From: Flavobacteriales bacterium
GTDB taxonomy: Bacteria > Bacteroidota > Bacteroidia > Flavobacteriales_G > JALEGO01
Assembly: GCA_020631045.1 (NCBI GenBank)
Contig: JAHDHZ010000009.1
Location: forward strand, 7,752-59,014
Length of the DNA stretch: 51,263 bases
Reading direction: 5' to 3'
Part shown: in pieces, positions 1 to 51,263 of the stretch
Position numbering within the stretch: the first letter of the stretch is position 1
Layout: every line of letters starts with the position of its first letter
Translations under genes and position numbers: made by a program
The notes under the pieces: model-generated
Told to the model about the DNA's origin: nothing
What the model saw: the letters and a program-made list of their open reading frames with translations, nothing else
Databases searched by the model: none

Positions 1-758
1 AATGCATCAGCTTCAATATTTAAGATATCTAACTGCATTCTTGAGAGGTTTGTAACTACAGCAGCAAGAGGTAAGTGATAAAAAGTACCAATTTCCCACG
101 GGAAGACCTCACCATGATCTACAACATCTTCTAGACTAAAAGCTTTTTCTAGCGTATTGAATAAAACAGGGTTTTTTGCTTTATCAAAGTCTTTTAATAT
201 TACTGATTTAAAGTCTTCAATTTTTTGCTTTAAGTTCAATGCACTATAATAATCAGTTGCAGGTCTAGGATTGGCTAGATCTCCACCAATCATCTCTCCA
301 GAGGGTACATCGTAGTTGTCTTTCACGAGTACTTTTTTCAAAACTAAAGTAGTGTCTGAGGCTGGAGACATCAAAAATTTTGTCAAACCAGCTTGATCTT
401 CTGGACCTAAAGCACTAACTAGCCCTTCAGGAACTTCGAAACTACCATCTGTACGAATCATTAAATACCTTTTCAATTCTTCAATATGCTTATAAAGCTT
501 GTCTGCTTTATCTTTTATTGTCTTTGCACTTTGAAGACCTTTTGCGTAGGCATCATCTTTTGCAGCTTTGCTTGTAAAGAATTTGATTGTCTCCTCATTT
601 TTATCTTCAAGACCTATATTAGATTTTTCTAGACCTTCATTCACTACCACAAAAGAATTAATTAACTCTTTTGGTGCATTCATTGCTAAAAGGGCTGTGA
701 GTACCAAGTACATCATACCAACCATCTTTTGCCGTGGGGTTTCTTTACCACCTGCCAT
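1..758 (-). CDS. gldM: Gliding motility / type IX secretion protein GldM (partial)
   Basis: This is the periplasm-spanning subunit of the GldL-GldM rotary motor that powers the type IX secretion system and gliding. The reading frame starts at the ATG whose complement is 756-758 (MAGGKETPRQKM) and runs off the left edge, leaving about 252 of the usual 500 or so residues. A single membrane segment at about residues 12-30 (MVGMMYLVLTALLAMNAP) is the family hallmark: a short cytoplasmic N-terminus, one helix inserted in the GldL bundle, then a long periplasmic part. It lies 57 bases downstream of gldL on the same strand, in the conserved gldK-gldL-gldM order; gldN would be expected just outside the window. 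Identification is firm from the N-terminus and the synteny. Confidence 0.95.
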   Translation of the reverse strand, partial: MAGGKETPRQKMVGMMYLVLTALLAMNAPKELINSFVVVNEGLEKSNIGLEDKNEETIKFFTSKAAKDDAYAKGLQSAKTIKDKADKLYKHIEELKRYLMIRTDGSFEVPEGLVSALGPEDQAGLTKFLMSPASDTTLVLKKVLVKDNYDVPSGEMIGGDLANPRPATDYYSALNLKQKIEDFKSVILKDFDKAKNPVLFNTLEKAFSLEDVVDHGEVFPWEIGTFYHLPLAAVVTNLSRMQLDILNIEADA

Positions 759-815
759 AACTTCTAGTTTTTGTTGTTGTTAAATAGTTGTGTTGCTAAT
801 TTATAATTTGTGCTT

Positions 816-1658
816 TTATTTACTGAAGTTCATAGCATTTAACATGTTGCCATATACTGTATTTAAAGCTGATAAATTAGAGCTTAATTCTGAGATATTT
901 TCTCGGTACTTTTGAGTGTCTTCAACTGAGTCATTTAAGTTCTTAACTAAATCTGTAACTCCTTTAGACATTTGTGCAGCAGCATCTAAATTATCTGAAG
1001 TTTCTTGTAATTGATTTTCATACATTGCATTTAATTTAGAAAGATTATCTGTGATTTTTCTCATTTGTTCACCATATCCTGCACCATCTTCAGGAGAAAT
1101 ACCAATATCAGATAATGAATCAGCAGCTTTAGAATAGCTTTCAGATAGATTAGCTACGCTATTAGAAGCTCCTCTTAAGTTGTTTGTGAAGTCATCTGAA
1201 GCAGAGGTAATGTCAGCTAATTTTGAAGTCTGATCTGTCAATGACCTAAAACCTTTACCTAGGCTTTCGATTAACTCAGGACCAATTTTAGCCTCATTTA
1301 ACATTTCATCTAATTGTTGAGAAACTGCAGAATTGGCTCCTGAGCCAGAAGATAAAGCGCCAACGGCTACATTTGAGCCTTCTAGGGCATCTAAATCACC
1401 AGAGTCACCTAATTCTAATTGAGGATATACCAGTGACCAATCCCAATCTTTTTCTTCATGCAAGGGTTCAAATGCAGAAAGTACGAAAATGACAGCCTCA
1501 GTACTTAACCCAAAAATAAGCATGATATCTGCACCAGGCCAGTGCATAATTTTAAATAATGCTCCGACAATTACAATGGCTGCACCAAAACCATAAACGA
1601 ATTTCATGATGTTTTTAAATTTCTTACTTGCAAAAAAGCTATCTGAATTTGCTGACAT
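816..1658 (-). CDS. gldL: Gliding motility / type IX secretion protein GldL
   Basis: Inner-membrane subunit of the T9SS/gliding motor, thought to convert proton flow into rotation of GldM. The 280-residue product has two closely spaced membrane helices at about residues 17-37 and 44-63, separated by a short HWPGAD turn. Glu54 inside helix 2 (STEAVIF) matches the essential intramembrane acidic residue known from GldL/PorL. The remaining cytoplasmic part (about 95-280) is Ser/Asn/Leu-rich with heptad-like spacing, as expected for the long GldL coiled-coil tail. The gene follows gldK after a 297-base gap that contains a strong terminator, so its expression may be partly independent of gldK; gldM follows after 57 bases. 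Confidence 0.95.
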   Translation of the reverse strand: MSANSDSFFASKKFKNIMKFVYGFGAAIVIVGALFKIMHWPGADIMLIFGLSTEAVIFVLSAFEPLHEEKDWDWSLVYPQLELGDSGDLDALEGSNVAVGALSSGSGANSAVSQQLDEMLNEAKIGPELIESLGKGFRSLTDQTSKLADITSASDDFTNNLRGASNSVANLSESYSKAADSLSDIGISPEDGAGYGEQMRKITDNLSKLNAMYENQLQETSDNLDAAAQMSKGVTDLVKNLNDSVEDTQKYRENISELSSNLSALNTVYGNMLNAMNFSK

Positions 1659-1830
1659 AATCTCTAAATTTTAAGTTTTTAAATAATTGTTTCTTTCTAA
1701 TTGTTTAGCCTATAACGAGACCTTACACATTTGGTTACAACAACAATACAATTTTTTTCTGAACTAAAATCAAAGAGGTTTTAAATTTTAATTTAGAAGT
1801 TGCTTAAAGTCTTTATCAAATAAATGGTTT

Positions 1831-1867
1831 AAGCCTGTTATTCTTTGTAACAAGGCTTTATTTTTTT
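1831..1867. terminator. Second hairpin with T-run between gldK and gldL
   Basis: Imperfect inverted repeat: left arm AAGCCTGTTA at 1831-1840 and right arm TAACAAGGCTT at 1848-1858, with one bulged base, followed on the plus strand by a T-rich run to 1867. In terminator polarity it faces the plus strand, where no gene precedes it. On the minus strand it lies just after the gldK terminator, in the gldL leader. It could be an antisense terminator or a leader structure; its function is unknown. Confidence 0.4.
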
Positions 1868-1890
1868 AGCACAGTCCTAGGTAAGAAAAC

Positions 1891-1927
1891 AAAAAAGGAG
1901 GTGAAAAAAATAATCACCTCCTTTTTT
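1891..1927 (-). terminator. Rho-independent terminator after gldK
   Basis: Perfect 14-bp stem: AAAAAAGGAGGTGA at 1891-1904 pairs with 1914-1927, around a 9-base loop. Read on the minus strand it lies 29 bases after the gldK stop and ends in a T6 run, the standard intrinsic terminator form. It sits inside what is usually treated as the gldKLMN operon, upstream of gldL. The symmetric A and T runs mean it could also work in the other direction. Confidence 0.8.
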
Positions 1928-1955
1928 AAGATCTTTCTAATAGCTGTTTTAAGAC

Positions 1956-3299
1956 TTATAAATCGTCTCCTTTAGAACGTCCTAAATACGTTTGAACATT
2001 TCTAAATCCGATATAGCATTTGCCAGTATCTTGGTATTCATAAGCTCTAGAACTTGTCTGCATGAAATAGCCAACATCTTTCCAAGAGCCTCCTCTAATA
2101 ACTTTCCTTTTTAATACAGGAAGATCATCATCTTTAGCTTCATATACATAATCCATATTTAAATCATGTGAGATATCGTAAGAAGACTCATCAAATGCAT
2201 TACTCGTCCACTCAGAAACATTACCTGCCATGCAATATAAACCATAGTCATTTGCAGAGTAAGAAGTTGCTTTAACAGTATGGAATCCACCGTCATCAAT
2301 ATAATTACCTCTTAATGGCTTAAAGTTACCTAAGAAACAACCTTGTAAGTTTCTGATGTAAGGACCACCCCATGGGTAAGGAGATTGATCTAAACCACCA
2401 CGAGCAGCGTATTCCCACTCAGATTCAGTAGGTAATCTGAAATCATGTACCCATGAACTCCCTACAGAAGATAAATAACTGTTCATTAAATCTGTTCTCC
2501 AGATTGAAAATGCACGAGCTTGCTTCCAAGATACTCCAACAACTGGATACTCATCATAAGCAGGATGAGAGAAATACATTTTTGTCATGGGTTCATTGTA
2601 AGAATAAGTAAAGTCATGAATCCAACACAAGGTATCAGGGTAAATGGGAATAATGTCTGTCTTGATGAAGACTGAACGATCTTCAATACCTCTTTGTCTT
2701 AATTTATCACCCTTGTTAGTAGGAGACTTTCTAGCAGCATCTTTATAATCAATCCATGAGTAGCTGTACTGCAAATAATCAGGATCAATTTCTCTTCTGT
2801 TTTTGAATCTTTCATGAGAAGCAAAATACAACTCAGGCTCTAATACCTGCATGACTTCTGGATCTTCTAAATCAATGTCTTCATCCCAGTTGATTCTTGG
2901 GATTTCTAAAGGCTCACCATAGTAATCTTCAGTGATTAAGTGATCTTCATAACCACTATTACCCAAGATTTGATGCATAATAGAGTCTCTCACCCAAAAA
3001 ACAAACTGACGATACTCATTATTAGTAATTTCAGTCTGATCCATATAAAAAGCTTGAACAGAAACAGTTTTAGCTTTAGTTGTATGAGAATAAGGTGCAT
3101 CTTGATCACTTGGCCCCATCACAAAACTTCCCATCGGAATGTATAACATACCGTAAGGATCAGCTTGATACCAAATTTGTCTACCTTCTACACCTGTAAG
3201 GTTGCCCTGAGATGAACTGTCACATGAACTGATTAAGGTACTTATCACGAAAAGTGTAAGTATATACTTAATATATGATATTGGATTGTTGTTTTTCAT
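1956..3299 (-). CDS. gldK: Gliding motility lipoprotein GldK (FGE-sulfatase fold)
   Basis: Outer-membrane-associated lipoprotein that forms the periplasmic ring of the T9SS together with GldN. The 447-residue protein starts with a lipoprotein signal (hydrophobic core about 11-24, then lipobox ISSC with the Cys near residue 26). The rest is a formylglycine-generating-enzyme-like domain: VSWKQARAFSIW, LPTESEWEYAARGG, YCMAGNVSEWTSNAF, VIRGGSWKD and GFRNV are all recognisable. In GldK this fold is structural, not enzymatic. It lies 43 bases after porP/sprF and is followed by a strong terminator, then gldL. GldJ has the same fold, but position directly before gldL-gldM favours GldK. Confidence 0.93.
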   Translation of the reverse strand: MKNNNPISYIKYILTLFVISTLISSCDSSSQGNLTGVEGRQIWYQADPYGMLYIPMGSFVMGPSDQDAPYSHTTKAKTVSVQAFYMDQTEITNNEYRQFVFWVRDSIMHQILGNSGYEDHLITEDYYGEPLEIPRINWDEDIDLEDPEVMQVLEPELYFASHERFKNRREIDPDYLQYSYSWIDYKDAARKSPTNKGDKLRQRGIEDRSVFIKTDIIPIYPDTLCWIHDFTYSYNEPMTKMYFSHPAYDEYPVVGVSWKQARAFSIWRTDLMNSYLSSVGSSWVHDFRLPTESEWEYAARGGLDQSPYPWGGPYIRNLQGCFLGNFKPLRGNYIDDGGFHTVKATSYSANDYGLYCMAGNVSEWTSNAFDESSYDISHDLNMDYVYEAKDDDLPVLKRKVIRGGSWKDVGYFMQTSSRAYEYQDTGKCYIGFRNVQTYLGRSKGDDL

Positions 3300-3342
3300 T
3301 TAGGTTCTTTAAAATAAACGCGCTAGGTAAATTATTTATTGT

Positions 3343-4317
3343 TTATCTACCCAAAAATCGAATATCCTGCTTTTTCTCTTTCTTATCTTCTTGCTCTAAA
3401 TCATAGCAGAAGCTTACCATGATTTCATGAGAACCATTACTATAATTTTTGATTGTTGAAGTAGTTACATCATAAGAGTAACCTACTTTGATCGTTCCTT
3501 TCTTGATGATTCCCTCTTTTTGCATACCAATCATTGGAGCAACAGCATCTTGTAATCTGTATGAAACACCAGCCCAAAACATTTTCTTATACATGGCAAT
3601 GGCGTTGAAATCCATCTGAGTAGAAGAGCCGTCAGTTTTAATGAACGTAGAAGGTAATATAGAAAGGTCTAGACCTTGAAAGTCATATTGGTAACCTGCC
3701 ATGATGTAGTAGTGTCTTGCAATATCATATGAAAAAGCACTTGCTGTTTCTTCAAGAGTTTGTGCAGGTAAGTGTAACAAAGAAAGCCCTACATACAATT
3801 TGTCTTTGATTTCATAGTAACCACCAAAATCCATGTCGTAAGTCCATTTGTTTGCTCCGTTCTGAGGAATTGAAGGGTCTAATGCTGGAGCATCTGGTGC
3901 AATCCAATCTTTTCCGACATTCACATTTACAGCTCCTAACGACAAACCTACACCTAAGTTACCAGGCCCTACACTAAATCTGTAAGCACCAGCAGCTTTG
4001 AAACCTGAGTAACTAAATTGACCTAATTGATCATTGTACACAGATAATCCAACACCAATAGGTAATTCAGTAACCATTGATAAAGGCATATGAGCTGTGA
4101 ATAAATAGGTTTCTGGTTTGCCTTCAAATCCTACCCATTGTTGACGTGCTAATAAGGTTCCGCAAATTGCATTTTTACTACCGACATATCCTGGGTTTGG
4201 GAATTGACGGTTGAACATATTTTGTGAAAACTGAGGATCTTGCTGGGCAGATGTTTGTAAACAAGATAAAGTCGCTAAAGCGAAAACTGCTGCAAATTTG
4301 GTAAACTTCTCTTTCAT
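3343..4317 (-). CDS. PorP/SprF family type IX secretion membrane protein
   Basis: Predicted outer-membrane beta-barrel of the PorP/SprF family. Members attach partner proteins or the ring complex to the outer membrane in T9SS, and SprF is needed for SprB surface display. The 324-residue product has a signal peptide ending near residue 25 (TSAQQ) and then the family opening QQDPQFSQNMFN...NPGYVGS, followed by alternating amphipathic strands rich in Gly, Tyr and Phe (for example VGLSVYNDQLGQF, YYIMAGYQYDF). It directly precedes gldK with a 43-base gap, matching the porP-porK-porL-porM order known from Porphyromonas. Whether it is the orthologue of PorP or only a paralogue cannot be told from sequence reading, so no symbol is given. 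Confidence 0.9.
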   Translation of the reverse strand: MKEKFTKFAAVFALATLSCLQTSAQQDPQFSQNMFNRQFPNPGYVGSKNAICGTLLARQQWVGFEGKPETYLFTAHMPLSMVTELPIGVGLSVYNDQLGQFSYSGFKAAGAYRFSVGPGNLGVGLSLGAVNVNVGKDWIAPDAPALDPSIPQNGANKWTYDMDFGGYYEIKDKLYVGLSLLHLPAQTLEETASAFSYDIARHYYIMAGYQYDFQGLDLSILPSTFIKTDGSSTQMDFNAIAMYKKMFWAGVSYRLQDAVAPMIGMQKEGIIKKGTIKVGYSYDVTTSTIKNYSNGSHEIMVSFCYDLEQEDKKEKKQDIRFLGR

Positions 4318-4438
4318 TTTGTGTATAAAATACTTTACCCAGCTAAATTACATAAAAAAACCTTACAACGAAAATTTATTCTTTGCGTATTCTATATAGT
4401 AGCCCGACATCATTTTAACGGTGCTTATGAAATAAAGG

Positions 4439-5608
4439 TTACAGTAACTTTTGAAAAGTTTTCCACCATCGATCAGGGATGTCTTCATTGCAGGCTCTCT
4501 TGTAGTCTTCGTAAGAGCATGGAACTAGATTTTGTGAGGCGTATTTGTGTTCTCCTTCTTCAGGGTAAGGAACGTTCATCCACCATCTATTACTTTTTGT
4601 GCTTTTGTAAAAGACAATTTCATGAGCGTCTTCTTCGACAATGACTCTGAATTTTAAGAAATCATCAGTATTGATTGACGGCTCTTCGTTTTTTCTATTG
4701 TAAAACCCTTTGATGAAATACCAAACAGCTTGTGCTTGAAGACCAGCTGTACGTTCTTGAATATCTAGTGTTGGATTGTATTCAAAAAAACCAATACTGC
4801 TGACTTTGTCACTTAATCCGGCATACCAGGCTAATTGACAATATTCTTCTGCATACAAACCATTAGGCGAATTTGCTTTACAAGCAGGAGCATCTGATGC
4901 GCGAACGGCTGAAATGTCAAAGCTTACCAAATCAGCATTGCGCATTGTGGGCTCCGTTTCTTTTAAGAGTTCTTTACCAATTTGGCCTAATCGATGCATG
5001 TCAAAATGTAATTTAGACATCAAATCAATGTTACTTTGAGATTCAAAGTAGCTCTGAAAACCAAGATTACTGTAATTAAACAGAACATTGGGTTGATGCA
5101 GAATAATTTTGTTCATGAAATTATCAGAGCTAATTTTTTTATCGTTATCGTCAATGTCAAATTTTCGATCAATACTTACAATATTCATGATTTTATTTTG
5201 CTTGCTATAAGCTAAATACATGGGGTAAGTTAAGTCTTGGGTAGACCCTAAAACAATGGGAATAATATTGTTCTGAATTAAATATTCAGTAACCTCTGTG
5301 AGGGCGAAGTAAGTGTCTTCAATGGTTTTTCCAGCATTTATGTTGCCTAAATCAACAATGTTGAAAGGTTGATCGAAATTAGCATATAGTTTGTAAAGAC
5401 TTCTTCTGATGTGGTTGCAGCCCAAAGCACTGCCTTTATTTTGTTTACTAGCCCTGTCTTCATTGACTCCAATGAGTGCAATCTGTGTTTTTTTTAACGA
5501 AGGAAAGTCAGTTTCAAGAGCAAATTTTTCAATTTGTGCTCCCAGGCTATCTTTTACAATGCTATATTTGCTTAGATCTAAAGGTTTGAAGTAAATGTCA
5601 ATGTGCAT
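4439..5608 (-). CDS. Arginase/formiminoglutamase-fold protein, metal site degenerate
   Basis: The 389-residue protein has the ureohydrolase (arginase, agmatinase, formiminoglutamase) fold, but several metal ligands appear changed. Aligning by eye to the six classical arginase ligands: the His of GGDH is Gln124 (GSTQDL); the DxHxD motif is D147-R-K149-F-D151, with the His replaced by Lys; and the DxD motif is D231-I-S233, with the second Asp replaced by Ser. Three of six ligands are therefore lost, and a binuclear manganese centre is unlikely. The gene sits between topA (20-base gap) and porP/gldK, a position I recall for such genes in other Bacteroidota, which hints at a non-catalytic role linked to the locus. 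The product shows no signal peptide, so it is probably cytoplasmic. Confidence 0.8.
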   Translation of the reverse strand: MHIDIYFKPLDLSKYSIVKDSLGAQIEKFALETDFPSLKKTQIALIGVNEDRASKQNKGSALGCNHIRRSLYKLYANFDQPFNIVDLGNINAGKTIEDTYFALTEVTEYLIQNNIIPIVLGSTQDLTYPMYLAYSKQNKIMNIVSIDRKFDIDDNDKKISSDNFMNKIILHQPNVLFNYSNLGFQSYFESQSNIDLMSKLHFDMHRLGQIGKELLKETEPTMRNADLVSFDISAVRASDAPACKANSPNGLYAEEYCQLAWYAGLSDKVSSIGFFEYNPTLDIQERTAGLQAQAVWYFIKGFYNRKNEEPSINTDDFLKFRVIVEEDAHEIVFYKSTKSNRWWMNVPYPEEGEHKYASQNLVPCSYEDYKRACNEDIPDRWWKTFQKLL

Positions 5609-5628
5609 AACGTTTTATGACTGGTGGA

Positions 5629-7926
5629 TTATTTTTTCTTTCTTCGTTTCTTAGCAGGTGCTTCTTTGATGATGGTTTGGCAATCTTCAAGGCTTAAGGC
5701 TTTAGGGTCTTTGTCTTTTGGTATTTTATAGTTCTTTTTGCCTTGTTTGATGTAAGGACCAAATCGACCGTTTAGAACATAAATGGCAGGATCAACTTCT
5801 TCAAAAGAGGCAATATTTTTATTTTTATCTTCTTCAAGTTTTATCTCAATAATTTCAATGGCTTGGCTAATGGTCAACTGATCAATATGATAAGGGTCTT
5901 TGATTGAAAAGAATTTTTTATTCCATTTAACATAAGGACCAAATCTGCCTACAGCAGCATCTACCGATTCATCTTTGTACCTGCCAATGTGTTTTGGATA
6001 GTCTAGTAGTTTTAAGGCTTGTTCGAGTGTAATAGTCTTTAGTGTGAGCTCTCCTGTGATGGATGCGAATTTTGGTTTTTCTTCATCTTCGACTTCTCCC
6101 ATTTGTACGATTGGCCCGTACTTGCCTATTTTTACATAAACGTTTTTACCCGTTTTAGGGTCTTGTCCGAGTAATTTTTCTCCTCTTGCAGCCTCTGCAT
6201 TTTCAAGTGTATCTTCTACAGTTTTATGAAAAGGAGTGTAAAATGAGTCGATCATTTTTTGCCATTCAAGTGCGCCTTGGGCTATATCGTCAAATTGTTT
6301 TTCAACATTTGCTGTAAAATTATAATCTAAAATATTCTCAAAATTCTTCACCAGAAATCCGTTCACAACAGTGCCAATATCAGTAGGAAATAGCTTGTTT
6401 GATGTAGCTCCAGTATTCTCAGTTAATTCTTTGGTGCTGATTTGAGCATTTTCTAAGGTAAGTTGGCTGTATGCTCTTTGGTTCCCTTCTCTAGACTCTT
6501 TTACTACGTAGCCCCTTTTTTGAATGGTAGAAATAGTGGGGGCATAGGTAGAGGGTCTGCCGATGCCTTTTTCTTCAAGCTTTTTCACTAAACTCGCTTC
6601 TGTAAATCGTGCAGGGTAATTGGTGAAACGTTGTGTGGACGTGATGTTTTTATAGCTTAAGTCTTGGCCATTTGTTAAAGCAGGAAGCATACCTTTTTGC
6701 TCTTCTTGCTCGTCATCTGTAGATTCTATATAAACTTTTAAAAATCCCTCAAACTGAATCATTTCTCCTTTGGCTACAAAGTTTTTCTCAACTCCAGGGG
6801 CAGAGATCTTGGCAGTAGTTCGCTCAAGCTTTGCCTCTGCCATTTGTGAGGCAATGGTTCTTTTAAAAATAAGCTCGTATAGTTTTTGTTGGTCAATTTC
6901 AGCGTCAATAGTTGGTTGGTTAAGGTATACAGGTCGAATGGCCTCGTGCGCCTCTTGTGCACCTTTACTTTTGGTGCTGTATTTTTTTGGGTTTGAATAC
7001 TCAGAACCAAAAGTATTGGTGATGTAATTTTGAGCGCCATCAACAGCTGTGTCAGAAAGGTTTACTGAATCGGTTCTCATATAGGTGATTTTTCCTGATT
7101 CGTACAAGCGTTGGGCAACCCCCATGGTGCGAGACACTGAAAAGCCTAGTTTTCTTGAAGCCTCTTGTTGAAGCGTTGAAGTCGTAAACGGTGCAGAAGG
7201 TGTTCTTTTGGCGGGTTTTTTCTCAAGGCTTTGAATCGTAAAGGTTTTATTTGTGCAAGCCTGCAGTAAAGCATTAGCCTGTTCTTGAGAATTCAATCTT
7301 TGCTCGTATTCAGCGCTAAAGGCTTTATTTTTATCATTTAAAAAAGTAGCCACCGTTTTAAAGTAGGCTGTTGGAGTAAAGTTTTCAATTTCTTGTTCGC
7401 GCTCAACAATCAATCGCACAGCCACTGACTGCACACGACCAGCTGACAAAGAAGGCCTTACCTTACGCCACAAAACAGGTGAGAGTTCGAAGCCCACCAA
7501 CCGATCAAGTACCCTTCTTGCTTGTTGTGCATTCACCAATTTTTGATTGATTTTTCTAGGATTTTCAATCGCCTTTAAAATTGCAGGTTTGGTAATTTCA
7601 TTGAAAACGATACGTTTCGTGTTTTCCTCTTTGAGGCTCAATGCTTCTGCTAAATGCCAAGAAATGGCTTCTCCCTCGCGGTCTTCATCTGTTGCGAGCC
7701 AAACCGTAGAGGCCTGCTTTGAAAGTTTTTTAAGCTCTTTAATCACATCTTTCTTGTCAGGCAATATTTGATAGTTAGGCTCAAAGTTGTTTTCTACATC
7801 GATCGAAGTACCTTTTTTTGCCAAGTCTCGAACATGACCAAAACTTGATTTTACAGTGAAATCTTTGCCTAAAAATCCTTCGATGGTTTTGGCTTTTGCG
7901 GGCGACTCGACAATGACTAGATTCAT
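5629..7926 (-). CDS. topA: DNA topoisomerase I
   Basis: Type IA topoisomerase that relaxes negatively supercoiled DNA through a 5'-phosphotyrosine intermediate. In the 765-residue product, the TOPRIM domain opens the protein (VIVESPAKAKTIEGFLG, catalytic Glu7) and carries the acidic triad D80-x-D82-x-E84 in ATDEDREGE. The nucleophile is Tyr282 in GKITYMRTDSVNLS. The C-terminal part (about 590-760) lacks the Cys4 zinc fingers of the E. coli enzyme and instead carries repeats of the form GKYGPIVQ, GRFGPYVK, GRFGPYIK, typical of the Bacteroidota TopA tail, ending in a basic KKRRKKK. It is the first gene of the minus-strand run toward gldM. A TAnnTTTG box lies about 50 bases upstream of the ATG. 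Confidence 0.97.
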   Translation of the reverse strand: MNLVIVESPAKAKTIEGFLGKDFTVKSSFGHVRDLAKKGTSIDVENNFEPNYQILPDKKDVIKELKKLSKQASTVWLATDEDREGEAISWHLAEALSLKEENTKRIVFNEITKPAILKAIENPRKINQKLVNAQQARRVLDRLVGFELSPVLWRKVRPSLSAGRVQSVAVRLIVEREQEIENFTPTAYFKTVATFLNDKNKAFSAEYEQRLNSQEQANALLQACTNKTFTIQSLEKKPAKRTPSAPFTTSTLQQEASRKLGFSVSRTMGVAQRLYESGKITYMRTDSVNLSDTAVDGAQNYITNTFGSEYSNPKKYSTKSKGAQEAHEAIRPVYLNQPTIDAEIDQQKLYELIFKRTIASQMAEAKLERTTAKISAPGVEKNFVAKGEMIQFEGFLKVYIESTDDEQEEQKGMLPALTNGQDLSYKNITSTQRFTNYPARFTEASLVKKLEEKGIGRPSTYAPTISTIQKRGYVVKESREGNQRAYSQLTLENAQISTKELTENTGATSNKLFPTDIGTVVNGFLVKNFENILDYNFTANVEKQFDDIAQGALEWQKMIDSFYTPFHKTVEDTLENAEAARGEKLLGQDPKTGKNVYVKIGKYGPIVQMGEVEDEEKPKFASITGELTLKTITLEQALKLLDYPKHIGRYKDESVDAAVGRFGPYVKWNKKFFSIKDPYHIDQLTISQAIEIIEIKLEEDKNKNIASFEEVDPAIYVLNGRFGPYIKQGKKNYKIPKDKDPKALSLEDCQTIIKEAPAKKRRKKK

Positions 7927-7974
7927 GTTTTTGATACTTCTTTTAAAAGGATTGCAAGCAAATACTTGTAGCTA

Positions 7975-7982
7975 CAAACATA
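7975..7982 (-). promoter_or_regulatory. Candidate -7 box for topA
   Basis: The minus strand reads TATGTTTG here, an exact match to the Bacteroidota -7 consensus TAnnTTTG. It would start transcription near 7970, about 45 bases before the topA ATG. No TTG is seen at the usual -33 distance, so support is moderate. Confidence 0.4.
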
Positions 7983-8028
7983 TGAAAAGAGTTGGTTTGT
8001 GGGGTTTTTTATTTGATTTTTTTCTTCT

Positions 8029-8109
8029 GGGCAAGCTACTTGCCCCTCCCTGTAATTAAGTTACAAAACAAAAAAGCTAGAGCTGATAAATAAACGTGTA
8101 TATACGTTT
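8029..8109 (-). repeat. 81-bp dispersed intergenic element, copy A
   Basis: Read on the minus strand (8109 to 8029), this copy aligns without gaps to copy B at 22002-22082. Its parts are: an inverted repeat AAACGT-N6-ACGTTT (8092-8109); a poorly conserved 19-base stretch; a 34-base conserved block beginning TTTGTTTT and ending CAGGGAGGGGCAAG, with only three differences from copy B; and a hairpin GGGCAAG-TAG-CTTGCCC (8029-8045). It lies upstream of the candidate topA promoter. No protein is encoded. It may be a REP-like element, an operator or a small RNA locus. Confidence 0.65.
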
Positions 8110-8216
8110 TAAACGGGTAAGATAATAGTTGATTTTCAATCAGAAAAGATCTTTATGAATCTTTTTTTACCATGTTTTGAATCGTTCTTATTAAGTGATT
8201 AGACTATTTTTTTCAA

Positions 8217-8480
8217 ATGACTTCTCTGAGTCTAAACGATCTGTTACGCAACTATTTTCAAACTAAAGCTTTCTGGCTTAGTGATTGCAGCGGCTATCGT
8301 TTGAGTGGCACAAGTCTGATTTTGCAAGGCAAGATTTGGCTTTTGAAAAAAAGACAAATAAGGCCTGTTGCAAAAACACTTGAGCACGCAAAACATAATA
8401 GCGAAAAGCACGGCCATTCGCTCAGGATTTTGCGCGCTGAAAATGGCAAGCCCCTAAAAAATGTTAAAAGCATGTGCTGA
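8217..8480 (+). CDS. Doubtful small ORF, 87 codons
   Basis: ATG-initiated reading frame of 87 codons, rich in Lys, Leu, Ser and His, with no signal peptide, membrane segment or recognised domain. No TAnnTTTG box is visible close upstream, and the frame ends five bases before the miaB -33 element. The composition (three Cys, scattered Trp and His, basic C-terminus) is not like a Bacteroidota secreted or DNA-binding protein I know. It may be a chance frame, a gene remnant or part of a non-coding RNA. It is included because this stretch is otherwise unexplained. Confidence 0.2.
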   Translation: MTSLSLNDLLRNYFQTKAFWLSDCSGYRLSGTSLILQGKIWLLKKRQIRPVAKTLEHAKHNSEKHGHSLRILRAENGKPLKNVKSMC

Positions 8481-8484
8481 CTTT

Positions 8485-8515
8485 TTGACAGGGATGTTTA
8501 AAAGTGCTAAATTTG
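8485..8515 (+). promoter_or_regulatory. Promoter of the miaB-secG operon
   Basis: TTG at 8485-8487, a 20-base spacer, then TAAATTTG at 8508-8515: a full match to the Bacteroidota -33/-7 promoter. A GTG at 8504, in frame with miaB, falls in this promoter and so cannot be the start codon. The -7 box ends only six bases before the ATG at 8522, implying a near-leaderless mRNA or use of the ATG at 8531. Confidence 0.75.
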
Positions 8516-8521
8516 TGGGCT

Positions 8522-9922
8522 ATGAGTGAAATGAGTACTGAGGCACCTACTAGACAAGAAGTTGTAAAAGAAGAGAAAAAGTTTATGATTGAGAGCTACG
8601 GCTGTCAGATGAATTTTTCTGATTCTGAAATTGTCGCCTCGATCATGCAAGATAAAGGCTATGCAATCACCAAAGATGAAGATGATGCTGATGTAATTTT
8701 TTTAAACACTTGTTCGATTCGTGAGAAAGCAGAACAAACTGTGCGCAATCGATTGGTGCACTTAAGAACCAATAAAGCTTCGAAAAAGAAACTAAAAATC
8801 GGAGTATTGGGCTGCATGGCAGAGCGTTTGAAATCTAAGTTGCTAGACGAAGAAAAGCTGGTTGATATGGTCGTTGGGCCTGATGCTTATAGAGATATTC
8901 CTAACCTATTAGATGAAGTAGAAGGGGGGCAAAAGGCAGTAAATGTCTTGCTTTCAAGAGAAGAGACCTATGCCGATATCAATCCGGTGCGCATCAATCA
9001 AGACGGAGTGACTGCTTTTGTCTCAATCATGAGGGGTTGTGATAACATGTGCTCGTTTTGTGTAGTGCCCTTTACGCGTGGTAGAGAACGCAGTAGAGAT
9101 CCTAAGACCATTGTGAAAGAATGTCAAGATTTGTTTGCGCAAGGGTATAAAGAGGTGACTCTTTTGGGGCAGAATGTAGATTCTTACCGATGGAATTTGA
9201 CTAGCAAAGGGGAGGTAAAAAATACTGATGAGCCTACCGTGAATTTTGCGCAGCTTTTAGAAATGGTGGCTTTGGTAGATCAAGATCTTCGCGTACGCTT
9301 TTCGACCTCGCATCCTAAAGACATGACAGATGAGGTGTTGCATACCATGGCAAAGTATGAAAATATTTGCAAGTATATTCATCTGCCTGTGCAAAGTGGC
9401 AATACTGAAATTTTAAAGAAAATGAATCGTGGGTATACCCGTGAGTGGTATTTACAGCGCATTGCAGCGATCAAAGAAATTATGCCCACTTGTGCGATTT
9501 CAACAGACATCATTACAGGGTTTTGTTCAGAAACTGAGGCGCAACATCAAGATACGCTCTCTTTGATGCAGCAGGTTGAGTATGACTTTGCGTATATGTT
9601 TTTTTATTCAGAACGTCCAAAGACTTTGGCAGAGCGAAAGTATGAAGATGACGTGCCGTTAGATGTGAAGAAAAAACGTCTGCAAGAGGTGATTGCTTTA
9701 CAAAGTAAGCATGGGTTAAAGAGCAATGAGCGTGCGGTGGGCAAAACCTTTAAGGTGTTGATTGAAGGATATTCAAAGCGTTCTGATCAGCACTTTTATG
9801 GAAGAAATTCTCAGAACGCAGTGGTGATTTTTGAAAAAGCTAAAGGGTTACAAAAAGGCGATTATGTACAAGTCAAAGTCACTTCTTGCACATCAGCAAC
9901 CTTAATGGGAGAATTGGTATGA
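8522..9922 (+). CDS. miaB: tRNA-2-methylthio-N6-dimethylallyladenosine synthase MiaB
   Basis: Radical-SAM methylthiotransferase that converts i6A37 to ms2i6A37 in tRNAs reading UNN codons. The 466-residue protein (from ATG 8522) shows the UPF0004 domain with three cluster Cys (SYGC28, NTC64, GC98MAE), the radical-SAM motif C173-x3-C177-x2-C180 (GCDNMCSFC), the substrate-pocket pattern FTRGRERSR, and a C-terminal TRAM domain (about 395-465). A paralogue for t6A (mtaB) lies at 47533-48804; the i6A-type signatures and the conserved position before the sigma-54 activator support MiaB here. The stop overlaps the next start as ATGA, so translation is probably coupled. ATG 8531 is an alternative start. 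Confidence 0.95.
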
Positions 9923-11178
9923 ATGTAGATCAGATAAAACAACGTTTTGGTATTATTGGTAGGTCTTCCCGCTTAGATTTGGCCATTGAAACAGCGATGA
10001 GTGTTGCAGCAACTGATTTATCTGTGTTGATACGAGGAGAAAGTGGTGTGGGTAAAGAGGTGATGCCACAAGTAGTACATGCGTTAAGTAATAGAAAGCA
10101 CAATGCATACATCGCAGTAAACTGCGGAGCGATTCCAGAAGGGACCATCGACTCAGAGTTGTTTGGTCATGAAAAGGGATCGTTTACAGGTGCAACAGCT
10201 TCTCGAAAAGGATATTTTGAAGAGGCTAATGGTGGAACCATTTTTTTAGATGAAGTGGCAGAGCTTCCATTACAGACTCAGGTACGTTTGCTAAGAGTAT
10301 TAGAGACAGGAGAATTTATACGTGTGGGCTCATCCAAACCCATTAAAACAGATGTTCGAGTAGTAGCTGCAACCAATGTGCATGTTGAAAGAGCAATCAA
10401 AGAGGGGAAATTTCGAGAAGATTTGTTTTACAGATTAAATACAGTTCCGATTGTGTTGCCTGCTCTAAGAGAACGCAGCACAGACATTCATTTGTTGTTT
10501 AGAAAGTTTGCAGCTGATTTTGCAGACAAGTATCGCATGCCGGGGGTGCGATTAGATGAAGAGGCTGTATTGGCTTTAGAACGCTACAATTGGCCAGGAA
10601 ACATTCGCCAGTTGAAAAATATTGCAGAGCAAATTTCAGTAGTTGAGAAAGATCGTTTAATTAATAAAGAAACACTAATGCGTTATTTGCCTTCTGAGGC
10701 AAGTTCTGATTTGCCTGTATTAGCTTCTTCTAAAACTTTAGGGAGTGATGCTTCTAGTGATTTTTCTGAGCGCGATATTTTATATAAGGTGCTTTTTGAC
10801 ATGAAAAAAGACGTGCATGAGCTCAAGGCTTTATTGGTGAAAATTTTACAGGGTGATGCCTCTGTAATGAACCATAAACAAGAGATTATGGCTAGGCTTT
10901 CTTCTGGTTCTGAACAGACGAGTAGTTATGTGATTTCTGAGCCTTCAAATGATTTTCATCACACTGAATCAACACCTCAAAATCAGTTTGTAAGTAGTTC
11001 AGGTGTTTACCAGGAGCATCAAGTTGTCGAAGAGTCGCTCTCAATTGAAGAACAAGAAAAAGAACTTATCAAAAAAGCGCTTTTAAAACATAGGGGAAGA
11101 AGAAAAAATGCAGCAAAAGAATTAGGAATCTCTGAACGTACACTATACAGAAAAATCAAAGAATATGAGCTTAGTTAG
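9919..11178 (+). CDS. Sigma-54-dependent transcriptional activator without sensor domain
   Basis: AAA+ enhancer-binding protein that remodels RNA polymerase-sigma54 at its promoters. From the ATG at 9919 (ATGA overlap with miaB) it has 419 residues. The AAA+ domain starts almost at once: Walker A GESGVGKE (40-47), the sigma54-contact loop GSFTGA (87-92, the A-to-S variant of GAFTGA), Walker B GGTIFLDE (105-112), and the LFYRLN and [10 protein letters not shown] motifs. After a variable Ser/Gln-rich linker (about 270-370), a Fis-type helix-turn-helix ends the protein ([17 protein letters not shown]). No receiver, GAF or PAS domain is present, so regulation must come from partner proteins or expression level. 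The lptE gene begins 14 bases inside its 3' end. Confidence 0.9.
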
Positions 11179-11674
11179 GTTTTTTTTGGTATTTGGTGTA
11201 GTCGTTTGTTTGGCTTCATGTAAGTCTGTAAGCTATTCTTTTACGGGGGCTAATATTTCGCCTGAAACTCAGAGCTTCTCTGTTGATTTTTTTACTTCTT
11301 CAGCTCCATTAGCGCCTCCTTCTTTACCTCAAGTGTTTACTGAAAAATTGAAAGATGTTTTTTTAAATCAAACCTCTTTGTCTTTGAAGTCTGAAAGTGG
11401 AGATATTCAATTCTCTGGAGTTATTACAGGATATTCAGTACGTCCAGTAGCTGTTCAGGGTGATGAAATTGCAGCGCAAAACCAGTTAACTATCAATGTT
11501 AAAGTGAAATATGTAGACACCAAAGATGATAAGAATAGTTTTGATCGTTCATTTAGTAGTTTTAGTCAATTTGATAACACGCAAGATTTAACAGCAGTAC
11601 AAGATGAATTAATTGAGCAAATTAATGATCAGTTGGCTCAAGAAATCTTTAATGCCTCGGTAGGTAATTGGTAG
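11165..11674 (+). CDS. lptE: LptE-like outer-membrane lipoprotein (LPS assembly)
   Basis: Small lipoprotein of 169 residues with lipobox LASC (Cys19) and then YSFTGANISPETQSFSVDFF, the opening typical of Bacteroidota LptE. Proteins of this family plug the LptD barrel and help insert lipopolysaccharide in the outer membrane. The fold is the expected mix of two helices and a four-strand sheet: VFTEKLKDVFLNQT (helix), GDIQFSGVITGYSV (strand), NQLTINVKVKYVD (strand) and a C-terminal helix (LIEQINDQLAQEIFNASV). Its gene overlaps the sigma-54 activator by 14 bases and the following TPR gene by 7, within the recurrent Bacteroidota cluster of activator, lptE, TPR gene and secG. The assignment rests on opening motif, size and context. 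Confidence 0.82.
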   Translation: MSLVRFFLVFGVVVCLASCKSVSYSFTGANISPETQSFSVDFFTSSAPLAPPSLPQVFTEKLKDVFLNQTSLSLKSESGDIQFSGVITGYSVRPVAVQGDEIAAQNQLTINVKVKYVDTKDDKNSFDRSFSSFSQFDNTQDLTAVQDELIEQINDQLAQEIFNASVGNW

Positions 11675-12315
11675 CACTTGATGACATAGAAGTATTGTTA
11701 AAGCTGGCTAAGCATTATCGTTTTTCAGCTTTTGTGCATACTTTGTTGGCTGAAAAATTAAAAAAAGAGAACGAGCTCGAATTGACTCAAAATGTATTTG
11801 AATTTGCTTTAAGAATGGGCTCTAGAGAAGTCTTGTATCAAATTGTTCATAACCAGCAAGAAGGAGGGGGGCAAGAACAAGATCTTACAGATGCTCAAGA
11901 TGATCTTCAGCAACTTTATAATCAGGAAATTGCGGGCAATGCATATGTTCTTGAAGAAGAAGAGCAATCAGGTCAACAAGAAGATTTGTCACTCATACTT
12001 GATAAGGTTAAGTTGTCAGACAAAGAAACTCAAGTATCAAATTCTAACAATATTAAATCTTTTGAAGACTGGATGTTGGTTTTAGATCAAAGTTCGTCAG
12101 AGAATCAAGGCTTGTTTTATTCAGCTGAAGCAATGGCTAAAAAATCTGAAGTTGATCAATCAGAAATGGTTTCAGAGACCTTAGCTCAAATCTATGTACA
12201 ACAAGGTCATTATGATAAAGCAATTGAATATTATCAAAAGTTAATCTTGTTATTTCCAGAAAAAAACGATTTCTTTGCAGGCAAAATTGAAAAAATCAGT
12301 CAATTAAAATCTTAA
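11668..12315 (+). CDS. Tetratricopeptide-repeat protein, TTG start
   Basis: 215-residue soluble protein without signal peptide. The N-terminal part (about 1-60, DIEVLLKLAKHYRFSAFVHTLLAEKL) is helical and resembles the conserved start of the TPR protein found between lptE and secG in Bacteroidota. A Gln/Glu/Asp-rich middle follows, and a single clear TPR unit lies at about 170-205 (SETLAQIYVQQGHYDKAIEYYQKLILLFPEKN). The frame has a stop directly before 11668 and its first in-frame ATG lies about 50 codons in, beyond the conserved helix, so TTG 11668 is the most likely start; it overlaps the lptE stop by 7 bases. Its function is unknown; a scaffold role in envelope biogenesis is only inference from context. 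Confidence 0.8.
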   Translation: MVALDDIEVLLKLAKHYRFSAFVHTLLAEKLKKENELELTQNVFEFALRMGSREVLYQIVHNQQEGGGQEQDLTDAQDDLQQLYNQEIAGNAYVLEEEEQSGQQEDLSLILDKVKLSDKETQVSNSNNIKSFEDWMLVLDQSSSENQGLFYSAEAMAKKSEVDQSEMVSETLAQIYVQQGHYDKAIEYYQKLILLFPEKNDFFAGKIEKISQLKS

Positions 12316-12319
12316 GTTT

Positions 12320-12664
12320 ATGTATACAATTCTTTCAATCGTAGTTATTGTTGTTTGTGTTTTACTTTCTCTTGTTGTCTTAATGCAAGATGCAAAGGGA
12401 GGTTTGAATGATTCTATGGGTTCAGTTACCCAGGTGGCAGGAGTGAGAGCGACCAACGAAATTGAAAAATTGACTTGGGGATTAATCATCGCTTTGGTTG
12501 TATTGTGTATATTCTCAACAATCTCTGTTTCAAATTCATCAGATGTTGAGCTTCAAACAACCGAGAGTGAAGTTCAGCAGTATCTAGATGAGAATGGTGA
12601 GCTGCCAACAGTAAATGATGTTCCATCAGCACCACAACAAGTTCCTGTAAGTCCTGCTCAGTAA
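12320..12664 (+). CDS. secG: Preprotein translocase subunit SecG
   Basis: Membrane component of the SecYEG channel that assists SecA-driven export. The 114-residue product has two membrane helices, about residues 3-21 (ILSIVVIVVCVLLSLVVLM) and 54-71 (WGLIIALVVLCIFSTISV), joined by the family motif QDAKGGL...GSVTQVAG. The C-terminal tail is Glu/Gln/Pro-rich, as is common in Bacteroidota SecG. It begins four bases after the TPR gene and closes the operon that starts at miaB; a weak hairpin follows at 12670. Confidence 0.93.
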   Translation: MYTILSIVVIVVCVLLSLVVLMQDAKGGLNDSMGSVTQVAGVRATNEIEKLTWGLIIALVVLCIFSTISVSNSSDVELQTTESEVQQYLDENGELPTVNDVPSAPQQVPVSPAQ

Positions 12665-12669
12665 AGATC

Positions 12670-12686
12670 GGTCATTTTGGCCTTTT
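12670..12686 (+). terminator. Weak terminator-like hairpin after secG
   Basis: GGTCA (12670-12674) can pair with TGGCC (12678-12682) through five pairs, one of them G-T, followed by TTTT. It lies five bases after the secG stop. The stem is short, so termination may be partial or absent. Confidence 0.3.
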
Positions 12687-12817
12687 AAAGCTGTCTGAAT
12701 TGCATTGAAGTATCCTGATAAAAGTACTTTTTGTCATGTTTTATTAGCCATTTATATTTTGGCATGAAATGTGTCATAAGTCGAACGTTGAACAATAACA
12801 ATTAATTTATTTAAGAC

Positions 12818-13099
12818 ATGAGTAAACTAAACATCAAACCACTAGCTGATCGAGTTGTAGTAGAATCGGCTGCTGCTGAAGAGAAAACAGCAGGAGGAAT
12901 TTACATTCCTGACACTGCAAAAGAAAAACCACAGAAAGGAAAAGTTTTGGCTGTTGGGGCCGGAAAAAAAGACGAGCCCATGACAGTGAAAGTAGGTGAT
13001 TCTATTTTGTACGGAAAATATTCAGGAACTGAGATCAACATTGATGGAAAAGACCTTTTAATAATGAAAGAGGCTGACATTTACGCAATCTTGAACTAA
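12818..13099 (+). CDS. groES: Co-chaperonin GroES
   Basis: 93-residue heptameric lid of the GroEL chaperonin. The sequence opens with [13 protein letters not shown], has the mobile loop region about residues 16-32 ([22 protein letters not shown]), and continues with [10 protein letters not shown] and [15 protein letters not shown], all family signatures. It is followed 18 bases later by groEL. The 153-base upstream gap shows no CIRCE operator; a near-consensus promoter (TTG at 12705-12707, 17 bases, then TACTTTTTG at 12725-12733 with one extra base) is the best candidate seen. Confidence 0.97.
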
Positions 13100-13105
13100 T
13101 TATAA

Positions 13106-14752
<1,647 letters not shown>

Positions 14753-14777
14753 TATTCTAGTCTTTAAATTAATTCTT

Positions 14778-14811
14778 AAAAGCCCACTTTTTATAAAAGC
14801 GGGCTTTTTTT
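14778..14811 (+). terminator. Rho-independent terminator of groES-groEL
   Basis: AAAAGCCCACTTTT (14778-14791) pairs with AAAAGCGGGCTTTT (14795-14808) with one internal mismatch and a 3-base loop, followed by a T-run to 14811. It lies 25 bases after the groEL stop. Confidence 0.85.
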
Positions 14812-14864
14812 ATACAGTATGCATATTTTTTTTAGATTTTTCATAAAAACAGCCACTATTTGAC

Positions 14865-14895
14865 TTGACTTAGGTTTTGTGTTTAAGTAAATTTG
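14865..14895 (+). promoter_or_regulatory. Promoter of the Ig-repeat adhesin gene
   Basis: TTG at 14865-14867, a 20-base spacer and TAAATTTG at 14888-14895, an exact Bacteroidota consensus. The -7 box ends 19 bases before the ATG at 14915. Confidence 0.75.
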
Positions 14896-14914
14896 CAATA
14901 CAAAATTCTGAAAA

Positions 14915-17900
14915 ATGATCAAAAAACTACTTTTAGGCTCTGTTTTTACTGGGTTTCTATTTTTTTCTCTTTCTGCACAAAATTATGTAATCGATTGTGA
15001 AAGCTTTAAACAATTCGGTACACACCAAGAAGGTAGGGTCATTAAAAATGAAAATGTATTTATACGAGTTGCAGTAAATTTCTTAGATACAGGTATTTTT
15101 AGTTTTTCAACCAACCAGGCTAATGGAGTCACTTTTTCTTGGTCTGACACCATTACACAAACAGGAGTTCAGCTTATTAAACTCACTTCTACTGATACGA
15201 TAGCATCTTTTGGAACGTTTGCCTACGAATTACAGCAAGGATGTTCAATTTCAATATATGCACAACCTTCTTCTTGTGGTTTGATGGCGAAGTCTCATGG
15301 CGTACTTAATCTAGATTGTGAAGATGATTCTTCAGGTATGATTCGTACGAATGTGAATCCTGAAACAGGAACAGCGCCATTTACTTATGTTTGGTCTACT
15401 GGACAAGTAACATCTTCAAATGCGTTATATAATTTACCTGCGGGTTCATATGCAGTAACAGTTTACGATGCAGACAGTTGTTATTATATGGCAAACTTGA
15501 GCCCTAATCCAGGTCCTGGTACTTCACTGCAAGCTGATACTTTTCATCAAGTATGTAGGGGAGATTCTATTACACTCACTGCAACTAGTGATGTACATAA
15601 ATACTATTTTAAGTGGTACGACGAGCCTTTACCTTCACAATACATAGAAAGACACAATGGATTAACCTCTTCAATTACTGTTGCTCCTGATTCTACCCAC
15701 ACATATTACTTACAAGAAGTATACAATTGTGATGCAGATCCTGTGAAAATTACAGTAGAGGTTGTAGAGGGTGTGCAAAATCCAACAAATACGCAGAACA
15801 ACTTAATGCTTAATGATACAGTTTGCCCTCAAACAACAGTAACATTGACCGCAGATTGTGGCTCAGGTCAAGTACATTGGTTTGCTTCAACCAACACCTC
15901 AGACCAACCAGATTTTATAGGCAGCCAAGTTGATGTCGTGATTACAGAAAATGTCACCTATTATGCTTTTTGCTCTAATGGAGTATGTCAAAGTGATGCT
16001 TTTTTAACGCACACTTTTGTGGTAGAAGAAGTGCAAGATATTCCGTTTGCACAAATTCAACTTCAAGAGTGTCATGGTGATTTGGTTACTTTTGATGCAG
16101 CACCAGTATTAGGAAATGGTCAAATTACTTGGCATAGCCAAAATGACCCGACATCAGCAATTCTTTCTTCAGGAGCTCTTTTAGAAGTTATAGCCTCTGA
16201 TTATCAAGTATATTATGCATTTTCCCAGGCCGATAATTGTGGTGGATATGCAGGTCTAGAGCTCACTGTAGTTGGAGAGGTTTTTCAAGGAGAGGTGTCA
16301 GGCCAAAATGAGTATGAAATTTGCCCTGGTGAGCAATTGAGTATTAGTGTGAATTCACCAAATGATGTCATCTGGTATGACAATGCTCAGGCTAGTGGAA
16401 GCCCTGTTGGGTTTAGTAATACAACAATAGTTAGTCCGACACAAACTGAAACGTATTATGCTTTTCCGATTGCTGATAATAATTCATCTGCTTGTATTGA
16501 CGTAAGCGCTGCATATCCTGTGACAGTTGATGTGACATCTGTTCCTAATACCTTAACCCTTGCAGGTCAAATTACATTAAAAGCTTGTTTTGGTGATGAC
16601 TTGCAGCTTAATCCTCACGATACTTTAGGAGGTCAAAATCATCAGTTTTTTTGGTTCAATACCTTAGAACTTGAAAATGCAAATTCATTGGCTACTTCAA
16701 ACAGTTTTATTGCCAGTATTGAGCATGATAGTGTTTTTTATGCTTTTGTGCCTAACAATGCACAAGGTTGTTTAGAGGGTTCTTATTATCAGGTAAATGT
16801 AGAGTATTTAAATTCTCCGGGTATTCCTGCTGGAAATGACGCTTACCAGGTATGTGCAGGTCAGGCTCTAACTATGAGCGCTTCAGGAAACGGTTTGATT
16901 TGTTGGTTTGCTACTCCTGATCCGATTGGAGCACCAATGCATATTGGAAGCAACTTTACGGTCAATCCAACTGAAAACACCACTTATTATGTGTTTGATG
17001 AGTATGGAAATGGTTGTGCAAGTACTACACCTTTAGTGGTAGATGTTCAGGTAACTCCAGCGCCTTCTTTGAGCTCAGGTACTCAAAACTTCTTTGCTTG
17101 CCAGGGAGAAGACGTTTATTTGACTGTTCCATCAGCAATGAATGAGACTTTGCATTGGTTTGTTGCTCCAAATAATTCACAGGCTCCTGTGTCTACTTCA
17201 AACCCGTTTATGCTTCAGAATGTAAACAATTCTGCTACTTATTATGCCTATGCGTACAATGGAGCATGCTACAGTGCAAATTCTAAGACAGTTGACCTTC
17301 AGGTAAACACTTCGGGTTCAATTACAGGAAATACCATGTACTCTATCTGTAAAGGTCAGCAAGTGACTTTAAGTGCAAATGCAACTAATGGGGCTCAAAT
17401 TAATTGGTTTACAAATTCTAGTGGAGTAGGCACACCCATACATACGGGCAATAATTTAACTGTTAGCCCAAATTCAACAACTACTTTTTATGCTTTCGCT
17501 GCAAATTCTACAGGATGTGGTTCTAGTTCTTTGCCAGTAACTGTTTTGGTAAATGCATCTATCTACCTTGAGCAAGATACTATCTTGAAATGGGTATGTC
17601 ATGACGATTCATTGACTTTATCCATTAATACGCCTTATGATGTAGATTGGTACAGTACGCCTTATGTTTCTGCATCTTCTTATTTGTTTTCAGGAAATGA
17701 TTATGTAGTTGACCCTCAACCTATCACGAATAACGATTTAGAAACGATCAGTTATTATGGATTTATTTCTAATGGCTCTTGTCAGTCTTCAACGTATATT
17801 TATTACAAGGTGGTGCATGTAAAACCTTTGCAAACTCCTCTAGGAGAAGCGAATTATTATTTGTGTCCAGGAGAATCTGTGACCATGCAAGCTACTTCTC

Positions 17901-18385
17901 CGACCATTGGTCAAGTGTGCTGGTTTGATACGTATCCGCCAACCGGTGGAGCATTGATGATTGCAGATACCTTTACGGTTTCTCCGCCTGCGACGAAAAC
18001 ATACTATGCCATTGATGAGGTCACGATTGGATGCTTTTCTGAGCCTTTAGTGGTTAATGTGCATGTTGATCAAATTTATTGTTCGGGTGGAGGAGTACCT
18101 AGAATTGCAGGGCCCATTCTTCCGGTTGCTACTACTAATATTCAGATTCTTACGCCGAATAACGACGGAGTAGACGATGTCTTAAATGTAGGCAATGAGA
18201 CCTTGACAAACTATACACTTCAAGTCTTTGCGCTCTCAGGACAATTAGTCAAAACCATTGATCAATATTACCAAGGATGGGACGGCAGAGACGAAAAAGG
18301 GTTAATTCAACCCGCTGGCTACTATGTTTACAAACTGACTACTAATGAATACTCAGAATCAAAAACAATATTGCTTATCAAGTAA
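14915..18385 (+). CDS. Secreted type IX cargo: SprB-repeat and Ig-repeat adhesin
   Basis: 1156-residue secreted protein. It has a signal peptide (about 1-21, ending SLSAQ) and an N-terminal beta domain. A SprB-type repeat lies near residues 130-192 (APFTYVWSTGQ...LPAGSYAVTVYDADSC). About ten Ig-like repeats of 75-90 residues follow (about 205-1050), each with the pattern CxGxxvtLxA, a central WF or WY, TxtYYAf and a late Cys. The C-terminal domain (about 1065-1156) reads TPNNDGVDDVLNV, YTLQVFALSGQLVKTI, GWDGRDEKG, PAGYYVYKL: the gliding-motility-associated sorting domain that sends proteins through T9SS. It is therefore probably a cell-surface or released adhesin; the ligand is unknown. It is a single gene with its own promoter and a terminator shared with rlmN. 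Confidence 0.9.
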   Translation: MIKKLLLGSVFTGFLFFSLSAQNYVIDCESFKQFGTHQEGRVIKNENVFIRVAVNFLDTGIFSFSTNQANGVTFSWSDTITQTGVQLIKLTSTDTIASFGTFAYELQQGCSISIYAQPSSCGLMAKSHGVLNLDCEDDSSGMIRTNVNPETGTAPFTYVWSTGQVTSSNALYNLPAGSYAVTVYDADSCYYMANLSPNPGPGTSLQADTFHQVCRGDSITLTATSDVHKYYFKWYDEPLPSQYIERHNGLTSSITVAPDSTHTYYLQEVYNCDADPVKITVEVVEGVQNPTNTQNNLMLNDTVCPQTTVTLTADCGSGQVHWFASTNTSDQPDFIGSQVDVVITENVTYYAFCSNGVCQSDAFLTHTFVVEEVQDIPFAQIQLQECHGDLVTFDAAPVLGNGQITWHSQNDPTSAILSSGALLEVIASDYQVYYAFSQADNCGGYAGLELTVVGEVFQGEVSGQNEYEICPGEQLSISVNSPNDVIWYDNAQASGSPVGFSNTTIVSPTQTETYYAFPIADNNSSACIDVSAAYPVTVDVTSVPNTLTLAGQITLKACFGDDLQLNPHDTLGGQNHQFFWFNTLELENANSLATSNSFIASIEHDSVFYAFVPNNAQGCLEGSYYQVNVEYLNSPGIPAGNDAYQVCAGQALTMSASGNGLICWFATPDPIGAPMHIGSNFTVNPTENTTYYVFDEYGNGCASTTPLVVDVQVTPAPSLSSGTQNFFACQGEDVYLTVPSAMNETLHWFVAPNNSQAPVSTSNPFMLQNVNNSATYYAYAYNGACYSANSKTVDLQVNTSGSITGNTMYSICKGQQVTLSANATNGAQINWFTNSSGVGTPIHTGNNLTVSPNSTTTFYAFAANSTGCGSSSLPVTVLVNASIYLEQDTILKWVCHDDSLTLSINTPYDVDWYSTPYVSASSYLFSGNDYVVDPQPITNNDLETISYYGFISNGSCQSSTYIYYKVVHVKPLQTPLGEANYYLCPGESVTMQATSPTIGQVCWFDTYPPTGGALMIADTFTVSPPATKTYYAIDEVTIGCFSEPLVVNVHVDQIYCSGGGVPRIAGPILPVATTNIQILTPNNDGVDDVLNVGNETLTNYTLQVFALSGQLVKTIDQYYQGWDGRDEKGLIQPAGYYVYKLTTNEYSESKTILLIK

Positions 18386-18402
18386 GAAAATAAATTTTAT
18401 TG

Positions 18403-18435
18403 AAAAGCCTCTTTGAATTTCAAAGGGGCTTTTTT
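18403..18435. terminator. Bidirectional terminator between adhesin gene and rlmN
   Basis: A 13-bp stem, AAAAGCCTCTTTG (18403-18415) with CAAAGGGGCTTTT (18421-18433), one G-T pair and a 5-base loop, with a T-run on the plus strand to 18435. It follows the adhesin stop by 17 bases and directly abuts the rlmN stop codon (18434-18436), serving both convergent genes. Confidence 0.8.
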
Positions 18436-19468
18436 ATTTATTGGCCAATTGCCCACAAGCAGCATCAATGTCTTGCCCTCTACTTCTTCTAACATTGACA
18501 ATCAAATTTTTTGATTCTAGATATTCAGCAAAAGCATCGACTTTTTTGGGGTCTGCTTTTTGAAATCTGCCCTCATCAATGCTATTATACTCAATGATGT
18601 TGATCTTGCAAGGCGTGATTTTAGTAAACTGGGCAAGTTTTTGAGCATCTTCAATAGAGTCGTTAAAGTCTTTGAAAATAATATACTCATAAAACATGCG
18701 ATTGCCCGTTTTTTGATGATAGTATATGATAGCCTCACTCAATGCTTGTAAGCTATTTGAATCATTGATAGGCATAATTTCTGAGCGTTTTTGATCATCA
18801 GCAGCGTGTAAAGAAAGTGCGAGGTTAAAGCGCACGTTGTCGTCGCCCAATTTTTGAATCATTTTAGCAATGCCGGCTGTGGATACCGTAATTCTTGAAG
18901 GTGACATGCCAAGGCCTTGCTGAGAGGTGATGCGCTCTATAGACTTTAGGGTGTTTTGATAGTTTAAAAGTGGCTCGCCCATGCCCATATATACGATGTT
19001 GGTGAGCTTTTTTTGGTATTCTGATTGAGCCAAATTTTTGATTAACACCACCTGATCATAAATTTCATAGTGCTCTAAATTGCGCATGCGCTTCATTTTG
19101 CCTGTTGCGCAAAAGGCACAAGATAAACTGCATCCAACCTGAGAAGACACACAGGCGGTTACTCTTTTTGAGGTCGGAATCAAAACACTTTCAACCAATT
19201 TTTTATCGTATAATGCAATCGCCGCTTTGATGGTTTTATCAGTGCTTACCTGTTGTTTATGAATTTCAAGTTTGTGAAAATCAAAAGCTTCTTTAAGCTT
19301 TTCTCTAAGCGCTAAAGATAGATTGGTCATTTGATCAAAGTCAGTTGCTGATTTTTGCCAAATCCACTCAAAGATTTGTTTGGCTCTAAACTTTTGAAGC
19401 CCTAGTGAACTGGTTAAGTCTTCAATTTCTTGAAGGCTTAAACTTCTTATGTCTTGTTTAGTGGTCAC
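18434..19468 (-). CDS. rlmN: Dual-specificity 23S rRNA/tRNA adenine-C2 methyltransferase RlmN
   Basis: Radical-SAM enzyme that methylates C2 of A2503 in 23S rRNA and A37 in some tRNAs. In the 344-residue product the iron-sulfur motif C113-x3-C117-x2-C120 (GCSLSCAFCATGKM), the MGMGEPLLNY signature, the SAM-binding region STAGIAKMIQKL, and the C-terminal catalytic Cys338 (DIDAACGQL) are all present, so the enzyme should be active. It is monocistronic, facing the adhesin gene with a shared terminator. A TAACTTTG box on the minus strand ends five bases before the ATG, which suggests a near-leaderless transcript. Confidence 0.96.
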   Translation of the reverse strand: MTTKQDIRSLSLQEIEDLTSSLGLQKFRAKQIFEWIWQKSATDFDQMTNLSLALREKLKEAFDFHKLEIHKQQVSTDKTIKAAIALYDKKLVESVLIPTSKRVTACVSSQVGCSLSCAFCATGKMKRMRNLEHYEIYDQVVLIKNLAQSEYQKKLTNIVYMGMGEPLLNYQNTLKSIERITSQQGLGMSPSRITVSTAGIAKMIQKLGDDNVRFNLALSLHAADDQKRSEIMPINDSNSLQALSEAIIYYHQKTGNRMFYEYIIFKDFNDSIEDAQKLAQFTKITPCKINIIEYNSIDEGRFQKADPKKVDAFAEYLESKNLIVNVRRSRGQDIDAACGQLANK

Positions 19469-19473
19469 TGAGA

Positions 19474-19481
19474 CAAAGTTA
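19474..19481 (-). promoter_or_regulatory. Candidate -7 box for rlmN
   Basis: The minus strand reads TAACTTTG, an exact TAnnTTTG match, ending five bases before the rlmN ATG (19466-19468). No TTG is seen at the -33 distance. Confidence 0.45.
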
Positions 19482-19547
19482 GCGTTTAATTTAGTCTAGG
19501 CCCAGATAAAGACTCTGTTAAATTATTTGTAGATTGAAACTCGTTTT

Positions 19548-20735
19548 ATGAATGCCAACTACCAAGAATATTTAAAACTAGCGAAGCAAGTAGAATTGCC
19601 AGCCAGTTTTATAGACCTCGATTTGATAAATCAAAATCTAAGAGCATTACTTAAGCGCTCAGGTGATAAACACATTCGCATTGCATCAAAGTCAATTCGA
19701 AGTATAGAGGTTTTAAAGCATATTTTTAGCTTTTCAAAACAGTTCAAAGGCATCATGGCCTTTACCTTGAAAGAGGCTGTTTTTTTGATTGAGCAAGGGT
19801 TTGATGATATTTTGTTAGGGTATCCTGATTTGCAAGAAGGCCCACTCAATCAAGTGCTTGACCATATAAAAAAGGGCAAGAAAATTGTGTTGATGGTCGA
19901 TTTACCTGAGCATTTACAGATTGTTGAGCGTTTGGCAAAAGCCAAGAACGTAAAGGCAACTGTGTGTTTAGATGTTGATATGAGTATTGATTTTAAAGCC
20001 CTTTGGTTTGGAGTCTATCGCTCATCGGTGCGCAATCAAAAAGGGGTTAAAGATTTTTTAGCGGCACTTCAAAATTGTGCACATATTGATCTTGTAGGTT
20101 TAATGGGCTATGAAGCACAGATTGCAGGTGTGATGGATGATGAAAAAGGAAATTTTGCTAAAAATGTAGTGGTAAGACTACTTAAGAAAATAGCGATCCC
20201 GAAGGTTGCAAAGAGAAGAAAACAAGCTGTTGAGTTGATAGAGCAGCACTTGGGTAAAAAATTAACCCTCATCAATGCGGGTGGAACAGGAAGTTTAGAA
20301 TCTTCAATTCAAGAGCCCTGGGTGAGTGAGGTTACTGTGGGCAGTGGTATTTACAACTCGCATTTATTTGACGGGTATCAGAATTTTAAACATCAGCCTG
20401 CTGCTTTTTATGCCTTACAAGTGGTGCGTAACCCTGATCAAAATACCTATGTGGCACATGGTGGAGGATACATTGCCTCAGGATCAGTAGAACAAGCAAA
20501 AGCGCCTTTGCCTTATTTGCCCAAAGACATGAAGTTGTTTGCCAATGAGGGGGCTGGTGAAGTGCAAACTCCATTTAAATACAATGATCAACTCAAGCTT
20601 GGGCAACCTGTTTTTTTTAGGCATGCCAAAGCAGGTGAGCTTTTTGAGCGCTTCAATTACATGCATGTGATTTCTCAGGGTAAAATTATTAGCAAATTTA
20701 GCACGTATCGAGGCAATGGATGTGCGTTCTTATAA
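19548..20735 (+). CDS. PLP-dependent alanine-racemase-fold enzyme (D-threonine aldolase/deaminase-like)
   Basis: 395-residue protein with the N-terminal TIM barrel of the alanine racemase/D-threonine aldolase family. The PLP-binding Lys is probably Lys48 in RIASKSIRS. Further signatures are the barrel strands ASFIDLDLINQNLRALL and GIMAFTLKEAVFLIEQGFDDILLGYP, the phosphate-binding NAGGTGSLESS and EVTVGSGIY, and a C-terminal beta domain with AHGGGYIASG. Relatives are annotated as amino-acid deaminase/aldolase rather than true alanine racemase, and the substrate cannot be fixed from sequence. There is no signal peptide. The next gene, pabB, begins 20 bases inside its 3' end, so the two are co-translated, though no pathway link is evident. 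Confidence 0.78.
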   Translation: MNANYQEYLKLAKQVELPASFIDLDLINQNLRALLKRSGDKHIRIASKSIRSIEVLKHIFSFSKQFKGIMAFTLKEAVFLIEQGFDDILLGYPDLQEGPLNQVLDHIKKGKKIVLMVDLPEHLQIVERLAKAKNVKATVCLDVDMSIDFKALWFGVYRSSVRNQKGVKDFLAALQNCAHIDLVGLMGYEAQIAGVMDDEKGNFAKNVVVRLLKKIAIPKVAKRRKQAVELIEQHLGKKLTLINAGGTGSLESSIQEPWVSEVTVGSGIYNSHLFDGYQNFKHQPAAFYALQVVRNPDQNTYVAHGGGYIASGSVEQAKAPLPYLPKDMKLFANEGAGEVQTPFKYNDQLKLGQPVFFRHAKAGELFERFNYMHVISQGKIISKFSTYRGNGCAFL

Positions 20736-21969
20736 GCATCGAGTAGCATTTGATCAAGACCTTTCTAAAGCGCAAGTGCTGGGGTGGGTTGCTGGATGGG
20801 AAGTGTTTTGTATGTTGGATGGGCATAACTCTGAGAAGGGATTTGGTTATGTGTTGGGTTTTGGGGTCGGTCAATCTTTTACTAGTTTATCTGAGGTGCA
20901 ATTACATGATGGGCTTTTTAAAATGGGCTTTTTGGGCTATGACTTGAAAAATGAGTTTGAGCCGCTTACATCTGAGAATAAAGACTTTTTTGGGTTTGAC
21001 GATTTGTATTTTTTTGCGCCGCAGTATGTACTTACAAAAGAAGAGGAGTGGTGTTTATATTCTAGCACTTCAAAAGAAGATCTTGAGCAGAAAAAAGAAA
21101 GTTTGCAAAGGTTTGTTGCTAAAAAGGCGGGGGCGCATCCACCAGTAAAATTAACATCCACCACCAGTAAACTTAAGTACATCAATACGGTTAAAAAGAT
21201 TCAAGGGCATTTGCAACAAGGAGATTTTTATGAAATGAATTATTGCATTAATTTCTCAGCAAAACTCAAAGAATTTGATTGGGTCACGCATTTTTTGAAT
21301 TTAAACGTTTTGAGTAAGGCTCCGTTTTCTTGTTTGATGAGAAAAAATGATCAGCTACTGCTTTGTTTTAGTCCTGAGCGATTCATGCAAAAAAAAGGCG
21401 ATACACTGATCTCTGAGCCCATTAAAGGTACGCGCAAAAGAGGGGGCAATGAAAAAGAAGATGCGCAAATCAAACAAGCGCTCAAAAATGATGAAAAAGA
21501 ACGCTCAGAAAACATCATGATTGTAGATTTGGTGCGCAATGATTTTTCAAAAATTGCACAAAAAAGCTCGGTGCAGGTGAATGAATTGTGTGAGATTTAT
21601 TCGTTTGAAGGAGTGCATCAGATGATTTCGAGCATTCAAGCTAAGGTTGGTAGACAGGTGAGTTTTGAAGAAATCATAAAGGCGATGTTTCCTATGGGTT
21701 CAATGACGGGTGCTCCGAAAACCAATGTGATGCAACATATTGAGAAATATGAGTGCTTTAAACGGGGCATTTATTCTGGTAGTGTGGGCTATATTGATGC
21801 GAGCGGAAATTTCGACTTTAATGTGGTGATTCGTTCATTGGTCTATAATGCCTTGAATGGTGTGCTGAGCTTGCCTGTTGGCGGGGCGATTACCATAGAA
21901 TCTGATGCTGAGAAAGAGTATGAAGAGGTGTTGGTGAAGAGTCAGTTGATTCGGGCGTATTTGGCCTGA
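20716..21969 (+). CDS. pabB: Aminodeoxychorismate synthase component I (PabB-like)
   Basis: Chorismate-binding enzyme of the anthranilate synthase I/PabB/isochorismate synthase family, 417 residues. The catalytic domain starts near residue 150 (INTVKKIQGHLQQGDFYEMNYCINF) and contains SPERFMQK, the hallmark PIKGTRKRGGN with the Lys that favours PabB-type amination, IMIVDLVRNDFSKIA, PMGSMTGAPK, and YSGSVGYIDASGNFDFNVVIRS followed by GGAITIESDAEKEYEEV. The N-terminal 140 residues are divergent. It lacks a fused glutaminase, so it needs a separate PabA/TrpG subunit. It most likely makes 4-amino-4-deoxychorismate for folate; anthranilate synthase cannot be strictly excluded. It overlaps the preceding gene by 20 bases. 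Confidence 0.87.
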   Translation: MDVRSYKHRVAFDQDLSKAQVLGWVAGWEVFCMLDGHNSEKGFGYVLGFGVGQSFTSLSEVQLHDGLFKMGFLGYDLKNEFEPLTSENKDFFGFDDLYFFAPQYVLTKEEEWCLYSSTSKEDLEQKKESLQRFVAKKAGAHPPVKLTSTTSKLKYINTVKKIQGHLQQGDFYEMNYCINFSAKLKEFDWVTHFLNLNVLSKAPFSCLMRKNDQLLLCFSPERFMQKKGDTLISEPIKGTRKRGGNEKEDAQIKQALKNDEKERSENIMIVDLVRNDFSKIAQKSSVQVNELCEIYSFEGVHQMISSIQAKVGRQVSFEEIIKAMFPMGSMTGAPKTNVMQHIEKYECFKRGIYSGSVGYIDASGNFDFNVVIRSLVYNALNGVLSLPVGGAITIESDAEKEYEEVLVKSQLIRAYLA

Positions 21970-22001
21970 GTGAAATTTAAACAGTTTCTTTGAATTTTTG
22001 T

Positions 22002-22082
22002 AAACGTAAATAAACGTTTAAATAACGGTTTTTAAAAATTTGTTTTCTACCTTAATTGCAGGGAGGGGCAAGGTCTTGTCCC
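22002..22082 (+). repeat. 81-bp dispersed intergenic element, copy B
   Basis: Gapless counterpart of copy A (8029-8109) in the opposite orientation. It has AAACGT-N6-ACGTTT at 22002-22019, a 19-base variable stretch, the conserved 34-base block 22039-22072 (TTTGTTTT to CAGGGAGGGGCAAG), and a hairpin GGGGCAAG-GT-CTTGTCCC (22065-22082) that keeps its pairing despite a C-to-T change. It fills most of the gap between the convergent pabB and TPR genes. The hairpin is followed by TATTTTATTT, so in this copy it could also end pabB transcription. Confidence 0.65.
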
Positions 22083-22086
22083 TATT

Positions 22087-22905
22087 TTATTTACAATACA
22101 TATTGATCAACTCATCAGCCATGGGTTTGGTCAATTTCCCTGATTTTTTCCAGAGTTTGCAGGCCTCTTTGTTGTTGCCGTCCATGTAGCGTTCGATGCC
22201 TTCACTTACGTTTGGATCAGCATAATCAATGTTTAAGTTGCTTGCTTCTTTGTAGTGTTTGATGGATTCAGTTGTATTTTTCTCTTCCATATAACAGATT
22301 GAAAGTAAAAAATGAGCTTTTGCTTCTTTTGGATGATTTTCTATTAGGGGGTTTAAAATATCAATGGCTTGTTTTTCTTTATTTTGATTTAAGTACAACT
22401 CTGCTTTTAGAATTTGATTTTTAGGCGAGTTATCATGGGCCAACAAAGCGTTGATGTCTTTTTCGGCCTGTTTATAATCTCTAATGCCAATTTTAGCTAA
22501 AGCCAAGCCTTGTAACGATTTAGTTTTGTCATAGCCCAACTTTTGAGCTTTGTTAAAATATTTGATCGATTCTAATAAACTGCCTACGGTGGCCAATAAA
22601 TGCCCTTGCCAATAATTAATCTCAGCGCATTCATTTGCCTTTTCTAAAGCCATGGTGTTGTATTCAATTGCTTTAGTGTATCTGTGCTGGTAAAACAGGC
22701 ATTTTGCTAAATAATGTTTAGCAGCAGTGGCTTCTCCTTCAAGGGCAAGCTCGGCAAAAAAACCTTCTGCTTGTTGGTATTGTTTTGATTCTAATAAGAC
22801 TTCTCCTTTTAGAAAATTGTCCATGTCAGGGCACTCTTGTGTGCTAGAGCGCAGTGAGCAACTAAGCAGAAGTAAACTGAGATAAAAAGCGCGTGTCATT
22901 TTCAT
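22087..22905 (-). CDS. Secreted TPR-repeat protein
   Basis: 272-residue protein made of a signal sequence and tetratricopeptide repeats. The first 20 or so residues (MKMTRAFYLSLLLLSCSLRSS) form an export signal; LLSC could act as a lipobox with Cys16, though a cleaved signal peptide is also possible. About seven helix-turn-helix TPR-like units follow, for example KQYQQAEGFFAELALEG, AEINYWQGHLLATVGSLLESIKYF and AKAHFLLSICYMEEKNTTESIKHYKEA. The last 45 residues (EGIERYMDGNNKEACKLWKKSG) resemble a Sel1-like ending. It starts 44 bases inside the 3' end of pheS; the second Met (residue 3) is an alternative start. The role is unknown, probably protein-protein contacts in the periplasm. Confidence 0.8.
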   Translation of the reverse strand: MKMTRAFYLSLLLLSCSLRSSTQECPDMDNFLKGEVLLESKQYQQAEGFFAELALEGEATAAKHYLAKCLFYQHRYTKAIEYNTMALEKANECAEINYWQGHLLATVGSLLESIKYFNKAQKLGYDKTKSLQGLALAKIGIRDYKQAEKDINALLAHDNSPKNQILKAELYLNQNKEKQAIDILNPLIENHPKEAKAHFLLSICYMEEKNTTESIKHYKEASNLNIDYADPNVSEGIERYMDGNNKEACKLWKKSGKLTKPMADELINMYCK

Positions 22906-23881
22906 AGAATAATCTTATGTCGTTGATTTGGTATTTTAACATGGTAATGCGTTCAATACCCATTCCAAAAGCATACCCTGAATATTTTTCAGAATCTATG
23001 CCGCAGTTTTTCAAAACGTTCGGATCGATCATACCGCAGCCCAAGATCTCAACCCAACCTGAATGCTTGCAAATATTACACCCTTTCTGATCACATATAA
23101 AACAAGAGATGTCCATCTCAGCGCTAGGCTCAGTGAATGGAAAATAAGAGGGTCGCAAGCGAATTTGAGTGTCTTTGCCGAACATTTGCTGGGCAAAATC
23201 AAGCATGGTTTTTTTAAGATCAGCAAAGCTGACATGTTTATCAATATATAAGCCTTCTACTTGATGAAAGAAGCAGTGTGAACGGGCAGAAATTGCCTCA
23301 TTTCTAAATACTCTTCCCGGAGAAATCGTGCGCATGGGAGGAGTGTTGTTTTGCATCACTCTTACCTGTACAGATGAAGTGTGTGTGCGCAGAGAATATT
23401 CAGGTTTGTCTTTTATAAAGAACGTGTCTTGCATGTCTCTTGCAGGGTGCTCTGGCGGAAAGTTCAGTGCTGTGAAATTGTGCCAATCATCTTCAAGTTC
23501 AGGCCCTTCAGAGATCGAAAAGCCCATGCAGGTGAAAATCTGTTGAATTTGATTTCTGACAATTGAGATAGGGTGCTGAGATCCAGAAGGTAATTCTAAG
23601 GCTGGTTTTGTAAGATCTTCAGTGTTTTCAGCCTTACTTAATTGGTTTTCGAAACTCAGTTTTAAGGCATTAATTTTTTCTTGTATTTGATTTTTAAGTT
23701 GATTTAATGGGGCGCCAACTTGTTTTTTTACCTCTTTGTCAACTTCTTTGAACTCTTGAAAAAGTGTTTTAACAATGCCTTTTTGGCCTAAATATTTAAT
23801 TCTAAGTGCTTCTGCTTGTTCAGCACTGGTGGCCTTGAGTTGTTCAATCTCTTCTTTGAGTTGGTTTACTTTTTCTAGCAT
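22862..23881 (-). CDS. pheS: Phenylalanyl-tRNA synthetase alpha subunit
   Basis: Catalytic subunit of the (alpha-beta)2 enzyme that charges tRNA-Phe. The 339-residue protein has the N-terminal coiled coil (about 1-85) and the class II core: motif 1 region GFSISEGPELEDDWHNFTALN, HPARDMQDTFF, motif 2 (TISPGRVFRNEAISARSHCFFHQVEGLYID), the FPFTEPSAEMDISCF substrate pocket, a CxxC...CxxC-like cluster (CFICDQKGCNIC), and motif 3 GFAMGIER-like FGMGIERITML. The beta subunit is not in the window. It lies 6 bases after the PPIase gene and overlaps the TPR gene downstream. Confidence 0.97.
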   Translation of the reverse strand: MLEKVNQLKEEIEQLKATSAEQAEALRIKYLGQKGIVKTLFQEFKEVDKEVKKQVGAPLNQLKNQIQEKINALKLSFENQLSKAENTEDLTKPALELPSGSQHPISIVRNQIQQIFTCMGFSISEGPELEDDWHNFTALNFPPEHPARDMQDTFFIKDKPEYSLRTHTSSVQVRVMQNNTPPMRTISPGRVFRNEAISARSHCFFHQVEGLYIDKHVSFADLKKTMLDFAQQMFGKDTQIRLRPSYFPFTEPSAEMDISCFICDQKGCNICKHSGWVEILGCGMIDPNVLKNCGIDSEKYSGYAFGMGIERITMLKYQINDIRLFYENDTRFLSQFTSA

Positions 23882-23887
23882 AATAAA

Positions 23888-24700
23888 TTACTTAATTAAG
23901 CTGATGGTCATCGCTACATCTTTTACAGGTCGATCTCCAGACTTGGTTTCAACACTAGCGATTTTATCAATCACTTCAAGCCCTTCAATGATTTGGCCAA
24001 AAACAGTGTATTGGTTGTCTAAGTGAGGGGTGCCCCCTAGGCTGCTGTAAGCTTCTATTTGAGCTACGCTCATAGTGGCGTCTTTAGTCGGCTTTGTCAA
24101 TGGAGTGATTTCTTTGATGAACCCAGCAATTCCTTCTTTGTCTTGTGCTTTAGAAAGAGCAATGTAACGATCTAAATAGCTTTTGTTTTCAGGATTATTT
24201 AAAAAGGCTTTAAACGCATTGTTTTGTGCGTTTTGCTTGAGTTGTTTTTGCATGCCTTCTAATTGTGTTTTAGGATATACTTGGCCTTGAACAATGTAAA
24301 ATTGAGAACCTGAGCTTTCACGTTTTGGATTGATTTGATCACCAAGGCGTGCAGCAGCTAAAGCTCCTTTTTTATGAAATAATTCTGCATTAATTTCTGC
24401 ATCAATTGTATATCCTGGGCCGCCATTGCCCAATTGTTGGTCTGCAGAAGCATTTTTAGATGCTGGATCTCCGCCTTGAATCATGAAGTTTTTGATTACT
24501 CTGTGAAAAAGTGTTTGGTTGTAAAAACCTTCTTTGACGAGTTTGATAAAATTATCTCTGTGTTTAGGGGTTTGGTCGTACAGCACAGCAATCATATCTC
24601 CGTATTTAGTAGAAATTTTCACTTTTTGTTGTGCAGTAAGTGTACTAGAAGCAGACAACAAGATGCAAATAAGCAGAACTGTAGCTTGAAAGTATTTCAT
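23888..24700 (-). CDS. Secreted cyclophilin-type peptidyl-prolyl isomerase with insertion
   Basis: Periplasmic or secreted cyclophilin that speeds cis-trans isomerisation of proline bonds. The 270-residue product has a signal peptide (1-23, LLICILLSASSTLTAQ), then the cyclophilin core: TKYGDMIAVLYDQTPKHRDNF, the active-site run FYNQTLFHRVIKNFMIQGGDP (catalytic Arg in FHRV), GSQFYIVQGQ, and the final strands DNQYTVFGQIIEGLEVIDKIA. Between GSQFYIVQG and the DNQYTVFG strand there is an insertion of about 75-80 residues, largely helical and Lys/Gln-rich, compared with minimal cyclophilins; such insertions are known in Bacteroidota. It heads the PPIase-pheS-TPR operon. Its 5' end overlaps the promoter of the divergent lipoprotein gene. 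Confidence 0.92.
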   Translation of the reverse strand: MKYFQATVLLICILLSASSTLTAQQKVKISTKYGDMIAVLYDQTPKHRDNFIKLVKEGFYNQTLFHRVIKNFMIQGGDPASKNASADQQLGNGGPGYTIDAEINAELFHKKGALAAARLGDQINPKRESSGSQFYIVQGQVYPKTQLEGMQKQLKQNAQNNAFKAFLNNPENKSYLDRYIALSKAQDKEGIAGFIKEITPLTKPTKDATMSVAQIEAYSSLGGTPHLDNQYTVFGQIIEGLEVIDKIASVETKSGDRPVKDVAMTISLIK

Positions 24701-24715
24701 TTTTCTTTACTTTTG
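24686..24715 (+). promoter_or_regulatory. Promoter of the 24763 lipoprotein gene
   Basis: TTG at 24686-24688, 19 bases, then TACTTTTG at 24708-24715: a full consensus match. The -33 element lies inside the first codons of the divergent PPIase gene, so the two transcription units face away from each other in a very compact space. The predicted leader is about 42 bases. Confidence 0.7.
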
Positions 24716-24762
24716 TGGTAGGGCAAATGTATAAATTAATGCCCCTGTAAGTTCAAATTCAT

Positions 24763-25149
24763 ATGAAAAATTTAGTTTTATTTGCCTCTATTTTTAGTCT
24801 TTTATGTACATCTTCTTGTAATGATGTAGATCCTGCAACAGTAGTTTTAACCGTAGTTGATCAAGATCAGAATCCTTTACAGGGAGCTATGATAGAATTA
24901 GATTGTGTTACGGCTGATACCAACACAAACTCTTCTGAATGTAAAGATTCAGTTGCCCAACAAGGCATTACCAATGCCCTTGGGGAAGCTACATTCACTT
25001 CAGATTTTGACCAGGTGTTAAAGGCTGAGATTGCTGCAGTAGCAACTGACACGGCAGGAATGATTGATTCTTTGAAAAATGACGCTTTTATTGAGTTTAA
25101 AGTAGATGAAGTAAAAGAATATACCATTACTTTATATCCGACTCCTTAA
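24763..25149 (+). CDS. Small lipoprotein with carboxypeptidase-regulatory-like beta domain
   Basis: 128-residue protein with a lipoprotein signal (lipobox TSSC, Cys19) followed by one beta-sandwich-like domain. VVLTVVDQDQNPLQGAMIELDC and GITNALGEATFTSDF are the two signature pieces of CarboxypepD_reg/Cna-B-like domains, and VKEYTITLYP is a final strand. Two Cys (CVTADTNTNSSEC) may form a disulfide in the exposed loop. It has its own strong promoter and a weak palindromic hairpin over its stop. The function is unknown; such small proteins are usually surface or periplasmic accessories. Confidence 0.75.
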   Translation: MKNLVLFASIFSLLCTSSCNDVDPATVVLTVVDQDQNPLQGAMIELDCVTADTNTNSSECKDSVAQQGITNALGEATFTSDFDQVLKAEIAAVATDTAGMIDSLKNDAFIEFKVDEVKEYTITLYPTP

Positions 25150-25164
25150 TTATTAGGAGTCTTT
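25140..25164 (+). terminator. Weak terminator-like palindrome at the 24763 gene end
   Basis: GACTCCT (25140-25146) pairs with AGGAGTC (25155-25161) around an 8-base loop that contains the stop codon, followed by TTT only. The T-run is short, so read-through into the RNase R gene is likely. Confidence 0.35.
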
Positions 25165-25180
25165 AATAAAACACACTTTT

Positions 25181-27325
25181 TTGAATAAAATTCAGATCTT
25201 AATCCAAGAGATTCTCTCGGTAGTTGAACATGCTAGATCGGCAGTAAATTATAAACAAGTTTGCAAAGCACTTGGAGTTTATGACTCAAAATCAAGAAGA
25301 AAGATTCACCAAATTTTAGACGATTTAGCCTTTAAAGGAGTAATAGAAGAGGTGGATCGCGGAAAGTTTAAGTCGAAAAACCCTTTAAAGCCAAGGCAAG
25401 AGGCTGTTGTAAAACCTAAAGAAGGTGCGATTCAAGGTAAGTTTGAGCGCATCAAGTCTAATGCAGGTTTTGTGGTCTTAGAAGATGCAGATGATATTTA
25501 TATTCCGCAGAAATTTACCAGCAATGCATTTCATGGTGATATCGTAGAAGTTGAGCTTATTCCTTCAAAAGGCAGGCGCTTAGAAGGTAAGATTTCGCGC
25601 ATTGTAGAGCGTAAAAAAAGCGTGTTGAGCGGAACAGTACAAAAATCTCAAAAATTTGCTTTTGTGGTGCCCGATGATTTTAAGTTTGGCTCAGATATTT
25701 TCGTGCCTTTAAATCAATTGGCTGGAGCTGAGAGTGGAGAAAAAGTGTTGGTGAAAGTCGTGAAATGGCCCAAAAAAATAGAAGATTCTCCAGAAGGTCA
25801 AGTCGTTGAAATTTTAGGGCAAACTGGTGATAGAAATGCCGAGATGCATGCAATTTTGGCTGAGTTTGGATTGCCAAGAGGCTTTCCTAAATCACTAGAA
25901 GAAGAGGCCAAGCGCATTCCGCTGGAGATTACACAAAAAGAAATTCAAAGGCGTAAAGATTATCGTAAAGTATTGACCTTTACTATTGATCCGTTTGATG
26001 CCAAAGATTTTGATGATGCGATCTCTTTTCAAGTGCTTGAGAATGGTAATTATGAGGTAGGGGTGCATATTGCTGATGTGACCCATTATGTGCAGCCAGG
26101 CTCTTTGATCGATAAAGAGGCTATAGAGCGGGCCACTTCGATTTATTTGGTAGATCGGGTGATTCCGATGTTGCCAGAGGTGTTGTCAAATGTGGTGTGT
26201 TCGCTGCGCCCACATGAAGATAAATTGGTGTTTTCAGCTATTTTTGAGTTAGACAAGCAAGCCAAAATTCAAAAACAATGGTTTGGTAGATGCATCATTC
26301 ATTCTGACCGTAGGTTCACTTATGAAGAGGCCCAAGAAATTATTCAGACCAAAAAGGGCGATTATGCCGATGAGATTAATCTGGTGGATGGATTGGCTAA
26401 AAAGATTCGAGCTGCGCGTATGAAAAACGGTGCGGTGGCTTTTGATCGTGAAGAGGTAAAGTTTAAGTTGGATGGAGCAGATAAGCCATCAGAAGTGATC
26501 TTTAAGCGTTCGTTGGATGCGCACAAGCTGATTGAAGAGTTTATGCTGTTGGCCAATAAGAAGGTCGCGGAATTCATTGGTATGCCTAAAGGTAAAAATG
26601 TACCCAAAACCTTTGTGTATCGTATTCATGATGCGCCTTCAGAAGATCGTGTTTCAGAACTGGGTAGTTTTGTGAAAACTTTTGGATATAATTTTGGCGG
26701 AAAATCACCCATTGAGATTGCGCGTTCTATGAATAAGCTCTTGGGTGAGGTGAAAGGCAAACCTGAAGAGAACATGATTCAAACCTTGGCGGTAAAATCA
26801 ATGGCCAAAGCCATTTATACGACTGAAAATATTGGGCATTACGGATTGGCCTTTGATTACTATTCGCATTTCACCTCACCCATTCGACGATATCCTGATG
26901 TGATGGTGCACCGTTTATTAGAACATTATTTAGAGGGCGGAAAAAGTCAAAAGCAAAGTGATTATGAGCATTTATGTAAGCATTGTTCTGAAAGAGAAAA
27001 ATTGGCCTCAGAAGCTGAGCGCGCATCAATTCGGTACATGCAAGTGCGCTATTTAGAAGATCGTATAGGAGAGGTCTTTGATGGAGTAGTGAGCGGCATT
27101 ACAGAATGGGGCATTTATGTAGAGATCAAAGAGAATAAATGTGAGGGTATGATCAGGTTGAAAGATTTGCCTGGTGATCATTATGAGTTTCACGAAAAGG
27201 CCTATATGGTGAAGGGGCGTAAAACTAAAAAAGAGATTCGCCTGGGCGATGATGCTCAAATTAGAGTTAAAGGCATTGATTTGCATAAGAAGCAAATTGA
27301 CTTTGATTGGTTGGGGTTGGGCTAA
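25181..27325 (+). CDS. rnr: Ribonuclease R (3'-5' exoribonuclease), TTG start
   Basis: Processive 3'-5' exoribonuclease that degrades structured RNA, 714 residues. It shows an N-terminal winged-helix region (about 1-65), cold-shock domains (about 85-240), the RNB catalytic domain with the acidic cluster TIDPFDAKDFDDAIS near residues 267-281 and GVHIADVTHYVQPGS, the segment YSHFTSPIRRYPDVMVHRLL near 565, and an S1 domain (about 630-712, VFDGVVSGITEWGIYVEI). No ATG precedes the conserved helix IQILIQEILSVV; an in-frame stop lies at 25154-25156, so TTG 25181 is the probable start. The extra basic C-terminal tail of E. coli RNase R is missing. Confidence 0.93.
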   Translation: MNKIQILIQEILSVVEHARSAVNYKQVCKALGVYDSKSRRKIHQILDDLAFKGVIEEVDRGKFKSKNPLKPRQEAVVKPKEGAIQGKFERIKSNAGFVVLEDADDIYIPQKFTSNAFHGDIVEVELIPSKGRRLEGKISRIVERKKSVLSGTVQKSQKFAFVVPDDFKFGSDIFVPLNQLAGAESGEKVLVKVVKWPKKIEDSPEGQVVEILGQTGDRNAEMHAILAEFGLPRGFPKSLEEEAKRIPLEITQKEIQRRKDYRKVLTFTIDPFDAKDFDDAISFQVLENGNYEVGVHIADVTHYVQPGSLIDKEAIERATSIYLVDRVIPMLPEVLSNVVCSLRPHEDKLVFSAIFELDKQAKIQKQWFGRCIIHSDRRFTYEEAQEIIQTKKGDYADEINLVDGLAKKIRAARMKNGAVAFDREEVKFKLDGADKPSEVIFKRSLDAHKLIEEFMLLANKKVAEFIGMPKGKNVPKTFVYRIHDAPSEDRVSELGSFVKTFGYNFGGKSPIEIARSMNKLLGEVKGKPEENMIQTLAVKSMAKAIYTTENIGHYGLAFDYYSHFTSPIRRYPDVMVHRLLEHYLEGGKSQKQSDYEHLCKHCSEREKLASEAERASIRYMQVRYLEDRIGEVFDGVVSGITEWGIYVEIKENKCEGMIRLKDLPGDHYEFHEKAYMVKGRKTKKEIRLGDDAQIRVKGIDLHKKQIDFDWLGLG

Positions 27326-27341
27326 TCTTTTTGTAAATTTG
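27311..27341 (+). promoter_or_regulatory. Promoter of the M1 aminopeptidase gene
   Basis: TTG at 27311-27313, 20 bases, TAAATTTG at 27334-27341. The box ends 17 bases before the ATG at 27359. The -33 element lies in the last codons of the RNase R gene. Confidence 0.7.
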
Positions 27342-27358
27342 CACTCTGCAAATTTTAT

Positions 27359-29950
27359 ATGAAAAGATCATTATACATTCTTGGGGTATTTATTGTTTTC
27401 TTGCAAGCCTGTACGAGCAAAAAAAAGGTAGTACAATCCTCTATCGAGCCTTCAGTTTTTCTAGAGGATGTTGAAATTTCTACTGAGGTAAGCCCTAAAG
27501 TTTATCATCCTTCAGAAACCCAAGATTGGGACTTGTTACACACCAAACTAGAGCTTTCTTTTGATTATCAAAAGCAACATGTAATCGGCAAGGCTTATTT
27601 AACCTTAAAACCTTATTTCTATAACCAGAAAACTTTAAAGTTAGATGCCGTTGGATTTGATTTAAGAGCTGTGCAAATGAACGGAAAAGAACTTGAGTAT
27701 TCTTATGACAGCACAGAGCTTGTAATAAACTTGCCTAAAGCATTTTCAGCTAGTGAGCAGATAGAGATTTTTGTAGATTATACGGCCAAACCCAACACTT
27801 TACCTCAAGGGGGCAGCAAGGCCATTACTTCAGATAAAGGCTTGTATTTCATCAATCCCACAGGCAAGGTGAAAGGCAAACCCATTCAAATATGGACGCA
27901 AGGTGAGACTGAATCTAATTCAAAATGGTTCGTGACTCTTGATGCGCCCAATCAAAAAATGACCCAAGAGATTTATGTTACAGTTGATACGGCGTATGCT
28001 TCTCTTTCAAATGGATTGTTGGTTTCTTCTACCAATAATGGAGATGGCACCAGAACAGATTACTGGAAGCAAGACAAAGCGCACTCTGTTTATCTCGCCA
28101 TGCTGGCCATAGGGGATTTTGCTATTGTGAAAGATACTTGGAATACGAAGGCAGGTAAAAAAATTGACGTAGATTATTATGTAGAACATTCACATGAAAA
28201 GTATGCCCAAGGTATTTTTGGCAATACCCCTGAAATGTTGAGTTTTTATTCTGAAGTGCTGGGAGTAGAGTACCCCTGGGAGAAATACCATCAGGTGATT
28301 GTCAGAGATTTTGTTTCAGGTGCTATGGAAAATACTACCGCGGTAATACATGGAGAGTTTGTGCAGCAAACTAAGCGCGAGATGTTAGATAAAAACTACG
28401 AGTTTATTGTTGCGCATGAACTGTTTCACCATTGGTTCGGAGATTTAGTAACCTGTGAGTCATGGGCAAATTTGCCTTTAAATGAGTCTTTTGCTACTTA
28501 TGGAGAGTATTTGTGGGAGCAATACAAGTACGGGCAAGATGCTGCTGATTATAAGTTTCAAGAAGATTTAAGGGGATACCTCTCTGAGAGTAACACCAAG
28601 CAAGAACCTTTGATTCGTTATCACTATCACGATAAAGAAGATATGTTTGATCGCCATTCTTATGAGAAGGGTGGATGTATTTTGCATATGCTTCGTACGA
28701 TAGTGGGAGATCAAGCTTTTTTCAAAGCCTTGAAAGTGTATTTGAATGATCGAGCTTACAAATCGGCAGAAATTCATCATTTGCGTCAAGCCTTTGAAGA
28801 GGTGACTGGTCAGGATATGCATTGGTTTTTTGACCAATGGTTCATGCACTCAGGGCATCCTATATTGAACATCTCATATGCATATGACTCATTATCAAAC
28901 ACACAGTATATATATACTGCACAAGAATATTCTAATCAAGAAAAAGAAGGTGCGTTAATCTACAGACTGCCTTTTGATGTTGATGTTTATACAGATGATC
29001 AAAAAACAAGTAAAAAGCTCGTTGTTGAGAATCAAAGAGATACATTTTCTTTTAAGCTTGATGCTGAACCTGAGCTAATTGTATTTGATGCTAAAAATAT
29101 TTTGGTTGGTAAAAAACGAGAGACAAAACCCATAGAAGCATGGGCAAAACAATACGAGAAGACCACTTCTTATTTATCAAGGAGCAATGCCTTAATTAGA
29201 GCCTATTTAACTATGAGTGAAGACACTGCTCTTTTCGAGCAGCTTACCTTTAAAGCTTTAGACGATAACTTTTGGGCCAACAGAAACCTAGCTCTTTCTT
29301 TTGTAGCTAAGGTGTATGCTCAAGATTCTAGTAAGTATGCCAATAAGATCAAAAATATAGCTGCTCAAGATGCTAAATCTAGCAACAGGGCTCAGGCATT
29401 GAATTTGTTTTATTCAATGTTTGATCACAATGACGATGTGAACTTTTATAAAACCTTTATGAAAGATTCTTCTTATGCTGTAAATGCATCGGCATTGTCT
29501 ATTGTTTCAGAAATTGATTCTGCTCATGCGCTTGAATTAGCTCAAGGTCTAGAGTCTGAGAAGAATAAATCCATTAAATCTGAAGTAGCTAGTATTTATG
29601 CCTTATTTGGCCAGCAAGAAAAACATGATTTTTTTAGAAGTTTTATTTCAAACTCTTCTCGGTATACTAAGGCAAATGCAATGAATCAGTATGCAGCCTA
29701 TTTGATGCATGAGCGTGTTTATCCTCAGGGGTTTAATGAAGGTGTAGATGTTTTTGAATCAGTTGTACAGTCTTCTGCTGATAACAATAAAGTAAAACTT
29801 TATGCCATAACAGCTTTGATGAATTTGAAAGAAAAATCAAAAGATCATCAAGAACACTTAGAATATGTTTCAACAGCTATAGACCGACTTAAAACTCAAG
29901 TTAAAGAAGAAGAACTTTTGCTATATTTAAATGATGAAACTTCTAAATAG
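27359..29950 (+). CDS. M1-family zinc aminopeptidase, lipoprotein
   Basis: Gluzincin aminopeptidase of the M1 (aminopeptidase N) family, 863 residues. It carries a lipoprotein signal with lipobox LQAC (Cys18), so it is probably anchored in the envelope. The N-terminal beta domain (about 50-245) includes LSFDYQKQHVIGKAYLTL. The exopeptidase motif GAMEN lies near residue 321 (VSGAMENTTAVIHGE). Zinc ligands are H353-E354-x2-H357 and E376 (HELFHHWFGDL...NES), with the catalytic Glu354 present. The C-terminal part (about 600-860) is a helical HEAT-like region. It probably trims peptides in the periplasm or at the surface for nutrition. The next lipoprotein gene overlaps its end by 20 bases. Confidence 0.93.
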   Translation: MKRSLYILGVFIVFLQACTSKKKVVQSSIEPSVFLEDVEISTEVSPKVYHPSETQDWDLLHTKLELSFDYQKQHVIGKAYLTLKPYFYNQKTLKLDAVGFDLRAVQMNGKELEYSYDSTELVINLPKAFSASEQIEIFVDYTAKPNTLPQGGSKAITSDKGLYFINPTGKVKGKPIQIWTQGETESNSKWFVTLDAPNQKMTQEIYVTVDTAYASLSNGLLVSSTNNGDGTRTDYWKQDKAHSVYLAMLAIGDFAIVKDTWNTKAGKKIDVDYYVEHSHEKYAQGIFGNTPEMLSFYSEVLGVEYPWEKYHQVIVRDFVSGAMENTTAVIHGEFVQQTKREMLDKNYEFIVAHELFHHWFGDLVTCESWANLPLNESFATYGEYLWEQYKYGQDAADYKFQEDLRGYLSESNTKQEPLIRYHYHDKEDMFDRHSYEKGGCILHMLRTIVGDQAFFKALKVYLNDRAYKSAEIHHLRQAFEEVTGQDMHWFFDQWFMHSGHPILNISYAYDSLSNTQYIYTAQEYSNQEKEGALIYRLPFDVDVYTDDQKTSKKLVVENQRDTFSFKLDAEPELIVFDAKNILVGKKRETKPIEAWAKQYEKTTSYLSRSNALIRAYLTMSEDTALFEQLTFKALDDNFWANRNLALSFVAKVYAQDSSKYANKIKNIAAQDAKSSNRAQALNLFYSMFDHNDDVNFYKTFMKDSSYAVNASALSIVSEIDSAHALELAQGLESEKNKSIKSEVASIYALFGQQEKHDFFRSFISNSSRYTKANAMNQYAAYLMHERVYPQGFNEGVDVFESVVQSSADNNKVKLYAITALMNLKEKSKDHQEHLEYVSTAIDRLKTQVKEEELLLYLNDETSK

Positions 29951-30353
29951 AGTCTTTTTTTTAGTTTTTTTAGCGTTAAATTCTTGTCAAACAAGTGATC
30001 AACAAGCAGTTATTCCATTTGTTCCCGTAGACATCCAAGTCTTTACTTCAGACCCTTTATACATTAATTTAAACTTTGTGGGAGGTTTTGCCTATGTGCC
30101 TGGTGGCAGTAGGGGCATTGTGGTATACAAAGTTGATGTGAATAATTTTGTGGCATTTGACCGTCATTGTACACATGATATATCAAATCCGTGTGGAATA
30201 GTTGAGTTTGAAGATACCTTTACTTTAAAAGACTATTGTTGCGGATCTCAGTTCTTAGTTACAGATGGTAGTGTGTTGAGCCAACCTGCTAATTTTCCTT
30301 TACAGCAGTACAACACATCTTTTAATGGAGAGATCTTAAGAATTTTTAATTGA
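29931..30353 (+). CDS. Rieske-fold lipoprotein with incomplete cluster ligands
   Basis: 140-residue lipoprotein (lipobox LNSC, Cys19) with the outline of a Rieske 2Fe-2S domain: an opening beta region, then FDRHCTHDISNPCG where C-x-H would be the first ligand pair, and DYCCGSQFLVTDGSVLSQPAN where the second C-x-x-H pair belongs. The second motif reads CCGS, lacking the His, so a normal Rieske cluster is unlikely. The geometry around it (GSQF, GSVL, PLQQYNTSFNGEILRIF) is otherwise well kept. I recall similar Bacteroidota lipoproteins with the same CCGS change, so this appears to be a family trait. Its start overlaps the aminopeptidase stop; its end overlaps the opposing phosphatase gene by 8 bases. 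Confidence 0.72.
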   Translation: MMKLLNRVFFLVFLALNSCQTSDQQAVIPFVPVDIQVFTSDPLYINLNFVGGFAYVPGGSRGIVVYKVDVNNFVAFDRHCTHDISNPCGIVEFEDTFTLKDYCCGSQFLVTDGSVLSQPANFPLQQYNTSFNGEILRIFN

Positions 30354-33300
30354 TCTTAATGCCCACTATACAAATGTCATCAATCTGATCGTGGCAGTGA
30401 TCTGTGTTAACCCCTCTCCAATTGTTGAAATTTTGTTCGAGCATGGCTCTTTGTGCCTTAAAGGGTGAAGCAGAGACATTTAAAAGAAATTCTTTAAAAT
30501 ATTTTTGTTTTAATTTTTTGCCGTCTTTTCCACCAAACTGATCGGCATATCCATCAGAACACAAATAAATTTGATCACCTTTTTGTAAGTTAACTTCAAA
30601 GGCTTGATAAGGTTTTAAGGATGTAATAAAGTTTGATACCGGCTGAAAATCATTATATGTTTCAATAAATTGTCCTTCACGAATAATTAAAATAGTTTGC
30701 TTTGCAGCAGCATAACTCATATGCATGGTTTTCTTATCAATCTTAATGATTGAAATATCCATGCCGTCATGAGAACGCTCAATTTCTTGAGTGTGAGCGT
30801 GTTTAAAAGAGTTAATAATGCCATTTCTTAACTGATCTAAAATATGATTAGGTTGATGTATTTTATTTTCAACAACAATTTCATTCAAAAGAGCATTGCC
30901 AATCATACTCATCAAAGCTCCAGGAACCCCGTGTCCCGTACAATCAGCTTCAGCTACAATTACCTCATGTTCTGAGATGCTGTAAGCCCAATAAAAATCT
31001 CCGCCAATAATATCCTTAGGATTATAAAGAATAAAAAAGTCATCTAAGATATTTTTCAAATACTCTTGAGAGGTTAAAATGGCATCTTGTATGGTTCTTG
31101 CATATTCGATACTTGAAAGAATACTTTTGTTTTTTTCTTCTAATTCTTGTTTTTGAGCCCAGATTTCTTTGGTGCGTTCTTGAATAATTTGTTGTAATCG
31201 CTCGTTGGTCTTTTGCAGTCTTATGGTGTACCACTGAACAATCAGATAAGTAAGTAATGCCAACAATATAATATAGAAGAGATAAGCAATTTTAGATCTG
31301 TAAAAAGGAGTAAGAATTCTGAATTTGTATTCAGCAATACTACTTTGTTGACCATAAATATTTTTAGATTTTACTCTGAAGGTATATGATCCTTCTGCAA
31401 GGCGAGCAAACTCAATTTTTTTCTCACCACTCCACTTGCTCCATTGTTCACTCGCTCCAAGTAACTGATAAGAAAACAAGTCTTCTTTTTCTTCTATTTG
31501 GTTGGTTGAAAAGAAGTAAAAAGACAAATCTGAATTTTCATACTTTACATTTTTATTTGCTAATGACTTGGGTGAATAAGCATCAATAATGCAGTGAAAA
31601 TTACCGGTTTTTTCAAAGGTTAAATTATCATTGATCTCAAAAGTTGATACTGCATTTGAAGAGCTCATCCACACACTTGAATTCTCATCAAATTCAGTTG
31701 AAACAATTTGTTGATTTTCATATCTATTGAGTAGTGCAATAGGCCTGCAATAACGGTCAGATTGGTATTTTAGAAAACCCTTTAACTTTTGATTAGCATC
31801 ATTAAGGGTGATAAAGCTAAAAAAAGAATTTCCGCAAATGTTTATATTGCTGTTTTTATCTAGTTTGAGTTTAGTGTTTTTTTCGAAAAGTAAGGGCGCA
31901 AAATTGTAGTATGAGGCTTTTTGAGAGAGTTTGTAGATCAGAGAATCAGTCCAAACATGGGCAGTGCGATTAAGCTCTACAAGTCCTTTGATTTTTAAAT
32001 CAGTAGAGATAAGCTTCTCGTGTAGTAGTTTTATGGACTCACCAGAAAAATCAAAACTTAAATTGTAAAGCTTGTCTTTTTTTTGAATGATAAACTGATT
32101 AAAATTTAAATAGGAAATATTATCAATCTGGCCTTTATACGCTTTAAACTTAAGATACTTGTTTAAAGTTTTCTTATAATATGTTAACCCAGAGGTGTGA
32201 TGAATGAAAAAGTCAGTAGCATTGATTTTGACCAGATGCATGCCTTTAATAGAATCAATTATTGTGGTTTGATGATTTGCATTAATGCTAAATAATGCGC
32301 TGTCTGTCAGGTAAATAATATTCTCGCTGTTTGATATAGCTTCAGTGGTATAGGTGTTGTGGTTTTTAATTTTAGTAAACTGATCAAAATCATGTTTTAA
32401 GTAAATGCCATCTGTAGTGAAAAAATAAAATTGATCATCTACTAAAATAGAGGTGAGAATTTGACCGGTGATTTGATCTTTGTCAACTTTATACCTCAAA
32501 GGATTTTGTAGTTCTATTTTTTCAATGTTTTCAGGAGTGTTGACCCAAATGTTTTTTTGGTGATCAATATGAAGAAATCCAGTCTGATTATTTCTAAGCC
32601 CCAGAGTTTGATCTATTTTGTGCGCAAGTTTTTGAGTGATTAAACTGTACAAATGAATGCCTTGCTCTTGAGTGCTAACTACAAGTGTGGAGTCATCTAA
32701 TAAGATAGCATCAGAAATATTTAAACGTTCTTTGAGTTTAAGTTGTTTGACTTTTCTATTTGTTTGAAACAACAGAACGCCTTGATCGTGTATAGAGATT
32801 AAAAGGCTATCTTTTGATATGAATTTTTTGATATGCAATTTTTTTAAAGCATCTTCATCAATAAGTGTTTTAATTTCATTTTGATGGATGGATTGAATAA
32901 GTCCTGAGTTTGCTGCATGAAAAATGGGCTGATTTAAATAAGTGCCTCCTGTGATTTTTTCACTGAGCCCTGAAATTGTCTTAATTAAACGATCATTATA
33001 AATGATTTTTATTTGCCCTTTATCAAAGACAAATAGCGAATCGTTTGAGCAAATAAATGATTGTCTTTCATGAGTTGGAGCAAGGTTTAAGTCAAGCACT
33101 TTTTTGTATTCAATACCTTTTGATAAGCTGTACTTGACCTTTCCGAGTTCTTGATTGTTGATCACATAGTTAGATGTACTGGTTTGAGCAACATTAAAAA
33201 ACAGTTTGCCTTCAGTGCCTTTGATGGTAACCCACTCTTGATTTTTATAGTACATCACCCCTGATGAAGATAGGCAGTATATAATGTTGTGCTCATCTTG

Positions 33301-33444
33301 AAAAAATCCGCTGATTTTATAATCAAAAGTGTTTGATTTATACTCAGTAATGATAGGCCTAGAACTAAACCTATTTTGAGCACAAACCAATTGTGTACAA
33401 AAAGACAGTGTAATTAAAATGATATGCAGTCTTGATACTTGCAT
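30346..33444 (-). CDS. Sensor protein: propeller + Y_Y_Y + TM + SpoIIE (PP2C) phosphatase
   Basis: 1032-residue membrane signalling protein. A signal peptide (about 1-22) leads into a periplasmic seven-bladed-propeller-like region (about 25-620), then a Y_Y_Y domain (about 630-712, SYQLLGASEQWSKWSG, GSYTFRVKSKNIYG). One membrane helix follows at about 720-743 and a coiled coil at about 744-785 (NERLQQIIQERTKEIWAQKQELEEKN). The cytoplasmic end is a SpoIIE/RsbU PP2C phosphatase (about 800-1030) with metal-binding acids in PKDIIGGDFYW, EADCTGHGVPGALMSM, LCSDGYADQFGG and QIDDICIVG. The architecture suggests that an external ligand controls dephosphorylation of a cytoplasmic anti-anti-sigma-like partner; the partner is not in the window. 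The gene diverges from dnaG. Confidence 0.88.
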   Translation of the reverse strand: MQVSRLHIILITLSFCTQLVCAQNRFSSRPIITEYKSNTFDYKISGFFQDEHNIIYCLSSSGVMYYKNQEWVTIKGTEGKLFFNVAQTSTSNYVINNQELGKVKYSLSKGIEYKKVLDLNLAPTHERQSFICSNDSLFVFDKGQIKIIYNDRLIKTISGLSEKITGGTYLNQPIFHAANSGLIQSIHQNEIKTLIDEDALKKLHIKKFISKDSLLISIHDQGVLLFQTNRKVKQLKLKERLNISDAILLDDSTLVVSTQEQGIHLYSLITQKLAHKIDQTLGLRNNQTGFLHIDHQKNIWVNTPENIEKIELQNPLRYKVDKDQITGQILTSILVDDQFYFFTTDGIYLKHDFDQFTKIKNHNTYTTEAISNSENIIYLTDSALFSINANHQTTIIDSIKGMHLVKINATDFFIHHTSGLTYYKKTLNKYLKFKAYKGQIDNISYLNFNQFIIQKKDKLYNLSFDFSGESIKLLHEKLISTDLKIKGLVELNRTAHVWTDSLIYKLSQKASYYNFAPLLFEKNTKLKLDKNSNINICGNSFFSFITLNDANQKLKGFLKYQSDRYCRPIALLNRYENQQIVSTEFDENSSVWMSSSNAVSTFEINDNLTFEKTGNFHCIIDAYSPKSLANKNVKYENSDLSFYFFSTNQIEEKEDLFSYQLLGASEQWSKWSGEKKIEFARLAEGSYTFRVKSKNIYGQQSSIAEYKFRILTPFYRSKIAYLFYIILLALLTYLIVQWYTIRLQKTNERLQQIIQERTKEIWAQKQELEEKNKSILSSIEYARTIQDAILTSQEYLKNILDDFFILYNPKDIIGGDFYWAYSISEHEVIVAEADCTGHGVPGALMSMIGNALLNEIVVENKIHQPNHILDQLRNGIINSFKHAHTQEIERSHDGMDISIIKIDKKTMHMSYAAAKQTILIIREGQFIETYNDFQPVSNFITSLKPYQAFEVNLQKGDQIYLCSDGYADQFGGKDGKKLKQKYFKEFLLNVSASPFKAQRAMLEQNFNNWRGVNTDHCHDQIDDICIVGIKIN

Positions 33445-33449
33445 GATAG

Positions 33450-33477
33450 TTGTTTCAAACTATAATGGGTAACTTTG
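33450..33477 (+). promoter_or_regulatory. Promoter of dnaG
   Basis: TTG at 33450-33452, 17 bases, TAACTTTG at 33470-33477. The box ends nine bases before the ATG at 33487, so the leader is only a few bases. A TTG at 33475 that would extend the protein upstream lies inside this box and is therefore not the start. Confidence 0.7.
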
Positions 33478-33486
33478 TACGAGAGC

Positions 33487-35421
33487 ATGATCCCAAAAGA
33501 TACAGTAGAGAAAATATATGATGCTTTACGCATAGAAGAAGTTATTTCTGACTTTGTGTCTTTGAAGAAAAAGGGTGCAGACTATAAAGCCTGTTGTCCG
33601 TTTCATAATGAAAAGACACCTTCGTTTAGTGTCTCAACTTCGAAAGGAATATACAAGTGTTTTGGTTGTGGAGAAGGAGGCAATGCCATTGACTTTGTGA
33701 TGAAACATGAACAATTTACTTATGTTGAGGCATTGAAGCACATTGCTCAGAAGTACGGCATTGAAATTCAAGAACGAAAATTAAGTCAAGAAGAACAAGA
33801 AAGAGCCACTGAAAAAGAAGCCCTTCAGATCGTAACGACATTTGCTTGCAACTACTTTAAAAAAAATCTGTTTGAATCTGAAGAAGGCAAAGAAAAAGGC
33901 TTGTCTTATCTCAGAAATAGAGGTTTTACAGATCAAACCATTGAGCAGTTTGGGTTGGGCTACGCCTTAAATGAGTGGAATGTCTTTACCGATTATGCCC
34001 TTGAAGAAGGCTACAAATTAGAGTATCTAAAACAAGCAGGACTTACCAAAGAAAAAGCAGATAAGCATTATGATGGATTAAGAGGACGGGTAATTTTCCC
34101 GATCATGGGTATTTCAGGTAAATGCATTGGTTTTGGAGCTCGAATTTTAATTGATGATAAAAAAGCTCCCAAGTATATTAATAGTCCTGAAAATGCTTTG
34201 TATGTCAAAAACAAGGTGCTTTACGGTATCTACGAGGCTAAAAAGGCAATTGTTAAAAAAGATGTTTGTTATTTGGTAGAAGGATATACTGATGTGATCT
34301 CGTTTTTTCAAGCGGGCATTGAAAATGTAGTAGCCTCTTCAGGAACCTCTTTGACAGAAGGGCAAATTAACCTAGTGAAGCGTTTCACTAAAAACATTAC
34401 CATTGTTTATGATGGAGATGTAGCTGGAATTAAAGCTTCGTTCAGAGGAATTGATTTGATCTTAAAACAAGGCTTAAATGTAAAAATAGTCTTATTGCCT
34501 GAAGGTCAAGATCCTGATTCAATGGCTAAAACTATGCCTCAAGAAGATTTACAAAACTTTATTGATGCCCAGTCAAAAGATTTTATTGTATTTAAAACTG
34601 AGCTTTTAAAAGAAGAGACTAAAGATGATCCGATTAAAAAAGCTGCACTAATTCATCAAATTATTGATTCAGTAGCTTTGATTCCAGATCAAATTACCAG
34701 AAGCCTGTACATCCAACAAACAGCTGTTATTTTAGAGATTGATGAGGCAGTTTTACTTTCAGAGCTCAACAAAGCATTGAGAAAAAAGCATTTCTCAACA
34801 ACACCTTCATCTCAAGCACCTTTGCCGAATTTGGCAAATATGCCTTCGATAAGCAATCAAGATTTAGTAGCTCAGCAGCCTTATGTTCAGGAGTCAAAAA
34901 AACAGTTAGATGCTTTTGAGTTAGATGTATTTCGATTGCTCTTAAATTATGGCAATCAATCTTTTAAGCTCAAAAAAGAAGAACAGGAGTCTGTAGTAAT
35001 GAAAGATTTTTTGATGGCAGAAATTCAGAAAGATGCTTTAGTATTTGAAGAGCCCCTTATTCAAAAAGGCATTGAGCAATATTTGTCAGCCACATCTCAC
35101 AAAGAGGCTTTAGATGCGTTTTACACATCAAATGATTTAGAATTGAAAGATTTGGTGATTGAATTGACCCAAGAGCGCTATGCTTTATCTGACTGGGAGC
35201 GCAAGAACATTTTGGTCAATACTGAAGATAAACTTTTAAAGCGTGCTGCATTAGAATGTGTGTATGCTTTTAAGGGGTCAAAAATTGATAAAATGATCGC
35301 TGATATTGAAGTACAGTTAAAAACAGAATCTTTAGAAGATCAAATGATTTCTTTGCAAAAAGTAATGGTGCTTAAAGAGCTTAGAAAAAAAATTAAGCTT
35401 GAAATCGGAAGGCCGATTTAA
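33487..35421 (+). CDS. dnaG: DNA primase DnaG
   Basis: Replicative primase, 644 residues from ATG 33487 (MIPKDTVEKIYDALRIEEVI, the usual opening). The CHC2-type zinc finger has ligands C37, H40, C58 and C61 (CPFH...CFGC). The RNA polymerase core includes the basic FGLGYALNEWN region and RGRVIFPIMGISGKCIGFGARIL. The TOPRIM segment is YLVEGYTDVISFFQAG with VYDGDVAGIKA, giving the acidic metal ligands. The C-terminal 200 residues form the divergent helicase-binding domain. It diverges from the phosphatase gene with a compact promoter and converges on polA with 11 bases between stops. Confidence 0.96.
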   Translation: MIPKDTVEKIYDALRIEEVISDFVSLKKKGADYKACCPFHNEKTPSFSVSTSKGIYKCFGCGEGGNAIDFVMKHEQFTYVEALKHIAQKYGIEIQERKLSQEEQERATEKEALQIVTTFACNYFKKNLFESEEGKEKGLSYLRNRGFTDQTIEQFGLGYALNEWNVFTDYALEEGYKLEYLKQAGLTKEKADKHYDGLRGRVIFPIMGISGKCIGFGARILIDDKKAPKYINSPENALYVKNKVLYGIYEAKKAIVKKDVCYLVEGYTDVISFFQAGIENVVASSGTSLTEGQINLVKRFTKNITIVYDGDVAGIKASFRGIDLILKQGLNVKIVLLPEGQDPDSMAKTMPQEDLQNFIDAQSKDFIVFKTELLKEETKDDPIKKAALIHQIIDSVALIPDQITRSLYIQQTAVILEIDEAVLLSELNKALRKKHFSTTPSSQAPLPNLANMPSISNQDLVAQQPYVQESKKQLDAFELDVFRLLLNYGNQSFKLKKEEQESVVMKDFLMAEIQKDALVFEEPLIQKGIEQYLSATSHKEALDAFYTSNDLELKDLVIELTQERYALSDWERKNILVNTEDKLLKRAALECVYAFKGSKIDKMIADIEVQLKTESLEDQMISLQKVMVLKELRKKIKLEIGRPI

Positions 35422-35432
35422 AGCCATTAGCT

Positions 35433-38216
35433 CTAATGTGCTTCTAACCAATTTTCACCCAATCCAACCTCTACTTCTAAAGGCACTGTCATTTTGTGAG
35501 CCCCTTCCATCTTCTCTTTCACCAGGGCTTTCATTACTTCAAGTTCTTGTTTGTGCACATCAAAAACCAATTCGTCATGTACTTGTAAGAGTAGTTTAGA
35601 ACGAAGTTTTTGGGCTTTCATGGCCCCAGCCACATCAATCATTGCAAGTTTTATAATGTCAGCGGCAGAGCCTTGAATCGGGGCATTAATGGCATTGCGC
35701 TGGGCATGGCCTCTAACAATAGCGTTGTTTGAATTGATGTCTTTTAAATAGCGTTTTCTGCCCAGTACGGTTTCTACATAGCCTTTTTCTTTTGCTGAAG
35801 CCTGTACATTATGAATGTATTGACTGATTTTTGGGTACTGCTCAAAATAATTATCAATAATCTCTGCGGCTTCTTTTCTTTTGATGTTGATCGTCTTTGA
35901 AAGCCCAAAAGCAGTTTGTCCATAAATGATTCCAAAGTTTACTGCTTTTGCCTTGATGCGCATTTCACGCTCTACTTGATCGATTGGCACCCCAAATACT
36001 TTTGCAGCGGTAGCAGAGTGAATGTCTTCTTTGTTTTGAAAGGCCTTGATCATGTTCTCATCGCCACTCAAAGCAGCAATAATGCGCAGTTCAATTTGTG
36101 AATAATCAGCGGCCAATAACATATGGTCTTTGTCTTTGGCAATAAATGCTTTTCTCACTTGGCGACCATCTTCAGTCTTAATGGGAATGTTTTGCAGGTT
36201 TGGTGCTGTAGAGCTCAAGCGACCAGTAGCAGCAACAGTTTGCATAAAGCTAGTATGAATGCGCCCAGTCTTTGTATTTGCCATTTCAGGTAAGGGGTCT
36301 ACATAAGTGTTTTTAAGTTTGCGTAAGGCTCTGTATTCTAAAATGTATTGCATGATATCATGCTCATCTTTTAAGCTGACTAGAATTTCTTCACCTGTAG
36401 CGTATTGACCCGTTTTGGTTTTTTTTGGTTTTTCTACAATTTGTAATTCTTCAAAGAGAACAATGCCGAGTTGTTTGGGCGAATCGATATTAAACTCAGT
36501 CTTACTAAAACTTTGAATTTTTTCCTGTAGGTCTATAAGCTTTGCTTCTAACACTTTTGAAAATTCACCCAAAGCAGTCTTATCAATATTAATGCCTTGA
36601 TTTTCCATATTTGCCAACACTTCAACCAAAGGCATTTCAATGTTTTCAAAAAGCGTATTGAGCTCATTTTTTTTCAAGCGAGGGGCAAACTGCTCATACA
36701 GTTGAAAAGTCACATCGGCATCTTCACAGGCGTAGTCTTTGACTTCTGAAGGCAATAAATCGCCCATATTTTTTTGATTTTTACCTTTTTTACCAATTAA
36801 GCTTTCGATTGAAATGGGCCGGTAATGCAAATAGGTCTCAGAGAGTAGGTCCATGTTGTGTTTCATGTCAGGGCGCAGTAAATAATGCGCAATCATGGTA
36901 TCAAACATAGGAGCTGAGACCTGAAGGCCTACTTTTGAGAGAATGCCTAAATCATACTTAATGTTCTGAGCAATTTTAAGTTTTGAATGGTCTTGAAAAA
37001 TAGGTGCTAGAACTTGGAGCTTTTCGTTGTCTTGCTCGCCAATGGGCAGGTAATAGGCTTTGTTTTTTTGAGTTGAAAAGGCAATGCCCAGTAAATCTGC
37101 AGTGTGTTTGTCAAGCCCGGTGGTTTCAGTGTCAAAGCAAAATGCGCTAGCCGATGAGAGTTCGCTTATTAAAAGATCAAATTTTTCTTTTGAATCGATT
37201 AGTTGGTAATCGACAAGGTCTGTGTTGAGGGTTTTAAATTCGTCAGGGACTTCTTGTTCTGCTTTGATTTCTTGCAAGGCGGCAGGGGTGTCGAACATGG
37301 AGAGTTGTGCGGTGGGTTTTGTTTTGGGTGGAGTTGAAATCGTCTCGCCCAACACCCTCTTTGATAAATTTCGAAACTCTAGTTCAGAAAACAACTCAGA
37401 AAGTGCTTCTTTGTTGATGGGGTCAACTTTTAATTTATCAGCATTAAATTCAATAGGAACATCTAAAATAATAGTAGCCAATACTTTAGAAATCAACCCT
37501 TGCTCTTTATTCGCTGCAATTTTCTCACCCAGCTTTCCTTTCACCTCATGGGCGTGTTCTAGAACATTTTCAAGACTGTCATACTGTGCAAGTAATTTTT
37601 TAGCTGTTTTTTCTCCAACTCCCGGAATGCCTGGTATGTTGTCGACCGCATCACCCCACAAGCCTAAAATATCGATTACTTGCTCGGGCCTTTCTACTTC
37701 AAATTTTTCACAAACCTCTTTAGGACCCCAAGTTTCTGCAGGTTTTCCAAAACGGCCTGGTTTGTACATGAAAATATTTTCAGATACCAACTGCCCATAA
37801 TCTTTATCTGGAGTCATCATATAGGTTTTAAACCCTTCTTTTTCAGCTTTTTTAGCCAGGGTTCCAATAATATCATCAGCCTCATAACCGGGCATTTTTA
37901 TTACAGGAATGTTAAAGGCTTCAACGATTCTTTCAATATAAGGCAGCGCTAACTTAATATCTTCAGGAGTTTCTTCTCTATTGGCTTTGTAATCTGCAAA
38001 AATGGCCTCTCTAGAATCTACTGCTCCGGGCGCATCAAAAACAGCCGCAATATGCGTAGGTTGTTGTTTGTTGAGCACTTCAAGTAAAGTGTTGGTAAAT
38101 CCATATTGTGCTGAAGTATTTAAACCAGCAGAATTAAATCGATGGTTTTTTACAAAAGAATAATAAGCCCGGTAAATCAAGGCATAAGAATCAAGTAAGA
38201 AAAGCTTTTTTTCCAA
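35433..38216 (-). CDS. polA: DNA polymerase I, TTG start
   Basis: 927-residue repair and gap-filling polymerase with three domains. The 5' nuclease (about 1-290) shows KKLFLLDSYALIYRAYYSF, AVFDAPG and DIIGTLAKKAE. The 3'-5' exonuclease (about 335-520) keeps all motifs: FDTETTGLD, NIKYDLG and YACEDADVTFQL, so proofreading should be active. The polymerase domain (about 550-927) has TGRLSSTAPNLQNIPI, LLAADYSQIELRI, the O-helix KAVNFGIIYGQTAFGLS and VHDELVFD. The conserved N-terminus begins right at 38216 with TTG, and no in-frame ATG or GTG is found just before it, so a TTG start is the best reading. It converges on dnaG; tRNA-Leu lies upstream in the opposite direction. Confidence 0.96.
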   Translation of the reverse strand: MEKKLFLLDSYALIYRAYYSFVKNHRFNSAGLNTSAQYGFTNTLLEVLNKQQPTHIAAVFDAPGAVDSREAIFADYKANREETPEDIKLALPYIERIVEAFNIPVIKMPGYEADDIIGTLAKKAEKEGFKTYMMTPDKDYGQLVSENIFMYKPGRFGKPAETWGPKEVCEKFEVERPEQVIDILGLWGDAVDNIPGIPGVGEKTAKKLLAQYDSLENVLEHAHEVKGKLGEKIAANKEQGLISKVLATIILDVPIEFNADKLKVDPINKEALSELFSELEFRNLSKRVLGETISTPPKTKPTAQLSMFDTPAALQEIKAEQEVPDEFKTLNTDLVDYQLIDSKEKFDLLISELSSASAFCFDTETTGLDKHTADLLGIAFSTQKNKAYYLPIGEQDNEKLQVLAPIFQDHSKLKIAQNIKYDLGILSKVGLQVSAPMFDTMIAHYLLRPDMKHNMDLLSETYLHYRPISIESLIGKKGKNQKNMGDLLPSEVKDYACEDADVTFQLYEQFAPRLKKNELNTLFENIEMPLVEVLANMENQGINIDKTALGEFSKVLEAKLIDLQEKIQSFSKTEFNIDSPKQLGIVLFEELQIVEKPKKTKTGQYATGEEILVSLKDEHDIMQYILEYRALRKLKNTYVDPLPEMANTKTGRIHTSFMQTVAATGRLSSTAPNLQNIPIKTEDGRQVRKAFIAKDKDHMLLAADYSQIELRIIAALSGDENMIKAFQNKEDIHSATAAKVFGVPIDQVEREMRIKAKAVNFGIIYGQTAFGLSKTINIKRKEAAEIIDNYFEQYPKISQYIHNVQASAKEKGYVETVLGRKRYLKDINSNNAIVRGHAQRNAINAPIQGSAADIIKLAMIDVAGAMKAQKLRSKLLLQVHDELVFDVHKQELEVMKALVKEKMEGAHKMTVPLEVEVGLGENWLEAH

Positions 38217-38262
38217 AAAATGAATTTTAGCTAAGGTACTAAGAAACTCATTAAAATTTAAT

Positions 38263-38270
38263 TACTTTTG
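38263..38270 (+). promoter_or_regulatory. -7 box of the tRNA-Leu gene
   Basis: TACTTTTG matches TAnnTTTG exactly and ends 14 bases before the mature tRNA 5' end. No clear TTG is present at -33. Confidence 0.5.
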
Positions 38271-38284
38271 TACATCTATTAAAT

Positions 38285-38366
38285 GCCCAGGTGGCGGAAT
38301 TGGTAGACGCGCTGGTCTCAAACACCAGTGAAGCAATTCGTGCCGGTTCGAGCCCGGCCCTGGGTA
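38285..38366 (+). tRNA. tRNA-Leu (anticodon CAA)
   Basis: Class II tRNA of 82 bases without encoded CCA. The acceptor stem GCCCAGG (38285-38291) pairs with CCTGGGT (38359-38365; G-T at the first pair), with discriminator A at 38366. The D-arm contains GGAATTGGTAGACGC. The anticodon stem CTGGT/ACCAG encloses the loop CTCAAAC with anticodon CAA, reading UUG. A variable arm typical of tRNA-Leu follows. The T-arm GCCGG-TTCGAGC-CCGGC spans 38342-38358. A terminator follows directly. Confidence 0.95.
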
Positions 38367-38370
38367 CACG

Positions 38371-38399
38371 AAGCCTCAGATATTTTCTGGGGCTTTTTT
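38371..38399 (+). terminator. Rho-independent terminator of tRNA-Leu
   Basis: AAGCCTCAGA (38371-38380) pairs with TCTGGGGCTT (38386-38395) with one G-T pair and a 5-base loop, followed by T's to 38399. It starts four bases after the tRNA. Confidence 0.85.
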
Positions 38400-38414
38400 A
38401 AAACATCTAATGCT

Positions 38415-38966
38415 ATGCTAGTAGAATCTAATTTTCTTCAAAAAGAAACTCTTGCACCGGACTTTAAGCTGATAAATACATTAGATGGTCAAATGGTTAG
38501 TTTGGTCGATGAAAAAGGTGCAATTGCTACTGTAGTCATGTTTATTTGCAACCACTGCCCATTTGTATTGCATGTCAATGATGAGTTGGTGAGGTTGGCT
38601 AATGATTATATGAAGCAGGGCGTAGGATTTATAGCTATCAGTAGTAATGATGTAAATTATGTGCCCCAAGATGGACCTGAACAAATGAAACTGCATGCTC
38701 AAAAACAAGGATATCCTTTTGTGTATTTATATGATGAAACTCAAGAAGTTGCTAAGTCATACGATGCTGCTTGTACACCTGATTTTTATGTATTTGATCA
38801 AAACTTTAAATCAGTTTACCATGGACAATTATGTGATTCGAGGCCTTCAAATAAGATAAAGGTTACAGGCGCTTCAATACGCAGTGTTTTGGATGCCCTA
38901 ATAGCAAAAAAACCTATAGAGGTTGTAGAAGAACCTTCTATAGGCTGTAATATCAAGTGGAAGTAA
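38415..38966 (+). CDS. Thioredoxin-fold (AhpC/TSA-like) protein
   Basis: 183-residue cytoplasmic protein of the thioredoxin/peroxiredoxin-like superfamily. It opens with LAPDFKLINTLDGQMVSL, the AhpC/TSA-type start, then VVMFICNHCPFVLHV with the redox pair C45-N-H-C48, followed by FIAISSNDVNYVPQDGPEQM, VAKSYDAACTPDFYVFD with the cis-Pro before DFY, and YHGQLCDSRP. The CNHCPF motif is characteristic of a subfamily usually annotated as thioredoxin family protein. The start is set at ATG 38415: the open frame extends further left but runs through the tRNA and its terminator, which cannot be coding. The substrate is unknown. It ends 6 bases before the opposing K/E-rich gene. Confidence 0.88.
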   Translation: MLVESNFLQKETLAPDFKLINTLDGQMVSLVDEKGAIATVVMFICNHCPFVLHVNDELVRLANDYMKQGVGFIAISSNDVNYVPQDGPEQMKLHAQKQGYPFVYLYDETQEVAKSYDAACTPDFYVFDQNFKSVYHGQLCDSRPSNKIKVTGASIRSVLDALIAKKPIEVVEEPSIGCNIKWK

Positions 38967-38972
38967 GCCTTT

Positions 38973-39578
38973 CTACTTTACTTTTTCTAAAATAGACTTC
39001 TTTACTTTTTCTTTCTCTGCCTTCACTTTTTCTTCTAACACTTTTTCTCTTTGCTCAAGGTCTTCTAATTTTTTTCTTTTTTCTTTATAAACCTCTTCAC
39101 TGACCTCACCTTTACTTTTACGCTCTTCTAAGCGATCTTTGGCTTTGTTGATTTTTTCTTTGGTTTCAGAAACTTGTTTATCGACTTCATCTACTTTTGC
39201 TTCTACTTCTTTTTTTGTTTTAGGCTTATTTTTAGCAGCAGCGGCTCTGGCTTGCCCAAATTCTTTACCCGAAAGCTCGCCTTTGTTTTTGCCATAGGCG
39301 TGGACTTCTTTTTCTTCTAATTTACCGTGGTCGTGATCATGATCTTTGATTTTTTCTTTGCCTTTACCCAGATGTTTTTCTTTTATTTCTTTGCCCTTCT
39401 TAGCAACATCTTGTTCAAGCTCTTCAAGTTCTTGGTCGGGTTTTTCTTTTCCTTTTTTTTCTAGAGATTTTTGTTCTTTTTTAAGTAAGCCTTTGCCTTT
39501 ACCTTGAGCAAAAAGTGCAGGAGAAAAGCTGACTAACCCAGCTAACATTAGGGTTGCAAATAAATTCTTTTTTTTCAT
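38973..39578 (-). CDS. Secreted Lys/Glu-rich coiled-coil protein with His-Asp patch
   Basis: 201-residue exported protein of very low complexity. A signal peptide (about 1-24, MKKKNLFATLMLAGLVSF...ALFAQ) is followed by highly charged sequence dominated by Lys and Glu. The middle contains KDHDHDHGKLEEKEVHAYG (about 75-95), a His/Asp patch that could bind divalent metals, and EFGQARAAAAKNKPK. The last 90 residues (VEAKVDEVDKQVSETKEKINKAK...LEDLEQREKVLEEKVKAEKEKVKK) have strong heptad character and should form a long coiled coil. I recognise no family. It follows the small lipoprotein gene by 31 bases and may be co-transcribed with it. Confidence 0.75.
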   Translation of the reverse strand: MKKKNLFATLMLAGLVSFSPALFAQGKGKGLLKKEQKSLEKKGKEKPDQELEELEQDVAKKGKEIKEKHLGKGKEKIKDHDHDHGKLEEKEVHAYGKNKGELSGKEFGQARAAAAKNKPKTKKEVEAKVDEVDKQVSETKEKINKAKDRLEERKSKGEVSEEVYKEKRKKLEDLEQREKVLEEKVKAEKEKVKKSILEKVK

Positions 39579-39609
39579 GTTATTTTTTTGATATGTTGAT
39601 TTTGTGAGA

Positions 39610-39807
39610 TTATTCTTCTATAGATTCTAGTAAAGCATCAACCTCTGCATCAATATTAGCTGACTCTTGCTCTAATACTTCTACCTCTTGATTTAACGCT
39701 TCAACTTCAGCAGAAACTTCTTGTTGTACTTCTTCTTGTTTTTGTGCACCTGAAGAACATGATGCTAAGAGCGCCGAAAAAGCAAATACGTAACTTATTT
39801 TTTTCAT
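39610..39807 (-). CDS. Small coiled-coil lipoprotein (Lpp-like in form)
   Basis: 65-residue lipoprotein. The start is set at the Met whose complement is 39805-39807 (MKKISYVFAFSALLASCSSG), because it gives a correct lipoprotein signal with lipobox LASC (Cys17); a longer in-frame extension upstream would bury the signal. The mature part is a short acidic Gln/Glu-rich heptad-repeat helix (VEALNQEVEVLEQESANIDAEVDALLESI), like Braun lipoprotein in general form but without a C-terminal Lys for peptidoglycan attachment. It sits 70 bases after the SprB-DUF547 gene and before the K/E-rich gene. No specific function can be assigned. Confidence 0.72.
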   Translation of the reverse strand: MKKISYVFAFSALLASCSSGAQKQEEVQQEVSAEVEALNQEVEVLEQESANIDAEVDALLESIEE

Positions 39808-39877
39808 TTGATTTAAAATTTGTTTGAGCGTGGTGTAACGCCTAAACATAAAATAAGTTTCATTTTGTAAAAACCTT

Positions 39878-41137
39878 TTAGTCATTCAAATCCCAATCAT
39901 AAAACTTGTAAGTGATTGAAGTATTGCTGTTAATCGTAGTATTTGAATACTGATTGATGTAATCAATTACAGTACCGTTTTGTATGAAATCTACCGAATA
40001 CCAGTTGAACAATTGAGAAATATCAACAGCATTTGCGTTTAATGTATTTAGGGTGGAATTGTTGATGAATTCTATGGTATTTGACTGCAATAAGCTTTGT
40101 AAGTTGTTTTCTGTATAAGCCTCATTAACAAGCCTTGGGCAACTTTTGGCCCCACAATTTACCGCAAAGTGAATTCTTGGTTCGTTAAATTGAGGTCTAA
40201 TGATGTCATTTTCAACTTGGTTTAAGGTGTAGGTATTTCCGTCCAAATTGATAAAGGCAATATCAAAGGCATTGTTGCCCCCTTGGCTGATGTCCATAAT
40301 GCTGTTTAAAGGCCAGTTGACTAAAATAATTTTTACGGTATGTACATTGTAAACATTGATCCAATAGGCCAATTTTTTATTATTTGACCAAGAGTTTTCA
40401 GGAAAGTTTTGATCAAGTAAATCAATATAGGCATTGATTTGAGCAATATCAGAGGCCATGCCTGTATAGCTTACATTGCCTTGATTGCTTACATGGTTGT
40501 TTAGAAGGGTATTCCAAATATCATGTGAAAATGTATTTGTGGGTGGATTACCCGGTTGGATGTTTGCTGTAGCGTTGGTTTGACAATTATTGGCATCTGT
40601 TACCGTAACAGAATACGAGCCAGAAGCTAAATTGTTTTGATTTTGACTAGTGCTGGAATTTGACCACTCATAAGTATACGGCGCTGTGCCTCCACTTACA
40701 GTAAGACTGATCGATCCGTCACCCGCATTTTGTAAAGACTCATCTACTGCAGAAGATGTTACACTAAAGTTTTCGCATGGATCTTCATCAACCGAACTAG
40801 CTGACAAGACACTAACTTGCCCTGAATCTATGCAACCTAGCTCATCAGTTACTGTATAGCTGTACTGACCAGGTGCTAAATTTGAAATCACTGAGGTCGT
40901 ATCTTGGTTACTCCACTGAAAGTAGTAAGGTGTTTGCCCTCCGTTTACTAAAAGAGATGCAGCGCCGTTATTTGCATTTTCAAGTGTTTCATTGATTACA
41001 GAGCTTGAAACATTGAGTGCGCAGGAGTCTTGATTAATGGGTTGAGGCAGTAGGTCTTCTTCAGGTGTTTCTTTTACACATGAAGCGCAAAAACATAAAG
41101 AACTAACAATGGTAAGAAATACGAGTAAATGTTTCAT
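39878..41137 (-). CDS. SprB-repeat + DUF547 lipoprotein
   Basis: 419-residue lipoprotein (lipobox CASC, Cys20). Two SprB-type repeats lie at about 38-110 (GGQTPYYFQWSNQDTTSVISN, PGQYSYTVTDELGC) and 120-192 (GGTAPYTYEWSNSSTS, SGSYSVTVTDANNC). A DUF547 domain follows at about 203-415 with KKLAYWINVYNVHTVKII, EPRIHFAVNCGAKSCPRL and ISQLFNWYSVDF. DUF547 is thought to be a cysteine-protease-like fold of unknown activity; the Cys in VNCGAKSCP and nearby His are kept. The domain is clearly paralogous to the next gene upstream (41149-41868), from which it is separated by 11 bases, so it arose by duplication plus gain of SprB repeats. Confidence 0.85.
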   Translation of the reverse strand: MKHLLVFLTIVSSLCFCASCVKETPEEDLLPQPINQDSCALNVSSSVINETLENANNGAASLLVNGGQTPYYFQWSNQDTTSVISNLAPGQYSYTVTDELGCIDSGQVSVLSASSVDEDPCENFSVTSSAVDESLQNAGDGSISLTVSGGTAPYTYEWSNSSTSQNQNNLASGSYSVTVTDANNCQTNATANIQPGNPPTNTFSHDIWNTLLNNHVSNQGNVSYTGMASDIAQINAYIDLLDQNFPENSWSNNKKLAYWINVYNVHTVKIILVNWPLNSIMDISQGGNNAFDIAFINLDGNTYTLNQVENDIIRPQFNEPRIHFAVNCGAKSCPRLVNEAYTENNLQSLLQSNTIEFINNSTLNTLNANAVDISQLFNWYSVDFIQNGTVIDYINQYSNTTINSNTSITYKFYDWDLND

Positions 41138-41148
41138 AACAATAATAT

Positions 41149-41868
41149 TTAGTTGTTGACAGCCCAGTTATATTCTAAAAATGAAATTTTAGCACTTGAG
41201 CTTACTTTTATTGAATTGTATTTATTTATAAAGTCTATTAAACTACCTTTTTTGGTGAAATCACCCTTATACCACTCAAATATCTTAGAGAGTTGTACAC
41301 TTGAGCTAGAGATTTTATTGCGTGAGGCATCTGCTAAAAATCGTTTGGTTTGCTGAGTCAATTGAGCAGCCAACTTGCTCGGTAAAAAAGCCTCATTTCT
41401 TAAGTTAGGGCAACCTTTGGCAGCGCAATTTACAGCAAAGTGAATACGCGGCTCATTGAAACGCTTTCTGATAATGCCGTTTTCAATGTTGTTTAAAGAA
41501 TAAAGCTTTTTTTCTGCTTTGATAAAGGCAATGTCCCAGGGGCCTTTGCCAGATTTGTTAATCTCTTTGATGCTTTTTACAGGCCAATTGTTGACCATTA
41601 ATAAAATAGTATTTGCATTGTATAGGTTGATCCAATAAGCTAATTTTTGATTGACATTCCATGAAGATTTAGGTTGGTTGCCCTGTAGTGCTTTGATGTA
41701 GGACTCGAGTTTTGAGCGGTCTGCTTTAAAGCCATTGTAATTAACTGCTCCGTTAGTACTTACATGTTTTTTGAGCAATGTATTGAAACTAGTATGTAGA
41801 GCATCACCTTGTGCAATGGAAGTTGAAATAAATAAAGTACTAAACAGAGATAAAAAAAGATGTTTCAT
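41149..41868 (-). CDS. Secreted DUF547 protein
   Basis: 239-residue exported protein: signal peptide about 1-19 (LFSTLFISTSIAQ) and a single DUF547 domain. Diagnostic segments are NQKLAYWINLYNANTILLM, GPWDIAFIKAEKKLYSLNNIENGIIRKRF, EPRIHFAVNCAAKGCPNLRNEAF and LSKIFEWYKGDFTKKGSLIDFINKY. Activity of the family is unknown; it resembles transglutaminase/cysteine-protease folds. It begins 3 bases after the TonB-dependent receptor gene, so both are surely on one transcript, which suggests a role in handling the receptor's substrate or assembly at the outer membrane (inference). Confidence 0.88.
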   Translation of the reverse strand: MKHLFLSLFSTLFISTSIAQGDALHTSFNTLLKKHVSTNGAVNYNGFKADRSKLESYIKALQGNQPKSSWNVNQKLAYWINLYNANTILLMVNNWPVKSIKEINKSGKGPWDIAFIKAEKKLYSLNNIENGIIRKRFNEPRIHFAVNCAAKGCPNLRNEAFLPSKLAAQLTQQTKRFLADASRNKISSSSVQLSKIFEWYKGDFTKKGSLIDFINKYNSIKVSSSAKISFLEYNWAVNN

Positions 41869-41871
41869 AAT

Positions 41872-44181
41872 TTAAAATGTAATGTTTACGCCCAAAGAAG
41901 GCAAAATAGGCAATTGATTGACCCGCTCAAATAAGATACGGTCAAAATAAAATATATTGTCTCGATTATACAGATTGGTTACTCCTAGATTGATGTCCAT
42001 TTCAGAGTTTTCTGAAAAGTAAATTTTTCGAGATAGATTCAAGTCTAGGCGGTGGTAGTCAGGTAAACGCCCTGCATTGATGTCTCCATAAAAAATGCCT
42101 AGGCTACCGTTTTGAGTTGTATAATCTGTGTTAATACCATCAGCGAAATCAAATTGCTCATAAAATCCTTGGGTTTGCGTAAAAGGAAAGCCTGATCCAA
42201 AATTAAAACGTGCAGAAAACTCCCAATTAAGGTCTTTTCCGAATGTATAATTAGCGACTAGATTTACATTATGTCTTCTGTCAAATATAGGCCTATACTC
42301 AATCACTCCGTCGTATCTATTTGATTTTGCCCAAGAATAAACGGCCCATAAATTAAGGCGTTTGAACTCATACTTCAATACAACATCAACTCCATATGCC
42401 TCTCCGGTTTCAATAATAAAATCTTTCTTTAAAATGTCGGGACGTTGAGCATTGTCAGCATCGTCATTGAAGAGCTTGTTTCTATTGATGTTTGAAAGTT
42501 GAGTGAAGTCTTTGTAATAGCCCTCAACATTTAAATGCAAACGTTTTGATAAATCAGATTCAATCCCTGCGATGTAATGAATGGCTTTTTGTAATTCATG
42601 AGTGCGTTCTTTTGAACTGCCATCTGCATAATAAATGGAGTCTTGAAGATTTTCAGGGCCAGAAAGAAAGCCATTAAATAAATTCACAACATCTCGATCG
42701 GCATTTGAGCTGATTAAGTTTTGAGAATAAACTCCTGTGGCGAGCTTAAACCTCAAACGGTCTGTTGCATTGAATTTAAGCCCAAATCGAGGTTCTAAAG
42801 AAAAAGTAGACAAAGAAGCGTAGTACTGAATGCGCAGACCCGGATCAATCACGAGCTTTCCTTTATTGATCGTAGAATTTACATAACCTGAAAGTTCTGT
42901 AGTAAAGGCTTCTTGAGAAATCTTTCTGTTTAAGAAGTTAAAGAAGGTGAAGTCTGTTGAAAATCCTAAAATCTGAAAGCCATATTTAAAGGTATTGTCT
43001 CCTTTAAAGTGTGTGAAATTAAAATCTAGATTAAATGAACTAATGTCACTACTTCTATCGTTGGTGTTGGCCTCTGAAAAATCAACACCATATTGAGAGT
43101 AGGCAAAATTTCCATCAATCAAAGTAGTTGAGGTTGCTGGAACCAAGACAAAATTTGACCCCAATCCGAAGGTATTCCAACTCAAATTAGAAATGGCCCC
43201 TTGAGAGACTCTATCAGCATAATTGAATCCAAATAAGTTGAATTTACTACCGTTGTTTCCATTGAAAGAAAGTTTGCCATACAAATCTGTAAAAGAAAAG
43301 GGCAGGCCGTTAGAATCGGCATAAGTATAAAGCGCTTTAGAAGTTTTGTCTAAATAAGAGGTTTTACCCGTCAGAATAAAAGAAGAAGATCCGCTCGAAT
43401 TTTCAGTCTGCTTTTTCAAAGGCCCCTCTAAAATAGCTTTGGCGCCAAAAGTTGTCAGTCCTACTTTACCTGCCAATCTGTTTTTATTGCCATCACGCGT
43501 TGTGATGTCCATAATAGAAGAGATTCTTCCGCCATATTCAGCGTTAAATCCACCCGTGTAAATATCAGCGTTACGCATAATATCAGTTTCAAACACAGAG
43601 AATAATCCAATCGAGTGAAAGGGGTTGTAAATGACCATGCCATCAAGCAAAACTTTGTTTTGAATCGGAGAGCCTCCTCTGATATATAATTGACCACCTT
43701 GATCGCCCGTGAAGACAACACCTGGCAAGACTTGCATGTACTGCGCAATATCAGCCTCTCCGCCAATGCTAGGTAAAAGTTCAATTTGCTTGGGTGTAAT
43801 CTTAGTGACAGACATCTGTACTGCTTTTTGGGCAGCTTGAGATTGAGCCGAAATTTCGACAGCATCAAGTTCAACTGCGACTTGTTTTAAATACAGCTTT
43901 TCAGAAACGATTTGTCCCTTTTTAACGTCAACTTGTTTCTTTAGACTATCATATCCAACAGAGGTAATCATGATCGTATGCGCACCTGCCGGCACAGAGG
44001 TAATGGTGAAAAATCCATTGACATCAGTAGCAGCTCCTAACTGCGTACCTTGTAAATAAACAGTGGTAAAAATAATGGGTTCTCCTGTTTTTTGATCGTA
44101 CACAAAACCTCTAACCGTACCTTGTTGAGCAAACAGGCCAATCCATCCAAACAGTAAAAAAGAGAACAATAAATTTTTCAT
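41872..44181 (-). CDS. TonB-dependent outer-membrane receptor with CarboxypepD_reg domain
   Basis: 769-residue outer-membrane transporter. A signal peptide (about 1-18) precedes a carboxypeptidase-regulatory-like domain (about 20-105: GTVRGFVYDQKTGEPIIFTTVYLQG), the TonB plug (about 125-235: MSVTKITPKQIELLPSIGGEADIAQYMQVLPGV, YIRGGSPIQNKVLLDGMVIYNP, FNAEYGGRISSIMDI) and a 22-strand-type barrel to the C-terminal Phe (LPSLGVNITF). There is no SusD partner next to it, so it is a stand-alone receptor rather than a glycan-uptake pair. It heads the operon with two DUF547 genes. A TATATTTG box on the minus strand ends six bases before its ATG. Confidence 0.93.
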   Translation of the reverse strand: MKNLLFSFLLFGWIGLFAQQGTVRGFVYDQKTGEPIIFTTVYLQGTQLGAATDVNGFFTITSVPAGAHTIMITSVGYDSLKKQVDVKKGQIVSEKLYLKQVAVELDAVEISAQSQAAQKAVQMSVTKITPKQIELLPSIGGEADIAQYMQVLPGVVFTGDQGGQLYIRGGSPIQNKVLLDGMVIYNPFHSIGLFSVFETDIMRNADIYTGGFNAEYGGRISSIMDITTRDGNKNRLAGKVGLTTFGAKAILEGPLKKQTENSSGSSSFILTGKTSYLDKTSKALYTYADSNGLPFSFTDLYGKLSFNGNNGSKFNLFGFNYADRVSQGAISNLSWNTFGLGSNFVLVPATSTTLIDGNFAYSQYGVDFSEANTNDRSSDISSFNLDFNFTHFKGDNTFKYGFQILGFSTDFTFFNFLNRKISQEAFTTELSGYVNSTINKGKLVIDPGLRIQYYASLSTFSLEPRFGLKFNATDRLRFKLATGVYSQNLISSNADRDVVNLFNGFLSGPENLQDSIYYADGSSKERTHELQKAIHYIAGIESDLSKRLHLNVEGYYKDFTQLSNINRNKLFNDDADNAQRPDILKKDFIIETGEAYGVDVVLKYEFKRLNLWAVYSWAKSNRYDGVIEYRPIFDRRHNVNLVANYTFGKDLNWEFSARFNFGSGFPFTQTQGFYEQFDFADGINTDYTTQNGSLGIFYGDINAGRLPDYHRLDLNLSRKIYFSENSEMDINLGVTNLYNRDNIFYFDRILFERVNQLPILPSLGVNITF

Positions 44182-44187
44182 GCCCTA

Positions 44188-44195
44188 CAAATATA
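44188..44195 (-). promoter_or_regulatory. Candidate -7 box for the TonB-receptor operon
   Basis: The minus strand reads TATATTTG, an exact TAnnTTTG match, ending six bases before the ATG (44179-44181). No -33 TTG is evident. Confidence 0.4.
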
Positions 44196-44250
44196 AGTGT
44201 ATAGACATGAAATTCCTAGCCAGAAATTTCCCTGAAAGAATCAAAAAAGG

Positions 44251-44661
44251 CTACAAGCCTTGACTCATTTTTAAAATGTGCTCGTATTCTTTCTGCTCAA
44301 CAGGAGCAACCGATAAACGTTGCTGTTTGAGAAGCACCATTTCAGCTAAGTTCGGATCAGCTTTAATGTCTTTCAAGGTGACCGGCACTTTGAATTTTTC
44401 AATAGGCTTTACGTCAACAGCTACCCAACGCGTATCATCAGTTGTAGGGTCTTGGTAATGCTCTTTGATGATTTCTGTCACTCCGACAATTTCTTTGCCC
44501 TCATTGCTGTGGTAATATAGGGCTTTATCGCCTACTTTCATGGCTTTTAGATTGTTGCGAGCTTGATAGTTTTTTACCCCATCCCAATAGGTAGAGCCAT
44601 CTTTTTCGAGGTCTTGCCATGAGTATTTATAAGGTTCTGATTTGATGAGCCAGTAGTTCAT
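44251..44661 (-). CDS. EVE domain-containing protein
   Basis: 136-residue single-domain protein of the EVE (PUA-like) family: MNYWLIKSEPYKYSWQDLEKDG, WDGVKNYQARNNLKAMKVGDKALYYHSN and GIVGVTEI-like KEIVGVTEIIKE are diagnostic, with VLLKQQRLSVAPVEQKEYEHIL at the end. EVE domains bind modified bases in DNA or RNA (5-methylcytosine and derivatives in some members). The gene is short, has no fused domains, and lies 28 bases after the HEAT-repeat gene on the same strand. No restriction genes are nearby, so this is the stand-alone housekeeping form. Confidence 0.92.
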   Translation of the reverse strand: MNYWLIKSEPYKYSWQDLEKDGSTYWDGVKNYQARNNLKAMKVGDKALYYHSNEGKEIVGVTEIIKEHYQDPTTDDTRWVAVDVKPIEKFKVPVTLKDIKADPNLAEMVLLKQQRLSVAPVEQKEYEHILKMSQGL

Positions 44662-44689
44662 AACGCGTTTTACTTAAAGACGAATATAC

Positions 44690-45532
44690 TTATTTTAAAC
44701 TTCTAAGCCCCCTTTTTACGATTCTTTGGGTGTGCTTTGAGTCAGAGCTTTTAAGCCAGTCTTGAGTTAATTTTTTTGCCCATTCAGGATTGGTTTTGGC
44801 AGCATCGTTGATCCAATTGCCTACACTGTCTTGCACATATTTGTGTGCATCTTCTTTGAGCAGATTCAATAATTTCTCACCCTTTTGTGGATGTTCTTTT
44901 AATACCTCGATGTGTTTGCACCACACTCCTCTAGGGCGAGAAATCTCAGATGCAAATCTTCGAATATTGGGCTTATCACTCTTAGCCCAATCAAGCATAA
45001 GAGTAAGCCCTACATCAAGATGCTCAATAAATTCATCACGTAAAGCAAGCCAGGCAGTTTCTCTTGCCCCTGGGTTGTGATCATCAGCTAAATCATGCAT
45101 GAGTGCAAGTTTTTGCTTAAAAGGAATGTTTTCAAAGCAGCCCAATAAAAAGCAACCGTATTCGCGCACCACATCTGAGGGGTGTTGAGTTAAAAATTCA
45201 AGTACTTCTTTTTGTTGAGCACTTAATTTTTGGGTGGATGAGTTTTGTAGGCTGGGCTGGGAGGCTAAGAACCGTGCGATAAGCTGAATGTGGTTCCAAG
45301 ATGATTTGTCTTGGTGTTTATCGAGTGTTTTGTGAAGATTGGGCAGCATGGGTTTTAGCCTTAGGGAAACACTAAAAACAGTTTGGGTGAGGGTTTTGTG
45401 GTTGACAGTGAGCAATTCCATGAGGTTTTTGGCCTCGATTAGGCCTTGGTTGATGAGTTCTTGGACTTTTTTTGGGACTTCTGAGGTTTTGCGAGCGCCT
45501 TTTCTATTTAAAATTTCGGGTGGAATGTTCAT
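44690..45532 (-). CDS. HEAT-repeat DNA alkylation repair-like protein
   Basis: 280-residue all-helical protein related to the AlkC/AlkD DNA glycosylases, which use HEAT-like repeats to flip out alkylated bases. Recognised parts are the N-terminal helices (RKGARKTSEVPKKVQELINQG), VREYGCFLLGCF, DDHNPGARETAWLALRDEF, and the segment SRPRGVWCKHIEVLKEHPQKGEKLL...DAHKYVQDSVGNWINDAAKTNPEWA, which strongly recalls AlkC-type proteins. A basic tail (HTQRIVKRGLRSLK) closes the chain. Catalytic competence cannot be judged without a structure-based alignment. It diverges from the DUF4197 lipoprotein gene. Confidence 0.78.
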   Translation of the reverse strand: MNIPPEILNRKGARKTSEVPKKVQELINQGLIEAKNLMELLTVNHKTLTQTVFSVSLRLKPMLPNLHKTLDKHQDKSSWNHIQLIARFLASQPSLQNSSTQKLSAQQKEVLEFLTQHPSDVVREYGCFLLGCFENIPFKQKLALMHDLADDHNPGARETAWLALRDEFIEHLDVGLTLMLDWAKSDKPNIRRFASEISRPRGVWCKHIEVLKEHPQKGEKLLNLLKEDAHKYVQDSVGNWINDAAKTNPEWAKKLTQDWLKSSDSKHTQRIVKRGLRSLK

Positions 45533-45548
45533 GGTTTAAATTTAATTG

Positions 45549-45556
45549 TACTTTTG
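45549..45556 (+). promoter_or_regulatory. -7 box of the DUF4197 gene
   Basis: TACTTTTG, an exact TAnnTTTG match, 35 bases before the ATG at 45592. Its position makes the in-frame starts further upstream implausible. The -33 region has only TTC (45528-45530). Confidence 0.45.
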
Positions 45557-45591
45557 GAATGAAAATTGTGATTAATAATAAAATTGAATTT

Positions 45592-46323
45592 ATGAAAAAA
45601 TTGTTTTTAGTGTTTGCAGGAGCATCAATAGTGACTTTAAGTGCTTGTGATCAACTGCAACAAATAGGATCTGAAGTGTTGGCCGCCTCTACTACCGGTG
45701 GTGGATTGACGACTTCTGAAGTAGCCTCAGGATTAAAAGAAGCCTTGAAAAGAGGAACAGGAAATGCTGTAGGGTCTTTGAGTAAGCCGGGTGGATATTT
45801 GAATGATGCGTTGATGAAAATTGCGTTTCCGCCAGAAGCCCAATTTGCAGCAGATAAACTACGTCAACTGGGTATGGGTAGCCTAGTCGATAATTTTGTA
45901 GGCTCTTTAAATAAAGCGGCTGAAGGTGCGGCAGTAGAGGCACGCCCAATATTTTTAAATGCCATTACCTCTATGTCTTTTGCAGATGCAATGGGTATTT
46001 TAAAGGGTGGAAACGGAGCAGCAACTGAATATTTCAAAGGTAAAACCATGAGTCAGCTTACAGCTGCTTTTGCTCCGAAAATCAATGCGAGCTTAAATAA
46101 GAACAATACCACCAAGTATTGGAATGATTTGACTACAGCGTACAATAAAATTCCACTGGTAAATAAAAAGATCAATACTGATCTTGGGGCTTATGCAACT
46201 GAAAAAGCATTAGCGGGTTTGTTTACTAAACTTCAAGGAGAAGAGAATAAGATTAGAGAAAACCCAGCAGCTAGAACTTCAGATTTATTAAAGAAGGTTT
46301 TTGGAAGCTTGGATAATCAGTAA
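45592..46323 (+). CDS. DUF4197 lipoprotein
   Basis: 243-residue lipoprotein from ATG 45592 (MKKLFLVFAGASIVTLSACDQL, lipobox LSAC with Cys19); in-frame starts further upstream lie at or before the promoter box or lack a signal. The mature chain is the DUF4197 domain: GGGLTTSEVASGLKEALKRGT, SKPGGYLNDALMKIAFPPEAQ, FLNAITSMSFADAMGILKGG, ATEYFKGKTMSQLTAAFAPKI, and VNKKINTDLGAYATEKALAGLF. The family is widespread in Gram-negative bacteria and of unknown function. It is monocistronic and ends at a strong terminator shared with lgt. Confidence 0.88.
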   Translation: MKKLFLVFAGASIVTLSACDQLQQIGSEVLAASTTGGGLTTSEVASGLKEALKRGTGNAVGSLSKPGGYLNDALMKIAFPPEAQFAADKLRQLGMGSLVDNFVGSLNKAAEGAAVEARPIFLNAITSMSFADAMGILKGGNGAATEYFKGKTMSQLTAAFAPKINASLNKNNTTKYWNDLTTAYNKIPLVNKKINTDLGAYATEKALAGLFTKLQGEENKIRENPAARTSDLLKKVFGSLDNQ

Positions 46324-46343
46324 GCTAAAAAATAGCTTTAGTG

Positions 46344-46378
46344 AAAAAGGTGTAGCTTTTTAAGCTACACCTTTTTTT
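46344..46378. terminator. Bidirectional terminator of DUF4197 gene and lgt
   Basis: Perfect 15-bp stem AAAAAGGTGTAGCTT (46344-46358) with its complement 46362-46376, a 3-base loop, and T-runs in both directions. The right arm and loop encode the last codons and stop of lgt (TAA complement at 46360-46362), so the terminator is built into that coding sequence. Confidence 0.88.
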
Positions 46379-47529
46379 ATGTCGTTAAACTTTTCTTTAT
46401 TTCTCAAAATATAAACAAGACTTGCTACTCCAGCTAAAAAGAACACCGTTGAAATAATCTCTGCTTGAGTAATGCCTGAGCCAATATTATACTCGGTATT
46501 CACTCTTATTTTTTCAATCCAAAAGCGTTCAAACCCGTTGATGATTAAATAAAGAGCGGTCATCATGCCCGTGAACTTTAAGTGCTTTCGAATACTCCAC
46601 AAAAATGCAAAAGCCAATACGCCAAAAGCAGCTTCGTATAGGGCTGTTGGCCAAACAGGATTAGGTAATTGGTAGCAGAACTCGCCAACACAATCTTGAA
46701 TGCGCTCACCTGCTTTAATTACATTATTAGGGTACTGGTATGACCATGCCCAGTCAGGTAAAAAACTCAACCAATCAGGTTTGGGTGCCAGGTTTTCAAT
46801 GCCCCAATCTCCATCACCAGAGAATTGGCAGCCTAATCTTCCAATGCCATATCCAAGAAATAAAGAGGGAGTAATGGCATCAGAGGCAGCTAACATGTTT
46901 AAGCCCTTGCTTTTATTGTAGTATGAAACAAAAAAAGTAGCTACAATTAATCCACCATAAATTGTCAATCCACTAAAAAAAGAATCAATCGAGGTAAACA
47001 TCGCGGGAATCTCATCTGGGTTTTCAAGCAAGTGAAAAATTTTGGCCCCTAAAATACCACTTAAAGCGGCAATAAAAATCATATTGCCTACATAATGATG
47101 TGGGCGTTCAAGGGTGAATTCTTCAGCGTTTTTAGCTTTATTTAACTTGAGTTCTCTTTGAGCTAAAAAGTAACCTATAACAGCGCCTACAAGGCCTGTT
47201 ATGAAATTTCCTTGGGTAGAGAATAAAAAGCCTCTAATATCTTCAGCATAGGTGCAGGTAGTATCAATAAAAAGGGCACCAAACTTGTGTCCAAATAAGA
47301 ACCATACAATGATGTTGATCCAATCAAGTGAGCTTTCGGTAATTTGATTTTTTACTTTTTTGGCAGAAAAAATGCCCTGACCTTCTTTACGTTTAAATTC
47401 AGAAGCTATAAAATAATAACTGGTGGCAAAAGCAAGTACAACAAAAAAGCCAAAACTTTGTAGTGCTTTAGCAAAACATAGATCTAAACCTGTTAGATCT
47501 TTAAGCATGTGATAAATAGTAGGGTACAT
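46360..47529 (-). CDS. lgt: Prolipoprotein diacylglyceryl transferase
   Basis: Membrane enzyme that attaches diacylglycerol to the lipobox Cys, the first step in lipoprotein maturation. The 389-residue product has about seven to eight membrane helices. Key parts are GALFI...GFLFSTQGN, FFSGLTIYGGLIVATFF (the HGG motif reads YGG) and the signature SLFLGYGIGRLGCQFSGDGDWG, with the conserved Arg and Gly residues of GRxGN. WPTALYEAAFGVLAF and GFERFWIEKIRVN close the core. The protein is longer than E. coli Lgt (291), the usual Bacteroidota form with extra N-terminal helices. The gene is 3 bases after mtaB. Confidence 0.92.
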   Translation of the reverse strand: MYPTIYHMLKDLTGLDLCFAKALQSFGFFVVLAFATSYYFIASEFKRKEGQGIFSAKKVKNQITESSLDWINIIVWFLFGHKFGALFIDTTCTYAEDIRGFLFSTQGNFITGLVGAVIGYFLAQRELKLNKAKNAEEFTLERPHHYVGNMIFIAALSGILGAKIFHLLENPDEIPAMFTSIDSFFSGLTIYGGLIVATFFVSYYNKSKGLNMLAASDAITPSLFLGYGIGRLGCQFSGDGDWGIENLAPKPDWLSFLPDWAWSYQYPNNVIKAGERIQDCVGEFCYQLPNPVWPTALYEAAFGVLAFAFLWSIRKHLKFTGMMTALYLIINGFERFWIEKIRVNTEYNIGSGITQAEIISTVFFLAGVASLVYILRNKEKFNDIKKGVA

Positions 47530-47532
47530 AAG

Positions 47533-48804
47533 TTAAAATAAAAATTTACAATCTTCTAATTTATTGAGTTCAACATCGATGAGTTGATTGATTTTTTGCT
47601 GGTCAAAAGGGGCATGCACAGATAAATAATTGTCGGTGAACCCTTGCATGAATCCATCATTGTTTTCACCTTCAAACAATACAGTGCGTTTAGCTCCTTG
47701 GTTTTTAGCGTAAAAATGTTGTTTCTTCTTCTTTGATAATGCCCTTAATCGTTTGCTGCGATCAGCTCTTATTTTAGGCTCAATCACATGCTCATTTCTA
47801 ATGGCGGTAGTGTTGTTACGCTCTGAATAAGGAAAGACATGCAAATACGAAATCTCAAGATTCTCTAAGAATTTAAAAGTCTCTTCAAATCTCTCATCAG
47901 TTTCTTCAGGATAGCCTACAATAACATCTACTCCAATGCAACAGTTTTTAATGGTTTTGTTAATGTGTGCAATGCGATCAGTATACAATTTTGTGTCATA
48001 TCTTCTGCGCATCTTAGTCAGTAGGTAGTCATTCCCAGATTGTAATGGAATATGAAAATGTGGCACAAATTTGTTAGAATGGGCCACAAAATTAATGATT
48101 TCATTGCTCAATAAGTTGGGTTCAATAGAAGAGATTCTGAATCGATCAATGCCTTCAATTTTATCGAGCTGCTGAATCAATTCAAAAAAAGTCTCATTGG
48201 TTGACTTGCCAAAATCACCAATGTTTACACCTGTAAGCACAACTTCTTTCACTTGAGTTTGAGCCACTTTTTTAGCTACTTCAATCGTTTTTTTAATAGA
48301 GGCATTTCTCGATGTGCCTCTAGCCAAAGGAATGGTGCAAAAAGAGCAGAAATAATCACAACCATCTTGTACTTTAAAAAAAGAGCGCGTGCGATCTCCA
48401 ACTGAATAGGCAGGCTCAAAAGTTTTAACTTCAGTGATTTTTGAAGAAACACTTGTGTTTTCTTTTTCTAGGTGCTCAAGAATATTAAATTTTTCAGAAG
48501 CTCCGACGACCAAATCTACTCCTTTGATTTTGATGATCTGTTCAGGTTTTAATTGTGCATAACAACCCACAATAACCACTTTAGATTCAGGGCTTCTATT
48601 TGAAATAGAACGCACCATCTGCTTACATTTTTTATCGGCGTTTTCAGTCACGCTACAAGTGTTGATCACATACACATCAGCAGACTCTTTAAAGTCAACC
48701 AAAGCAAATCCTGCCTTTTCAAATTGTCTTGAAATAGTAGAGGTTTCAGAAAAATTTAGTTTGCAACCAAAAGTATGAAAAGCTACAGAGCGGTTTGGAG
48801 TCAT
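47533..48804 (-). CDS. mtaB: tRNA t6A37 methylthiotransferase MtaB
   Basis: Radical-SAM methylthiotransferase that turns t6A37 into ms2t6A37 in tRNAs for ANN codons. The 423-residue protein has the UPF0004 domain with C14 (TFGCKLN), C50 (NTCSVTENADKKC) and C81 (GCYAQL), and the radical-SAM cluster C149-x3-C153-x2-C156 (GCDYFCSFCTIPLARG). VNIGDFG and the RISSIEPNL segment distinguish MtaB from the MiaB paralogue at 8522. The TRAM domain is reduced. It lies between the PorG-like gene (12-base gap) and lgt (3-base gap). Confidence 0.94.
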   Translation of the reverse strand: MTPNRSVAFHTFGCKLNFSETSTISRQFEKAGFALVDFKESADVYVINTCSVTENADKKCKQMVRSISNRSPESKVVIVGCYAQLKPEQIIKIKGVDLVVGASEKFNILEHLEKENTSVSSKITEVKTFEPAYSVGDRTRSFFKVQDGCDYFCSFCTIPLARGTSRNASIKKTIEVAKKVAQTQVKEVVLTGVNIGDFGKSTNETFFELIQQLDKIEGIDRFRISSIEPNLLSNEIINFVAHSNKFVPHFHIPLQSGNDYLLTKMRRRYDTKLYTDRIAHINKTIKNCCIGVDVIVGYPEETDERFEETFKFLENLEISYLHVFPYSERNNTTAIRNEHVIEPKIRADRSKRLRALSKKKKQHFYAKNQGAKRTVLFEGENNDGFMQGFTDNYLSVHAPFDQQKINQLIDVELNKLEDCKFLF

Positions 48805-48816
48805 ACAAATGCTGAA

Positions 48817-49716
48817 TTAGAACTTCGCTTTTGTACGTTTTTTCTTACGCTTAGAAGAAATGTACTTATACCTTTTCTTGTGAGGATTAAATTTCTTGTT
48901 TTTATATTCCCCTTTAATCACCTTGCTTAAGGTAAAGTTTGCAAAAAAGTAACCGTCTTGATCTGTAGGGTCTCCTCTTCCTGAAGGGTACTTATAGTTA
49001 TTTGGATGTGGAATATCTGGGTCAATACTGTTTGAAGGCCTAGAAATCAAAGCTTTTTGAATAGCAGACAGCCCTGTGGTATCGATATAAGAATCACTTA
49101 CATCATCTAGATAATCAGTAAATGTAAAGACATGACCCACTTCAAAGCCTAAGCGCATTTGCTTATTAAATGTGTAGTTGATTCCTACAGCGAAAATCAA
49201 ATGCGGCTGAATTTTTGAATAAGCTTTACCTTCAAGTTGAAGGGGTTGTAATGCTACCCAGTCACCTTGGTACAAAGCTTTAGGATTGTGATAGAAAACT
49301 CCGCCACCACCAGCAACGTACAAATTCATATTGGTTTCATAAGAGCCTGTATTGCCTACATCAAAATCAGAGTGAAAGACATACTCACCTCTCAAGTCAA
49401 GTTGAAAAACATCATTTCTAAAACTCAAGTTTCTGCCTACACGAGCAGGATTCAAAGATAAACTGTCTGCTCCTTGAAGCCTAAGTGCTTTCAAATCAGC
49501 TCTTACATACACGTTATCATAAAGTCTTCTTCTGTAGAAAAAACCTAAGTTCCATCTTGACTGATCGATTTTTAAATCAATTAGCCAAGGTTGGGCAACT
49601 TTCTCTTTACCACCAATGTCACCAAGATAAGAGACCGCTCCCAGTGAAAATCCGTATTCGTTATCGTACTGTGCTTGTAAAGAGTTTGTTATTAAAAGCA
49701 AAAACAATCCAACCAT
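48817..49716 (-). CDS. PorG-like (DUF6089) outer-membrane protein of type IX secretion
   Basis: 299-residue outer-membrane beta-barrel. EYGFSLGAVSYLGDIGG at the mature N-terminus is the signature of DUF6089/PorG, a T9SS component that contacts the GldK/GldN ring. Later strands include LGFFYRRRLYDNVYVRADLKALRLQG and MNLYVAGGGGVFYHNP, and FFANFTLSKVI ends the barrel before a strongly basic tail (FNPHKKRYKYISSKRKKKRTKAKF). The signal peptide from the ATG at 49716 is short (MVGLFLLLITNSLQAQ, no N-terminal Lys). The frame is open further upstream with LKIKISGICSSFF, so a non-ATG start there is possible. It diverges from the nitronate monooxygenase gene across 73 bases. Confidence 0.82.
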   Translation of the reverse strand: MVGLFLLLITNSLQAQYDNEYGFSLGAVSYLGDIGGKEKVAQPWLIDLKIDQSRWNLGFFYRRRLYDNVYVRADLKALRLQGADSLSLNPARVGRNLSFRNDVFQLDLRGEYVFHSDFDVGNTGSYETNMNLYVAGGGGVFYHNPKALYQGDWVALQPLQLEGKAYSKIQPHLIFAVGINYTFNKQMRLGFEVGHVFTFTDYLDDVSDSYIDTTGLSAIQKALISRPSNSIDPDIPHPNNYKYPSGRGDPTDQDGYFFANFTLSKVIKGEYKNKKFNPHKKRYKYISSKRKKKRTKAKF

Positions 49717-49789
49717 GAAAAATGAACTGCAAATGCCTGATATTTTTATTTTAAGTGCTTTGATAACAAAGCAATATTAGATTATTTTT

Positions 49790-50764
49790 ATGGAAATAAA
49801 AAAACAAAAGATGCCAAATTTTAAGAACCCAATATGTGATCTTTTTAAGATTGATTATCCTATTATTCAGGCAGGAATGGTTTGGTGTAGTCCCTGGCAA
49901 TTGGCCAGTGCCGTTTCAAATGCAGGTGGTTTAGGTGTTATTGGAGCAGGCTCAATGTATCCTGAGGTTCTCAAAGAACACCTTGTAAAATGTAAGGCAG
50001 CTACATCTAAGCCTTTTGCAGTGAACTTACCTTTACTTTATCCCGATATTGATAAACATATAGATTTGATTCTTGAGCATGAGGTGCCCATTGTGTTTAC
50101 CTCAGCAGGTAATCCAAAAACATGGACCTCTCATCTTAAAAGTCATGGCATTACTGTGGTGCATGTTGTCTCAAGTTTGAAGTTTGCATTAAAATCTCAG
50201 GCTGCAGGGGTTGATGCCATTGTTGCAGAAGGATTTGAAGCAGGAGGACACAATGGTATTGATGAAACAACCACTATGTGCTTGATTCCATCCATTAAAA
50301 AACACATCAATCTGCCTTTAATTGCAGCGGGTGGAATTGCTGATGGAGCATCTATGTTAGCAGCCTTTGCTTTGGGGGCTGATGCAGTTCAAATTGGCTC
50401 TAGATTTGTGATGAGTGAAGAATCTTCTGCGCACATTAATTTTCAAAAAGCCATTCAAGATGCTACTGAAGGTCAAACCAAATTGACTTTAAAAGAACTT
50501 ACGCCAGTGAGGCTGCTGAAAAACCAATTTTACGATCAAATACAAAAGGCCTACGCATCTTGTGCAACAGATCATGAGCTTAAAGAATTACTGGCTAGAG
50601 GAAGAGCAAAAAAAGGAATGTTTCAAGGAGATTTAAATGAAGGAGAGCTAGAGATTGGTCAAGTTTCAGCATTTTTAGATGAAGTATTGCCTGCTAAAAC
50701 TATTTTTAATCGTATTGTTGAGCAGTACAATGAAACTCTTGTCAGCCTAAAAGCTTTGAAATGA
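49790..50764 (+). CDS. Nitronate monooxygenase (2-nitropropane dioxygenase family)
   Basis: FMN-dependent TIM-barrel enzyme, 324 residues. Signatures: DYPIIQAGMVWCSPWQLASAVSNAGGLGVIGAGS at the N-terminus, FAVNLPLL, the catalytic-His region VAEGFEAGGHNG, the phosphate-binding PLIAAGGIADGASMLAAFALGADAVQIGSRF, and a C-terminal helical cap. Enzymes of this class oxidise nitronates such as propionate-3-nitronate; some relatives are enoyl-ACP reductases (FabK), which the GGHNG motif and length do not exclude. ATG 49790 is used; ATG 49811 (MPNFKNPICDLF) is an alternative start. Its stop overlaps the M16 peptidase start as ATGA. Confidence 0.85.
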   Translation: MEIKKQKMPNFKNPICDLFKIDYPIIQAGMVWCSPWQLASAVSNAGGLGVIGAGSMYPEVLKEHLVKCKAATSKPFAVNLPLLYPDIDKHIDLILEHEVPIVFTSAGNPKTWTSHLKSHGITVVHVVSSLKFALKSQAAGVDAIVAEGFEAGGHNGIDETTTMCLIPSIKKHINLPLIAAGGIADGASMLAAFALGADAVQIGSRFVMSEESSAHINFQKAIQDATEGQTKLTLKELTPVRLLKNQFYDQIQKAYASCATDHELKELLARGRAKKGMFQGDLNEGELEIGQVSAFLDEVLPAKTIFNRIVEQYNETLVSLKALK

Positions 50765-51263
50765 TTGAATTTAAAAAATATGCACTTGACAATGGCCTGA
50801 CGGTAATTTTGCACAAAGATGCATCTACGCCAATAGTTGCGGTCAACACCTTATACAAGGTAGGTGCTAGAAATGAGCAAGAACATAAAACAGGATTTGC
50901 TCATTTATTTGAGCATTTAATGTTTGGTGGATCAAAAAACATTGAAAATTATGATGGTGTTTTGCAAAATGCAGGTGGAGAAAACAATGCCTTTACCAAC
51001 AATGACATTACAAACTACTACATTACTCTACCCAAAGAAAATTTAGAAACCGCACTTTGGTTAGAGTCAGACCGTATGTTAGAACTGGCTTTTACTCCAA
51101 AATCTCTAGAAGTACAAAGAAAAGTTGTCATTGAAGAGTTCAAGCAAAGGTATCTGAATCAGCCCTACGGTGATTTGTGGCTCAAGTTAAGGCCTTTGGC
51201 ATATACGAAGCATCCATACAAATGGCCAACAATTGGTAAAGAGATAGCTCATATTGAGCAAGC
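50761..51263 (+). CDS. M16-family zinc protease (partial)
   Basis: N-terminal 167 residues of an insulinase-type (M16) peptidase, cut by the window edge. LDNGLTVILHKDASTPIVAVNTLYKVGARNE opens the domain. The inverse zinc motif H48-L-F-E51-H52 (GFAHLFEHLMFGGS) has the catalytic Glu51, and ALWLESDRML and KVVIEEFKQRYLNQPYG follow in the usual order with the third ligand Glu expected near VIEE. No signal peptide is seen, which suggests a cytoplasmic enzyme or a later-added signal. Translation is coupled to the upstream gene by the ATGA overlap. Confidence 0.92.
   Translation, partial: MIEFKKYALDNGLTVILHKDASTPIVAVNTLYKVGARNEQEHKTGFAHLFEHLMFGGSKNIENYDGVLQNAGGENNAFTNNDITNYYITLPKENLETALWLESDRMLELAFTPKSLEVQRKVVIEEFKQRYLNQPYGDLWLKLRPLAYTKHPYKWPTIGKEIAHIEQ

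Follow-up and report, generated by a model that had tools for sequence, protein, structure and literature searches.

In other Bacteroidia, DUF547 (PF04784) genes of one subgroup, here called subgroup A, are found inside or beside the arsenosugar locus, which comprises genes for ArsS (TIGR04167), a peroxidase-like protein (TIGR04169), TIGR04282, TIGR04283, and AsSugarArsM (NF038099), and arsenosugar loci on proteobacterial plasmids also have DUF547 genes inside or beside them. Also comparable are the SprB-repeat surface proteins of Bacteroidota (PF13573), SprB repeats being typical of large surface proteins, and the SusC/SusD and BtuB/BtuG receptor-lipoprotein pairs (the latter likened by name only), with which the locus described here shares a TonB receptor gene near a probable surface-lipoprotein gene. 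In the literature found, no bacterial function was assigned to DUF547 by title; the only paper on DUF547 and arsenic was one on tomato, and a link of DUF547 to arsenosugars was not found in print, as far as our searches reached. Searches of phage records gave no match.

Here we describe two DUF547 genes that follow a TonB receptor gene in a window of 51,263 nucleotides (the whole stretch of DNA that was analysed) from a Flavobacteriales bacterium. Both proteins scored more than three times the curated cut-off for DUF547 and kept the near-invariant residues; the locus differs from the DUF547 family generally in that the two copies stand in tandem and one of them is carried on SprB repeats. The latter protein, of 419 aa, resembles the SprB-repeat surface proteins in its two repeats above the cut-off, whereas it is short, probably lipid-anchored, and ends in DUF547, with the tail typical of type IX secretion (T9SS) not found. 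Unlike SusC/SusD, the window receptor was not SusC by TIGR04056 and had no SusD, and its pairing with the lipoprotein was not conserved. In contrast to the arsenosugar locus, the window genome had no ArsS, TIGR04282, or AsSugarArsM over cut-off.

Organization of the locus and the two DUF547 proteins

The genes of the locus lay on the minus strand in the transcription order EVE-domain gene, TonB receptor gene, 239-aa DUF547 gene, 419-aa fusion gene, small lipoprotein gene, and gene for a 201-aa protein (Table 1). The ORF coordinates bore out the spacing given in the initial annotation, with 3 bases (41869–41871) between the receptor gene and the 239-aa gene, and 11 bases (41138–41148) between the latter and the 419-aa gene. 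The small lipoprotein was listed as a 91-aa ORF at 39610–39885, which probably begins at 39807 as read from the sequence. Beyond these genes, a tRNA-Leu (38285–38367) overlapped the listed start of a redoxin-like ORF (38328–38966), and the true start of this ORF is therefore further in.

Table 1. Positions of the features of the DUF547 locus in the window
Feature	Position	Strand	Basis
EVE-domain gene, first in transcription order, directly before the receptor gene	44251–44661	-	
TonB-dependent receptor, 769 aa, CarboxypepD_reg and Plug, not SusC	41872–44181	-	ORF and Pfam
239-aa secreted DUF547 protein, subgroup A; N-terminal hydrophobic signal, lipobox absent by crude rule	41149–41868	-	
PF04784 core of the 239-aa protein, residues 68–178	41335–41667	-	Pfam
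419-aa probable lipoprotein: signal, two SprB repeats, C-terminal DUF547 (subgroup A)	39878–41137	-	
Imperfect lipobox CASC, residues 17–20 of the 419-aa protein, then V-K-E-T	41078–41089	-	Sequence, crude rule
SprB repeat 1 of the 419-aa protein, about residues 57–102, borders by eye	40832–40969	-	Pfam and sequence
SprB repeat 2 of the 419-aa protein, about residues 140–185 by eye; Pfam best stretch 138–163	40583–40720	-	
DUF547 region of the 419-aa fusion, residues 205–418; full-length homology to the 239-aa protein	39884–40525	-	
Small coiled-coil lipoprotein, 65 aa, likely start MKKISYVF	39610–39807	-	Read from sequence
201-aa secreted coiled-coil-like protein	38973–39578	-	ORF

PF04784 matched the 419- and 239-aa proteins with 89.8 and 87.3 bits, respectively (curated cut-off, 27), and the two DUF547 regions showed 43% identity. 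When 146 DUF547 regions were aligned and numbered according to the 239-aa protein, eight residues were near-invariant: N81 (143 of 146), Y83 (144), N84 (143), E129, H143 (143), P154, W199 (145), and D203. Cys148 and Cys153 were both kept in 137 of these regions, both lost in 8, and singly lost in 1; this joint loss fits a disulfide or dithiol site. Both window copies retained the eight residues together with C148 and C153, and both had Asn at position 130, which was His in 93 of the 146 regions. The motifs that had been described as common to both copies were confirmed: the neighbouring genes encode members of a single family, each with the shared motif residues intact, and a check for loss of the putative catalytic residues found none lost from either copy.

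No solved structure was matched by DUF547 at the sequence level. AlphaFold2 predictions gave pLDDT 76 and pTM 0.77 for the 239-aa protein (4 sequences), and pLDDT 66 and pTM 0.54 for the 419-aa fusion (5 sequences). Comparison of the DUF547 models with solved structures by Foldseek and VIA-align returned no PDB match at E <= 0.001 and a VIA Z of at most 5.1, and nothing among these results was trustworthy. The missing match to a papain- or transglutaminase-like fold is not evidence against such a fold.

The SprB profile PF13573 matched the 419-aa protein twice, with 48.7 bits against a cut-off of 28. The T9SS C-terminal sorting domain had no match in this protein, the C-terminus of which is occupied by DUF547. 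The block at window positions 3–4317, which we take to resemble gldM/gldL/gldK with a PorP/SprF-like gene, suggests that type IX secretion is likely present in the organism. The lipobox of the fusion, with Cys at position -3, is imperfect and passes the crude rule. The optimal lipoprotein export signal reported for Capnocytophaga canimorsus is C-X-K-(D/E)2-X (PMC5080379); the C-V-K-E-T of the window fusion agrees with C-X-K-(D/E)2 only partially, and the corresponding signal of a second fusion, in a genome of the same genus (G001), is C-T-K-D-K-D. As judged from these signals, the 419-aa protein is likely displayed on the surface. Among subgroup-A DUF547 proteins, crude N-terminal rules found an export signal in 75 of 76 and a lipobox in 20 of 76, the latter scattered over the subgroup. 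A lipid-anchored subclade "A2" was considered and dropped, the crude lipobox occurring in 4 of 13 proteins of A2 and 16 of 63 of A1. Export signals and the lipobox, by these crude rules, supported the proposed division into one soluble secreted protein and one that is probably lipid-anchored and carried on SprB repeats.

Receptor context and recurrence of the fusion

The receptor scored 54.2 bits against the SusC/RagA model TIGR04056, far below its cut-off of 368, and no SusD gene was present among the nine neighbouring window proteins scanned. The description of the receptor as SusD-less was therefore correct, and the absence of SusD is expected because the receptor is not SusC. Scanning the contigs of named genomes with the receptor gave 80 loci, all of which were covered by the DUF547 search, some of them ending at contig ends and five with the receptor ORF unplaced. 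A DUF547 gene was present in two of the 80, one of the same genus (L064, which fits G001) and one of the same family (L065, which fits G002) as the window, both thus within its own family. Elsewhere, the genes next to the receptor were varied and often of a housekeeping kind; those sampled (nine proteins scanned) encoded CTP synthase, an O-methyltransferase with a glycosyltransferase, a TPR protein, prolyl oligopeptidase, ribosomal protein L21, YidC, and an AIR-synthase-like protein. Receptors of this type occur widely and adjoin DUF547 within one family only, where the adjacency was kept in three genomes of two genera (the window genome G000, G001, and G002). The receptor is most likely a positional neighbour with its own history, perhaps co-transcribed, and not a dedicated DUF547 partner. 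The EVE-domain gene directly preceded the receptor gene in the window and in L064, L065, L074, L085, L087, and L118.

The initial annotation had proposed a joint role of the receptor and both DUF547 proteins and had looked to recurrence of the trio for its support; the trio of receptor, DUF547, and SprB/DUF547 was found in no other genome examined, and this proposal fails on that point. The order in G002 was EVE, receptor, DUF547, and polA, with the fusion not found, whereas in the window DUF547 and polA are separated by the fusion, two small genes, and the redoxin-like gene. In the congener G001, the receptor-DUF547 pair was followed by an MgtE-like gene, and the fusion, which had 505 aa and three SprB stretches, was on a separate contig from the receptor, one that ended about 100 bases before the fusion gene. 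Near this fusion was a relative of the 201-aa protein with 58% identity, and beside it a 155-aa gene occupied the position of the small lipoprotein of the window. Among the matches listed, none of the 42 genomes of the order apart from G000 and G001 had the fusion, and the window genome was the only one to have it in a sample of 395 genomes of the phylum. Restriction of the fusion to G000 and G001 assumes that long matches rank first among the matches listed, and the 419-aa query gave at least 54 matches in G000, mostly to the repeat part.

In the trees, the 239-aa copy grouped with those of G001 and G002 and the fusion copy stood elsewhere in the same subgroup, with weak support. Forcing the family's five members into one group cost 2.7 to 4.1 log-likelihood units (AU p 0.375 and 0.391) in sets of 35 and 38 rows, which were a hand-picked part of the subgroup; three long-branch rows were left out of the larger sets. 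The nearest BLAST relatives of the two copies likewise did not favour either origin. These comparisons neither establish nor rule out a tandem duplication as the source of the two copies. The second copy had been described as having gained a lipobox and two SprB repeats: the fusion does carry two repeats and an imperfect lipobox, but their gain after a tandem duplication is unproven, given the scattered lipoboxes, the weak trees, and the AU p of 0.39.

Association of DUF547 subgroup A with arsS

The starting clue was that, in six genomes of the order, a relative of the 239-aa gene was directly followed by TIGR04169-like and ArsS-like genes, the families being named on one of them. We therefore surveyed 295 genomes of the class, in which ArsS was scored as TIGR04167 over cut-off. 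ArsS was present in 47 genomes and DUF547 in 75, with both in 44. In the tree, a subgroup A of 78 tips (support 0.96) contained both window copies. Subgroup A was present in 55 of the 295 genomes, and 39 of these were among the 47 with ArsS (Fisher p 7.5e-28, kinship ignored). The association was weaker for subgroup B (ArsS in 12 of 23 genomes, p 2.5e-5) and subgroup C (12 of 27, p 2e-4), and in genomes without A neither was tied to ArsS (1 of 3 for B and 4 of 15 for C). The tree was built without six of the 152 unique regions, each of them under 140 aa; G255 and G262, represented by fragments only, were unclassified, and a weak DUF547 place (G220:C144) was not in the classified set. COX1 was nearly universal, being present in 283 of the 295 genomes, and aerobic life alone therefore does not explain the association; this control covers oxygen use, not habitat. 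The subgroup-B proteins (L035:6995-8569 and others) were of about 525 aa, and in the two that were scanned the C-terminal 280 or so residues had no Pfam match. In G003, a fourth genome of the window's family, a subgroup-B gene (550 aa) and a subgroup-A gene (242 aa) lay about 1.2 kb apart on one contig (L043).

The association was also seen in gene position. A DUF547 gene lay within 5 kb of 17 of the 47 ArsS genes, against 0.22 expected by random placement, and the other 30 of the 47 ArsS genomes had no DUF547 gene within this distance. With genomes of the order added, ArsS-DUF547 adjacency was found in 22 genomes of 11 families, and two of these genomes (G122 and G312) had a subgroup-C gene beside ArsS. 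The immediate same-strand order DUF547-TIGR04169-ArsS occurred in several families, and other neighbours of the ArsS-linked DUF547 genes were TIGR04282, TIGR04283, AsSugarArsM, and purine nucleoside phosphorylase. Subgroup C adjoined ArsS in G141 (L163), G312 (L153), and G122 (L160); in G141, DUF547 genes of two subgroups flanked ArsS, which suggests repeated recruitment.

Sixteen of the 55 subgroup-A genomes, that of the window included, lacked ArsS, and the function of the subgroup therefore cannot depend on the arsenosugar pathway. In the family of the window, PF12345 found ArsS in none of the four genomes (G000 to G003), TIGR04167 matched in G000 only at 4.8e-5, below cut-off, and neither TIGR04282 nor AsSugarArsM was found over cut-off in the four. 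Because the completeness of the window genome is given as 98.6%, the absence of ArsS from it is probably real. G003 had two partial AsSugarArsM matches and a partial TIGR04282 match of 83.8 bits, and may hold a broken-up or contaminating arsenosugar cluster.

On plasmids, four of the five ArsS loci viewed had a DUF547 gene within about 6 kb, namely those of Hymenobacter volaticus, Burkholderia glumae, Acinetobacter portensis, and Cupriavidus sp. KK10 (by HMM, the record being unannotated there); on the plasmid of Pseudanabaena galeata, DUF547 was not near ArsS. A different setting was found in Alteromonadales, where the TonB receptor gene was two genes before DUF547 in all three loci viewed (Pseudoalteromonas CF6-2, L254; Catenovulum, L256; Pseudoalteromonas Bsw20308, L257), in the order TonB receptor, TVP38/TMEM64-FAD oxidoreductase, DUF547, ABC transporter, CDP-alcohol phosphatidyltransferase, and sterol desaturase, with no ArsS in view. 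This operon, possibly an uptake or lipid locus, resembles that of the window in having a receptor shortly before DUF547, but it differs in the intervening oxidoreductase, in the ABC transporter and lipid genes that follow, in having no SprB protein in view, and in a receptor dissimilar to that of the window (BLASTP E 0.029 and 0.10 for two of them, no more than chance). On a Legionella plasmid, a member of the DUF547 family lay beside recR. An IMG/VR contig (L258) had a truncated DUF547 gene before other genes, either as host DNA in a chimera or as cargo; a gene fragment near it is presumably the end of a purine nucleoside phosphorylase.

Interpretation of the two probably extracytoplasmic DUF547 proteins

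We tentatively favour the reading that the window encodes one domain in two extracytoplasmic forms; elsewhere the conserved context of this domain is arsenosugar chemistry, and here it would have been kept after loss of the pathway. The 239-aa form would be a signal-peptide protein free in the periplasm, and the 419-aa form a probable outer-membrane lipoprotein in which a stalk of two SprB repeats ends in DUF547. In an arsenosugar setting, we infer DUF547 to be a small envelope enzyme or binder, with a putative site made up of the conserved N-x-Y-N helix, the near-invariant His, and the paired Cys-x4-Cys. Its substrate might be a product or precursor of an arsenosugar-type locus, that is, a small molecule that is glycosylated or reacts with thiols. 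In the window lineage, which lacks ArsS and its partners, the domain would have been kept and a second copy placed on a stalk, bringing the same reaction or binding to the cell surface.

It is rather unlikely that DUF547 acts outside arsenosugar chemistry, as an envelope protein of general thiol or stress function, retained by bacteria of the same kind and frequently located in the same genomic islands. The subgroup-A genomes without ArsS agree with this, as do the redox genes in ArsS clusters, the thioredoxin and CcdA genes at the Burkholderia and Acinetobacter loci, and members in other settings such as that beside recR in Legionella; on the other hand, the immediate DUF547-TIGR04169-ArsS order on one strand in several families, the lack of any ArsS tie for B and C without A, and the near-universal COX1 all argue against it. 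A distinctly less probable reading treats the locus as a module: a ligand, first captured or trimmed at the surface by the SprB/DUF547 lipoprotein, would be imported through the receptor and then processed by the DUF547 protein of the periplasm. The short intergenic gaps and the adjacency kept in three genomes are consistent with such a module, and the independent Alteromonadales operons of Pseudoalteromonas and Catenovulum, taken with that adjacency, make some link of DUF547 to uptake possible. Against it stand the two DUF547-bearing loci among 80, both from one family, the CTP synthase, ribosomal L21, YidC, AIR-synthase-like, and peptidase genes that adjoin the sampled receptors otherwise, the chance-level similarity of the two Alteromonadales receptors to that of the window, and the fusion itself, which in G001 is not next to the receptor and in G002 was not found. 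We are equally doubtful that the lipoprotein serves as an adhesin or surface stalk, with its DUF547 head turned into a non-catalytic binding module: the intact near-invariant residues of the fusion, the Cys pair and His included, speak against this, whereas the kind of protein in which SprB repeats usually occur, the abundance of repeat matches in G000, and the rarity of the SprB and DUF547 pairing (two genomes among the matches listed) would suit it.

An extension of the favoured arsenosugar reading, which we consider unlikely, is that subgroup A works outside the cytoplasm as a hitherto unrecognised part of arsenosugar or arsenolipid metabolism in Bacteroidota, with DUF547 relatives acting likewise in Proteobacteria, and that the window organism, having lost the synthesis, retained the step in the envelope and copied it onto a surface stalk. 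If this were true, the organism would act on organoarsenicals, or on analogous glycosides, made by others. The fusion shows that a DUF547 domain can move onto what is probably a surface stalk. Given the tie to arsS, arsenosugar biosynthesis may include a step in the envelope, and for DUF547, which is widespread, the tie of one subgroup to arsS provides a concrete pathway in which its function can be tested.
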